From Nitrospira sp. (GTDB lineage: Bacteria; Nitrospirota; Nitrospiria; Nitrospirales; Nitrospiraceae), in NCBI GenBank assembly GCA_005116965.1, contig SWDG01000006.1, forward strand, positions 509,155-552,670: a stretch of DNA of 43,516 bases, given 5' to 3'. Of this stretch, positions 1 to 43,516 are shown piece after piece (the stretch's first letter is position 1; each line of letters starts with the position of its first letter). The notes below the pieces were generated by a model, which was not told the origin of the DNA, did no database searches, and saw nothing but the letters and a program-made list of their open reading frames with translations. The position numbers and the translations under genes are program-made.

Positions 1-629
1 TGTTCAAATATCAGCCAGTCAAGGGGGCGGCGTTTGAGGGGCTCTTCACGACGGAGCGAGAGGCTGGTCTCTATCTGATTGGGCAACCCAATCTTGAAAC
101 GATGACCATCGACAACCCGATTGAGATTCCCGGAGCACTCAGTATTCTTGTGTACAAAGATCTCTATGCCAAAGTAAAGGGGCTCGATGCGTTTCCTCGC
201 GATGAGTGGCCGGACAATCTTCCGCTCCTCTACTATGCGTACCATGTGATGGCGGGCCTGGGGACGATTTTTGTCCTCCTCTTTGGCGTAGCCCTCGTCT
301 CGCTGTGGCGAGGCTGGTTGTTCGACATGAAGTGGCTGCTGTGGTGGCTGATGTTGTGTGCTCCGTTCCCATACATTGCCACGTCTGCTGGGTGGATGAC
401 CGCCGAGCTGGGGCGGCAACCCTGGCTGGTGTATGGCCTCTTGCGTACGTCGCAGGGCACTTCGCCGCTCGTGCATTCGGGGAATGCCCTCTTTACCTTG
501 ATCGGGTTTTTGGGATTATATCTGCTGCTGGGCGTGCTGTTTGTCTTGCTTGTCAGCAAAATCATTGGACAGGGGCCTGCCTCAATCGATTTGCCTGCAA
601 CGCACGTTCCTCAAGGACCAGGCCATTAA
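1..629 (+). CDS. cydA: Cytochrome bd ubiquinol oxidase subunit I, C-terminal part (5' end outside window)
   Basis: This is the C-terminal part of the heme-bearing subunit of cytochrome bd, a membrane quinol oxidase that reduces O2 to water. The open frame runs from base 3 with no start, so the gene begins upstream of the window. The first residues read FKYQPVKGAAFEGLF, a typical CydA stretch. Later GWMTAELGRQPWLVYG matches the conserved CydA segment before the last membrane helices. At least three hydrophobic helices are visible (around LGTIFVLLFGVALVSLW, the WWLMLCAPFPYIA region and the final FLGLYLLLGVLFVLLV). The stop codon TAA directly abuts the cydB ATG, as expected for an operon. Identification is confident; quinol-site and heme-ligand residues nearer the N-terminus cannot be checked. 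Confidence 0.95.
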   Translation, partial: FKYQPVKGAAFEGLFTTEREAGLYLIGQPNLETMTIDNPIEIPGALSILVYKDLYAKVKGLDAFPRDEWPDNLPLLYYAYHVMAGLGTIFVLLFGVALVSLWRGWLFDMKWLLWWLMLCAPFPYIATSAGWMTAELGRQPWLVYGLLRTSQGTSPLVHSGNALFTLIGFLGLYLLLGVLFVLLVSKIIGQGPASIDLPATHVPQGPGH

Positions 630-1673
630 ATGGAAACGGAAACCACGTGGTTTATCATTGTCACCGTGATGCTGGCCATGTATGTGGTCTTGGATGGCTT
701 TGATTTCGGTGTCGGGATGATCTATCCGTTCGTCGCTCGGACCGAAGCGGATCGGCGAACGGCGCTCGCCTCCATTGGCCCGGTGTGGAACGCCAACGAG
801 GTCTGGTTGATCGCTGCTGGCGCCGTTCTGTTTTTTGCCTATCCCAAGGCGTACGCGGCCGGATTCAGCGGGTTCTATCTGGCGCTCATCCTCGTATTGT
901 GGTTGCTCATCTTTCGCGGCCTGGCGTTGGAATTGCGGGCACAGGTCGATCATGTGCTGTGGAAGCAGGGCTGGGATACGGCTTTTGTCACGTCCAGCGT
1001 GCTGCTGGCGATTGTCTTCGGCACGGCATTGGGCAATTTAATTCGTGGGGTGCCCCTCAATCGAGACGGGTATTTCTTCGTTCCGTTCTGGACGGACTTT
1101 TGCCCTGGATCGGAGCCAGGGATTCTCGATTGGTTCACCGTGCTGCTGGGGTTGACCTGCACGGTGATTCTGGCGTTTCACGGAGCGAACTACCTCGCGA
1201 TGAAAACAGAAGGTGTTCTGCATCAACGGGCCGTTTCGGTCGCCTGGATTTTAGGATGGGTGTCAGTAGGGTGCACGGCGCTGACTGTGATAGCCGTGCC
1301 GATGGTTCAACCAAGCTTGAGTCTCAGCTTTTCCCGGAATCCCGCCGTGTATCTTGCGCCGTTGATCGGCGCCATCGCCCTGGGATACAGCCTGTATTTC
1401 AGATTTCGCCGGCGAGACACCTCTGCATTTCTTACAGGCAGTGTGTTTATTTTCCTTATGCTTGTCAGCGTGATGTTTGGCATGTACCCGTACATCTTGG
1501 TCTCGACGACTGATCAGGCGCTCAGCCTCACCGTGTTTAACGCGTCCACCGACTCCTATGGGTTAACCGCTGGGATTAGCTGGTTTGTGGGTGGGTTCTT
1601 GCTTGTTCTGATTTATCAGATCTATCTCCATTCCCAGTTCCTTGGAAAGACCCGGCCGGATGACGTGCATTGA
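630..1673 (+). CDS. cydB: Cytochrome bd ubiquinol oxidase subunit II
   Basis: CydB is the second large membrane subunit of cytochrome bd, a high-affinity terminal oxidase used under low oxygen or oxidative stress. The 347-residue product has the family hallmarks: N-terminal VVLDGFDFGVGMIYPF, then GPVWNANEVWLIAAGAVLFFAYP, and a run of about eight to nine hydrophobic helices. Its length is normal for the family (about 340-380). The ATG follows the cydA stop with no spacer, so the two are very probably translated from one transcript with coupling. No cydX-like small ORF or cydCD genes follow; the next gene is on the opposite strand. Confidence 0.96.
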   Translation: METETTWFIIVTVMLAMYVVLDGFDFGVGMIYPFVARTEADRRTALASIGPVWNANEVWLIAAGAVLFFAYPKAYAAGFSGFYLALILVLWLLIFRGLALELRAQVDHVLWKQGWDTAFVTSSVLLAIVFGTALGNLIRGVPLNRDGYFFVPFWTDFCPGSEPGILDWFTVLLGLTCTVILAFHGANYLAMKTEGVLHQRAVSVAWILGWVSVGCTALTVIAVPMVQPSLSLSFSRNPAVYLAPLIGAIALGYSLYFRFRRRDTSAFLTGSVFIFLMLVSVMFGMYPYILVSTTDQALSLTVFNASTDSYGLTAGISWFVGGFLLVLIYQIYLHSQFLGKTRPDDVH

Positions 1674-1817
1674 TTGCGCGGCGCGCTCCGTTCACGTGTA
1701 ATAGGAATAGGGGCAGATCTTGCTCTCGGGAGTAAGTGGTTTGTCGAACGGCTGGCGCCCGGGCTACGAGAACCACGAGAGAGCATCTGAGCGACAGCTT
1801 GGGATCGGTCTACATGG

Positions 1818-2270
1818 TTATTCGCGATCCGGTGCTATTGAGCGAGGAGGCCCATCTCGATGCGTCCGACGGTCGACTTGTAGGTCTCGCTGATCATCGT
1901 GCGTCTTGCGTCGATTCTTTTTGGCCTTGTGGCGGCTTCCCCGACGATGCTGACGATCGGCTTGAAGGTTCTGTCGATCATGCCGGAGTTCCTGACCGTC
2001 TCGACGAAGCACGTCGTTGTCCTGCTGGAGATCATGACGGTCCGTCCGGGTATCCTGTGTGTTGCGAGGGAGGTCGCGGTGCTCATCACCCAACTCACGA
2101 GGATCTCCACGATGATCCGGCTTATTGTGCGGCATCTCGCGCCACGGGTGTCGTGGTTCCGGGGCTCCTTTGCTAAATTCCGTCTCGGGGAAGACGGCCT
2201 GGGCTGAGATCGGTCCACTAGTGAGCATTGTGATCGCCATACTCACCTGCAGGACTTTTCTGTACCTCAT
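1818..2270 (-). CDS. Secreted, highly charged Arg/Asp-rich repeat protein of unknown function
   Basis: A 150-residue protein that I do not recognise as a named family. I chose the ATG at 2270 because it is preceded by an AGGGAG ribosome site and opens a good signal peptide (MRYRKVLQVSMAITMLTSGP, cleavage near ISAQA). The frame stays open upstream, but without signal-peptide character. The mature part is almost entirely charged, with repeats of the type DRxxLxxD/RxDRQ (RTDRHDLQQDNDVLRRDGQ, LRHDRQNLQADRQ). These have seven- to eight-residue spacing and suggest a single long amphipathic helix or coiled coil. There are no cysteines. Such proteins are usually periplasmic; a role in metal or polyanion binding is only a guess. 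The gene stands alone, between convergent cydB and the lipoprotein gene. Confidence 0.65.
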   Translation of the reverse strand: MRYRKVLQVSMAITMLTSGPISAQAVFPETEFSKGAPEPRHPWREMPHNKPDHRGDPRELGDEHRDLPRNTQDTRTDRHDLQQDNDVLRRDGQELRHDRQNLQADRQHRRGSRHKAKKNRRKTHDDQRDLQVDRRTHRDGPPRSIAPDRE

Positions 2271-2452
2271 GATCGCTCCCTCTCGTTGGGTCGTGACTTG
2301 CTTCTTAATGTGCTTTCGATCCTGGTATCTATAGCCATTGCCTTCTGGCTTGCCGTGGTCGGTGACAGAGTCAGATGGATTGGGCGGTAAGGCCAATCCA
2401 AAGTGTGGTAATTCTTATCTCAGGCGTTTGGTTGCTGGTAGCGTGGTGGGAA

Positions 2453-3058
2453 TCAGCGCTTGGTCTGGGGCGGCATGTACTTGATCATCTCGTCGGCGAG
2501 TTCTTTTGCGATTTCTTTCAAACTTGGTTTAATGAACATATAGCTGTTTGAACGTTCATGGCGCGCCTTCCAGACCGTTGTGCCGGTTGTGGCGTCGATG
2601 AGACGGAGGCTGAGCCCCACTCGCCCGACATTATCTCCTTCCTTTCGTACATATTCCCAGGAGTTGACGCGTACCACTAAGAAGGAGTCCACGCTGAGCG
2701 CTTTCCCGAGCTTGATGGCGGAATCCTTATCGGATTGGCCGGTCATCTCCAAACGGGAGAAGTAAAACACGAGCGAGTCGAAGGCTTCTTTCGAGGCCTG
2801 GAAGATATCGGTCACGTTTTCGGGCGAGACGACCCGTTCGATATTTCCCTGTCGATTCAGGGCGATGGCCAAGACTTCTTGAATGTCTTCCCGAGCGCTG
2901 TCGTATTGGCTGGCCATCGGCGGCAATACCGCGATGGTCTGGGGTCGAAAGACCTTCGCGCCTGGGCCTTCCCACACTTCCTGTAAGCCGCCGCAGCCTC
3001 CGAGCAGCGCGACGAGTGCCATTATGGATACGATGTGGACAGATGATCGAGACAGCAT
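2453..3058 (-). CDS. Lipoprotein with CsgG/LpoB/DUF799-like character
   Basis: A 201-residue lipoprotein. The N-terminus MLSRSSVHIVSIMALVALLG is followed by the lipobox L-G-G-C with Cys22 as the lipidation site. The mature start carries TIAVLPP, the first beta-strand motif common in CsgG, LpoB, FlgO and DUF799-type lipoproteins. The rest (LIDATTGTTVWKARHE, an AR-x-E region after a conserved Trp) also fits that fold, in which the protein reports on or assembles envelope machinery. The exact family is uncertain. It starts 15 bases after the outer-membrane protein gene ends, so both are probably on one transcript. Its sorting would depend on Lgt, Lnt and LolCD, whose genes lie in the same window. 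Confidence 0.75.
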   Translation of the reverse strand: MLSRSSVHIVSIMALVALLGGCGGLQEVWEGPGAKVFRPQTIAVLPPMASQYDSAREDIQEVLAIALNRQGNIERVVSPENVTDIFQASKEAFDSLVFYFSRLEMTGQSDKDSAIKLGKALSVDSFLVVRVNSWEYVRKEGDNVGRVGLSLRLIDATTGTTVWKARHERSNSYMFIKPSLKEIAKELADEMIKYMPPQTKR

Positions 3059-3073
3059 AGGCCTAGTATACCA

Positions 3074-4219
3074 TTAGAATGTGAGTGAAATAGAAGCGGA
3101 AACCAGGGCACCCTTTTCCCGGAAGTCATACCCTCCTCCGGCATCGGCGCGAAAATTAAACCATCGGATGCCCAGCCCTGCCGTGGGGACAAAGGGAGTG
3201 GAGGCATCCTGCATGTTCTTAAAGGTACCGATTCGAAACGACAGAAATTCAGACAAGATTGTTTGTTCGAGCCCTAAGCTCAGAAGCTGGCTCTTCACTC
3301 CCGGGACGAAGGTCTTGTTCGAGGTCGCATCGACATCGGCCGACAACGTGAGAGAAGAGTACGGATTGATGGCGACGCCGAATCGGACCTGTGGCTCCAG
3401 CGTTAACTTGCTTCCACCGGCGGCATCGAAGGTCGGCTTGTTGATGTCCTTGGCGACAACGGCAAATCGAACCCACGAAGATGGACGATAGATCGCTCCC
3501 AGGTCAATGCCATAGGTCGTGGAGATGTTCGGCTTGCCGAAATGATCAGTCGTGCTGACACCGCTTCCCCCAGTGAGGTCCGTAGAACCGTTGTACGCAG
3601 CGCCCTGGATGACCTTTGCCGTGATGCCGATTGAGAAGGTTTTGTCTGAAAAGGCATAGGCATAGGAAAAGGCCAGCTGCCTGGCTTCGAGACCGCGCAG
3701 CGCCATCTGGCCCGCCACGGTGATGGGGGTCCCTGGCCCGCCCGGCTGGGAAGCTTGTATCGGGGTTGAAACGAACCCACCGCCGGTTGCCACGTCAGAC
3801 ACGTTGAATCCGAACGCATGTTCGCCAAGGTGCCCTTTCACATAGAGACCGGCCGATCCGTTGACTGAGACAGTGGCACCTGGTCGATTGATGCGGTCAG
3901 CAATACTCTGACCTCTCGCCAAATTGCCGGGCGAGGTATCGCTGGTCGTGAAGTTCTCCAGATCATGAAGCGCATCGCCTAGGCCGCGGCGATCGATCGC
4001 CAATCCTCCCCCCTGCATGCGGATATCCACAGTTTGGGTCATGGCCAAGCCGGCAGGGTTCCAATAGGTGGCGAGGGCATTGGTCGTCACGGCGACTCCG
4101 GCGCCTCCCATCCCCATCGCGCGAGGGCCCACGATCACAAATTCGGCTGTCGAGCCGTCGGACGGCCAGGCTGAGGCCAGCAGCAGAATGGCCATTCGGA
4201 GCCATGGCGAGCAGCGCAT
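3074..4219 (-). CDS. TraF/FadL-like outer-membrane beta-barrel protein
   Basis: A 381-residue protein with a signal peptide (MRCSPWLRMAILLLASAWPS) followed by GPRAMGMGGAGVAV and ATYWNPAGLA. This pair is the hallmark of the FadL/PorV/'conjugal transfer protein TraF' (TraF_2) group of outer-membrane barrels. The rest is Gly-rich, with alternating strands (YAFSDKTFSIGITAKVIQG, WVRFAVVAKDI), and it ends with Phe (ISLTF), the usual barrel terminus recognised by the BAM machinery. The TraF name comes from the family and does not imply conjugation, since no transfer genes are nearby. The function is probably transport of hydrophobic compounds or assembly, but the substrate is unknown. The lipoprotein gene follows after 15 bases. 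Confidence 0.8.
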   Translation of the reverse strand: MRCSPWLRMAILLLASAWPSDGSTAEFVIVGPRAMGMGGAGVAVTTNALATYWNPAGLAMTQTVDIRMQGGGLAIDRRGLGDALHDLENFTTSDTSPGNLARGQSIADRINRPGATVSVNGSAGLYVKGHLGEHAFGFNVSDVATGGGFVSTPIQASQPGGPGTPITVAGQMALRGLEARQLAFSYAYAFSDKTFSIGITAKVIQGAAYNGSTDLTGGSGVSTTDHFGKPNISTTYGIDLGAIYRPSSWVRFAVVAKDINKPTFDAAGGSKLTLEPQVRFGVAINPYSSLTLSADVDATSNKTFVPGVKSQLLSLGLEQTILSEFLSFRIGTFKNMQDASTPFVPTAGLGIRWFNFRADAGGGYDFREKGALVSASISLTF

Positions 4220-4251
4220 GTCAGATCCTCGAACGAATTAGCAGTCTTGCG

Positions 4252-4280
4252 AGTCTAGAGAAGGAATGATTGTTCGTCAA
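4252..4280 (-). promoter_or_regulatory. Candidate sigma-70 promoter for the outer-membrane protein/lipoprotein pair
   Basis: Reading the minus strand, TTGACG (4280-4275) and TAGACT (4257-4252) are separated by 17 bases. This fits the sigma-70 consensus well and lies 33 bases before the start codon at 4219. It implies that the outer-membrane protein and lipoprotein genes are transcribed separately from the lolD operon upstream. Confidence 0.5.
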
Positions 4281-4336
4281 GAAATCACGGTCTGCTCACC
4301 CGTTAAGAACACGCGCGGGTGAGGCGGTGCGAGGGA

Positions 4337-5002
4337 TCACGAAACAATTTGTCCATCTCGCATATGAATAATGCGGTCGGATTGGGCGGAGAGTTTGTCG
4401 TTATGGGTTACGATCACGAACGTGGTTCCACGTGTTGTGTTCAACGTGCGCATCAATCCAAATAATCCATCCCCGCTGCGCGTATCAAGGTTGCCGGTTG
4501 GCTCATCGGCCAAGACCAAGTCAGGCTTTTGCATTAATGCACGTGCCATGGCGACACGTTGTTGTTCGCCACCCGAGAGTTCTCCTGGCTTGTGATGCAG
4601 GCGATCCCCCAATCCGACTTCCGCGAGGAGGGCGGTTGCATCAGCCTTGACGGAAGCGGGTTCACGACGTTGCACGAGGGCCGGCATGCAGGCATTTTCC
4701 AACGCGGTGAACTCGGCAAGGAGATGATGAAATTGAAACACGAACCCGATCCGCCGATTTCGGAACTCCGCTTGTTGAGGATCCGTCATTTGAAAGAGGT
4801 CCTGCCCATCAAACGTGACCGTCCCGCTGGTCGGTTTATCAAGAGTCCCGATAATGTGGAGCAACGTGCTCTTGCCGGCTCCTGAGGCTCCCACAATCGC
4901 CACCAGCTCGCCGCGCTGAATTTCAAGGTTCACCTCCTTGAGGACTGGCAGTTCATAGGATCCCATCGAGAAAGATTTATGGAGATTGGTGACTTTAATC
5001 AT
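4337..5002 (-). CDS. lolD: Lipoprotein-releasing ABC transporter, ATPase LolD
   Basis: LolD powers release of mature lipoproteins from the inner membrane to the carrier LolA. The 221-residue product has a complete ATPase core: Walker A GASGAGKST (residues 38-46), Q-loop near FVFQFHHLL, signature LSGGEQQR (142-149), Walker B LVLADEP with catalytic Glu (162-168), and the H-loop His in VIVTHN. Family length is normal. The pattern with MTDPQQAEFRNRRIGFVFQFHHLL is characteristic of LolD rather than other MacB-type ATPases. It lies 98 bases downstream of the cognate permease gene, with a short 7-bp tandem repeat in between. The pairing with LolC and the nearby lnt support the assignment. Confidence 0.95.
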   Translation of the reverse strand: MIKVTNLHKSFSMGSYELPVLKEVNLEIQRGELVAIVGASGAGKSTLLHIIGTLDKPTSGTVTFDGQDLFQMTDPQQAEFRNRRIGFVFQFHHLLAEFTALENACMPALVQRREPASVKADATALLAEVGLGDRLHHKPGELSGGEQQRVAMARALMQKPDLVLADEPTGNLDTRSGDGLFGLMRTLNTTRGTTFVIVTHNDKLSAQSDRIIHMRDGQIVS

Positions 5003-5018
5003 GTTCGGTGATGAGTGG

Positions 5019-5039
5019 TGAGGCCTGAGGCCTGAGGCG
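5019..5039. repeat. Short tandem repeat, three 7-bp units (TGAGGCC/G)
   Basis: Two copies of TGAGGCC and one TGAGGCG lie in tandem in the lolC-lolD gap. A partly complementary stretch follows (cttcggccctcaattctcag, 5073-5092), so the transcript could fold. No function is evident. Confidence 0.5.
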
Positions 5040-5100
5040 AGGCATATTGGGATGGGAAGTACGACTCAGTCTTCGGCCCTCAATTCTCAGTCCTACGAAT

Positions 5101-6378
5101 CTATTCATACCGCAACGCGGCGACTGGTTCCAGCTTCGCGGCCTGATTGGCCGGATAGACCGTCGCTAAAAAGCTGATCAGGATGGCGGAGCCGGCCACA
5201 AGGAGCACGTCCTCGGCCAGCACATGAACCGGAATGCTCGAGATGTAGTACACGCTCGGGTCGAACGTCCAAAACGTTTGAATCAGCCAGAGAAAGGCGT
5301 AGCCCAACGGAATGCCGATGGCTGTCCCGGCAAATCCGATGATCAATCCATTCAGCATGAAAATGCGCCGGATACTGCGTTTTGTCGCACCCATGGCTTT
5401 GAGGATGGCGATTTCTTTCTGCTTCTCCGTCACGATCATCGTCAAGGTGCTGACGATGTTGAATGAGGCCACGATCGTGATCAAGACAAGCAAGAGAAAC
5501 ATCATCGTCTTTTCCAGCTTCAGGGCCGAGAAGAGGTTGCGATTCATTTGCATCCAATCTCTGGCTCCATGGCTGAATCCCAGCTCCTGTTCGATCGTGT
5601 GAGCGATCTCTCCGGCACGGAACACATCCGTGACCTTGACTTCGATTCCCGTCACGCTCGTGCCCAGGTTGAAAAATTTCTGAGCCTCGCCGAGTTCGAT
5701 ATACGCAAACGAAGAATCATATTCGAACATTCCTGAATGGAACAGGGCAACTACGGCGAAGGTTCTGATCTTGGGCACCATCCCCATCGCGCTAATTGGG
5801 CCGACGGGAGAGACCACGTTGACCGTATCGCCGACAAACACCCCTAGTCTCAGCGCCAGCTCTTTGCCGAGAATGATGCCCGGTTTTTCAACGGCGCGGA
5901 GGTCGCCTTGAGGGTCATCGGCTGGGGCCTGCATCACTTTGACTGGGGTGACCAGGTCGAGCAGCTGTCCCGTCGTGATGTTCTTGGCGAGTTCGGTGAC
6001 ATTGGCTTCTCGTTTCGGATCGATCCCCCGTAGGATGATTCCTTGTACCCCGCTCTGCGCGGTGAGGAGCACTTGCCGGAACACAAATGGCGTGGCTGCA
6101 ATGACGTCGGGGACCGTCTGGATCTTGTCGGTCAGACGGTCATAGTCGGTCATGTGCTCTTTCATTCGTTCTTGGACGATGATATGAGCGGTGGTGCCGA
6201 GAATCTTGCTCTGAATGTCCTCCCGGAAGCCGGTCATGATACCGACTGTCCCAATCAGCGCTGCCACCCCCAGCGTAATCCCAGCAACTGATACGAACGT
6301 ATTCAGCGAGATGGTCCGATTGCGACGCTTGGCGCGCAGATAGCGGAGTCCAACGAAGATTTCGTAGGGAAGCGTCAC
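5101..6378 (-). CDS. lolC: Lipoprotein-releasing ABC transporter permease LolC/LolE
   Basis: A 425-residue inner-membrane permease of the LolCDE type. The N-terminus YEIFVGLRYLRAKRRNRTIS leads into the first helix (SVAGITLGVAALIGTVGIM). A large periplasmic domain of about 200 residues follows. Three C-terminal helices form the FtsX-like domain (MFLLLVLITIVASFNIVSTL; KAMGATKRSIRRIFMLNGL between helices; VLLVAGSAILISFLATVYP, then ANQAAKLEPVAALRYE). The coupling motif KEIAILKAMGA contacts LolD. Only one permease gene is present, so it may act as a homodimer (LolF-type) instead of a LolC/LolE pair. Its ATG overlaps the lysS stop by four bases (ATGA), indicating translational coupling. Confidence 0.94.
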   Translation of the reverse strand: MTLPYEIFVGLRYLRAKRRNRTISLNTFVSVAGITLGVAALIGTVGIMTGFREDIQSKILGTTAHIIVQERMKEHMTDYDRLTDKIQTVPDVIAATPFVFRQVLLTAQSGVQGIILRGIDPKREANVTELAKNITTGQLLDLVTPVKVMQAPADDPQGDLRAVEKPGIILGKELALRLGVFVGDTVNVVSPVGPISAMGMVPKIRTFAVVALFHSGMFEYDSSFAYIELGEAQKFFNLGTSVTGIEVKVTDVFRAGEIAHTIEQELGFSHGARDWMQMNRNLFSALKLEKTMMFLLLVLITIVASFNIVSTLTMIVTEKQKEIAILKAMGATKRSIRRIFMLNGLIIGFAGTAIGIPLGYAFLWLIQTFWTFDPSVYYISSIPVHVLAEDVLLVAGSAILISFLATVYPANQAAKLEPVAALRYE

Positions 6379-7862
6379 GAGGATTTCTCTGGTCTGAGCT
6401 GGGGGAAGAGGACTACATCGCGGATAGAGGCTTGATCAGTAAACAGCATGATCAGTCGGTCGATTCCGATTCCTTCTCCGGCGGTTGGGGGCATCCCGAA
6501 TTCAAGGGCGCGGAGAAAGTCTTCGTCGACAAGATGGGCTTCTTCATCACCCGCTGCATGCTGAGCTGCCTGGCTTTCAAAGCGCTCACGCTGGTCCAGC
6601 GGATCGTTCAACTCAGAAAAGGCATTCGCAATTTCTCGCCCGGCAATGTAGAGCTCGAATCGGTCTGTCAGGGACGGATCCGCATCCTTCCGTCTGGCGA
6701 GCGGAGAAATCTCGATCGGGTAATCGGTAATAAAGGTGGGTTGTTGTAAATGAGGCTCGACGGTTTCCTCAAAAATCCCGTTGACGATCGTGAACAACGA
6801 GGCCTTCGGATCCACCGGCACATTCAGGCGTTGAGCGGCCGCCAATGCCTTCTCCCGATCGTGGAGGACAGAGGGGTCGAGATTGTTCACCTCTCGGATG
6901 GCTTCATGGTACGACCAGCGACGCCACGGGGGTGTGAGGACAATGTCTTTCCCCTGGTACTGGATAGTGGTCGTACCCAGTATTTGTTGGGCTAGGCTCG
7001 AAACCAGTTCTTCAGTGAGCGCGATCAGATCGTGATAATCCGCGTACGAGACGTAGAACTCCAGCATCGTGAATTCAGGGTTGTGGATCGTCGAGATGCC
7101 TTCATTCCGGAAGTTGCGATTGATCTCAAACACGCGCGGAAATCCGCCGACGATGAGGCGCTTCAAATACAGCTCCGGCGCGATACGCAAGTAGAGCTCA
7201 ATGCCGAGCGCGTTGTGGTGTGTGACAAAGGGCTTGGCCGCCGCTCCTCCGGGAATGGGGTGCATCATGGGAGTTTCGACCTCAAGAAACCCTCGCTCGA
7301 TGAGAAAGGTTCTGATGCCGGCGATGATGCGGCTTCTGGTCGAAAAGATCTGATGGACCTGAGGATTGGCGATCAGATCGACATAGCGCTGCCGATATCG
7401 GGTTTCGACATCCGTTAAGCCGTGCCACTTTTCTGGGAGCGGGCGAAGCGCTTTACTGAGAAAGGTCAGGTGATGGACCTCGACCGTGAACTCATTCGTC
7501 TTTGTGCGGAACAACGTTCCTGTGACGCCGATCCAGTCGCCGAGATCGAGCTGCTCGACGATGGTGTGGGCTTGTTCGGAGAGAAGATCCTTTTTGAGGT
7601 ACACCTGGAGGCGATCGGACCCGTCTTGCAGGACGGCAAATCCGGCCTTCCCGAAACGGCGCAGGGCGACGACTCGTCCCGCAAGTGTGCACGAGACCTT
7701 CTCCTGCTCTAACGTCTCCTTGGTCTTCTCACCATGCAGCGTGAGTAATTGTCCGGCCCGATCCTTGACCTCGAAGCGACTGCCGTATGGAGCGACGCCG
7801 GCCTCTCGCAGGAGCTCGAGTTTCTTGATCCGCTGTTGCCGCTGTTCGTTCAGTTCGTCCAT
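6375..7862 (-). CDS. lysS: Lysyl-tRNA synthetase, class II
   Basis: LysS charges tRNA-Lys with lysine. The 495-residue product has the N-terminal OB-fold anticodon-binding domain (LAGRVVALRRFGKAGFAVLQ) and a class II catalytic domain with motif 1 region FLEVETPMMHPIPGGAAAKPF, motif 2 FRNEGISTIHNPEF and motif 3 GEGIGIDRLIMLF (about residue 462 onward). Length and motif order are normal for bacterial LysS. It lies 21 bases after prfB and overlaps lolC by four bases, within the lnt-prfB-lysS-lolC-lolD run. prfB-lysS adjacency is a common bacterial arrangement. No anomaly was seen. Confidence 0.98.
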   Translation of the reverse strand: MDELNEQRQQRIKKLELLREAGVAPYGSRFEVKDRAGQLLTLHGEKTKETLEQEKVSCTLAGRVVALRRFGKAGFAVLQDGSDRLQVYLKKDLLSEQAHTIVEQLDLGDWIGVTGTLFRTKTNEFTVEVHHLTFLSKALRPLPEKWHGLTDVETRYRQRYVDLIANPQVHQIFSTRSRIIAGIRTFLIERGFLEVETPMMHPIPGGAAAKPFVTHHNALGIELYLRIAPELYLKRLIVGGFPRVFEINRNFRNEGISTIHNPEFTMLEFYVSYADYHDLIALTEELVSSLAQQILGTTTIQYQGKDIVLTPPWRRWSYHEAIREVNNLDPSVLHDREKALAAAQRLNVPVDPKASLFTIVNGIFEETVEPHLQQPTFITDYPIEISPLARRKDADPSLTDRFELYIAGREIANAFSELNDPLDQRERFESQAAQHAAGDEEAHLVDEDFLRALEFGMPPTAGEGIGIDRLIMLFTDQASIRDVVLFPQLRPEKSS

Positions 7863-7883
7863 CTTTACCCTTGAGCCATCCTG

Positions 7884-9030
7884 CTACAGGTCGTCGTCCG
7901 GTCCGCCGACCAGTGAGAGTTGATCACTTCCCTTCCCCAGTTTCTTCTTCAAAAAGGCCTCGATAAACCCATCGAGATCCCCATCCATGACGGCTGAGAC
8001 GTTACTGAGTTGATGACCTGTCCGGTGGTCTTTGACCATTTGATAGGGCTGGAATACGTACGACCGAATTTGGCTGCCCCATGCAATGTCCTTCTTCTCG
8101 CCGACGATGGCGTTGAACTCCGCTTCCTTTTTTTTCTGTTCCAATTCGAAGAGGCGCGCCTTTAAGATTTTCATCGCACCATTTCGATTCTGCAGCTGGG
8201 AACGTTCGTTCTGGCATTGCACGACGATACCGGACGGCAAGTGCGTAATCCGGATGGCGGTTTCCACTTTATTGACATTCTGCCCTCCGGCGCCGCCTGC
8301 CCGAAAGGTATCGATTCGGAGGTCCTTGTCTTCAATCTCGACGTCGATGTCCTCGCTCAGTTCAGGATAGACGAAGACGGACGCGAATGACGTATGCCGC
8401 CGCTTGTTGGAGTCAAACGGGGAAATGCGCACTAAGCGATGGACCCCAGCTTCCGCCTTCAGGTATCCGTAGGCATAGGGCCCTGCGATCGAGACCGTCA
8501 CACTCTTGATGCCCGCCTCGTCGCCGGGCAACAGGTCCAGTGTGTCCACCTTGAACTTCTTGTGTTCCGCCCACCGCACGTACATGCGAAGGAGCATCTG
8601 TGCCCAATCCTGCGATTCCGTGCCGCCGGCACCGGGATGAATCGCCACGATGGCATTATTGGCGTCCAGCTCTCCTGACAGGAGCAGCTCGACACGCAGT
8701 GTGGCGAGACGCGGTTCCAACTGATTCAGCTCACTCGCCAGCTCGGTCTCCAGAGCCGAGTCGCCGCTTTCGTGGGCCAGCTCAAGCAGCGCATCCACAT
8801 CACCCATTTTGGTCTCGATGTCGCGCCATTGCTGCAGCTCACGCTCGATCGTCGCCTTTTTCCGGCTCACCGCAGCGGCGGCACGGGCATCGTTCCAGAA
8901 GTGAGGCTGGCCCATCTGCGCTTCCAGCTCTTGCAAGTCGGCCGTCATATGAGCGAAGTCAAAGATGCCCCCGTAGTTCAGAGACTTGTTCAGCAAGAGA
9001 GCGAACACGAACTGCCACGTCCTCTATCAT
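7884..9030 (-). CDS. prfB: Peptide chain release factor 2, with +1 programmed frameshift
   Basis: RF2 terminates translation at UGA and UAA. The short first frame starts at ATG 9030 after an AAGGAGG ribosome site and encodes [23 protein letters not shown] (23 codons), ending at an in-frame TGA (8961-8959). A +1 shift on CTT enters the long frame at GAC (8960), giving about 381 residues. In full-length numbering the stop-codon-recognition motif SPF is near 203-205 and the catalytic GGQ near 248-250 ([12 protein letters not shown]). A start at 9008 in the long frame would give a spurious N-terminus ([14 protein letters not shown]) and lose the true one. The gene lies 21 bases after the lnt stop, in the same operon. 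Confidence 0.96.
8958..8973 (-). promoter_or_regulatory. prfB autoregulatory +1 frameshift site
   Basis: On the minus strand the sequence CGGGGG-CAT-CTT-TGA-C contains the three known elements: an internal Shine-Dalgarno-like G-run (8973-8968), the slippery CTT codon three bases later (8964-8962), and the poor stop context TGA-C (8961-8958). The spacing equals that of E. coli prfB. When RF2 is scarce, slow decoding of UGA favours the shift and raises RF2 synthesis. Confidence 0.93.
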
Positions 9031-9051
9031 GCCACGATCCTCCTTCTTCGG

Positions 9052-10668
9052 TCATGCCGGCGTGATAGCCGTCATGACTGGTTCCTTCGTGCGGAAATAG
9101 CTGAACAGACACAAAAGCGCGCAGATTATAACACAGGCGTGGGCAAACACATCGCCGTAATAGCTGTAAAACGTGCGGGCTTGTCTGGTCGGGATCATCG
9201 CGTACGAGGCCTGCTCGCTGAACAGTGGTGTCGTGTCGATGATTTGTCCGAACGGATCGATGAACCCGGAAATCCCGGTGTTCGCCGCTCGCGCGAAGGC
9301 CAAATGATTTTCGACTGAGCGAAAGACAACCATGGCAAAGTGCTGGGCGGGGGCCGAGGACGGTCCAAACCAGCCGTCATTCGTGATCGTCACCAGAAAC
9401 TCCGCGCCGTTCGCTGCGAACTGACGGACCAAATCTGGGAAGATGACCTCATAGCAGATCGCCACCCCAAACTTGATGGGTCGGGAACCGGACGTACGTT
9501 CCGTGTTCCATGATTTCGGGCTGAACGAAAGAGTCGTCGGCCCCGGCCCTGATTCGAAATCGCCGATGCCTTCGACGAGTTTGTCGAGGAAGAACAGGAG
9601 TGATGATTTGAGGGGGATGTACTCTCCAAACGGGACGAGATGGTGTTTGTCATAACGGCCAAGGACCATGCCGTCTGTCCCCAGCAGATACGCGCTGTTC
9701 AATAGATAGGGACGGCGATCAGGGTAAAATCTCAAGGCCGGGCTGCCAAGGAGGATCGGCGCCTGCGCACGTTCCGCCCACGCGATCAGCTGCAACTGAT
9801 ACTCTTTCTCCCGCTCCAAAATAAACGGTGTAGCTGCCTCGGGCCACACGACCAAGTCGGCACTGGTTCCCAGTTTGGCCGTGAGGCGGTCAAACGTCCG
9901 CATGGTCTCGTCGCGGAAGGACGCATCCCACTTCACCGCTTGATCGATGTTCGGTTGAACGACACCGACGGTAATGAAAGTTTTCGGGTTTTGCCGATCT
10001 CTATCGCTCAGGACCGCCGAACTATAGAACCACGAGAGTAGCATGCAGGCTGCCGCAGTCGTGAGGAGTTCCCACGGGAGCTTGACCGGGTGACATCCAC
10101 GGAAAAACGGCATGATCCACATGAACAGTTCGGCGAAGGCCACATTCACCAGGACAATAAGGAAGGAGATGCCGTACACACCTGTGTGGTCTGCCACCTG
10201 AATCAGGTCTAGTTCGCGATATTGCGAATAGCCGAGGAGACACCATGGAAGGCCGGAGAGCAGGTAGGTACGGAACAACTCGAGTGCAACCCAGAAGCAG
10301 GGTGCAAAGAAAATCCCATAGCGTGGGATGAGCTCGCGCAACCAGACGACGGCGAGGCTATAGAGTCCGATGTAGAGCCCGAGATAGCTGGTCAGCAGCA
10401 GCAAAATTGCGTAACTCACGGGTTCGGGAACCTTGCCATAGGTCGTCATGGCGGTGACGACCCAGGCCATGATGCCGGTGAATCCGACGAGACCGCTTAG
10501 CCAGCCGATCCAAAAGGCTCGCTGTTTGGAACATTGATCGAGTGCGAGATGGAGGGGAATCAGGACGATCCAGGCCAGCAATCCGAGGTCAAACTTCGGA
10601 AAACAGAAAGGCAAGAGCAGTCCGCTCGCGCAGGCAAAGAGGATCTGACGCGAACGAGCGTGGTCCAT
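9052..10668 (-). CDS. lnt: Apolipoprotein N-acyltransferase
   Basis: Lnt adds the third acyl chain to the N-terminal cysteine of diacylated lipoproteins in the inner membrane. The 538-residue protein has six to seven N-terminal helices (for example GLLLPFCFPKFDLGLLAWIV) and a periplasmic nitrilase-like domain. The catalytic triad is visible: Glu277 in VVWPEAATPF, Lys341 in YDKHHLVPFGEYIP and Cys405 in GVAICYEVIFPDL. NDGWFG and the final transmembrane helix follow. Length is normal. It is the first gene of the minus-strand run that continues with prfB after 21 bases. Its presence implies triacylated lipoproteins and fits with lolCD downstream and lgt at 37-38 kb. Confidence 0.96.
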   Translation of the reverse strand: MDHARSRQILFACASGLLLPFCFPKFDLGLLAWIVLIPLHLALDQCSKQRAFWIGWLSGLVGFTGIMAWVVTAMTTYGKVPEPVSYAILLLLTSYLGLYIGLYSLAVVWLRELIPRYGIFFAPCFWVALELFRTYLLSGLPWCLLGYSQYRELDLIQVADHTGVYGISFLIVLVNVAFAELFMWIMPFFRGCHPVKLPWELLTTAAACMLLSWFYSSAVLSDRDRQNPKTFITVGVVQPNIDQAVKWDASFRDETMRTFDRLTAKLGTSADLVVWPEAATPFILEREKEYQLQLIAWAERAQAPILLGSPALRFYPDRRPYLLNSAYLLGTDGMVLGRYDKHHLVPFGEYIPLKSSLLFFLDKLVEGIGDFESGPGPTTLSFSPKSWNTERTSGSRPIKFGVAICYEVIFPDLVRQFAANGAEFLVTITNDGWFGPSSAPAQHFAMVVFRSVENHLAFARAANTGISGFIDPFGQIIDTTPLFSEQASYAMIPTRQARTFYSYYGDVFAHACVIICALLCLFSYFRTKEPVMTAITPA

Positions 10669-10782
10669 CGTACCGTACCTTATCCAAAAGATTCGATGAC
10701 TTGCAAGGGAATGCTCGAACTATCAGCGACTTGGGAAGGTCGCCACGTGCTTTTCCCAGATGGAAGAGGTATTCTAACTGAT

Positions 10783-11112
10783 ATGGAGCGCCGTCGGCAT
10801 CGTCGAGTCCCGGTTCACGTGAAGAGCCTGCTTCAGGAGAACTCGCATGAGGTGGAGGGGGAGGCCGTCGATCTGTCACTCGGCGGTGCGCGGATTGAAA
10901 GCCCCCTTGTGGTTCAACCAGGAAGACAGATCGCCGTCAAGCTGATTGTTCCAGGAGATGACACATCGATTCTGATCGAGCACGCTCAGGTGCAATGGGC
11001 GGTCGATCGAACATTCGGGGTTCGGTTTGTTGATCTACCGGAGCATGAGTTGGATGAATTGGAACAGTTGATCGATGAAAGTATTGCGCTTGATGAAGGG
11101 GGAAAGACATGA
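10783..11112 (+). CDS. PilZ domain protein (probable c-di-GMP receptor)
   Basis: A 109-residue, single-domain PilZ protein. It has both c-di-GMP-binding signatures: RRRHRR near the start (the RxxxR motif) and DLSLGGARI (the [D/N]xSxxG motif), then the barrel strands and VQWAVDRTFGVRFVDL. I chose ATG 10783, just before the RxxxR motif, because the frame further upstream is antisense to lnt and lacks domain character; the ribosome site is weak. It probably senses the second messenger and controls a partner by contact. The next small membrane-protein gene overlaps its stop by four bases, which suggests that the two products work together. Confidence 0.85.
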   Translation: MERRRHRRVPVHVKSLLQENSHEVEGEAVDLSLGGARIESPLVVQPGRQIAVKLIVPGDDTSILIEHAQVQWAVDRTFGVRFVDLPEHELDELEQLIDESIALDEGGKT

Positions 11113-11324
11113 AATCCATGAGGCCTGAGACAGAGACGCAGCCCGATGACTCGCGATTCTGGATCGGTGGCGAAGCGACCGTCGGGTCCCAAGCCCGCCG
11201 CCATATCCGTCGCCAAGCCGGGTCACCGACCTCTTTGCTCGGCGTCATTATCGGTCTTACCTTCCTCGGCGGCCTCGCCCTGGGCAGCTCATTCGGCCTC
11301 CTCTGTCGAAATAAGAGCAGATAG
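11109..11324 (+). CDS. Small single-helix membrane protein, partner of the PilZ gene
   Basis: A 71-residue protein with no family I recognise. The ATG overlaps the PilZ stop (ATGA), so translation is probably coupled. The N-terminal half is polar and basic (QARRHIRRQAG). A single transmembrane helix follows (SLLGVIIGLTFLGGLALGSSFGLL), with a short CRNKSR tail. The basic segment before the helix predicts a cytoplasmic N-terminus, where it could meet the PilZ protein. Function unknown. Confidence 0.65.
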   Translation: MKSMRPETETQPDDSRFWIGGEATVGSQARRHIRRQAGSPTSLLGVIIGLTFLGGLALGSSFGLLCRNKSR

Positions 11325-11396
11325 CGCTACTCTCATCGATTTGAGTACTATTCCCTCATCTAAACGATGATGCTGATATCAGGTATGCTCTACAGC

Positions 11397-12365
11397 TTAC
11401 GCCTGCCTGAGAGGAATATCAGAGATTATGATTCTATTGCCCGCATCTGACACGCCTGCCTCTTGTAGAAGTTCCAAAAAAGCCGCACGAATGATTGTGG
11501 GGAATTGGCAGGGTCCAATTATTATTCGCTCAATTAGTTCTGGGATAGCAAGGCCAACAAGACCTTCCTCTTGATGATCCTTGAGGTCTAACTTCAGAAC
11601 TCGCTGAGGAGTTCCATAGATAACCTCTATGGCAGAAGTACAATGCGGTGTTGGATATATTTTCGGTGATGCGATTGCCCGCCACTCTCGCTCCTCATGG
11701 AATCCAGGGTGTTTCGTACACAAAATTCCAAACAGGAACATGTTGAATACAGAATTCTTCACAACATCTCGACCAACACTTCTTAGGAAATCGACGTCGT
11801 TGGAAATATTTTTCGCGATCTTGTTGAGTTGATCTGCGATCGTATTAGGTCTTTCGTACGCCACAGGGCTTGAAAAGACTTTCAAGACCTGCGTGTTACC
11901 GAACATAACGGCGCCATTGATAACCAATGCGACGCCGGTACCACAACCATATGCTCTCCACATTGAGAGGCGTCCGTATTTGTCTTCCTCCGATAAGTGT
12001 TCGGACAGACAAGTGACATAGGTGTTCCCACGAATGATCGGCTGCCAGTCATTGAAGAGCTCTTTTGTGACTTCTTCCGCTAATCCCGGGATGCAGCTTT
12101 CAAGTGCAGCCTTGAAGTTGATGCCTGGTTCTTCCTGGTATGCGCTCTCGAAACAATTAAATCCGTATTCAACCTCAGAGTAATCGTTCATGACTGCTGT
12201 GTTTCGCAGCCAGATCTGCTTGCTTCTGAGAATTTTCATCGCAGTATCAGCGGTGGTGTAGTAGGCGAAGCGCCGATCTGAAGGTGGCACTTCCTGTATC
12301 TTTTTAGCAATGTATGGAAAAAAGATTTGAGTGATCTGATCTTGGTCCTGAGGCGGTAGTGGCAT
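11397..12365 (-). CDS. DUF2971-family protein
   Basis: A 322-residue soluble protein that matches the DUF2971 pattern: YYTTADTAMKILRSKQIWLRN near the N-terminus, a following NDYSEVEYG, CLSEHLSEEDKYGRLSMWRAYG in the middle, and EEREWRAIASP near the C-terminus. DUF2971 proteins are found scattered in accessory regions, sometimes next to defence genes, and their biochemical activity is not established to my knowledge. The gene stands alone between the PilZ pair and the Kelch gene, and by eye it is richer in A+T than its neighbours. This suggests recent acquisition. The start at 12365 has only a weak ribosome site. Confidence 0.8.
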   Translation of the reverse strand: MPLPPQDQDQITQIFFPYIAKKIQEVPPSDRRFAYYTTADTAMKILRSKQIWLRNTAVMNDYSEVEYGFNCFESAYQEEPGINFKAALESCIPGLAEEVTKELFNDWQPIIRGNTYVTCLSEHLSEEDKYGRLSMWRAYGCGTGVALVINGAVMFGNTQVLKVFSSPVAYERPNTIADQLNKIAKNISNDVDFLRSVGRDVVKNSVFNMFLFGILCTKHPGFHEEREWRAIASPKIYPTPHCTSAIEVIYGTPQRVLKLDLKDHQEEGLVGLAIPELIERIIIGPCQFPTIIRAAFLELLQEAGVSDAGNRIIISDIPLRQA

Positions 12366-12582
12366 CTGGCAATGTCCTCGTTAAAGAAACAGCGATTTTA
12401 CGAACGAAGGGAACGGATTCTACTCTTCGAAGGCGACCATGGTCCATAATCTTGAGGATAAAGCAAATGTATAGGCGAGGTGGTTGCAAGCTATACGCAG
12501 CAGGTCGCTCAGAACTAGGTTCTCCGTAGATTCACAACTTGACCTGCTGCTATCACAATTGAATTGAGTATAAATTGAAGTC

Positions 12583-13647
12583 ATGTCTTTCTTCATAGGC
12601 TCATCAGCTAAGGTGACTCAGCTTGTGGTGAAACTGATTTCGTTGTTGTCACCATTCTTTGTTGGACTTTTTGTGATTGCGCTGACAACACCAACTCAAT
12701 CAGCGCAACTCGAACAGGATCGAGGAACCTGGAGCACAGCTGCCCCTATGTCGACGAAGCGGACGGAGGTGGCATCTGCGGCGGTGGACGGGAAGATCTA
12801 CGTTGTCGGCGGGTTTGAAAAGCCTAGCTTTGGCAACATGATGAATTTCGCGATCACGCCGTCCGTTGAAATGTATGATCCAGTGACTGACCGATGGACT
12901 TCCAAAGCGCCGGTGCCGGTCGGTTTGCATCATGTCGGGATCGGCGTCGTCGATAGGCGATTGTACGTCATCGGTGGATACACGAAGTCGGGCCTGAGTG
13001 TTTGGAACCCGGTGGCGACAGTCTATGCCTATGATCCAGCCACAGACCGCTGGACCGAACGAGCTTCGATGCCGACTGCTCGTGGTGCACTTTCTGTAAC
13101 GGAGCATGAGGGAAAACTTTATGCGATCGGCGGCTACGATCGGAAGGCCAACACCTCGGCGGTCGAAGTGTATGATCCTTCGCGCAACGTCTGGACAACA
13201 GGTGCGTCTCTTCCGACCCCTCGCGATCACCTTGCTGTCGCGACGGTCGCCGGGAAGATTTATGCAATCGGCGGGCGTATCAATGGAGACTATTCTCAGA
13301 ATCTTGCCATTACTGAGAGGTATGACCCATCGACTGATCGTTGGACGAGAGTCTCGGACCTGCCGACTGCGCGGAGCGGCATGACGGCGGCTGTGGTCGA
13401 AGGCAAGATTTACGTGTTCGGTGGCGAAGGGGCTGCTGGTACGTTCAATGACAACGAGGCTTATGATCCGGCGAGCGATCTATGGCGGGCAATGACGCCG
13501 ATGCCGACAGCGCGTCACGGGCTTGGATCGGCCGTGGCGCAAGGACGCATTTACGTGATCAGCGGTGGGCCGACTCCCGGTGGCTCCTTCAGCGATGTGA
13601 ACGAGGTGTTTACTGCGCCGTCAGCAACTACCTCGAAGGCTGACTGA
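12583..13647 (+). CDS. Secreted Kelch-repeat beta-propeller protein
   Basis: A 354-residue protein with a signal peptide (hydrophobic LISLLSPFFVGLFVIALTT, then QSAQLEQ). At least six Kelch repeats follow at roughly 48-residue spacing, each with the di-glycine strand: GKIYVVGGF, RRLYVIGGYT, GKLYAIGGYD, GKIYAIGGRI, GKIYVFGGEG and GRIYVISGGP. Each is followed by a W at the end of a blade (DRWTSKAPV, DRWTERASM, NVWTTGASL, DRWTRVSDL, DLWRAMTPM). Six blades would close a propeller. It is likely periplasmic or extracellular and probably binds a protein or sugar ligand; the ligand is unknown. It converges on the next gene with only four bases between them. Confidence 0.88.
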   Translation: MSFFIGSSAKVTQLVVKLISLLSPFFVGLFVIALTTPTQSAQLEQDRGTWSTAAPMSTKRTEVASAAVDGKIYVVGGFEKPSFGNMMNFAITPSVEMYDPVTDRWTSKAPVPVGLHHVGIGVVDRRLYVIGGYTKSGLSVWNPVATVYAYDPATDRWTERASMPTARGALSVTEHEGKLYAIGGYDRKANTSAVEVYDPSRNVWTTGASLPTPRDHLAVATVAGKIYAIGGRINGDYSQNLAITERYDPSTDRWTRVSDLPTARSGMTAAVVEGKIYVFGGEGAAGTFNDNEAYDPASDLWRAMTPMPTARHGLGSAVAQGRIYVISGGPTPGGSFSDVNEVFTAPSATTSKAD

Positions 13648-13651
13648 CCGC

Positions 13652-14170
13652 TCAGTCTTTCCTCGCGGCGACTCGCTCCACCTTTTGATGCACCCATCTG
13701 GCCGGAGTGGCTGCGGACGAGACAAAGGCCTGACCGAATCCGAGCACGAAGTGGGCGTCTTCAAGCCGCAATTCCCACAGAGCAAAATCGCCAAAGCCAA
13801 ACATCATCTCAGCTTGGGGAAATCGTTCCAAGTATCGCTCCCGGATCTCGCCATATGATGGCGCATCAGGCGAAAGCACTGCCGCCTTACCCTGAAGGTT
13901 CATGCGCCTCAAGGCCAGAGGATTTTTCCCCTGCCCATCCGGCTCAGCGATGAACAGCGATACACGGGGATCCGTCATCAAATGCTGAGTATGCAATGCC
14001 AGCTTGCTGAGGTGCAGATAAGCTCGCGTCCAGTCCGACCCGAACACATAGGGCACGTGCGATCCAAACGGTCGTCCGTTCCTCAACGTCAGCAATACGG
14101 CGGTGCGAACATCCTGCACCAGTGCCGACCACGCTTCTTGAACATTCTCACTGGTCAACGCGGTTGCCAT
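13652..14170 (-). CDS. Pyridoxamine 5'-phosphate oxidase-fold (HugZ-like) protein
   Basis: A 172-residue protein of the split-barrel flavin-binding fold. Visible features are VLLTLRNGRPFGSHVPYVF near residues 25-43, the following HLSKLALHTQHLMTDPRVSLFI, which is the usual second strand pair, and a C-terminal LRLEDAHFVLGFGQAFV. The last is typical of the HugZ/heme-utilisation branch, in which the domain binds heme or flavin, rather than of PdxH itself. Length (about 170) fits the short form without the C-terminal DUF2470 domain. Substrate and cofactor are unproven. No clear neighbour relation is visible. Confidence 0.82.
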   Translation of the reverse strand: MATALTSENVQEAWSALVQDVRTAVLLTLRNGRPFGSHVPYVFGSDWTRAYLHLSKLALHTQHLMTDPRVSLFIAEPDGQGKNPLALRRMNLQGKAAVLSPDAPSYGEIRERYLERFPQAEMMFGFGDFALWELRLEDAHFVLGFGQAFVSSAATPARWVHQKVERVAARKD

Positions 14171-14444
14171 AGGCGATCCTTTTCCGAGTGAATGAAATGG
14201 GTTGGGAGTTCCCTAAAACTCGTGAACAACTTACCATCCGTTTCAGGCAATCACCAGATGGTGAGGTTTGACAAGCTGAATTTTCCATCCCCCTTGACTG
14301 ACTGCACGGCGAAGCCTATCGTAGCCTTGTGGGGGGAGTTAACGCCCCGAGGGAATATGGTTCATCAGGGGGTCGAGCGAGAGGACGGTGTGCAGGACCA
14401 GCTTGTACTGGGAAGCCTAAACTCCTCCCAAGATCTCCGCCGTA

Positions 14445-14466
14445 CCTAATCGTCCTCGGTTAGGTG
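14445..14466. other. Compact hairpin, 9-bp stem with TCCT loop
   Basis: ACCTAATCG and CGGTTAGGT can pair (one T-G wobble) around TCCT. No T-run follows on either strand, so it is not a standard terminator. It might be an operator or an RNA element. Confidence 0.4.
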
Positions 14467-14584
14467 CGTGCTCCTCCCACCCTAAATGTTCGCTCCATCG
14501 CTCTCCTCGATCTCCTGACCTCCTTCTTTGATTTCGACCGAGCAACAGTCGTTTCCGGTGTATCCAGGCACAAATAGGACCGCC

Positions 14585-14593
14585 TGCTATACT
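14585..14593 (+). promoter_or_regulatory. Extended -10 promoter for the DUF4124 gene
   Basis: TGCTATACT is a near-consensus extended -10 element 45 bases before the start codon at 14639. The -35 region is weak, as is usual for extended -10 promoters. Confidence 0.42.
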
Positions 14594-14638
14594 TTGGTCA
14601 ATTGACGCATCGTTTGAGTACTGCCGCGGTTCCACAAC

Positions 14639-15193
14639 ATGAAAGTCTTCATCCTCAGCTTCATGAGCTGTTCCCTCCTATGGCCGCTTGTCGGATGGGC
14701 GGAACTCTATAAATGGACCGACGACCAAGGGAATTTTCATATTACCGATACGCCAGCTCCCATAACCAAAAAAAAGTCCGCGACGCTTACGGTGCCAGCT
14801 CCTCGATCCACCGTACCGAAGAAGACTACCGTTCGGTCGACCACGCCTGGGCACCCACAAGCAGAGGTTGAGCCCGTACCCAGTCCAATAGTCCCTTCTC
14901 CTGCACACGAAGAAGTTCCTATCCAACGGCCCATGGAAGGGTTGAGTCCGAGCCAGGCGGTGTTGACGAGTTCGTGGCACATCTTCGACAGTACCCAGAT
15001 GAAGGCCAAGGCTCCCGTTCAGCGATGGAAGGATGAACAGGGCCTTGATCATGTTGTCGATGTCTTACCGGCGACACGGGGTAGCTCAGAAACTGCTTCA
15101 CAGTTGGAAGACGGTGTTGTCCCACAGGCTACACGCAGGGCCAAGGAGCGGGCGACCAGTGTATCTCGCTCGCGCCATCAATCGGGTGAATGA
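14639..15193 (+). CDS. DUF4124 domain-containing exported protein
   Basis: A 184-residue protein. A signal peptide (MKVFILSFMSCSLLWPLVGW, cleaved after A) is followed at once by ELYKWTDDQGNFHITDTPAP, the DUF4124 motif (short W-x-D-x-x-G-x-x-x-x-x-D/S-x-P unit). The central part is a Pro/Thr/Ser/Lys-rich linker, probably disordered. A second, degenerate copy of the motif, VQRWKDEQGLDHVVDVLP, lies near residues 126-143. DUF4124 proteins are common periplasmic proteins of unknown role. The WD40 gene starts 10 bases after its stop, so the two are probably co-transcribed and may act together in the periplasm. Confidence 0.85.
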   Translation: MKVFILSFMSCSLLWPLVGWAELYKWTDDQGNFHITDTPAPITKKKSATLTVPAPRSTVPKKTTVRSTTPGHPQAEVEPVPSPIVPSPAHEEVPIQRPMEGLSPSQAVLTSSWHIFDSTQMKAKAPVQRWKDEQGLDHVVDVLPATRGSSETASQLEDGVVPQATRRAKERATSVSRSRHQSGE

Positions 15194-15203
15194 ACCGAAG
15201 ACC

Positions 15204-17435
15204 ATGAATCGTTGGAACCCGTCCAGGAAGAGTGTGAGGACCCTACTGGTGGCTGTCTCCTTCCTTGCCACCGCATCGATCCAGGATGCGGCGGGTTCCC
15301 TTGCCAAAACTATGACTGCATTCTCTGAGGATGGACGGCTGCTCTTGGTCCAGACGGATGAGCTGGTGGTCTGGGATCTTGAGACGAAGGCACTCGTAGC
15401 GAAGATTCCGAGTCTCCCCTGCCAGCAGATTGCGTTGCTGAAGCAGGACGGGTGGCTGCTCTGTGTTGAGCACAGTGTCACGATCTACGATTGGAAGAAC
15501 CGAGCCTCAGTGGCCACCATTCCACCGGAATCGCCACAGCCCTATAGCCTGCTGGCCTATTCGAGTGAGACGGATCGGATGATTCTCCGTCACGGGAACG
15601 AGGCCGTGTCCGTCTGGCAGCTCGGGAAAAAGCTGGTGCCGCTCAAGCATATCGCGCTGGAGGTGAAGAGAGACGCCCCCTCGGTGGCCGCCTCGCCCGA
15701 TACAAAGCTGTTGGCGATAGCGCAAGGCCACACCATTCATCTGCATCACCTCACCAGCACAACCATCCGCGATCTTGTCATTGAGGGAGGAAAACCACGT
15801 GATCTGCTCTTTGCACCCGACAGTTCTCGTTTGGCGGCGAGTGTGGGCAAGACGATTCTCCTGATCGACCCAGTGGAGGCGTCCATAACCACACGCGCCA
15901 CATTGGCGAGTGCTGAAGGGGCACAGGGCCCTCTCACTCCCGAGGCCTTCTCGCAGGACGGCCACCGTTTGGTAGCAGCCAACGGGGAACGGAGCTATGC
16001 GCTGTTCAATGCTGATACGGGCGAGCTGGTCACCTTGACCGAGTTCACCTATGCAGCTCCAGGGCGCGGGATGCCCTCACCGACACAGCTTCGTGCCGTC
16101 GACATTGCTGCCGATGCAGATCTCTTGGTTGGGCAACCGGATCATCTCTATACCTTACAGATCTGGGATCTACACACTGGTACGATGTTGCCGGATCTGT
16201 GTGGAGAGGATTGCCGCAACATGGGCCCCCACGTGTCGTTACTCAAATGGTCGCCGACGGGCTCGAAGATCGTAGTCGGGATGCAGGGAGGCCTCAACCC
16301 TGATGTGGATGGGAAGATCTCGATCTGGGATGTTTCCTCACGTTCTCCGGAATTGGTGCTGGATCCAGGCCAACCGCAGGCCAAGGTATTAGCGAAACGA
16401 TCGACCCCACCGACATTTATTACGACGACACCTGCTGTCCCGGCATTCGTCCATGCACTGGCCGTGCGCGCAGTGGCGACCTCGCCCAGTGCAAATCTCC
16501 TTGTCTCGAGTGGCGACGATGGACTGTTGAAAATCTGGGAGCCGGGGCAGGGAACGCTCTTGCGTCAACTGGTACTGTCTGCTCCGGCCAATGCGCTGGC
16601 GTTCAGCGCCGATGGCGCAATCCTGGCGGTGGGCACCATGGAAGGGGACGTACGCTTGTGGGAAACCCAGACGTGGCGTGAATTCTCACCCTATTCAAGC
16701 AGGCAAGGTCGGATCAAGGCCCTGCAATTCCTTCCTGGCAATCGATTGCTCGTTGTTGCAGGGGAGCGTCCGAAAGTTCCGGTCGTGGACCTTGTCACCC
16801 GAACAGTCGCGAAAGAGCTCGTGCATACCAGCCTTTCTCCGGTCTGTGATGGGAAGGGCTGTACAAGAAAACGAGCCATGCAGGGAGAAGTTGTCGCCAG
16901 TCTGAGCTTCTTGGACGGAAGCTCGTTCCTCGTGACCACTTCGCAAACTGGTCGTGTCGTTTGGGACACGACGACCTGGCGCGAAGTTGAGAAGCCGGTC
17001 GGAATTCCGGCAGTCTGGTCCGGTCTGGGGTGGAAACAGTCCTTTGTCTGGACGACTACTCGATCCAGTGATCCGAATGCCTTGACCCTGGCCCTGTGGG
17101 ATATCAAGCGCAACGGAGTTGTCGCCAGCTTGGATACCTTCACCAACAGGGATACGGAAATTGACCATGGGCCGCCCGTGATGTTGGGAACATCGATGGC
17201 CGTCGATCCATCGCATCGGTGGGCTGCCACCAGAGTTGGTGAACATGTGTCAGTGTGGGACCTCTCAGCGCAAACAAAGCGAAAGACGTTCTATGTTAAA
17301 ACCCCAGATGATCTGCAGTGGACGAGTGACGGGAAACATTTGATCGTGGCCACCCTCGACCGAAAAATCCTCGTCTGGTCAGCCGAGACCATGGAGCCGG
17401 CGCACTATCTCCGAGATCCTTCCGTGACCCGCTAG
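15204..17435 (+). CDS. Exported WD40-repeat protein
   Basis: A 743-residue protein. I chose the ATG at 15204, just after the DUF4124 stop, because it starts a plausible signal peptide (KSVRTLLVAVSFLATASIQDA); the longer frame overlaps the upstream gene. Multiple WD40-type blades are visible through their terminal W-D motifs: VWDLETKALVAKI, IWDLHTGTMLPDL, IWDVSSRSPELVL, IWEPGQGTLLRQL, LWETQTWREFSP, VWDTTTWREVEK, VWDLSAQTKRKTF and VWSAETMEPAHYL. These are enough for one or two propellers. It probably acts as a periplasmic scaffold; no enzymatic domain is seen. Confidence 0.85.
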   Translation: MNRWNPSRKSVRTLLVAVSFLATASIQDAAGSLAKTMTAFSEDGRLLLVQTDELVVWDLETKALVAKIPSLPCQQIALLKQDGWLLCVEHSVTIYDWKNRASVATIPPESPQPYSLLAYSSETDRMILRHGNEAVSVWQLGKKLVPLKHIALEVKRDAPSVAASPDTKLLAIAQGHTIHLHHLTSTTIRDLVIEGGKPRDLLFAPDSSRLAASVGKTILLIDPVEASITTRATLASAEGAQGPLTPEAFSQDGHRLVAANGERSYALFNADTGELVTLTEFTYAAPGRGMPSPTQLRAVDIAADADLLVGQPDHLYTLQIWDLHTGTMLPDLCGEDCRNMGPHVSLLKWSPTGSKIVVGMQGGLNPDVDGKISIWDVSSRSPELVLDPGQPQAKVLAKRSTPPTFITTTPAVPAFVHALAVRAVATSPSANLLVSSGDDGLLKIWEPGQGTLLRQLVLSAPANALAFSADGAILAVGTMEGDVRLWETQTWREFSPYSSRQGRIKALQFLPGNRLLVVAGERPKVPVVDLVTRTVAKELVHTSLSPVCDGKGCTRKRAMQGEVVASLSFLDGSSFLVTTSQTGRVVWDTTTWREVEKPVGIPAVWSGLGWKQSFVWTTTRSSDPNALTLALWDIKRNGVVASLDTFTNRDTEIDHGPPVMLGTSMAVDPSHRWAATRVGEHVSVWDLSAQTKRKTFYVKTPDDLQWTSDGKHLIVATLDRKILVWSAETMEPAHYLRDPSVTR

Positions 17436-17551
17436 GGAGTTTTGTTCTGCACACAGGTCTGTTTTCGTTCTTGCCACTTACCATCTGGTCCATTGTATCC
17501 ATGAAAGTTTTATGGTACCAAACAATGAATGGCTGTTTCATGAGAGGATGA

Positions 17552-19648
17552 ATGGCACCAAAGAAAGAGTCCGCGTCAGATACTGAACCGAAATCTTCCG
17601 CTCCTCGATCTACCCCCGAACCAGCCGCAAAGACGAAAGCTGCCGCCAAGCCGGTGGAACGAGTCACTGCGGTTGAGATGGGGGCGCGTCAGCGGGAAAT
17701 TTCCGTCTCGGAGTTTTTCACGAAGAACCGGCACCTGCTCGGCTTCGACAATCCGCGCAAGGCGCTCTTGACCTGCGTCAAGGAGGCGGTCGATAACGCG
17801 CTTGATGCCTGTGAAGAGGCGGGAATTCTTCCGGATGTCACGGTCAAGCTGGAGGTGGTGTCGAACGGGGAGCCGGTGGCACCCAGCCAGGCGAGTCGAT
17901 TTCGTGTCACGGTGACGGACAATGGCCCCGGCATCGTTCGCCAGCAGATTCCTCGGATCTTCGCGAAGCTGCTCTACGGGTCCAAGTTTCATCGCTTGCG
18001 AATGAGCCGTGGGCAACAGGGCATCGGTATTTCCGCCGCCGGAATGTACGGACAACTGACGACCGGCAAACCGGTCAAAATTATTTCCCGAATTGGTCCG
18101 AAGGCTGCCGCGCATTTCTTCGAAGTCCAGATCGATACGAAGAAGAACGAGCCGTTGGTTCACGAGAATAAACAGATCGACTGGGAACAGCCACGAGGCA
18201 CGCAGGTTACGCTGGAAGTCGAAGGGAAGTATCAGAAGGGCCGCGCATCGGTCGATGAATGGCTGGAGCAAACCTCGATCGCCAATCCGCACGTCAGGCT
18301 GATCTATCACACGCCCGAAAAGGAAACGAAGGAATATCCGCGCACGTATCACGAGCTGCCGCCGCAGCCGCGTGAGATCAAGCCTCATCCATACGGCATC
18401 GAGTTCGGTATGTTGCTCAAGATGTTGCAGGACACGAAGAGCCACTCGGTTTCTGGCCTCCTCGCGACCGATTTTTGTCGGGTCTCTCCTCAGATGGCTG
18501 ACGAGATGTGCAAGGCGGCGAAGGTGTCGCCCGATGCCAAACCCCGTGAGTTGAAGGGGCCAGTGGCGGAGACGCTGTATAAGACATTACAAGAAACCAA
18601 GATCATGGCGCCGCCGACCAACTGCATTTCGCCGATCGGTGAGAAAGCGATCCTCTCAGGGCTCTACAAGCAGATCAAAGGTGAGTTTTATACGGCAGTC
18701 AGTCGGCCACCGGCGGTCTATCGAGGCAATCCTTTTATCATTGAGGCAGGGTTGGCCTATGGCAACAGGCCAGGGGATCATAATAAGCCACAGCAACCGG
18801 CTATGCCGAAGGCCGAAGGGGAGCATGAGGAAGAAGACTCAGAGCTCGCCCGCGTGATCCGCTATGCGAATCGGGTGCCGCTGCTGTACCAGCAATCGGC
18901 CTGTTCGACGTTCAAGGCCGTCCTGAGCACAAGTTGGAAAAACTATGGCTTGACGCAGTCTCGTGGGGCGCTACCCGGCGGGCCGATGGTGATCTTCGTG
19001 CATATGGCGTCGGTCTGGGTGCCGTTTACGAGCGAATCCAAGGAAGCGATTGCCGACTACGATGAGATCCAAAAAGAAATCACGCTGGCGCTTCGTGAGT
19101 GCGGCAGGCGGTTAGGACTCTTTATTCGTCGACGTGAACGGGCGGCCAGCGAATTTCGGCGACGGAATATTTTTGAGCTGTATATCGAGGAAGTCGTCGA
19201 CGCGTGTAATCGGCTCAAGGGCGGCACGTTGCCGAAGGAAAAGTTGAAGGCACAGCTCCAGAAGATTGCTACGTCTCGGACGGGTGGTCAGAAAACTGAT
19301 CAGGCGCTGGGGAAGACCAGCACGGGACCAGAAGGGTTGCCGCATTCGATTATCGTGACGGCGGATGGAATAGAAGGCGAGGCAGAATTGGCCACTCAGG
19401 TCGAGGCCGATCAGACGGCTGCGGCGCCCACGGCAGAATCGGAACTGCGTGATACTACACGGTCAGCTGACGGGCCTGGCTCGAAAGGAACATCCACCAA
19501 GGGGACGGGCGAGAAAACGTCGCCGAAGAAAACCACTGGGAAATCGGATCAGCTTGCGCTCCTTGCCGGACAGCCAATGGTCAAGAAGAAGTCAGGTGGA
19601 AAGTCTCTCAAGCCGGCGAAGAGCGCGGGCCCGCGCAAACCAAAATAG
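17552..19648 (+). CDS. top6B: DNA topoisomerase VI subunit B
   Basis: The ATPase subunit of type IIB topoisomerase, which uses ATP-driven dimerisation to pass one duplex through another. The 698-residue product has the GHKL ATP site: N-box EAVDNALDACEEA (Glu78, Asn82), DNGPGI (123-128) and the glycine-rich lid SRGQQGIGISAAGMYG (152-167). H2TH-like sequence (LLATDFCRVSPQMADEMC; NCISPIGEKAILSGLY) and the transducer domain follow. Archaeal relatives are shorter (about 530-640). The extra length lies in a basic N-terminal extension and a long Lys/Thr/Gly-rich C-terminal tail (about residues 560-698, ending KPAKSAGPRKPK). A GAGAGG ribosome site precedes the ATG. Subunit A follows after 6 bases. 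Confidence 0.95.
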   Translation: MAPKKESASDTEPKSSAPRSTPEPAAKTKAAAKPVERVTAVEMGARQREISVSEFFTKNRHLLGFDNPRKALLTCVKEAVDNALDACEEAGILPDVTVKLEVVSNGEPVAPSQASRFRVTVTDNGPGIVRQQIPRIFAKLLYGSKFHRLRMSRGQQGIGISAAGMYGQLTTGKPVKIISRIGPKAAAHFFEVQIDTKKNEPLVHENKQIDWEQPRGTQVTLEVEGKYQKGRASVDEWLEQTSIANPHVRLIYHTPEKETKEYPRTYHELPPQPREIKPHPYGIEFGMLLKMLQDTKSHSVSGLLATDFCRVSPQMADEMCKAAKVSPDAKPRELKGPVAETLYKTLQETKIMAPPTNCISPIGEKAILSGLYKQIKGEFYTAVSRPPAVYRGNPFIIEAGLAYGNRPGDHNKPQQPAMPKAEGEHEEEDSELARVIRYANRVPLLYQQSACSTFKAVLSTSWKNYGLTQSRGALPGGPMVIFVHMASVWVPFTSESKEAIADYDEIQKEITLALRECGRRLGLFIRRRERAASEFRRRNIFELYIEEVVDACNRLKGGTLPKEKLKAQLQKIATSRTGGQKTDQALGKTSTGPEGLPHSIIVTADGIEGEAELATQVEADQTAAAPTAESELRDTTRSADGPGSKGTSTKGTGEKTSPKKTTGKSDQLALLAGQPMVKKKSGGKSLKPAKSAGPRKPK

Positions 19649-19654
19649 GACATC

Positions 19655-20758
19655 ATGACGACCAAGACAAAGAAAACCACCGTGGTCGAGAAAAAACTGA
19701 TCAGCCTGGCGGACATTGTGATCCACGCAGCCGATCGTTCGAAAGATCCGACGTTTCAGATCCCGATCCGTGCCCTCTCGAATGTGTTCTTCAATGAAAA
19801 GAAGGGCCTCATCGAGATGGGAGCTAAGAAGCAGGAGCGGTCGTTTTTCAACGTCGGTATGGCGAAGAGATTTATGCAGACGATGCTGGTCGCCGATGCC
19901 CTCTCCGAGTTACAGCGGGCTGATCTCACCACCTCGCTTCGAGAAATTTACTACCGCACAAAACACACGATCAAAGATTCTCACGAGAATACCTTCGATG
20001 CGCAGGACGAATCCGATCCGGTCATTGAAGATCTAGAGGTGTCCCTCACGACGCTTCGAGAAGAGCTCCATGTCAGTGCAGAAAACAGAGGCAGTATCGT
20101 GGGGCCGGTAGTCTTCGGCGATGACGGCGATCGTGTCGATTGCTCGAAGTTGGGGAAAGGTGGGTACTCGGTCCCATCGATTGTTGAACCGGAGTATTTG
20201 GAGATCCGGCGATGTACGGCGGATTTCCTGCTGCTTGTCGAAAAGGGAACCCAGTGGAACCGGCTCTCGGAGGACAAGTTCTGGCGACGCTATAACTGCA
20301 TTCTCCTGACTGGAAACGGTCAGCCTCCTCGAGGTGTGCGGCGGTTGGCCTGTCGGCTGCACGAGGAACATCGGCTACCGGTCTATGTGCTGGTCGATAA
20401 CGATCCTTGGGGGTACTACATTTATTCCGTCGTCAAACAGGGCTCGATCAATTTGGCCTTCGAGAGCCAACGGATGGCCATTCCCAAGGCCAAGTTCGTG
20501 GGCCTGTCGAGTGCCGATCCGGAGCGCTACGAACTGCCGCGCAATGTCGGAATCAAACTGAATGAGAAGGATATCGCACGTGCCAAGGAATTGTTGAACT
20601 ACCAGTGGTTCCAAAAGCCAGCGTGGCAGGTGGAGATCAAGCGCATGCTCGTGAGCGGGCTGAAGTACGAACTCGACGCGCTGGCCAACAAGGATTTTCA
20701 ATACCTGACAAAGAAGTATCTGCCGAGGAAGCTCAAGGAAAAAGACTGGCTGGACTAA
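19655..20758 (+). CDS. top6A: DNA topoisomerase VI subunit A (Spo11-like)
   Basis: The DNA-cleaving subunit of topoisomerase VI. The 367-residue product has the CAP/winged-helix domain with the catalytic tyrosine motif SLREIYYRTKH (Tyr100, by analogy with Spo11, is the likely nucleophile). It also has a Toprim domain with Glu196 (LLVEKGTQWNRL) and the acidic pair in VLVDNDPWGYYIY (Asp248, Asp250), which bind Mg2+. The NGQPPRGVRRL loop between them is conserved. Length is normal. It lies 6 bases after subunit B, and the helicase gene follows 58 bases later. Together with subunit B it should form an A2B2 enzyme. Topoisomerase VI is typical of archaea and plants but patchy in bacteria. Confidence 0.95.
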   Translation: MTTKTKKTTVVEKKLISLADIVIHAADRSKDPTFQIPIRALSNVFFNEKKGLIEMGAKKQERSFFNVGMAKRFMQTMLVADALSELQRADLTTSLREIYYRTKHTIKDSHENTFDAQDESDPVIEDLEVSLTTLREELHVSAENRGSIVGPVVFGDDGDRVDCSKLGKGGYSVPSIVEPEYLEIRRCTADFLLLVEKGTQWNRLSEDKFWRRYNCILLTGNGQPPRGVRRLACRLHEEHRLPVYVLVDNDPWGYYIYSVVKQGSINLAFESQRMAIPKAKFVGLSSADPERYELPRNVGIKLNEKDIARAKELLNYQWFQKPAWQVEIKRMLVSGLKYELDALANKDFQYLTKKYLPRKLKEKDWLD

Positions 20759-20816
20759 CTGGCCTCCTATCTGTGCCATCATTGAGCCACCAACCGTCCG
20801 CGTGCATGAATCGGCT

Positions 20817-22376
20817 ATGAAGACCTTGCCTGCTTGGACTGCGCCGCTTCGCGATTGGCAGGGCCGTGCGCTCTCGGCAGTCCGTACCCATCAGACTAAA
20901 GATTTTCTGGCGATGGCGACTCCTGCCGCAGGCAAGACGCGTTTTGCCTTGCGCGTGGTGCATGAATATCTGGCGAAACAGGCCGCGGTCCGGGTGCTGG
21001 TCGTCTGCCCGACGAATCACCTCCGCACACAATGGTCGGATGCGGCGGGGAAGATCGGGTTGCAGCTTGATCCGGCTCTGACCAACGAACAAGCTGCGGA
21101 AGCGCCGGACTATCACGGCGCGGTGGTGACCTATCAGCAAGTCTGTCTGGCCCCGGAGATCTTTCAGCGGGTCTGCCAGAGCAAGAAAACGCTGCTCATC
21201 TTTGACGAGTTGCACCACGCCGGCGATGGAAAGAACTGGGGGAAGGCGCTGCGCTCGGCGTTCGAGCCGGCGGTGTTCCGACTGATTCTGTCCGGTACGC
21301 CCTTCCGCTCGGACAACAATCCAATCCCGTTTATTCAATATGAACAAGGAGAAAGCCGGGCGAATTTCGCGTATGGGTACACCGACGCGATTCGGGATAG
21401 CGTCTGCCGACCCATTGTCTTTCCGAGCTACGAAGGTGAGCTGAGTTGGCTGTCGGAAGGCCGTGAGCATCATGCCACGTTTGAAGACGGGCTGAAGTTC
21501 AACCGCCAGCGGGAACGCCTGAAGACGGCGCTGCTGCAAGACACGTGGCTTGGGCCAGTGATCACTGACGCCCATGCGCAACTGACACGCCTTCGGAAGG
21601 AGGAGCAACCGGATGCCGGCGGACTGATCGTCTGCATGGATCAGGACCATGCGCGCTGGGTGGCCGACCTGGTCGCCCGTATCACTGGGACAAAGGCCGA
21701 AGTAGCCGTTTCGGACGATCCTGCTGCCTCGCGCACCATTGAGGAGTTCGCTGGTCACAAAAAGCAGCAGTGGCTGGTGGCCGTCAACATGGTGAGCGAA
21801 GGCGTGGATATCCCTCGACTCCGTGTCGGCGTCTATGGCACGAACGTGATCACGGAAATGTATTTCCGTCAGGTGGTCGGCCGGTTCGTGCGGATGCAGG
21901 AAGGCCTGCCCAAACCGCAGCGGGCCTGGCTGTATCTGCCTAAAGATCCAGTCTTGGTGCACTATGCGAAGCAGATCAAGGCGGAACGCGATCATGTGCT
22001 GGAAGACATCATGCCGGCCGGGCAACGAGACCTCTTCGGCCGTGTGACGGTTTCGACCAACGAGTACATGCCGTTGATGGCCGTGGCCAGGATGGATAGC
22101 CTGATCGGCGAAGACGAGGCGAGAGGGGAGGGCGATGCGGCTGTTGTTGCTGAACCGACGGTCTCACTCCATGAGCAGAAACAAGATCTGCGGGATCTCC
22201 ACCGGTTGCTGGTCACCAGTCTTGCGAGAACGAGTGGCATCGATCATCGCCGGCTCAACGCAGAATTGATCGCCCGCACCGGCAGCCGCGTCGATCAAGC
22301 GACAACGGATCAGCTTCGGAAACGCATCCAACTGCTAGAGAAGTGGAAGGAGCATGGGTATGACGGGAAGCGATGA
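20817..22376 (+). CDS. Superfamily 2 DEAD/DEAH-type helicase
   Basis: A helicase or translocase of about 519 residues. Motif Q/I region RDWQGRALSAV and ATPAAGKTRFAL (Walker A), Ia CPTNHLRTQW, II LLIFDELHHAG (Asp-Glu-Leu-His), III LILSGTPFRSD, V NMVSEGVDIPRLRVGVYGT and VI MYFRQVVGRFVRMQ are all present, as in the type III restriction/UvrB-like SF2 group. The C-terminal part (about 120 residues after ERDHVLEDIMPAGQRDLFGR) has no recognised domain. I chose ATG 20817; a GTG at 20802 adds five residues. Neither has a good ribosome site. Tandem placement 58 bases after top6A suggests co-transcription and a shared role at topological or replication stress sites; that role is inference. Confidence 0.88.
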   Translation: MKTLPAWTAPLRDWQGRALSAVRTHQTKDFLAMATPAAGKTRFALRVVHEYLAKQAAVRVLVVCPTNHLRTQWSDAAGKIGLQLDPALTNEQAAEAPDYHGAVVTYQQVCLAPEIFQRVCQSKKTLLIFDELHHAGDGKNWGKALRSAFEPAVFRLILSGTPFRSDNNPIPFIQYEQGESRANFAYGYTDAIRDSVCRPIVFPSYEGELSWLSEGREHHATFEDGLKFNRQRERLKTALLQDTWLGPVITDAHAQLTRLRKEEQPDAGGLIVCMDQDHARWVADLVARITGTKAEVAVSDDPAASRTIEEFAGHKKQQWLVAVNMVSEGVDIPRLRVGVYGTNVITEMYFRQVVGRFVRMQEGLPKPQRAWLYLPKDPVLVHYAKQIKAERDHVLEDIMPAGQRDLFGRVTVSTNEYMPLMAVARMDSLIGEDEARGEGDAAVVAEPTVSLHEQKQDLRDLHRLLVTSLARTSGIDHRRLNAELIARTGSRVDQATTDQLRKRIQLLEKWKEHGYDGKR

Positions 22377-22396
22377 GACGTTTCCGTGGCAGCAGA

Positions 22397-22693
22397 TCAG
22401 TTCGTGGCGACTTCTTTCTCACGCAAGTGTTTGTCGAAGATGAACGGTCCAAACGGGAGAAGAGAGGCTAGCAAGGCATAGAATGAAATCCGGTTATCCC
22501 ATTGGTGCGTAGCCCGTAACTTGGCCAACTGGGCGACATAAGCCAAGAACAAGATTCCGTGAATCGCCCCCACGACCGTCACGACTTTCGGCATCCCCAT
22601 CAAGTACTTCATCGGCATTGCCACGAACAGTAGTAGGAGAAATGAACTGCCTTCGGCCAAGGCGGTCATTCGAAATCTTTGGATCTGGTTCAT
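22397..22693 (-). CDS. DUF3817 (YdzA-type) small membrane protein
   Basis: A 98-residue integral membrane protein with three helices: FLLLLFVAMPMKYLM, VTVVGAIHGILFLAYVAQLA and ISFYALLASLLPFGPFIFD. The pattern EGSSFLLLLFVAMPMKY...HGxLF and the PFGPFIFD near the end is that of DUF3817. These proteins are widespread and of unknown function. Convergent with the helicase gene (20-base gap). Confidence 0.85.
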   Translation of the reverse strand: MNQIQRFRMTALAEGSSFLLLLFVAMPMKYLMGMPKVVTVVGAIHGILFLAYVAQLAKLRATHQWDNRISFYALLASLLPFGPFIFDKHLREKEVATN

Positions 22694-22844
22694 CGGTATG
22701 GGTTGTCTTGTCTAAAGAACCTGTCGCGACGTGTCTGGCTTGTCGGCATTGTCATAAACGCTTAAGCCAGTGTCAATGTGCTTGCCAGGATGCGAGCTGG
22801 AAGGTTGGGAGTGGAGCGGAGAGCCAAGGAAGCATGAAACAACT

Positions 22845-22872
22845 GACACCGCGACCGTGAGGCTGCGGTGTC
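22845..22872 (-). terminator. Probable terminator after the 22896-23120 gene
   Basis: GACACCGC and GCGGTGTC form an 8-bp stem around 12 bases, 24 bases past the stop codon. On the minus strand it is followed by a T-rich stretch (AGTTGTTTC). It could weakly serve plus-strand transcripts too. Confidence 0.48.
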
Positions 22873-22895
22873 TTCAGTCGATCGTGTCGCTCGGC

Positions 22896-23120
22896 TTAGG
22901 TCGGCGGTAGCATCCAATAGGACCAACCAAGAATGAACGGGGTTGCTACATACATGGCCGTTTTACCGAATGAATCGTGTACCCCATAGATGAGAATGCC
23001 GGCGATGAAGGTGAAATAGATCCATCCAATTCCCCGATAGCTGGCACTGTGCTCTGACGCCAAAGCGAGGGTGGGTGATCCCAGAATCAATCCGGCTGAG
23101 AGTGTGGCGAAGCGTTTCAT
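22896..23120 (-). CDS. Small exported or membrane protein of unknown function
   Basis: A 74-residue protein. MKRFATLSAGLILGSPTLAL-AS looks like a signal peptide, followed by EHSASYRGIGWIYFTFIAGILIYGVHDSFG (one transmembrane helix) and YVATPFILGWSYWMLPPT (second, aromatic-rich helix). I know no named family. It has a plausible start with GGAGAC just upstream. It is followed by the hairpin at 22845-22872 and is probably monocistronic. Confidence 0.7.
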   Translation of the reverse strand: MKRFATLSAGLILGSPTLALASEHSASYRGIGWIYFTFIAGILIYGVHDSFGKTAMYVATPFILGWSYWMLPPT

Positions 23121-23192
23121 TGTAGTCTCCTTCCAAGACAGGTCAAAAGATGGGGGCTGTTGTCGATGTAAGAAATGGTTGCAGACAGAAGA

Positions 23193-23225
23193 ACGCCCTC
23201 GTGGTGATCGATGTCAGGAGGGCGT
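23193..23225 (-). terminator. Possible terminator downstream of higBA
   Basis: ACGCCCTC and GAGGGCGT are inverted repeats separated by 17 bases, in the gap between higA and the next minus-strand gene. On the minus strand TTCTTCTGTC follows, only a weak T-tract. Confidence 0.35.
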
Positions 23226-23411
23226 GGGGTTGTTCTGGAGCGGAGTCTTACAATGGCGCCAGCGAGAGCTAGCAAAAAGTCACAGGACACCTCTTTGTCT
23301 ACATGGAATGTAGTCATGCTGATCCTTCCTGCCCAGGAAGTCAAACCAGCGGTTGTCCGCTGAATATGCGAGATATGTGAGGGAGAGATCCGAAAGGGAA
23401 GTGCCAAGGCA

Positions 23412-23885
23412 TTACCGCTGGCTTGCTGTTCGCCTCCGGGAGGAGGAAGGACGTCTGATAGGTCTCTTCGGATCGGGCATAAAGAGGTTGGGTGAGGCGT
23501 GGAAGCGAGTTGCAAGGTGTGTGATCTGACGGACGTTCAGGTCTCGCTTGCCGGAGAGAATTTCCGACACGACGCCCTGGCTGCCGATTTCTGGCAAGTC
23601 CGCTTGTGTGAGTCCATGTTCTTCCATCAACGTGCGGAGAATATCGGGAGCGGATGAGTCGGAGAAGGGGAGGTGGGCGTCCTCATACGCTTCGATAAAA
23701 AGGCCGAGCGTCTCGGCCAGGTCGGCCAGAGGATGGGTTTCTTGCTCGCCGATTTCGTCCACAATCGCATCAAGGATGCTCACCGCTTGGTGATATTCGA
23801 CCTCCGTCCGTAACGGAGCGAGTGGAATGCGTTGCCGAATGCGGAGGTAGTCGCTATTGGCTTCCTGAATGTATTTGGCGAGCAT
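23412..23885 (-). CDS. higA: HigA-type antitoxin with HTH domain
   Basis: A 157-residue antitoxin. The first half is helical (YLRIRQRIPLAPLRTEVEY...). The HTH domain is at about residues 87-135: LMEEHGLTQADLPEIGSQGVVSEILSGKRDLNVRQITHLATRFHAS, typical of the XRE/HigA type. It should bind both the toxin and the operator upstream of higB and repress the operon. It starts 3 bases after the higB stop, the toxin-first order characteristic of higBA. A short, basic C-terminal tail (RRPSSSRRRTASQR) is present. Its length of about 157 is normal for longer HigA proteins. Confidence 0.87.
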   Translation of the reverse strand: MLAKYIQEANSDYLRIRQRIPLAPLRTEVEYHQAVSILDAIVDEIGEQETHPLADLAETLGLFIEAYEDAHLPFSDSSAPDILRTLMEEHGLTQADLPEIGSQGVVSEILSGKRDLNVRQITHLATRFHASPNLFMPDPKRPIRRPSSSRRRTASQR

Positions 23886-23888
23886 GGC

Positions 23889-24176
23889 TCAGGTTCTCCA
23901 CGTGTTCCGGTCGTAGTCTGCGTGAGTCAGGATGTGCCGGATATACAGTTTCTTCCGATTGTAATGAATGGCTGCGACCAGCCGGAATTTGTTTCCTCCG
24001 ATGTTGAAGACGGTCAACCGATTTACCTGATCCGCCGAAGGGAAGGTCTTTCGTAGGTCGGCGAAAGAGGCATAGATGGTCTTGCGCACAATCGTGAACC
24101 AGTGCTGCAGTGAGGTCCGTGCTTCCGGATGAGTTCGCGCGAAGTCATCGAGGCGCTTTCGCGTGATCACATGCAC
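23889..24176 (-). CDS. higB: HigB-type mRNA interferase toxin
   Basis: A 95-residue toxin of the RelE superfamily, HigB branch. Characteristic features are HPEARTSLQHWFTIVRKTIYASFADLRKTFPSAD and the core NIGGNKFRLVAAIHYNRKKLYIRHILTHADYDRNTW, whose strands and basic/His residues form the ribonuclease site. HigB cleaves mRNA, usually on the ribosome. Its start is GTG 24176, right where the promoter's transcription start is predicted, with no ribosome site (see the promoter entry). higA follows after 3 bases. Confidence 0.88.
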   Translation of the reverse strand: MHVITRKRLDDFARTHPEARTSLQHWFTIVRKTIYASFADLRKTFPSADQVNRLTVFNIGGNKFRLVAAIHYNRKKLYIRHILTHADYDRNTWRT

Positions 24177-24181
24177 GGATA

Positions 24182-24210
24182 AAGATATCTCATATTGAGA
24201 TATCTGTCAA
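24182..24210 (-). promoter_or_regulatory. higBA promoter with built-in palindromic operator
   Basis: Minus strand: TTGACA (24210-24205) and TATCTT (24187-24182) are separated by exactly 17 bases, a near-consensus sigma-70 promoter. A perfect 10-bp inverted repeat, arms AGATATCTCA (24183-24192) and TGAGATATCT (24196-24205) with 3 bases between, spans the spacer and overlaps both boxes. HigA binding there would block RNA polymerase. The predicted transcription start falls at the GTG start of higB. Confidence 0.78.
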
Positions 24211-24519
24211 GGGTGAGTGTGAGGCAGATCGAAGGGGGCTGGTTCTGTATCGTTTGGTCCCGGGTAGGCTATCTCATGACGTGGAACGCCAGGCACGTTC
24301 TCAAAGCGAGTGTCCGCATGGCCGCGCCGTTTCCTGTCGTCAGGCCTGCGGAGTTTCTCACGGCCTTTCGCTGAGCACCGTTGAAGGGGGAGCCGTAGGC
24401 CTGATGGAAAAGGCTTGCCGGATGTATAAGTGCCAGACGCGACCCCGCATAGCTCATTCTGATACCAAGCTCTTCTGGTGTACTTCCTGCTCGCGAAGCG
24501 GTGGTGAGGACTGTTTGGC
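24211..24519. other. Intergenic region between the two toxin-antitoxin loci
   Basis: No gene with a ribosome site or a recognisable product was found. Open frames exist on both strands but look random. The region may be a remnant of an element; I see no inverted repeats at its ends. Confidence 0.5.
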
Positions 24520-24549
24520 TTGACCATGGATGTAAGACGGTTCTATTAT
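24520..24549 (+). promoter_or_regulatory. Candidate promoter of vapBC
   Basis: TTGACC (24520-24525) and TATTAT (24544-24549) are separated by 18 bases, 27 bases before the vapB start at 24577. A strong ribosome site (AGGGAGG) precedes the ATG. Confidence 0.55.
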
Positions 24550-24576
24550 CGATGAGGTAACAGTAGGGAGGTCACC

Positions 24577-24786
24577 ATGGCTACCACCACGATTTCGTCC
24601 AAGTTTCAGGTCGTCATACCAAAGGAAGTCCGAGACAAACTACATTTGACACCGAGACAACGCTTGGTGGTTATTGAAAAGGGAGGCGTCATTACGCTTG
24701 TTCCAGAAGTGCCACTCAAATCGTTGAAAGGCGTACTCAAGGGAATGACGACGGGGGACGTGAGAGAGAAGCAGGACCGCGAATGA
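24577..24786 (+). CDS. vapB: AbrB/MazE-type antitoxin (VapB)
   Basis: A 69-residue swapped-hairpin AbrB-family DNA-binding protein. TTTISSKFQVVIPKEVRDKL is the classical AbrB/SpoVT N-terminal motif, followed by RLVVIEKGGVITLVP. The C-terminal tail (SLKGVLKGMTTGDVREKQDRE) is the expected toxin-binding extension. Start ATG 24577 follows AGGGAGG at good spacing. Its stop overlaps the vapC start by four bases (ATGA), so the pair is co-translated. Confidence 0.9.
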   Translation: MATTTISSKFQVVIPKEVRDKLHLTPRQRLVVIEKGGVITLVPEVPLKSLKGVLKGMTTGDVREKQDRE

Positions 24787-25154
24787 AAATCCTGTTGGAT
24801 TCCAGTGGGTGGATCGAATTCTTCACCGATGGCCCCAGGGCCAACCGGTATGCCGCCTATCTGACTCCACGGCACCATCTCATCACACCGACGATCGTGC
24901 TGTACGAAGTCTACAAGAAAATCAAACGAGAGCGAGGTGAGGAAACGGCTGTGCAGTTTGCCGGACGTCTCCATACGACCCACGTGATTCCATTGACGGA
25001 GTCGATTGCCTTGCTCGCTGCCGATCTGAGTCTCCAGCACGGACTCGCTATGGCTGATGCGATTGTGTATGCCACAGGACGAGATCAGGAGGCAGAGGTG
25101 GTCACAGGTGACGCAGACCTCGAGGGCTTGCCCGGTGTGGTGTATGTCAAATAG
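24783..25154 (+). CDS. vapC: PIN-domain toxin (VapC)
   Basis: A 123-residue PIN-domain ribonuclease. The acidic metal-binding residues are visible: Asp6 in LLDSSGW, Glu in VLYEVYKK, Asp in GLAMADAIVYATG, and Asp in VVTGDADLEGLPGVVYV. VapC toxins cut initiator tRNA or rRNA. The preceding antitoxin gene overlaps it by four bases. Length is normal. The gene ends just before the IS30 remnant on the opposite strand. Confidence 0.9.
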   Translation: MKILLDSSGWIEFFTDGPRANRYAAYLTPRHHLITPTIVLYEVYKKIKRERGEETAVQFAGRLHTTHVIPLTESIALLAADLSLQHGLAMADAIVYATGRDQEAEVVTGDADLEGLPGVVYVK

Positions 25155-25184
25155 GGGATCAGTGGGCGGTTTCAAGTTCCAAGT

Positions 25185-25589
25185 TTCCAGGGGCGTGGCA
25201 AAGTCGAAACATTTTCTGGGGCGCGTATTCAGCCGATGGGCAATGGCATTTAGCTCACGCTGCGTGTAGCCCGACAGATCTGTGCCCTTGAGCAGGTACT
25301 GACGCAGCAACCCATTGGTATTCTCGTTGATGCCGCGTTGCCACGGCGCATGCGGATCGGCAAAGAAGATCTGAAGCGAGAGTCGCTGGACTAACTGCTC
25401 GTGCTCGGCCATTTCTTTCCCCCGATCATAGGTCAGCGTCTTGCGCAACAGTGCAGGCACATGCCGGATTTTTTTCGTGAACCCCTTACGAACACTTCGC
25501 GCATCCGTCCCGTCCATTTTGGCCAGCAGAACCAGACGCATCGTCCGCTCCACCAAGGTCCCGAAGGCCGAGCCATTGCGCGCCCCCTT
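25185..25589 (-). pseudogene. IS30-family transposase remnant (integrase core, C-terminal part)
   Basis: On the minus strand an open stretch reads KGARNGSAFGTLVERTMRL, then LTYDRGKEMAEHEQL, FFADPHAPWQRGINENTNGL and LNAIAHRLNTRPRKCFDFATP. This is the DDE integrase core of IS30 transposases, including the catalytic Asp of YDRG and the later Glu of the NEN motif. The N-terminal half with the HTH and first catalytic Asp is missing, and after ATPLE the sequence runs into unrelated DNA. No inverted repeats were found, so this is a non-mobile relic. Confidence 0.88.
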
Positions 25590-25613
25590 GAGAGTGTTGC
25601 ACTTGGAGTTTGC

Positions 25614-25727
25614 TCAAGCTTCAAAACAATCCTGCTGCTGCAAGAGATACAGCAAGCCTGGATAGTCTTTTACTTGATACTTGAGAAGTTCCGTATGGAG
25701 TATTGAACGGGTCTCAGCTTTGTTCAT
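25614..25727 (-). pseudogene. Truncated N-terminus of a conserved hypothetical gene next to the IS30 relic
   Basis: The 37 codons from ATG 25727, MNKAETRSILHTELLKYQ... to LLYLLQQQDCFEA, resemble the beginning of a small soluble hypothetical family with the N-terminal pattern M-N-K-x-E, then L-x-Y/R and a Cys/Glu near position 34, followed in intact members by a longer beta-rich part. Here a stop codon follows right after, at the junction with the IS30 remnant. The family resemblance is from memory and needs a search. Probably a gene broken by the insertion or a later deletion. Confidence 0.4.
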
Positions 25728-25823
25728 GTTGTCTAGGGTATCCGGTGGGATGCTCCTCGTCAAAATGAATGGCGGTTCGGATTGGAATACGGACCTAAAG
25801 TTGAGTACCCAAACGAGGAACAC

Positions 25824-26897
25824 TCACTTCTTATACGTAACCCTCGATAAGGGGTCAACAGGATGAGGCGCGTGTCGAATCGGTTGACGGACGGGGTTCA
25901 CGGGAGACACGGGCAGCTTTTCGAGAGCCACCTCGGTCGGCCCATTTCCAGAAGGAGCGGTTCCGATTTCGGCCAATACACCGCGATGGTCTGAGGGCCA
26001 GAGGGCATCGCCGTTCGGGAGCCGACCGGGCTGGTCAAATACCAGACGGCTTGAACGCACGACCGAGCTTCCAGTGGTACTTCCATCAAACAGGAAAATA
26101 AAATCGACACGGCGATCGGCAGTGGGCCATTCGACTTGGATATTTTGCCAAACAGTTCCTCCGGGTACTCCTGGATTCGCGATCCGGAAGGCGTCGATGA
26201 ATCCCGGCTCTTTCTGCCATTCGGTGAGGACTGGAGATTGCTCTCCGGTATTCAAGTCGCCCATCAACATGGCTCGCCCCGTTCCTCGATGTTCACGGAA
26301 CAGTTCGCCAACTCGTTGGAGTTGGCATTCGTCGCCTTTCGACGTGTGAGCGGAAAAGATCTGGGTCGGCCCATCGGGAGCCTTAATCTCGGCTCGCAGG
26401 AGAATGCGGGGGTCCAGGCGACGTTGGCACTGAGGTAGGTCGTAGATCTCTGAGGCGACGATGGGATAGCGGCTCAAGATGGCCGGTCCTTCTTTGAAGC
26501 CGATGGCTGAGGTGATCAGCCGATCCACGAAACCGATGCCGAAGATATGTTCGGTCGCAGGAGCGAACACCATCTGGTACCCAAGCGCATCGGCGATTCG
26601 CTGCGGTACGTTGCCATGCTTTCGGCTGTCTGACGCTTCTTGAAGTGCGATGATGTCAGGTTGCAACCGCTTCAGTTCTTGAATGGACATGTCGAGCCGC
26701 TCTTCGAGATGGGTGCCGCTCTCGAAGAATCCTGACCATGCGCCATCGTGCAGCAGGTTATAGGTCAAGACCCGCAGTGGAGGCGAATCTCCTCGGCCTT
26801 CTTCAGCGTGCGTGACGGGACTGCAGAGCAGTAAAATGGCGGCCAGCCACGGGAGCGTATACGAGAAGCGGGTGACCATGGGTGATGTACGTAACAT
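25824..26897 (-). CDS. Exported endonuclease/exonuclease/phosphatase-family protein
   Basis: A 357-residue protein with a signal peptide (RFSYTLPWLAAILLLCSPVTHA) and an EEP domain. The motifs are visible: RVLTYNLLHDGAW (Asn), ALQEASDSRK (metal-binding Glu), HTSKGDECQLQRV, then MLMGDLNTGEQSP (Asp/Asn), DRRVDFIFLF and SDHRGVLAEI (catalytic Asp-His). It probably hydrolyses a phosphodiester outside the cytoplasm (nucleic acid or phospholipid/inositol), but the substrate is not predictable. The tail after the domain (about 40 residues, Pro-rich) is of unknown use. It sits in the accessory island. Confidence 0.88.
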   Translation of the reverse strand: MLRTSPMVTRFSYTLPWLAAILLLCSPVTHAEEGRGDSPPLRVLTYNLLHDGAWSGFFESGTHLEERLDMSIQELKRLQPDIIALQEASDSRKHGNVPQRIADALGYQMVFAPATEHIFGIGFVDRLITSAIGFKEGPAILSRYPIVASEIYDLPQCQRRLDPRILLRAEIKAPDGPTQIFSAHTSKGDECQLQRVGELFREHRGTGRAMLMGDLNTGEQSPVLTEWQKEPGFIDAFRIANPGVPGGTVWQNIQVEWPTADRRVDFIFLFDGSTTGSSVVRSSRLVFDQPGRLPNGDALWPSDHRGVLAEIGTAPSGNGPTEVALEKLPVSPVNPVRQPIRHAPHPVDPLSRVTYKK

Positions 26898-27093
26898 ACG
26901 CCTGTTTCCTCAATCTTTCCACAGTGAACAGCAGAGTTGGGGTCGGATCTTGAATCGTGCATAAGCAAAAGAATATGAGTTCAGCACCGATCTCAAAATC
27001 GTTAATAGGGTGGAGACGCGTTCGCATGTAATCTGGGCCAGAAAACGGGGACATTCTACATTTCTGATTGCCTTGTCAGCGCGTGAGGGCTAG

Positions 27094-27858
27094 CTATTTA
27101 CTGAGGCTTCCCAGAAATGTGACGACGTGGCCCCGTAGGGCGGCCACGAAGCGTTGGAAATTCAGGTCTTCAGCTGGCTGCGTGATTTTTGTTTTTGTGG
27201 AGTTCGTGGCCATCATGAAACAGGCTGAGGTATAAAGGCGCTCTAACACCAGGCGGCGACACAGAAGTTCGTAGCGCTTGCTGTAGGAGACGCCTTTGTA
27301 CCGCCGGAGGGCTGCTGTATCCTGGAAATGTGCTTCGCCACGGAACTCAGGGTCTACTTGGAAGTATGGTTCCTTGTTGGCAACAGGGATTTTGACATTG
27401 TCACGATCTTCTAAGAGGAACAGATAGCCAAGAAAAGGAGGAGGCGCTTGACCGAAGCGGCCTTCTCGGAAGGCTGTCCAAATATCTTTGGCGCTGCCCA
27501 CCGCTTCTTCCGAACGATTGTTCACATTGTTGCCGATCGACTTGCCGGCTTGGGACTTAAACTCCATGGCCAAGACCAGAGTGCCGTTGGAGACGACGAT
27601 GAGATCCCATTTTTTCGTGGCTCTGAAGTACCCCGGTAGCTCAAGCGCGGTTCTTGTGCGGATATCGACCTTCTCCAATCCGGCTTCGCACAGAATGTCC
27701 GAAACCAAGACTTCCAGGGCACCCATCTGGGTCCCTCCAGTCACCTCACCTCTGGTTCCGGCATCGATTTTCCCTGACTGAACCTGCTTCTCTTTATTTT
27801 TCCTGCGGGCGTTCCAGTAGCTTTGGACGGCGGTTTGCAATCTCTTATCAATGTTCAA
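27094..27858 (-). CDS. PaeR7I/XhoI-type restriction endonuclease (predicted site CTCGAG)
   Basis: A type IIP restriction enzyme of 254 residues; PaeR7I and XhoI are about 246. The catalytic PD-(D/E)XK core is TKKWDLIVVSNGTLVLAMEF followed by KSQAG, giving Asp85, Glu99 and Lys101. SIGNNVNNRSEEAVG follows as in PaeR7I. I chose the TTG at 27858, preceded by GGAGG at ideal spacing, instead of the longer frame (27930). This gives family length and an 11-base overlap with the methyltransferase stop, coupling restriction to methylase translation. Specificity CTCGAG is inferred from family and would need confirmation. Confidence 0.9.
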   Translation of the reverse strand: MNIDKRLQTAVQSYWNARRKNKEKQVQSGKIDAGTRGEVTGGTQMGALEVLVSDILCEAGLEKVDIRTRTALELPGYFRATKKWDLIVVSNGTLVLAMEFKSQAGKSIGNNVNNRSEEAVGSAKDIWTAFREGRFGQAPPPFLGYLFLLEDRDNVKIPVANKEPYFQVDPEFRGEAHFQDTAALRRYKGVSYSKRYELLCRRLVLERLYTSACFMMATNSTKTKITQPAEDLNFQRFVAALRGHVVTFLGSLSK

Positions 27859-29557
27859 GCGCGACCTCCAGCGTGTGAGCGGTGATTCCATAGAGATCCA
27901 ACGCTGCTTGGGTTGCGCGGGTCCTGTCACGAAGACGGAAGGCGTCTCTCAATTCATGGGACTGGATCTTCGACAAGGACTTTGGCGCAGGGACGCGGAT
28001 ACGGCGCAGGTACTGCGCTTGGAAGCGTAGGTAGCCGCCTCGCATGCGGACTCCATAGGATTCGACAAAAAACTGTCCCACCTTCGACAGTAGGATGCCA
28101 CCGAGTACCTCCAGGTCCCATTCATCCGACTGAATGAAATACAGATTATGGTGAGGATATGTTTCGCCTCGATCTAAGACCGGCTCGAGGGTGTTCTTGA
28201 TATCTGGAACATACAGTTTGTGTGTATGGGTGAGCGTGTGGGTGACGCGGTCAATCGTCTTGTACCATTTGTCGGCGCTTTTCTCCGCAGTGTGGCGTTT
28301 CTTCAGGGCTTCGGCATGTCGTTCGTAGTAGGCCTGCAACTTAGGATAGGGCTTCAGATTGACCAGCCCATCGTGGTTCCATGGATTCACGAGATAGTGT
28401 CCGGACCACCGCACCGTTCCGTCCGTCAGATCTTTCGCAAGGGCAAGCTTCAGCAGGCGGGAAGGCTCTACCAGGTCTGCATCTGTTGTGATGTAGACTC
28501 GATCGTTCCCCGTAGCCACGCCGATCCCAACCTTGGCATTCATTTCAAGGGGAGGAAACTGATCTTCTAGCCGTCGAAGGAGTGCCAGTTGTTCCGGCGA
28601 ATGGCAGGGCCAGGGATCTGATCCTTTGAACCATGTATGTACGACGGCTCGATGGATGCTCTGGGGCAAGATGGTTTGGCTGGTTGTCTGGAGCGTTGTT
28701 GCCAATTGTCCTGGTTGAATGTTTTCAGCATCCTGATCAGCGCTTGCCACAATGGTGGATTGCTGTTTTGCGTGCCGAATCACCGTGATAGCGGGATAGG
28801 CGTCTACTTCATCATCAAAGGCATTGGCGTGGTGCATACTGAGGAGCATCTCGACGCTGTACGCCGAACTAATCAGTTGGCGCAGTTCAGCCCCATATTG
28901 GTTACGCATCCATCGATCTGCGCAGATGAAGGCGCAAACACCGCCCGTTTGCAACTGCCGGAGTGCGGCTTCGAAGAACGCCACATAGAGGTCGGCACGA
29001 CCTCGCATCGTTGGATACGCACTCCGGTAGACCGAGGCGATCTCTTCCGGAATATCCTCAAGGCGCACATACGGAGGATTTCCAATAATAAAATTGGCCT
29101 GTCTGTGGTTGGCGTCGAGAAGGTAGTCTCTGTTTCGCACCCATGTATCGGCCAATCGCCTTGCCAGAGCGTTGGGTGCGCCGTGGTGAATCAGAATCTC
29201 TTGGGCAGTCGCGCGCGCGCGCGCCGCGCTATCCTCATCTAGCTCATAGGCCAGCAGGGAATTGTGGCATTCTGACAGCGATCGACCAAGGTTTCCACAC
29301 GACTGTACGAGGCGCTCAATCATGGGACCGAGAAACGCGCCATCGCCAGCTGCTGGTTCGATGGCCAGGCTGTCCACTAAGTTGGTATTCGAGCAATAGC
29401 CGCTCAAGTCCAGAAGTAGTTCAACGACCCAACGCTTTGTGTAGACGACCCCTTTTGGTTCAGCTGCTGATACAGGAGGTGGACGTCGGAGAGGCGCGAT
29501 CAACGGAAGCTGTATCCCTCGTGTTAAGACTGATGGACTAAAATGGTTGTCTGACAC
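27848..29557 (-). CDS. N6-adenine DNA methyltransferase of the PaeR7I/XhoI system
   Basis: A 569-residue amino-methyltransferase that protects the host site. It has the SAM-binding motif AIEPAAGDGAFLGP (residues 66-79) and the catalytic NPPY (FIIGNPPYVRLEDI, residues 157-168), which defines the gamma-type adenine class. A target-recognition part follows, with aromatic-rich sequence toward the C-terminus (GGILLSKVGQFFVESYGVRMRG). A (GC)n tract at 29210-29224 encodes residues near 112-116. The order methylase first and endonuclease second, overlapping, lets modification precede cutting. No controller (C) gene was seen. Confidence 0.93.
   Translation of the reverse strand: MSDNHFSPSVLTRGIQLPLIAPLRRPPPVSAAEPKGVVYTKRWVVELLLDLSGYCSNTNLVDSLAIEPAAGDGAFLGPMIERLVQSCGNLGRSLSECHNSLLAYELDEDSAARARATAQEILIHHGAPNALARRLADTWVRNRDYLLDANHRQANFIIGNPPYVRLEDIPEEIASVYRSAYPTMRGRADLYVAFFEAALRQLQTGGVCAFICADRWMRNQYGAELRQLISSAYSVEMLLSMHHANAFDDEVDAYPAITVIRHAKQQSTIVASADQDAENIQPGQLATTLQTTSQTILPQSIHRAVVHTWFKGSDPWPCHSPEQLALLRRLEDQFPPLEMNAKVGIGVATGNDRVYITTDADLVEPSRLLKLALAKDLTDGTVRWSGHYLVNPWNHDGLVNLKPYPKLQAYYERHAEALKKRHTAEKSADKWYKTIDRVTHTLTHTHKLYVPDIKNTLEPVLDRGETYPHHNLYFIQSDEWDLEVLGGILLSKVGQFFVESYGVRMRGGYLRFQAQYLRRIRVPAPKSLSKIQSHELRDAFRLRDRTRATQAALDLYGITAHTLEVALEH
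29210..29224. repeat. Alternating CG tract inside the methyltransferase gene
   Basis: 15 bases of strict C/G alternation (about seven CG units) code for the ARARA stretch near residue 114 of the methyltransferase. Dinucleotide slippage here would shift the frame. Confidence 0.7.
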
Positions 29558-29786
29558 GAGGTCCTCGATCTCTCCGAGGAGATCTGGTGGAAAAAGAGTG
29601 GCTGATAGTAGCGTGTCTGTGCTTTTCCTTCAAGGTTCGGTCAGGAGATGTACTACGACCAGTGCTACAAAGATCTGACAGATGGTGGGCTAGCTACAGG
29701 CTGGGACATGCCGTCCTTGCGCCGTCTTTTCAGCGGGTGCTAAGATCCTAGCATCAGAATTGTTTCGTACATGTTTCAGAAACATC

Positions 29787-30053
29787 ATGCCAAACATTAC
29801 GTTGCTTGTGTCGCCCAGTTGTGGAGCCTGTCCATCGGCCAAAAGTCTGTGGAAACAGTTACGCGTGAAGTACAGCTTCTCCTATCGTGAAGTGGATATC
29901 ACCACGAAAGACGGCCAGGAGCTGGCCGACCGTCATTCTGTTCGTGCCGTGCCGGCGACGATCATCGATGGGCGCCTGACGTTCGTCGGTGTTCCGAGTC
30001 GAGAAAGCGCGGAGAAGGCCATTCAATTGAAGATCAAACAACGAGAAGGGTAG
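29787..30053 (+). CDS. Thioredoxin/glutaredoxin-fold small protein
   Basis: An 88-residue protein with the redox motif SPSCGACPSAKSLWKQL (CGAC active site, residues 11-14) right after the first strand (NITLLVS). EVDITTKDGQELADRHSVRAVPATIIDG follows, in which the cis-proline (VPAT) faces the active site, and a final helix ends it. I chose ATG 29787, which fits the fold; the frame continues upstream to a TTG. It probably reduces disulfides or transfers electrons to an unknown partner. The zinc-ribbon gene starts 7 bases after its stop, so the two are likely co-transcribed. Confidence 0.85.
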   Translation: MPNITLLVSPSCGACPSAKSLWKQLRVKYSFSYREVDITTKDGQELADRHSVRAVPATIIDGRLTFVGVPSRESAEKAIQLKIKQREG

Positions 30054-30060
30054 GGGAGCC

Positions 30061-30216
30061 ATGGACGAATACGACAACGAGCTCCCGGATCTTCCACTCA
30101 TTGCCAAGGGGCCTCCGCCAGATTGCCCGATCTGCGCCGATCCCATGTCCTTCATCGACGGCGACTGGGCCTGCGTTGACTGCAATGGCGAGCTCTTGGG
30201 GCCGGAGACCGGGTAG
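30061..30216 (+). CDS. 51-residue zinc-ribbon-like protein
   Basis: A tiny gene with an excellent ribosome site (AGGGGAG, then ATG). The product begins MDEYDNELPDLPLIAKGPPP and contains CPICADP and CVDC, a two-knuckle zinc ribbon with about 15 residues between knuckles (SFIDGDW). No named family is recognised. It lies 7 bases after the thioredoxin-fold gene and 16 bases before the AddB-like gene, so it is probably part of the same transcript. Confidence 0.72.
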   Translation: MDEYDNELPDLPLIAKGPPPDCPICADPMSFIDGDWACVDCNGELLGPETG

Positions 30217-30232
30217 CGTACAATGACTCGCC

Positions 30233-33200
30233 ATGTTGCAGGTTGTCACGGGTCGCTTTCATCCTACTCTTGAATCTGCTCTCGTCCATCGACTCACACG
30301 CGTCAAGGCGACTGATCCGCTTGCGCCGATCGCGATCTTCGTTCCGTCCAAGCCACTCGCCGATCGCCTTCGCACCGTTCTCGCTGTCGAACACCGGCTG
30401 TCGCTCTTCAACGTACACGTCTTGACCTTCCATCAACTGGCCCTGCGGCTGGCTGGAGACGTACGGGTCGACCACCCACTGCCGCGGGTCGTTGACGAGC
30501 TCTTCTTTGAACAACTCGTCCGTCACATTGTTCACAGCAAACTCACCAGCCAGGCTCCGTTGCAACGAATCGGACAATCCTCTGGGACGTGGGGCGCGCT
30601 CTGGGCGACGATCCGTGATTTAAAGGATGCCGGCGTCGATGCTGCGCAAGCGCTGCAAGGTCTCCGTGAAGGCTATTTCGAAGATGACGATCGGGAGTGG
30701 CTCGGCGCGCTCCTGTCGCTCTATGCGGCCGTGAAGGAAGCGGGCAAGACCCTCGGGGTTGGGACGCAAGACGATCTGGCCGAAGCCCTCATCCCGTTCA
30801 TTCCGACTGCTACGTTTCTCCAGCCGTTGAAGGCCGTGTTCTATTATGGGTTCTATGACCTGACGCAGGTGCAGGTGTCCCTCTTTGAAGCGATCAGCCG
30901 TGCGAAGGACACGACCTTGTTTTTTCCGTTGGAGGGTGACCCGGCGTTTGGGTTTGCTCGGCGCTTTTTTGATCGCCATATCCAGTCGCTGGTAATGTCG
31001 GACGATGCGCCGATCCGGCTGGAACAGGAATCGTCAACGGTGGCGCACGATCACGCCCAACTCACCATACGGAGCGTGATCGGCGCGGAAGAAGAATTGG
31101 CGGCAACCTGCCGAACCATTCTCGATCTGATCGAAACCAACGGGTATCGATTCGATGAAATCGGCGTCACCGCCCGGACACTCGATCCCTATAGCCTGTA
31201 TCTTCAGTCGAGTTTCGATCGCCATCGGATTCCCTTTCGTACGACGGCATCGAGGCCGTTGATTCAGGAACCGATCTGCAAGCTGGTGTTGCAGTTAGCC
31301 TCCCTGCCGCTGAACGATTTGTATCGCACGTCAGTCCTCGATGTTGTGACGTCTCCGCTCTACGCCACTGATCTGTACGACGAAAGATCAACGTCGTACC
31401 GGCCGGAACAGTGGAAGCTGCTGGTGCAAGCACTACACATCACTCACGGAGTTGAAGCGTGGAAACGGCTGGAGCGGGCGAGCCAAGCTGCATTGGTGCT
31501 CGATGGCGAGGAGAGCGTTGTCGGCTCTCTGGCTATTGCTTCGGAAGTGATCAGCTTGCTCTGGCAGGTGGTCTCACAGCTCACGCAAGCCTGTTCGGCC
31601 CTGCCATCGCGAGGCACGATCGGTCAGATGGTCACAGCTTGTCGAGCACTCATTGAGCGGCACCTGCGTCGGCCAGATGCAGCCGTATCAACTACCGACA
31701 CCGACGATGGTCCGCTTGCTCGCCACGCGATGACATGGGATGTGATCGACCGTATCTGGACGACGCTCATAGAATTGGAGCCGCTCAACGAGGAGATGAC
31801 CTGGGCCGAATTTGTTGAGCTGTTGACCTATACCTTCGAGCGCACGACGATCCCTCTCCACGATGGTTCATCTCAGGGCGTGATGGTATGTGACGTGATG
31901 GCGGCCCGCGGAGTGCCGTTCAAAGTCCTGTTCGTCCTCGGGCTAAACGAAAAAGTGTTTCCGCGCTATATTCGTGAAGATGCGTTTCTGCGCGATCGTC
32001 ATCGGCGCGTGCTCGACGCCACGCTGGGATTTAAGATCGATGAGAAGCTGATGGCCTACGGAGAAGAGACCTTGCTCTTCCGCCTATGTTGTCAGGCTCC
32101 CACGCAGCGACTCTACTTGTCCTATCAACGGGCCGATGAATCTGGTCGCATGCTGGCCGCCTCTCCGTCTCTCGGAGACGCGCGCCGTCGGTTCGGCCAG
32201 GATGAGCAGCCGATCGATGTGGTGCCTCGTCGTCTGACGGATCGAGTCTCACAACAGCCAACGATTACACGATTCCTGCCGCCGGCTGAACTGACTCAGT
32301 GGGTGGCCATGAACGGGCAAGACCCGACCAATCTGGTACGGGCGCTCGGGCGTGATGCGGAGACGTTCCAGCATGCAGCGATGGCGCTTGATCGAATCGA
32401 AGAAGACGGCGCGACGCTGAATCTCTTTGATGGGATGACTGGGACGGTCGAATCTCATTGGGTGCGACTTATCGAACGGGGTCTCGCTCCGACGCCGCTC
32501 GAACGGTATGCGCGCTGTCCGTTCCAATATTTTTCCGCAGATGTGCTGCGACTTGAGCCGAGCCGGGTTGCGATGTCGCAGGAGCCAGATGCGGCGCTGA
32601 TAGGGACGCTCTGCCACGCAGCATTGCGGTGTTGCTATGAACAGCTCGTGCAGGCCGGGTGGCCAACTCGACAAGTGGCGGACGACATGATGGACCAGAC
32701 GATTCGCGCATCGGTGGAACAGGCGGCGGCAGACCTGGAGTCACAACATCGAACAGGCCACTATCTACTGTGGGAGTTGGCGAAAGAACAGATCGTAGCG
32801 TTGGTGATCGCGGCGGTGAAGGCGGACGAGGAGGAACAGGCCGAGCATCCGTACCAGCCCATTGCATTTGAAGTGGACGGTGAAGGGACGATTCCTGGAG
32901 TCCTCGACGAGGGATTGTTGAAGATCCGTGGTCGCATTGATCGTCTTGACCGGAACCGGTCCTCCGGCACGATGCGCGTACTCGATTACAAGTTCAAAGT
33001 CGGCTCAGCGATGAAACCGGAAGACCGGAACTTGACCCAGTCGGCGGTCCGTGGGTATCGGCTGCAGCCACCGCTCTATAGCTGTCTCACGGTTCCTGGA
33101 CAGTCTACTCCGAGCCAGGTGCAGTTCCTGTTTCTCGCTCCTCGGTGGTCACCGACGATCAGCCGTTCGAGTTTTGATACGATGTCGTGGTCCTCTGATA

Positions 33201-33409
33201 CCGGGGTACTGATTCAGAACACGGTGAGAACGCTCGTGGACGGCATCCGTACCGGACGCTTTTTCATTCTTCCAGACGGCTATTGCGATAGCTGTGACTT
33301 TCGTGTGGCTTGCCGGCGAGAACATGCGCCGACGTGGTGGAGGGCCTATCGCGCGGCCGAGCCGAAAACGTTGAAGATGCTTCGTGCGCAAAAAGTTGCC
33401 GATGAGTAA
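30233..33409 (+). CDS. addB: AddB-like subunit of a helicase-nuclease (RecB-type nuclease with Fe-S motif)
   Basis: A 1058-residue protein related to AddB of the AddAB double-strand-break repair enzyme. The C-terminal RecB-type nuclease is visible: RGRIDRLDR, then MRVLDYKFK with the catalytic Asp/Lys. Four cysteines at 762, 1018, 1021 and 1027 (RYARCPFQYF and YCDSCDFRVACRRE) match the AddB iron-sulfur pattern. The N-terminus reads VVTGRFHPTLESAL where an ATP-binding P-loop would lie; the GxGKS/T signature is absent, so this half is probably not an active motor. SF1-like helicase-fold sequence fills the middle (VMAARGVPFKVLFVLGLNEKVFP). The AddA-like gene overlaps its end by eight bases. Confidence 0.85.
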   Translation: MLQVVTGRFHPTLESALVHRLTRVKATDPLAPIAIFVPSKPLADRLRTVLAVEHRLSLFNVHVLTFHQLALRLAGDVRVDHPLPRVVDELFFEQLVRHIVHSKLTSQAPLQRIGQSSGTWGALWATIRDLKDAGVDAAQALQGLREGYFEDDDREWLGALLSLYAAVKEAGKTLGVGTQDDLAEALIPFIPTATFLQPLKAVFYYGFYDLTQVQVSLFEAISRAKDTTLFFPLEGDPAFGFARRFFDRHIQSLVMSDDAPIRLEQESSTVAHDHAQLTIRSVIGAEEELAATCRTILDLIETNGYRFDEIGVTARTLDPYSLYLQSSFDRHRIPFRTTASRPLIQEPICKLVLQLASLPLNDLYRTSVLDVVTSPLYATDLYDERSTSYRPEQWKLLVQALHITHGVEAWKRLERASQAALVLDGEESVVGSLAIASEVISLLWQVVSQLTQACSALPSRGTIGQMVTACRALIERHLRRPDAAVSTTDTDDGPLARHAMTWDVIDRIWTTLIELEPLNEEMTWAEFVELLTYTFERTTIPLHDGSSQGVMVCDVMAARGVPFKVLFVLGLNEKVFPRYIREDAFLRDRHRRVLDATLGFKIDEKLMAYGEETLLFRLCCQAPTQRLYLSYQRADESGRMLAASPSLGDARRRFGQDEQPIDVVPRRLTDRVSQQPTITRFLPPAELTQWVAMNGQDPTNLVRALGRDAETFQHAAMALDRIEEDGATLNLFDGMTGTVESHWVRLIERGLAPTPLERYARCPFQYFSADVLRLEPSRVAMSQEPDAALIGTLCHAALRCCYEQLVQAGWPTRQVADDMMDQTIRASVEQAAADLESQHRTGHYLLWELAKEQIVALVIAAVKADEEEQAEHPYQPIAFEVDGEGTIPGVLDEGLLKIRGRIDRLDRNRSSGTMRVLDYKFKVGSAMKPEDRNLTQSAVRGYRLQPPLYSCLTVPGQSTPSQVQFLFLAPRWSPTISRSSFDTMSWSSDTGVLIQNTVRTLVDGIRTGRFFILPDGYCDSCDFRVACRREHAPTWWRAYRAAEPKTLKMLRAQKVADE

Positions 33410-36400
33410 CGATCTCCTGATACCGGATCGGATGGCGCGCGAGTCGGCCGAAACGACATTCGATCGCAATGTCGTTGTTGTGGCAGGGGCAGGGACAGGC
33501 AAGACGACGTTGCTTGTGAATCGCCTCGTGTATCTGCTGATGAAGGAACCCGCTCCGGTCTTGATCACGCAGGTCGTCGCCTTGACCTTCACCAACAAGG
33601 CGGCGACCGAAATGAAAGTCCGGCTGCGCGAGCGACTCGTGGTGCTTGCTCGCCCGGAGGCCGATCCGGTGCGATCAGGCGACGGAGGGGCTGTCTCGCG
33701 GGAGGATCTGCGAGATCGTTATGGACTCAGCGCTGATGCGATTGCCGCGCGTGCACAGGCAGCACTCAGCGATCTCGAAAAGGCTCAGATTGGCACCCTT
33801 CATAGTTTCGCCGCACACCTGTTGCGACTCCACCCGCTGGAGAGCGGAGTCGATCCTGATTTCAAGGAAGACGACGGTTTACGATTTGAAGAACAATTCA
33901 CTGCAGCGTGGGATTGCTGGCTCGACCAGGAATTGAGCCGAGCCGGACAACAGCATCGCCTCTGGCGATCGGTCTTGTCATCGACCACTCTTGAAACGGT
34001 CAGAACGTTGGCCCGGTCTTTGTGCAGCGAATTGATCGACCTCGATACGCTGCAACAACAACTCGCATCCACAGCGGTGCCACCGGTTGTCTTGAGTTGG
34101 ATTCAACATATGGGAGACCGGGCGGAGCAACTTTTGAAGGCATACGATCGACCAAAGCGCCGGAAGGTCGAGCACATGCTCGCCGCTGCGGCGTCGTTGA
34201 TGCGCCTCATGGCAGAAAATGGGTTACCAGGGCGGCAAGGCCTGGCGATGGAAGAGCGAGAATGGTTCGGCAAGGATCTTGGAAGCGCCGTGGGTGGGTG
34301 GGAGAAAGGTGATTTCAAAGAGGCTGCTGCGCTCATCCAGACGGCGCAACAGCTTTTGGCGGTCGACCATGTATTCTTGAACGATCTCGTGACGCTGCTC
34401 ATACCGCTGGTGCGGAACATCCGAGAGACCTTTGCTCGGCAGGGCTGGATTTCGTTTGATGGGTTGCTGGCACGGGCACGGACACTGCTCCTCGAACATC
34501 CGTCGGTCCGTGAACGGATTAAGCGGGACTATCGAGCCGTGTTAGTCGATGAATTTCAGGACACAGACCCGGTGCAGTACGAGATCATCCTTGCGGTCTC
34601 GGAGCGGCAGGGGAACCAGGCGGCTCACTGGCACGCGATGGCGCTCGAACCGGGAAAACTCTTCATTGTGGGAGACCCCAAACAGTCGATCTATGCCTTT
34701 CGGCGAGCCGATATCGAAGCGTTCGACCGCGTTGTGGAAAAGGTTACGGTGGACGGTGGAGTGGCTCAGACGTTGACCACGAACTTCCGGAGCGATGTGG
34801 CCGTGTTAGAGCCGGTGAATGAGGTCTTCGATCGGTTGTTCGAACGACAGCCGCTGGTCCAGCCAGCGAATGTTCGATTGGAGGTGCGACCTCAACGGCG
34901 TCAGGCGTCAATCGAACCGGGCGTTCGTCTCAGTGTGACCACGCCGGATGGTGAAGCTGAGACATTTGATGCGGCAGGGGCGACGAGAGCCGAGAGCGAA
35001 GTGCTGGCTCGTTGGCTGAACGACGAGGTCCTGAGTCGCCCTTCCGTGAAGCCGGGACATATCGCGTTGCTCTTCAGAAAACTTACGCAAGCCGATGCCT
35101 ACCTCGATGCCTTGCGCCGGCACGATATTCCCTACGTCATCGAGGGGGAAAAGCATTTCTATCGTCGTCAGGAGGTGATCGACCTCGTGAATCTGCTGCG
35201 GGTCTTGGATCATTCTCATGACGAAATCGCGTTAGCCGGTCTCCTTCGCTCACCACTTGGAGGGTTAACGGATCGGGAGCTCTATGAGCTCAAGCAGGCG
35301 GGGCATTTCAATTATCTCCATGCCGTGAGTCTTGAGTCGTGGTCCCATGCCTGCGCGGTTGCTGTTCGGCGGCTGTACGACCACCTGGCGTGGCTGCACC
35401 GGGCTATCGCCATGCTGCCATTGGCCGAGGCCATCGCGCTGATGTTTGACCGATTGCCGATCCTGGATCTGGCGGCGGCATCGCTCCATGGCGAACAGGC
35501 CGTGGCCAACCTCCTGAAAGTCAAACAGACGGCTGCGTCATTGGCCGACCGGCCCCACATGACCTTGAGCGGATTTGTGGAGCTCATGATTGCCCGCCTT
35601 GATGACCAACCGGACGAATCGGAGAGTCCTCTCGCCGAGGAGTCGCTCGAAGCCGTGCACGTGTTGACGATTCATAAGGCCAAGGGGTTGGAATTCCCCA
35701 TTGTTGTGCTGCCGGGCCTTCACCAAGGGAGCGGGCGGGAGCGAAGCGTGCCACAGATTTCCTATGATTGGTCGAGTGGCATCTATGGTCTCTCCCTCGA
35801 CCGTCATCGGTCCCTCGGTTCGTTGCTGGTCCAGCACAAACTGCGGCTGCGAGAAGAAGCGGAACGGCGACGCGTGCTCTATGTGGGGATGACCAGGGCC
35901 AAAGAGTTGTTGCTGTTGTCAGGAGGGATCACCGGCCGCTCAATCGGCGAAACGGTCTTTGACCTGCTGCAGAACATCGGCACGGGGGAGATCGGAACAG
36001 CCTCGACGGAGGCTTTGACAATCGGGGCCAGCGCGATTCCCCATCGAGTGATCAAGGCACCGGAACGAAAGCGGCCACGCCGACGTTCGGACAGAACAGC
36101 CAGTGAGGGGTTGATTAATCCAGAAGAGATTGCGGAGCGGTGGGAGAGCAGGACCGCTCGATGGACCGAAGTTCGTGAGACCTCCCATCATCTGACACCG
36201 ACGACGCTGGGTAAACAATCGGCGCGGGTTGTGTGTGAAACGACTTCAGTTCGACAGGATGCCGCGGTTGGGCGGTTGGCTGGTGTGGTGGCTCATCGTC
36301 TGCTTGAACGATGGGACTTTTCACAGGACCCCTCTGGGTTATGTGCGCAGGTAGTCGTAGCCGTACAGGCAACCCTTGAACCGGACGACCAGCCTCAGGC

Positions 36401-36752
36401 TGAAGCCGTCGCTGAATCCGTGACCGATCTTCTTGCGACGTTCGGTTGCTCGGAAGCCTATGAACGTCTCCGGTCGTCCCAAATCATTGGCCGAGAAGTC
36501 CCTTTCGTCATGCCGTGGGGTAACAGGCAGGTCATGGAAGGAGTGATCGACCTGATCTACCGGCTGGATGGAGAGCTGTGGGTGGCTGACTATAAAACGG
36601 ATGCGATATCAGCCGATCAGGCGGTGGCTCGTGCAGAGCAGTATCGCACACAGAGTGAGGTCTATAAAGTCGCGGTCCAACAAAGCTTAGGCATCGACTC
36701 AGTTCGCTTCCACTGTCTGTTTCTGCGATGTGCGATGGCCGTGGAGTTATAG
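33402..36752 (+). CDS. addA: AddA-like UvrD-family helicase-nuclease
   Basis: The motor subunit of the AddAB-type complex, of about 1116 residues. All SF1A motifs are present: I VVAGAGTGKTTLLVNR, Ia LTFTNKAATEMKVRL, II VLVDEFQDTDPVQYEI, III GDPKQSIYAFRRADI, IV TLTTNFRSD, V TIHKAKGLEFPIVVLPG and VI RRVLYVGMTRAKELL. The C-terminal RecB-like nuclease shows EGVIDLIYRLDGELWVADYKTD. With its partner it should resect duplex ends and load RecA. I chose ATG 33402, eight bases inside the AddB stop; an upstream ATG (33384) is less likely. No chi-type recognition can be predicted from sequence. Confidence 0.93.
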   Translation: MSNDLLIPDRMARESAETTFDRNVVVVAGAGTGKTTLLVNRLVYLLMKEPAPVLITQVVALTFTNKAATEMKVRLRERLVVLARPEADPVRSGDGGAVSREDLRDRYGLSADAIAARAQAALSDLEKAQIGTLHSFAAHLLRLHPLESGVDPDFKEDDGLRFEEQFTAAWDCWLDQELSRAGQQHRLWRSVLSSTTLETVRTLARSLCSELIDLDTLQQQLASTAVPPVVLSWIQHMGDRAEQLLKAYDRPKRRKVEHMLAAAASLMRLMAENGLPGRQGLAMEEREWFGKDLGSAVGGWEKGDFKEAAALIQTAQQLLAVDHVFLNDLVTLLIPLVRNIRETFARQGWISFDGLLARARTLLLEHPSVRERIKRDYRAVLVDEFQDTDPVQYEIILAVSERQGNQAAHWHAMALEPGKLFIVGDPKQSIYAFRRADIEAFDRVVEKVTVDGGVAQTLTTNFRSDVAVLEPVNEVFDRLFERQPLVQPANVRLEVRPQRRQASIEPGVRLSVTTPDGEAETFDAAGATRAESEVLARWLNDEVLSRPSVKPGHIALLFRKLTQADAYLDALRRHDIPYVIEGEKHFYRRQEVIDLVNLLRVLDHSHDEIALAGLLRSPLGGLTDRELYELKQAGHFNYLHAVSLESWSHACAVAVRRLYDHLAWLHRAIAMLPLAEAIALMFDRLPILDLAAASLHGEQAVANLLKVKQTAASLADRPHMTLSGFVELMIARLDDQPDESESPLAEESLEAVHVLTIHKAKGLEFPIVVLPGLHQGSGRERSVPQISYDWSSGIYGLSLDRHRSLGSLLVQHKLRLREEAERRRVLYVGMTRAKELLLLSGGITGRSIGETVFDLLQNIGTGEIGTASTEALTIGASAIPHRVIKAPERKRPRRRSDRTASEGLINPEEIAERWESRTARWTEVRETSHHLTPTTLGKQSARVVCETTSVRQDAAVGRLAGVVAHRLLERWDFSQDPSGLCAQVVVAVQATLEPDDQPQAEAVAESVTDLLATFGCSEAYERLRSSQIIGREVPFVMPWGNRQVMEGVIDLIYRLDGELWVADYKTDAISADQAVARAEQYRTQSEVYKVAVQQSLGIDSVRFHCLFLRCAMAVEL

Positions 36753-36771
36753 CCTCGCGGGGCATGACACA

Positions 36772-37149
36772 ATGGCCAGCCACGACCCTATCTCATCCGA
36801 GGATTTTGAAAAACTGGTTCAGCAGACGATCGCAGACCTGCCTCTTCCCTACGCCAAGCTCATGGAGTCTATAGCCGTGGTCGTGGAAGAAGAACCGCCG
36901 GAGGAGGTGTTACAGGACTTGGAACTAGACGGTGAGGATGACTTGCTCGGTCTCTACCAAGGCCAATCGCTGGCCGCTGATTCGTTCTTTGGGCCGGGAG
37001 GTGAAGCACCGCCACGAATTTCCATCTATCGCGGACCGATCCTTCGCTGTTGTGAGAGTCCTGAAGAAGTGGTGCAGGAAGTGCGTGATACCGTTGTCCA
37101 TGAATTGGGCCACCATGTTGGCCTCGACGATGACGAGATGCCGTACTGA
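36772..37149 (+). CDS. Zincin-type metallopeptidase family protein (PF06262-like)
   Basis: A 125-residue, single-domain protein. The zinc-binding motif HELGHHVGLDDDEM lies close to the C-terminus (first His within VVHELGHH, then the third ligand Asp region DDDE), a layout typical of the small 'metallopeptidase family' proteins with a C-terminal HExxHxxGxxDD signature. The N-terminal part is acidic (VVVEEEPPEEVLQDLELDGEDD). Substrate unknown. It begins 19 bases after the addA stop and may be co-transcribed. I chose ATG 36772 rather than the ATG 42 bases upstream, which lies inside addA. Confidence 0.85.
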   Translation: MASHDPISSEDFEKLVQQTIADLPLPYAKLMESIAVVVEEEPPEEVLQDLELDGEDDLLGLYQGQSLAADSFFGPGGEAPPRISIYRGPILRCCESPEEVVQEVRDTVVHELGHHVGLDDDEMPY

Positions 37150-37184
37150 CTCAGTTTCGAGTTGCCAGTGCTCCAAACAGACAC

Positions 37185-38006
37185 TTACTGTTTTGTCGTG
37201 AGTGAAGGACTGGGTGAATTCTTGTAATAGCCCCAGATCAGCATGGTGATTCCAACCAGCACCATGGGCAAGGAGAGAATCTGCCCCATGGTAATCGGTC
37301 CTAGGATAAAGCCCAAGTGCTGATCCGGCTCACGAAAGAGTTCAACGATCAGTCGGCTGATACCGTAGCCGGTGATGAAGGTCCAGAAGATCGTCCCAGG
37401 CGGGGTCGGTCGCCGATCAATTAACCACAGTACCGTGAACAGCGTCAGCCCCTCCAGGGCTGCCTCGTACAATTGTGAGGGATGGCGGCAGGCGGGACCC
37501 CCTGCCGGGAAAACCATGCACCAGTTTACGTCTGTCGACCGACCATACAGTTCCCCGTTGATAAAGTTGCCTATTCGGCCAAACCCCAATCCAATCGGCG
37601 TGACGGCTGTCGCTAAATCCGCAACGGTATAGGTCGGAATGCCCTGCCGCTTACTGAACCAGATGAGTGCGATCGCGGTCCCGATGAGGCCGCCGTGGAA
37701 GGACATGCCCCCTTCCCAGACCGCCAGAAGTTTCAGCGGGTTCTGGATGTAATAGGAAAAATTGTAGAACAGCGTATAGCCAATTCTGCCACCTAGAAAC
37801 ACGCCGAAGGCGGCATAGACGACCATGTCATAGACCTGGTCTTTCCTGATTGCCAACCCTTTATGGGTTATTTTGCGTTGAATAAGGAAGTATGCCGCAG
37901 TTAGCCCGATCAGGTACATCAGTCCGTACCAGCGGAGCTGGATGGGGCCGAGTCCCACAAGCACTGGGTCGATATTTGGGTAGGGGATGGCGGCTAGTGG
38001 ACCCAT
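37185..38006 (-). CDS. lgt: Prolipoprotein diacylglyceryl transferase
   Basis: Lgt attaches diacylglycerol to the lipobox cysteine of prelipoproteins. The 273-residue, seven-helix inner-membrane protein shows the family signature GLGFGRIGNFINGELYGRSTD (catalytic Arg and the NxxN stretch) and WEGGMSFHGGLIG with the essential His. The N-terminus YPNIDPVLVGLGPIQLRWYG is also typical. Length is normal (260-290). It converges with the zincin gene. It provides the first step before Lsp and Lnt; lnt lies at 9-10.7 kb, and lipoprotein export genes lolCD at 4-6 kb. Confidence 0.96.
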   Translation of the reverse strand: MGPLAAIPYPNIDPVLVGLGPIQLRWYGLMYLIGLTAAYFLIQRKITHKGLAIRKDQVYDMVVYAAFGVFLGGRIGYTLFYNFSYYIQNPLKLLAVWEGGMSFHGGLIGTAIALIWFSKRQGIPTYTVADLATAVTPIGLGFGRIGNFINGELYGRSTDVNWCMVFPAGGPACRHPSQLYEAALEGLTLFTVLWLIDRRPTPPGTIFWTFITGYGISRLIVELFREPDQHLGFILGPITMGQILSLPMVLVGITMLIWGYYKNSPSPSLTTKQ

Positions 38007-38449
38007 GAATCCGCTTCCAAAGCAGTCCTTTGTGAGACAGCGTTGTTAGATCGAGAGACGCACAAAAACTGAATCGTCTTCCACCTCAGTTGCGGGCCCG
38101 GCAAAACTTGCCGCTGGATAATACGGGGGCTTACGTATCAATGCAAGCACGCAAAAGATTAGAAGCTGCTAAGACTTGACCTTGGCAAATTGGCCTCCAT
38201 GGCCGACTGACAAAGATGCATGAAGAGAAAGTGTTGGTTTTCTGAAACGACTGTACCTCGGTCTGTCGACAAAAAGAGACCAAAAATTAGTCACTTCTCA
38301 TTGCCAAAAAACGCCCCCTGTGATTTTTCACGAGAATCGCCTCTTTTGCGCAGACTGAGATCCTGGCACAGAGCATGCTGAATGATCTTGGCATAGGAAG
38401 CGTTCAGAAACGATCTTCCGGCTCATTTACCATCATGAGGAGGTTCACC
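38007..38449. other. Intergenic region (443 bp) with a sigma-54-type promoter
   Basis: No protein gene was recognised. It holds a short hairpin (CGGCAA-AAC-TTGCCG, 38099-38113) without a T-run, several short A/T-rich patches, and the promoter at 38364-38379. The length upstream of that promoter leaves room for activator sites, which I cannot identify. Confidence 0.5.
38364..38379 (+). promoter_or_regulatory. Candidate sigma-54 (RpoN) promoter for the YtxH gene
   Basis: TGGCACAGAGCATGCT fits the -24/-12 consensus TGGCAC-N5-TTGCW with one mismatch; the invariant GG and GC doublets have the right 10-base separation. The predicted start is near 38390, about 60 bases before the ATG. Confidence 0.6.
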
Positions 38450-38719
38450 ATGTCGGAGCAGGGGAATCAGGTCGCCAAGGCAGCAGCATTCATCGCCGGT
38501 GGGGCGGTCATTGGAGCAGGACTCGGGCTCCTCTTCGCTCCACAGACCGGTGTGGAAACTCGTCGAAGCATCGGCCGGTATGCCCGCAAGGCGCAGGTGC
38601 AGACCAGCCGATGGGGTCGGGCCGTCAAGTCTGGGGTGGAAGAAGTGCTGGACCGTAAATCGGCAAAAGCGAAGAGTGCTGAAGAGTCGCGGCCGCAATT
38701 GACTGCGGTCTTGAACTAA
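38450..38719 (+). CDS. YtxH-domain small membrane-associated protein
   Basis: An 89-residue protein. The ATG at 38450 is preceded by a strong GAGGAGG ribosome site. The single helix AAAFIAGGAVIGAGLGLLFAP, then QTGVETRRSIGRYARKAQ, is the YtxH pattern (Gly-rich helix followed by P-x-x-G-x-x-x-R and a basic amphipathic helix). YtxH proteins are general-stress or envelope proteins of unknown mechanism. Its candidate sigma-54 promoter points to regulated expression. Confidence 0.83.
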   Translation: MSEQGNQVAKAAAFIAGGAVIGAGLGLLFAPQTGVETRRSIGRYARKAQVQTSRWGRAVKSGVEEVLDRKSAKAKSAEESRPQLTAVLN

Positions 38720-38783
38720 GCTTCTCGACGATCATCGGTAGCGGATCACCCCGTCGCTCTCCTCCGTCGGCACGGGCTGACTG

Positions 38784-39527
38784 CTACCGATGGTCCGAGG
38801 GAATCTGAATACTGATGGCCCCGGCCAGTTCTCCTGCCTGAGCACCTTCTCGCGGATAGCCGGACATATCAAGGATTCCCTTGGGGTTTCCATGGCAGAC
38901 AAGACAATCCTCTGAATAATAGATCGGCACCACAGCTCTGAGTAACTGTCCACCGCCAAGCCACTCTACAATCGGCGTGGTTGAGGATGGTTGGCTCGCA
39001 AGTCGTTTCAAGACCATCTCCTCATACTCATCCGGGGCGTTCTGCAAATTCCTCGGTTCGAGGGCGGTCTGTTTAATTGTGACCTTCGATCGCGCCGAGA
39101 ACTTCCTTGCGGCCTGGCTACCGAACGTGGCCGGGATAAAGTTCTTGTACCCGATCCCGCGCTGATTAATCACGAACTGGGCGTCCGCCACCACTTCTTT
39201 GCTTGTGATGAGCAGCAGACTCAACAAATCTTTCGCCTGCGAGGGCATAGCGGAGGACGCATATTTCAGGTCGATCTGTGTTTGCTGGAGAAATTCATCG
39301 AGGATGAGCCGTTCAAACACCTCAGGTGTGAATCCCTTCTCGCCTTTCCCTGAATCGTTGATCAGCGGTTGGTTCCGCTCGATGACGACACGCCCTGCAT
39401 TGAGGAGGGTCGCTAAGAGCGCTGCCGTTTGTTCGGCCTCCTTCTGGGAAGTTTGTGACAAGCCACTTTGGGGACAGAGAAGAACCAAGACCAAGCCAAG
39501 AGGTAGAAAGATTTTTAGGAGACGCAT
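38784..39527 (-). CDS. DUF3365 (Tll0287-like) heme-binding exported protein
   Basis: A 247-residue protein. ATG 39527 is preceded by GGAGGG at good spacing and opens a signal peptide (MRLLKIFLPLGLVLVLLCPQ). The mature domain contains PATFGSQAARKFSA and, near the C-terminus, IYYSEDCLVCHGNPKG, a c-type heme-binding CxxCH motif, as in the Tll0287/DUF3365 family. These proteins act as single-heme electron carriers or redox sensors, often in periplasmic sensor modules. The gene starts 22 bases after the solute-binding lipoprotein gene ends, so the two are probably one operon. No kinase partner is adjacent. Confidence 0.86.
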   Translation of the reverse strand: MRLLKIFLPLGLVLVLLCPQSGLSQTSQKEAEQTAALLATLLNAGRVVIERNQPLINDSGKGEKGFTPEVFERLILDEFLQQTQIDLKYASSAMPSQAKDLLSLLLITSKEVVADAQFVINQRGIGYKNFIPATFGSQAARKFSARSKVTIKQTALEPRNLQNAPDEYEEMVLKRLASQPSSTTPIVEWLGGGQLLRAVVPIYYSEDCLVCHGNPKGILDMSGYPREGAQAGELAGAISIQIPSDHR

Positions 39528-39549
39528 CAATATTCCCTCCGCTTCTTCA

Positions 39550-40578
39550 TCATTTTTCAGCAAGACGGCACTGTCCTTGGTCATAATGGTCAGGAACTTG
39601 TGTCACCTCAAGCGGCAGCCCTTCTGCCGTCGCTCGCCGAGTAGGGGCATACTCCGCTTCGATCCAGCGCGTTCTCATCTGTTTCAATCGTCCTGATTCC
39701 TCCAAGCGAAAGAGCAGATTGTTTAAGAACCATTGTAACTGTCGATGCTCTTCGCTGGTCACGATGGAGAGATCCTCACGTGTGAGGAGGAGAGGCGACC
39801 CGTCCGGTTGCGTGAGTGGGTGCCACTCTTGCCAGACCCGTTTCGTCACATACTCGAGGATGGAATGGTTGGTCAGGATGACATCGATATTCAGATCCTT
39901 CGATTCAATGGAGGCGGGAAGCGAATCGCAGATGACCATGCGAACCCGTTTGAGATTGGCTTTGGCATACTGGTGAGAGGATCGTCCCTTCTGAACGGCG
40001 ATGGTTAAGCCGGCAAAGCCTTCCTGGACGGCTGCAAGCGTATCCCAATTCCCGTTCTGCTTTCCAAATTGCGTCCGTACACGCTCTGCCACCTCTGGAT
40101 TTCGGATGATGGCGGCGATTCCGTCGTCGCGCAGGTACGGAGCTGAAAACCAGAGGCCGGCTGGCCTTGTACCGGGAACAGTCCCGCTCACGGACGAGAC
40201 GAAGAGATCGAGCTGTCCCTCGTTCATTTTGATGAACAGATCAGGAAATCGAGTGACATGTAAGGTCGGTACGATGGGAGTTGGTCCACCGCAATGAGCA
40301 GTGAGTGCATCAGCAACCTCTCGGATCAGTTCGATGTCCAGACCTGTGACGCGGATACCCTCATTCGTGTAGACCGCGGGAAAGACAAACGGACGAAACG
40401 GTTCTACCGAAATGCCGACGCGCAACCGTCCGCGTGTACAGATCGTGGACAGCTCGTCGCGAGTCAACGGGTGTATGAGCTCGACGGCATCATAGACAAG
40501 ACCGCATCCTTGCAGAAGAATGCAGAGCCCCGTCAGGATAAGCGACCCAAGGAATTTCTTAATGGCGCAAACGCCCAC
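39550..40578 (-). CDS. Periplasmic solute-binding lipoprotein (SBP family 3)
   Basis: A 342-residue lipoprotein. The lipobox LLQGC (Cys25) ends the signal peptide. The domain starts with GRLRVGISVEPFRPFVFP, the family 3 entry motif, continues GLDIELIREVADAL and LFVSSVSGTVPGTRPAGLWFSAPYL, and has the late TNHSILEYV and LLFRLEESGRLKQMRTRW typical of amino-acid-type binding proteins or substrate-sensing modules. No permease or ATPase genes are next to it, so it may be a sensor component or work with a remote transporter. The DUF3365 gene follows on the same strand after 22 bases. The ligand is not predictable. Confidence 0.85.
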   Translation of the reverse strand: MGVCAIKKFLGSLILTGLCILLQGCGLVYDAVELIHPLTRDELSTICTRGRLRVGISVEPFRPFVFPAVYTNEGIRVTGLDIELIREVADALTAHCGGPTPIVPTLHVTRFPDLFIKMNEGQLDLFVSSVSGTVPGTRPAGLWFSAPYLRDDGIAAIIRNPEVAERVRTQFGKQNGNWDTLAAVQEGFAGLTIAVQKGRSSHQYAKANLKRVRMVICDSLPASIESKDLNIDVILTNHSILEYVTKRVWQEWHPLTQPDGSPLLLTREDLSIVTSEEHRQLQWFLNNLLFRLEESGRLKQMRTRWIEAEYAPTRRATAEGLPLEVTQVPDHYDQGQCRLAEK

Positions 40579-40622
40579 GATCCATATCTCCCATTTCTCG
40601 ACAGCTCGTCAGCACCATCGGC

Positions 40623-41267
40623 TTAAAACCGAAGGCCGATGGTGAAGAGCCATTGTTTTGCCAAATCGGACCTGCCCTGGGCATCGATCTCGAATCGCAT
40701 GTACTGAAGTCCCATATCGACAGAAAATCCCTGAGCAACAGGAAATCGTACACCGATCTGTCCTCCATATAGGTAGCCAGGTGAAAGTTCGCCTCGCCCC
40801 GGTAAGGTACCTCCCAGCATTGCGCCGACATAGGGTACCGCCCGATGCTCCAGCGGACCGAAGAGCACATGTCGCAGAATGCGACTGATGGGTTTGTTGC
40901 TTGGAAAATCCAACACGTCGATGAAATTATTCCAACGTGGGTTCGCATAAAGAAGATGTTGGTCAGTAGTTATAATAGGATTATGAAGACTGAAATACTG
41001 GTAGATCCCTCTCACTTCAAGGGGGCCATAGCGAAGCGCGGTGAATCCGCCTTTAACGGAGATGAGTCTGCTTTTAGGCCCAAAGTTTTGTTGGTTGAAG
41101 GCTGCGTCGAAACTGAACGGGCGGAGCGGAAGAATGTCGAGCACCGCCTCTTGGCTCACTGCTTCACCCGGCATCGCCGTTATGAGCAGGAACACAGCGA
41201 CTAGAAATCGTGAAGCCTTGGTTTGCAGTGCGCCACCCCGCGACCGTATCGTTACAAATTCCCGCAC
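40623..41267 (-). CDS. Predicted small outer-membrane beta-barrel protein
   Basis: A 214-residue protein that I do not recognise by name. The signal peptide is internal to the start (ASRFLVAVFLLITAMPGEAVSQ). The remainder alternates aromatic and polar residues in short strands (GGFTALRYGPLEVRGIYQYF, YLYGGQIGVRFPVAQGFSVDMGLQYMRFE) and ends with a terminal Phe (WLFTIGLRF), the usual signature of an outer-membrane barrel. About eight strands are possible. It lies 44 bases before the solute-binding lipoprotein gene on the same strand and might share its transcript. Function unknown. Confidence 0.7.
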   Translation of the reverse strand: MREFVTIRSRGGALQTKASRFLVAVFLLITAMPGEAVSQEAVLDILPLRPFSFDAAFNQQNFGPKSRLISVKGGFTALRYGPLEVRGIYQYFSLHNPIITTDQHLLYANPRWNNFIDVLDFPSNKPISRILRHVLFGPLEHRAVPYVGAMLGGTLPGRGELSPGYLYGGQIGVRFPVAQGFSVDMGLQYMRFEIDAQGRSDLAKQWLFTIGLRF

Positions 41268-41338
41268 GCTACATGATAGCGCAAGGCGAGGGTGGATTCT
41301 CTAGAGTTTTTCTGGAGTCTTGCTTAGGCGATCACCAG

Positions 41339-41375
41339 GTGTGCGATCCCGTGACAGATTCAGTCTGTCGCACAC
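41339..41375. other. Long bulged hairpin upstream of tRNA-Leu and the barrel gene
   Basis: GTGTGC and GCACAC pair at the base and GACAGA and TCTGTC pair above them, with loop TTCAG and an 8-base bulge (GATCCCGT) on the left side only. No T-run follows, so it is not a standard terminator. It lies between divergent genes (about 72 bases before the barrel start and 87 before the tRNA). Confidence 0.5.
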
Positions 41376-41461
41376 GATGTCTGGGTATAGTAAATGGGTA
41401 GGTACGGGGCCACGAGAAAAGTGGCGGTAGACCATCGTCGCTATGTTAAAATCCGCCTCGC

Positions 41462-41551
41462 GCCGGAGTGGCGGAATAGGCAGACGCAAGGGACTTAAAA
41501 TCCCTCGGGCTCAAAAGGCCCGTACCGGTTCGATCCCGGTCTCCGGCACCA
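41462..41551 (+). tRNA. tRNA-Leu (anticodon UAA)
   Basis: A class II tRNA. The acceptor stem GCCGGAG (41462-41468) pairs with CTCCGGC (41541-41547), followed by A and an encoded CCA. The anticodon loop CTTAAAA between AGGGA and TCCCT gives anticodon TAA (41496-41498), reading UUA/UUG leucine codons. The long variable arm (CGGGCTCAAAAGGCCCG) and the T-arm with GGTTCGATCCC are present. Fully canonical; 90 bases with CCA. Confidence 0.97.
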
Positions 41552-41625
41552 TGATCAACGGGTAAGGCTCAGGCAGACAAGACTCAGCGGGTTTTTTGAC
41601 CTTCAACATAGCGAAAGAAGGATTT

Positions 41626-41874
41626 ATGGACGTCAAGAAAGGACTTGTGCTCGTCGGGAGCGTGGTTCTGGGTATTTTGTTCCTGGTCGGAGGAGCATGG
41701 GTGATTACTTCGCCTCCGGACAAGATAGAACCCTCGAAGGAGAAGCAATGTAACGAATACGTGGAGCAGTTGGAGATGCTCAATCGGTACAAACTCTTCT
41801 GGTCGTTTGTCCAACGGCGAGGGGCGTTTAACGATTGCTTAAAAAGGGTGGAGGAAAACGGCCAGAAACCCTAA
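41626..41874 (+). CDS. Small single-pass membrane protein of unknown function
   Basis: An 82-residue protein. The ATG follows AGAAGGA at good spacing. One N-terminal helix (GLVLVGSVVLGILFLVGGAW) anchors a polar domain with two Cys (KEKQCNEYVEQLEML and GAFNDCLKRVEE), which could form a disulfide. No family recognised. It lies 74 bases after tRNA-Leu. Confidence 0.65.
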   Translation: MDVKKGLVLVGSVVLGILFLVGGAWVITSPPDKIEPSKEKQCNEYVEQLEMLNRYKLFWSFVQRRGAFNDCLKRVEENGQKP

Positions 41875-42002
41875 ATCGATCGACCGCCTATGATCCTCGT
41901 GTTCTGCGCGGCATGCGTCCCGTCACGGCTCCCTGCTGACAAGGAGTTGTGACTATCCTCCAACCAGTTGGCCAAAGTCTCGGCGATGGAAGGCAGTCGT
42001 TT

Positions 42003-42512
42003 ATGAGGTTCGGCCGAAGGTGCAAAGGGGCTAGACGAGCTAAGCCGTGGGGCTCCACTCTCGACACACTCCTCTTTCGTGACGGATTGTTATTGTCCAC
42101 TGGTTGTCTCTTCTGCGCTGTTCCTCTGATTTTCTCGCTCCTGGTTGCGTTCCAATCGCTGAGTGAGGCTCCTGCGTTTGCGGAATGGCTTTTGGTTGAT
42201 GGAAACAACAAGGCAAAGATCTATGTCGATTCTGAGACCATCATCCGAAATGGTGAGCGGGTGAGTGTGTCGGTCTTGGATGATCTGAGGACCGCTCAGA
42301 CACGATGGTTCAAGACATACTTGTCTTCGCGCGCCCAGGAAGAGCACGACTGTTCGAACAAGCGCTTTCGGCTCCTGGCAGTGGAACATTTCGCTGGGAA
42401 CATGGGAACTGGTGACGTGGTGTATCAGAAGTCAGGCGAGTCGGCCTGGGCACCCATCCCACGAGAGACTCTTGCTCAATCAGTCTGGAAATTTGTCTGC
42501 AAGAAGAAGTGA
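42003..42512 (+). CDS. Surface-adhesin protein E-like exported protein
   Basis: About 169 residues from ATG 42003, preceded by GGAAGG. A hydrophobic segment (LLLSTGCLFCAVPLIFSLLV) directs export. The mature part has the pattern seen in the surface-adhesin E (PF16747-type) domain: EWLLVDGNNKAKIYVDSETIIRNGERVSVSVLDDL, then EEHDCSNKRFRLLAVEHF, then SAWAPIPRETLAQSVWKFVCKKK, with a conserved Cys pair. A longer start at GTG 41949 is possible. Proteins of this type are common and are of uncertain function; the adhesin label comes from the family name. Confidence 0.6.
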   Translation: MRFGRRCKGARRAKPWGSTLDTLLFRDGLLLSTGCLFCAVPLIFSLLVAFQSLSEAPAFAEWLLVDGNNKAKIYVDSETIIRNGERVSVSVLDDLRTAQTRWFKTYLSSRAQEEHDCSNKRFRLLAVEHFAGNMGTGDVVYQKSGESAWAPIPRETLAQSVWKFVCKKK

Positions 42513-42540
42513 TGAATGAAGTAGAAGGTTGCAGGGAGAA

Positions 42541-42860
42541 TCACGGCGAGGGTTTTTCCTGTCCACACCTCCAGCAGACGCCAAACTGACCTTCATGCCG
42601 CTCACCACATCCTGAGCATATCCAGAAGTCTTGGTTCTTTGGCGGCAACTCAGCTTCTACTTCAAGTAGCTGACGTGCCTGATCGTAATCCTGCTCTTGG
42701 AGTACCCACAGCTCCGGGAACACCTCAGTAAAGGGAATCTCTCCAGCCAGACCCGCAGAACGCTGGTTCTTGATGGTACAAGGGATATCGGCCTGCTCAA
42801 AAGCTGCTCCTTGCGCATCTCAACCTCGATCAAGTTTTGAGAGACGAAGACTTGTTTCAC
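42541..42860 (-). pseudogene. DUF2007 plus zinc-ribbon protein gene, broken by a single-base frameshift
   Basis: The N-terminal part (from ATG 42860: MKQVFVSQNLIEVEMRKEQL) and the C-terminal part (QADIPCTIKNQRSAGLAGEI, then the CSGCGERHEGQFGVCWRCG zinc ribbon) lie in different frames that meet near 42796-42804, where the first frame reads CAG-CTT-TTG-AGC-AGG. One extra G after TTG would restore a smooth L-L-E-Q-A-D sequence. The joined protein would be about 106 residues, a DUF2007 signal-transducing-type fold with a C-terminal ribbon. It may be an assembly error or a true loss. Confidence 0.75.
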
Positions 42861-42960
42861 TCAAGTACCCTAGATCTCGCCTGATCGTGAGTCAAGAATC
42901 CAGCTTCTGCCGCTACGTTTGCCTTGACCTTCGGTCAATACTCGTGTAACCATCGGCTAC

Positions 42961-43317
42961 ATGATGGATCGTGAAGAGATTGCCCTCGGGGTCTACCTCC
43001 GGCAAACAGCCGGTGACCGGCCTGGGATTATCGCGGTTGTCCACCGGATCGGGACAAGCTTGTCAGGGGAGTGGTTCTTTCAGTTGCGGTACCTTGGTTG
43101 TCCAGCGGGAACGAGGAAGAGGCCTGGTTCGGAATGGAGCTTGAATCTTCGCGAAATAGATCTAGCCCACTTTGACCTGATCGGACCATGGATCTCTGCA
43201 CAGGCCTTATTGGCATCGCGCCCGCCTTCCTCCAAACTCAAGAAAGACCCCGCCCTTCTGACGTGGAGACGAGGGACCCCACATCCGGACCAGCTTCGGA
43301 TGTTTGACGATTGCTGA
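42961..43317 (+). CDS. Conserved-looking hypothetical protein
   Basis: A 118-residue soluble protein with no recognised family. It starts MMDREEIALGVYLRQTAG, contains an aromatic strand region (SGEWFFQLRYLGCPAG) and ends TPHPDQLRMFDDC. The ribosome site is weak, and two adjacent ATG codons are possible starts. Coding support is moderate: full-length open frame with ordinary codon use, but no homology judged from memory. Confidence 0.5.
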   Translation: MMDREEIALGVYLRQTAGDRPGIIAVVHRIGTSLSGEWFFQLRYLGCPAGTRKRPGSEWSLNLREIDLAHFDLIGPWISAQALLASRPPSSKLKKDPALLTWRRGTPHPDQLRMFDDC

Positions 43318-43370
43318 GGACAGCACCACATCACAAGGTTCGATCGGCTCCATAGAGCTTGTCTGACGTT

Positions 43371-43400
43371 CAAGTTCTGAGAGGCGAAGACCTTTTTCGT
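43371..43400 (-). pseudogene. Possible degenerate copy of the DUF2007 N-terminus
   Basis: The minus strand reads T-K-K-V-F-A-S-Q-N-L. This aligns with the DUF2007 start at 42860 (M-K-Q-V-F-V-S-Q-N-L); 24 of 30 bases agree. Nothing convincing follows in frame. It may be the relic of a tandem duplication. Confidence 0.3.
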
Positions 43401-43516
43401 GGAGAATGAATTCTCGCGAGGCTTCTACTTTGCTGCAACCCAGACAACTGGTTCTGGATCAGAAATGGTTCAAGGCAAGGGATGAGGAGCGGTAGAGGTT
43501 TGACTGTCGTCAGTGA

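What the first reader, a model, noticed from the sequence alone, without database searches (positions are those of the whole stretch)
17552..22376. Topoisomerase VI B-A genes linked to an SF2 helicase in a bacterium
Both topoisomerase VI subunits look catalytically complete: the GHKL ATP site in B, the tyrosine and Toprim acidic residues in A. They are followed after 58 bases by an SF2 helicase gene. Topoisomerase VI is an archaeal/plant enzyme that is rare and patchy in bacteria. A helicase partner could feed it substrates, for example to unlink replication or repair intermediates. The joint role is inference; the order and motifs are seen directly.
Basis: partly seen in the sequence, partly recalled or inferred. 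Interest (0 to 1): 0.62.

Follow-up and report, generated by a model that had tools for sequence, protein, structure and literature searches.

The report
Topoisomerase VI operon with added helicase
A Nitrospira-type bacterium carries a complete archaeal-style DNA-untangling enzyme whose two genes are followed, throughout the sampled genus but almost never in sister genera, by a gene for a DNA-motor protein of a phage-like family, which hints at (but does not prove) a shared job in chromosome upkeep.

Summary
top6B (17552-19648), top6A (19655-20758) and an SF2 helicase (ATG 20817-22376; 58-bp gap) lie in one direction with catalytic motifs present. In the window's genus the helicase follows top6A by 12-249 bp in 39 of 40 sampled genomes (37 intact). 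Elsewhere in the family 25 sampled genomes carry both genes, and 1 has them adjacent. The linkage is therefore a derived, roughly genus-level feature, and each gene also occurs without the other. A wider, looser neighbour is addBA: downstream of top6A on the same strand, 0.6-28 kb away, in 53 of 69 topo VI genomes of the family. The genome has gyrase and no second GyrA/ParC homolog, so topo VI can serve as second type II topoisomerase; but all 10 family genomes lacking topo VI also show one such homolog. The helicase core resembles RadD/XPB; relatives occur in viral contigs, where 29 of 53 examined carry an HNH-like N-terminal motif absent here. Most likely: ordinary bacterial topo VI whose operon gained a RadD-like DNA translocase in one Nitrospira clade. 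Co-transcription and interaction are untested. Topo VI in Nitrospira is published; the helicase and AddAB neighbourhood did not turn up in my searches.

The parts
17552..19648 (+). top6B, topoisomerase VI subunit B (GHKL ATPase, transducer); C-terminal tail beyond the matched region
   Evidence: NCBIfam over cut-off, Pfam; alignment to 2q2e_B
19655..20758 (+). top6A, topoisomerase VI subunit A (cleavage tyrosine, Toprim)
   Evidence: NCBIfam over cut-off, Pfam TP6A_N and Toprim; alignment to 2zbk_A
20759..20816 (.). 58-bp spacer between top6A and helicase; no run of five T, no terminator-like site on the + strand in the consensus scan
20817..22376 (+). SF2 DNA helicase/translocase, RadD/XPB-like core plus C-terminal three-helix part (first in-frame GTG at 20802)
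   Evidence: Pfam ResIII, DEAD; phrog_16; model pLDDT 81.3 and fold matches
29787..30053 (+). small thioredoxin/glutaredoxin-like gene; stands before addB in 15 of the 17 loci where my gene caller found addB
   Evidence: gene-order clusters, Pfam Thioredoxin_3 4.2e-11
30233..33409 (+). addB-like helicase-nuclease subunit; same-strand downstream neighbour of top6BA in much of the family
   Evidence: NCBIfam AddB matches below cut-off; synteny
33384..36752 (+). addA/recB-like subunit
   Evidence: NCBIfam RecB/AddA matches below cut-off

Best explanation
A bacterial topoisomerase VI operon (top6B-top6A) works as the cell's second type II topoisomerase beside gyrase, passing one duplex through another to unlink daughter chromosomes and recombination intermediates. 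In an ancestor of this Nitrospira clade a chromosomal SF2 helicase gene was placed directly behind top6A, on the side of addBA, and has been kept there as the third gene. The helicase is most likely a RadD-like ATP-driven duplex-DNA translocase acting on branched repair or replication intermediates. Its position gives shared expression with topo VI and, probably, work on the same substrates. Shown: gene content, motifs, linkage and its distribution, purifying selection, fold resemblance, absence of a second GyrA/ParC homolog. Inferred: vertical descent and the direction of the move, co-transcription, decatenase role in vivo, translocase activity, and any physical or functional partnership.
For: Linkage in 39 of 40 genus genomes at 12-249 bp (match to match) on the same strand, while the stretch between helicase and addB ranges from about 0.65 to 27 kb where both lie on one contig (coordinates; G199, with addB in the other direction, left out). 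B-A-helicase contiguous in 39 of 40 named Nitrospira contigs, although flanking genes vary: the WD40 gene upstream is within 1 kb in 23 of 31 contigs, DUF3817 downstream within 3 kb in 21 of 29. dN/dS 0.04-0.08 for the helicase against 12 contigs. Linked helicases fall together in the tree (90/64), with the unlinked copies of two sister-genus genomes just outside. The only GyrA/ParC homolog found in the genome has the GyrA C-terminal propeller and a QRRGGKG box, beside dnaA, dnaN and gyrB. RadD is the top fold match, Z 22.4, 332 residues, 20% identity. addBA lies downstream on the same strand in 53 of 69 topo VI genomes of the family.
Against: The helicase is unlinked in 24 of 25 non-genus family genomes with both genes, and each occurs without the other. 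All 10 family genomes lacking topo VI also show a single GyrA/ParC homolog. The genus-level conservation is best seen as one event with common descent, not 39 independent ones. Support for the linked clade is moderate (90/64). By sequence the best curated matches are to defence-type helicases: PADLOC PbeA 2.8e-24 and NCBIfam Dnd-system restriction enzyme 1.4e-18, far below cut-off. My loose terminator scan gave weak hits in 11 of 39 spacers, against 20 of 38 behind the helicase.
Confidence: 0.53

Rival explanations
1. The helicase is a neighbour only. A mobile or relocated gene landed behind top6A once, took advantage of its promoter, and has been kept because it is useful by itself; it has no joint function with topo VI.
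For: Helicase present without topo VI in G108, G246, G143 and three genomes of family f2, and away from top6A in 24 genomes; in fetched g2/g4 loci it sits among ordinary genes such as peptide release factor 3, inorganic pyrophosphatase and a DEAD-box RNA helicase (Pfam on one example each); relatives found in 67 viral-collection loci.
Against: No gene-sized insertion between top6A and the helicase in 39 genus genomes, although the next interval downstream is widely variable.
Confidence: 0.33
2. The locus is a defence island: topo VI, the phage-like helicase, AddAB and the nearby restriction genes act against foreign DNA.
For: Helicase core resembles PbeA of PADLOC (83.7 bits, 2.8e-24) and the Dnd-system restriction enzyme model (67 bits, cut-off 600); HNH-like motif in 29 of 53 viral relatives and HNH in a plasmid relative; XhoI-type restriction genes, HigB-type toxin gene and an IS30 piece between helicase and addB in the window.
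Against: No dndC match in the genome, as a phosphorothioation system would need (recalled); no PADLOC match for B, a marginal one for A (0.0034); topo VI is present in 69 of 79 and the helicase in 67 of 79 sampled family genomes rather than patchy; the window's restriction genes have no counterpart in the 53 relative loci clustered.
Confidence: 0.08
3. Topo VI makes controlled double-strand breaks, Spo11-like, that AddAB and the helicase process into recombination.
For: Downstream position of addBA in 53 of 69 family genomes; Spo11 is a Top6A relative (PMC11302465, part 1 of the Discussion).
Against: B keeps the ATPase and switch motifs, as expected of strand passage; addBA is often kilobases away with other genes between.
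Confidence: 0.04

Closest known systems
Topoisomerase VI (solved chains 2zbk and 2q2e; in bacteria, Nitrospira moscoviensis per PMC11302465)
   Same: Both subunits, catalytic motifs; NCBIfam cut-offs passed
   Different: In this genus a helicase gene follows; B has a tail of roughly 110-150 residues beyond the matched region
RadD (YejH) of E. coli
   Same: Top fold match over residues 7-412 (Z 22.4, 20% identity); SF2 core
   Different: 24.8 bits against a family cut-off of 720; its last cysteine is residue 273, so no C-terminal zinc ribbon (a zinc ribbon is reported in the abstract start of PMC9049331; its C-terminal place is recalled); three-helix C-terminal part instead
Phage/plasmid SF2 helicases of phrog_16 type, some with N-terminal HNH
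   Same: 31-44% identity in the 39 viral rows aligned, up to 48% over longer matched stretches and 54% over one short one
   Different: Nitrospirota copies aligned lack the HNH part and are chromosomal
PbeA / Dnd-system restriction helicases
   Same: Helicase core, 83.7 bits to PbeA, 67.1 bits to TIGR04095
   Different: Match starts at profile position 252 of 672 for PbeA, so its N-terminal part is missing here; far below the TIGR04095 cut-off of 600; no dndC in the genome
Archaeal XPB-II
   Same: Sequence match 1.9e-9 over residues 15-172; fold Z about 19
   Different: Only the common core; Bax1 partner gene not searched for

Membership tests
Topoisomerase VI | B subunit passes curated family cut-off and keeps GHKL N, G1, G2 motifs and switch lysine | tested here: met
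Topoisomerase VI | A subunit passes cut-off and keeps cleavage tyrosine and Toprim E, DxD | tested here: met
Topoisomerase VI | A2B2 complex with ATP-dependent duplex passage | not testable with these tools
   needs purified protein
RadD | Curated RadD model cut-off | tested here: not met
   24.8 bits against 720; no gene of the genome passes
RadD | C-terminal zinc ribbon | tested here: not met
   no cysteine after residue 273 of 519
SF2 helicase (ResIII/DEAD type) | Motifs I, II, III, V, VI in a two-domain RecA-like core | tested here: met
Type I/III restriction R subunit | Nuclease domain in the protein | tested here: not met
   no nuclease family at 0.01 in Pfam; restriction models of NCBIfam below cut-off
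Type I/III restriction R subunit | Partner methyltransferase gene | not tested
   an Eco57I-type methyltransferase lies about 5.5 kb away in the window but was not checked as a partner
Phosphorothioation (Dnd/Pbe) restriction | dndC in the genome | tested here: not met
   no match at 0.001 in the genome, 99.2% complete; the other dnd and pbe genes were not searched
AddAB | Curated AddA/AddB cut-offs | tested here: inconclusive
   best matches are AddB/AddA/RecB but below cut-off

The most novel reading that the evidence does not exclude
Topo VI, the RadD-like helicase and AddBA form one chromosome-unlinking and break-repair module in Nitrospira, in which the helicase drives branched intermediates to a form that topo VI can unlink: a bacterial accessory factor for topo VI, of which I know none.
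Probability: 0.15. Interest if true: 0.65.

Novelty: new variant of a known kind. Interest (0 to 1): 0.38.

Why it matters
The role of topo VI in bacteria is stated as open (PMC11302465, part 1 of the Discussion). One family, with topo VI present, topo VI lost, helicase linked, helicase unlinked and helicase lost among relatives, is a natural experiment for that question, and the helicase is a concrete candidate accessory factor.

Tried and rejected
Topo VI as a simple replacement for topo IV: not a rule for this family, since the 10 of 79 sampled family genomes without an intact top6A (top6B searched and absent in all 10) also show one GyrA/ParC homolog; the sister family f2 shows two PF00521 matches in 18 of 18 and has no topo VI (I did not check that the second is ParC). 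In f1, G256 showed no PF00521 match, and G234 and G254 showed two; I did not resolve whether these are assembly effects.

Helicase as RadD: rejected as a membership claim (below cut-off, no zinc ribbon), kept as 'works like'. Helicase as restriction subunit: no nuclease domain found.

Viral origin of topo VI: no match in phage records; the one IMG/VR hit (L206) also carries a gene that reads as transketolase and looks like bacterial DNA (by eye); no helicase match in its fetched 7.9 kb.

First AlphaFold model from 14 near-identical rows was poor (pLDDT 53.6) and was dropped; the second, 44 rows with 39 viral relatives, gave 81.3. My first gene caller missed known genes, apparently by calling antisense ORFs, and was replaced. 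The terminator scan in spacers was too loose to decide.

Literature: among the papers listed (titles and abstract starts) I saw none on a helicase or AddAB beside bacterial topo VI; some searches listed only a part of their hits, and the library holds open-licence papers only. PMC11302465: abstract, section 14, part 1 of the Discussion, and passages; its text holds no 'helicase' and no 'operon'. PMC9348778 and PMC12684718: passages only. RadD papers: search listing and abstract starts only.
Full report
What is there. The window lies at G000:C6:509155-552670 of a 3.73-Mb genome, 99.2% complete; its nearest named relatives are Nitrospira MAG contigs. top6B (17552-19648), top6A (19655-20758) and an SF2 helicase gene (ATG 20817, or GTG 20802, to 22376) follow each other on the + strand. 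B and A pass curated NCBIfam cut-offs and keep the catalytic motifs against solved topo VI chains. In loci from relatives 72 of 73 A rows and 70 of 73 B rows could be counted; all departures from my patterns keep the key residues, except that three class-level B proteins have DYGPGI for DNGPGI.

Distribution. Top6A was sought in 295 Nitrospirota genomes: 74 match, namely 69 intact in family f1 (of 79 f1 genomes), one remnant (G159) and 4 in other families of the class. The helicase was sought in the same 295: 70 match at 1e-30, that is 39 of 40 genus genomes, 28 other f1 genomes and 3 of family f2. In f1 the two co-occur in 64 genomes (counting the split G222 and remnant G105 helicases); topo VI alone in 5 (G165, G163, G193, G212, G236); helicase alone in 3 (G108, G143, G246); neither in 7. 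These are related genomes, so I give no probability.

Linkage. In the genus the helicase follows top6A on the same strand by 12-249 bp, match to match, in 39 of 40 genomes; 37 are intact, one is in two frames (G222), one is a 98-residue remnant (G105), and G165 has none. Of the 25 other f1 genomes with both genes only G187 has them adjacent (312 bp); in 10 they are far apart on one contig and in 14 on different contigs. Among 40 named contigs B-A-helicase is contiguous in 39; the fortieth (L079) starts inside the helicase. Those contigs were found with this helicase as query and may include the same species as the G genomes. Flanking genes are less constant: WD40 upstream within 1 kb in 23 of 31 contigs with enough flank, DUF3817 downstream within 3 kb in 21 of 29.

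Wider neighbour. addB was found in all 79 f1 genomes and not in G181. It lies downstream of top6A on the same strand in 53 of 69 topo VI genomes (31 of 40 in the genus, 22 of 29 outside), 0.6-28 kb away; in 15 it is on another contig and in G199 elsewhere on the contig. It was not seen near top6BA in the four class-level loci, as far as their fetched flanks reach, so I take it as old only within the family. A small thioredoxin-like gene stands before addB in 15 of 17 loci (Pfam). In the genus the helicase stands between top6A and addBA. In G159 a top6A remnant remains beside addB. The interval between helicase and addB is about 0.65-27 kb, which looks like an insertion hotspot; in the window it holds a HigB-type pair, an IS30 piece and an XhoI-type restriction pair.

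Evolution. In the helicase tree (45 chosen rows) the linked copies group together (90/64) with the unlinked copies of G149 and G153 as sister (100/100 for the joint group) and g2/g4/g11 copies outside. The Top6A tree (41 rows) has the genus plus g7 as one group (85/90). This fits one relocation near the base of that clade; whether G149/G153 never had the linkage or lost it is open. No species tree was built. dN/dS of the window against 12 contigs: helicase 0.04-0.08, A 0.01-0.05 (one value undefined), B 0.07-0.13; several dS values exceed 1.

The helicase. Pfam ResIII and DEAD; phrog_16 DNA helicase 4.6e-28; PADLOC PbeA 2.8e-24; NCBIfam Dnd-system restriction enzyme 1.4e-18 but far below cut-off. 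The genome has no dndC match. Relatives occur in 67 IMG/VR loci (59 recovered with the window protein at 1e-5), 82 plasmid records and 2 phage records. Of 53 viral loci examined, some of them near-duplicates, 29 have an HNH-like motif just upstream in frame (pattern of my own); Pfam finds HNH in a Streptomyces plasmid relative (4.9e-9) and a sub-cut-off piece in phage PIS136. Nitrospirota copies aligned lack it. Among viral models the best is a phage 'SSL2' helicase at 1.3e-33, 26%. The C-terminal three-helix part (451-513) was not searched alone.

Type II topoisomerases. The genome's only PF00521 match is GyrA, with the GyrA C-terminal propeller and a QRRGGKG box, beside gyrB, dnaN and dnaA. 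Allen and Maxwell (PMC11302465, section 14) already report topo VI without topo IV for Nitrospiraceae, represented by N. moscoviensis. In the phylum sample one PF00521 match is the state of 76 of 79 f1 genomes, with or without topo VI, while f2 has two in 18 of 18. G181, a topo VI genome of family f9, has two. So topo VI can serve as second type II enzyme, but its presence is not what allows the lack of topo IV.

Mechanism and its limits. The likeliest reading is a standard topo VI acting as decatenase, with a RadD-like translocase kept under the same promoter because both act on replication or recombination intermediates. Transcription, activity and interaction are untested. The main rival, a neighbour without joint function, is hard to exclude because the genus-wide linkage probably goes back to one event.

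Verdict. Observation confirmed; topo VI here is a known kind; the genus-wide helicase linkage and the wide addBA neighbourhood were not found in the listings; interest moderate.

Noticed in passing
window 27094-29557, - strand: XhoI-family restriction endonuclease (Pfam 7e-70) next to an Eco57I-type methyltransferase (with sub-cut-off BREX PglX similarity), between the helicase and addB.
   Followed up: partly
window 23412-24176, - strand: HigB-type toxin gene (Pfam 1.9e-29) beside a helix-turn-helix gene (sub-cut-off match), a likely toxin-antitoxin pair; both also match in relative L041.
   Followed up: no
window 24606-25556, - strand: IS30 family transposase matching only the C-terminal part of the model, so probably a remnant.
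   Followed up: no
L139-L195 (IMG/VR loci): A family of viral SF2 helicases, 29 of 53 examined with an HNH-like N-terminal motif; PHROGs names the one tested (L189) only as DNA helicase.
   Followed up: partly
L097, L098, L099: Top6B of class-level relatives has DYGPGI in place of DNGPGI in the ATP-site G1 motif, an Asn to Tyr change.
   Followed up: no
G060, G127, G143 and 7 more family genomes: Both topo VI subunits missing (or a short top6A remnant, G159) with a single GyrA/ParC homolog: apparent gyrase-only relatives.
   Followed up: partly
L206: IMG/VR contig with top6B and top6A at 58% and 55% identity, separated by a small ORF, beside an ORF that reads as transketolase: probably bacterial DNA in a viral collection.
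   Followed up: partly
L113 (G151): A second, 53% identical helicase copy in one genome, within a run of short same-strand genes; my impression is a mobile element.
   Followed up: no
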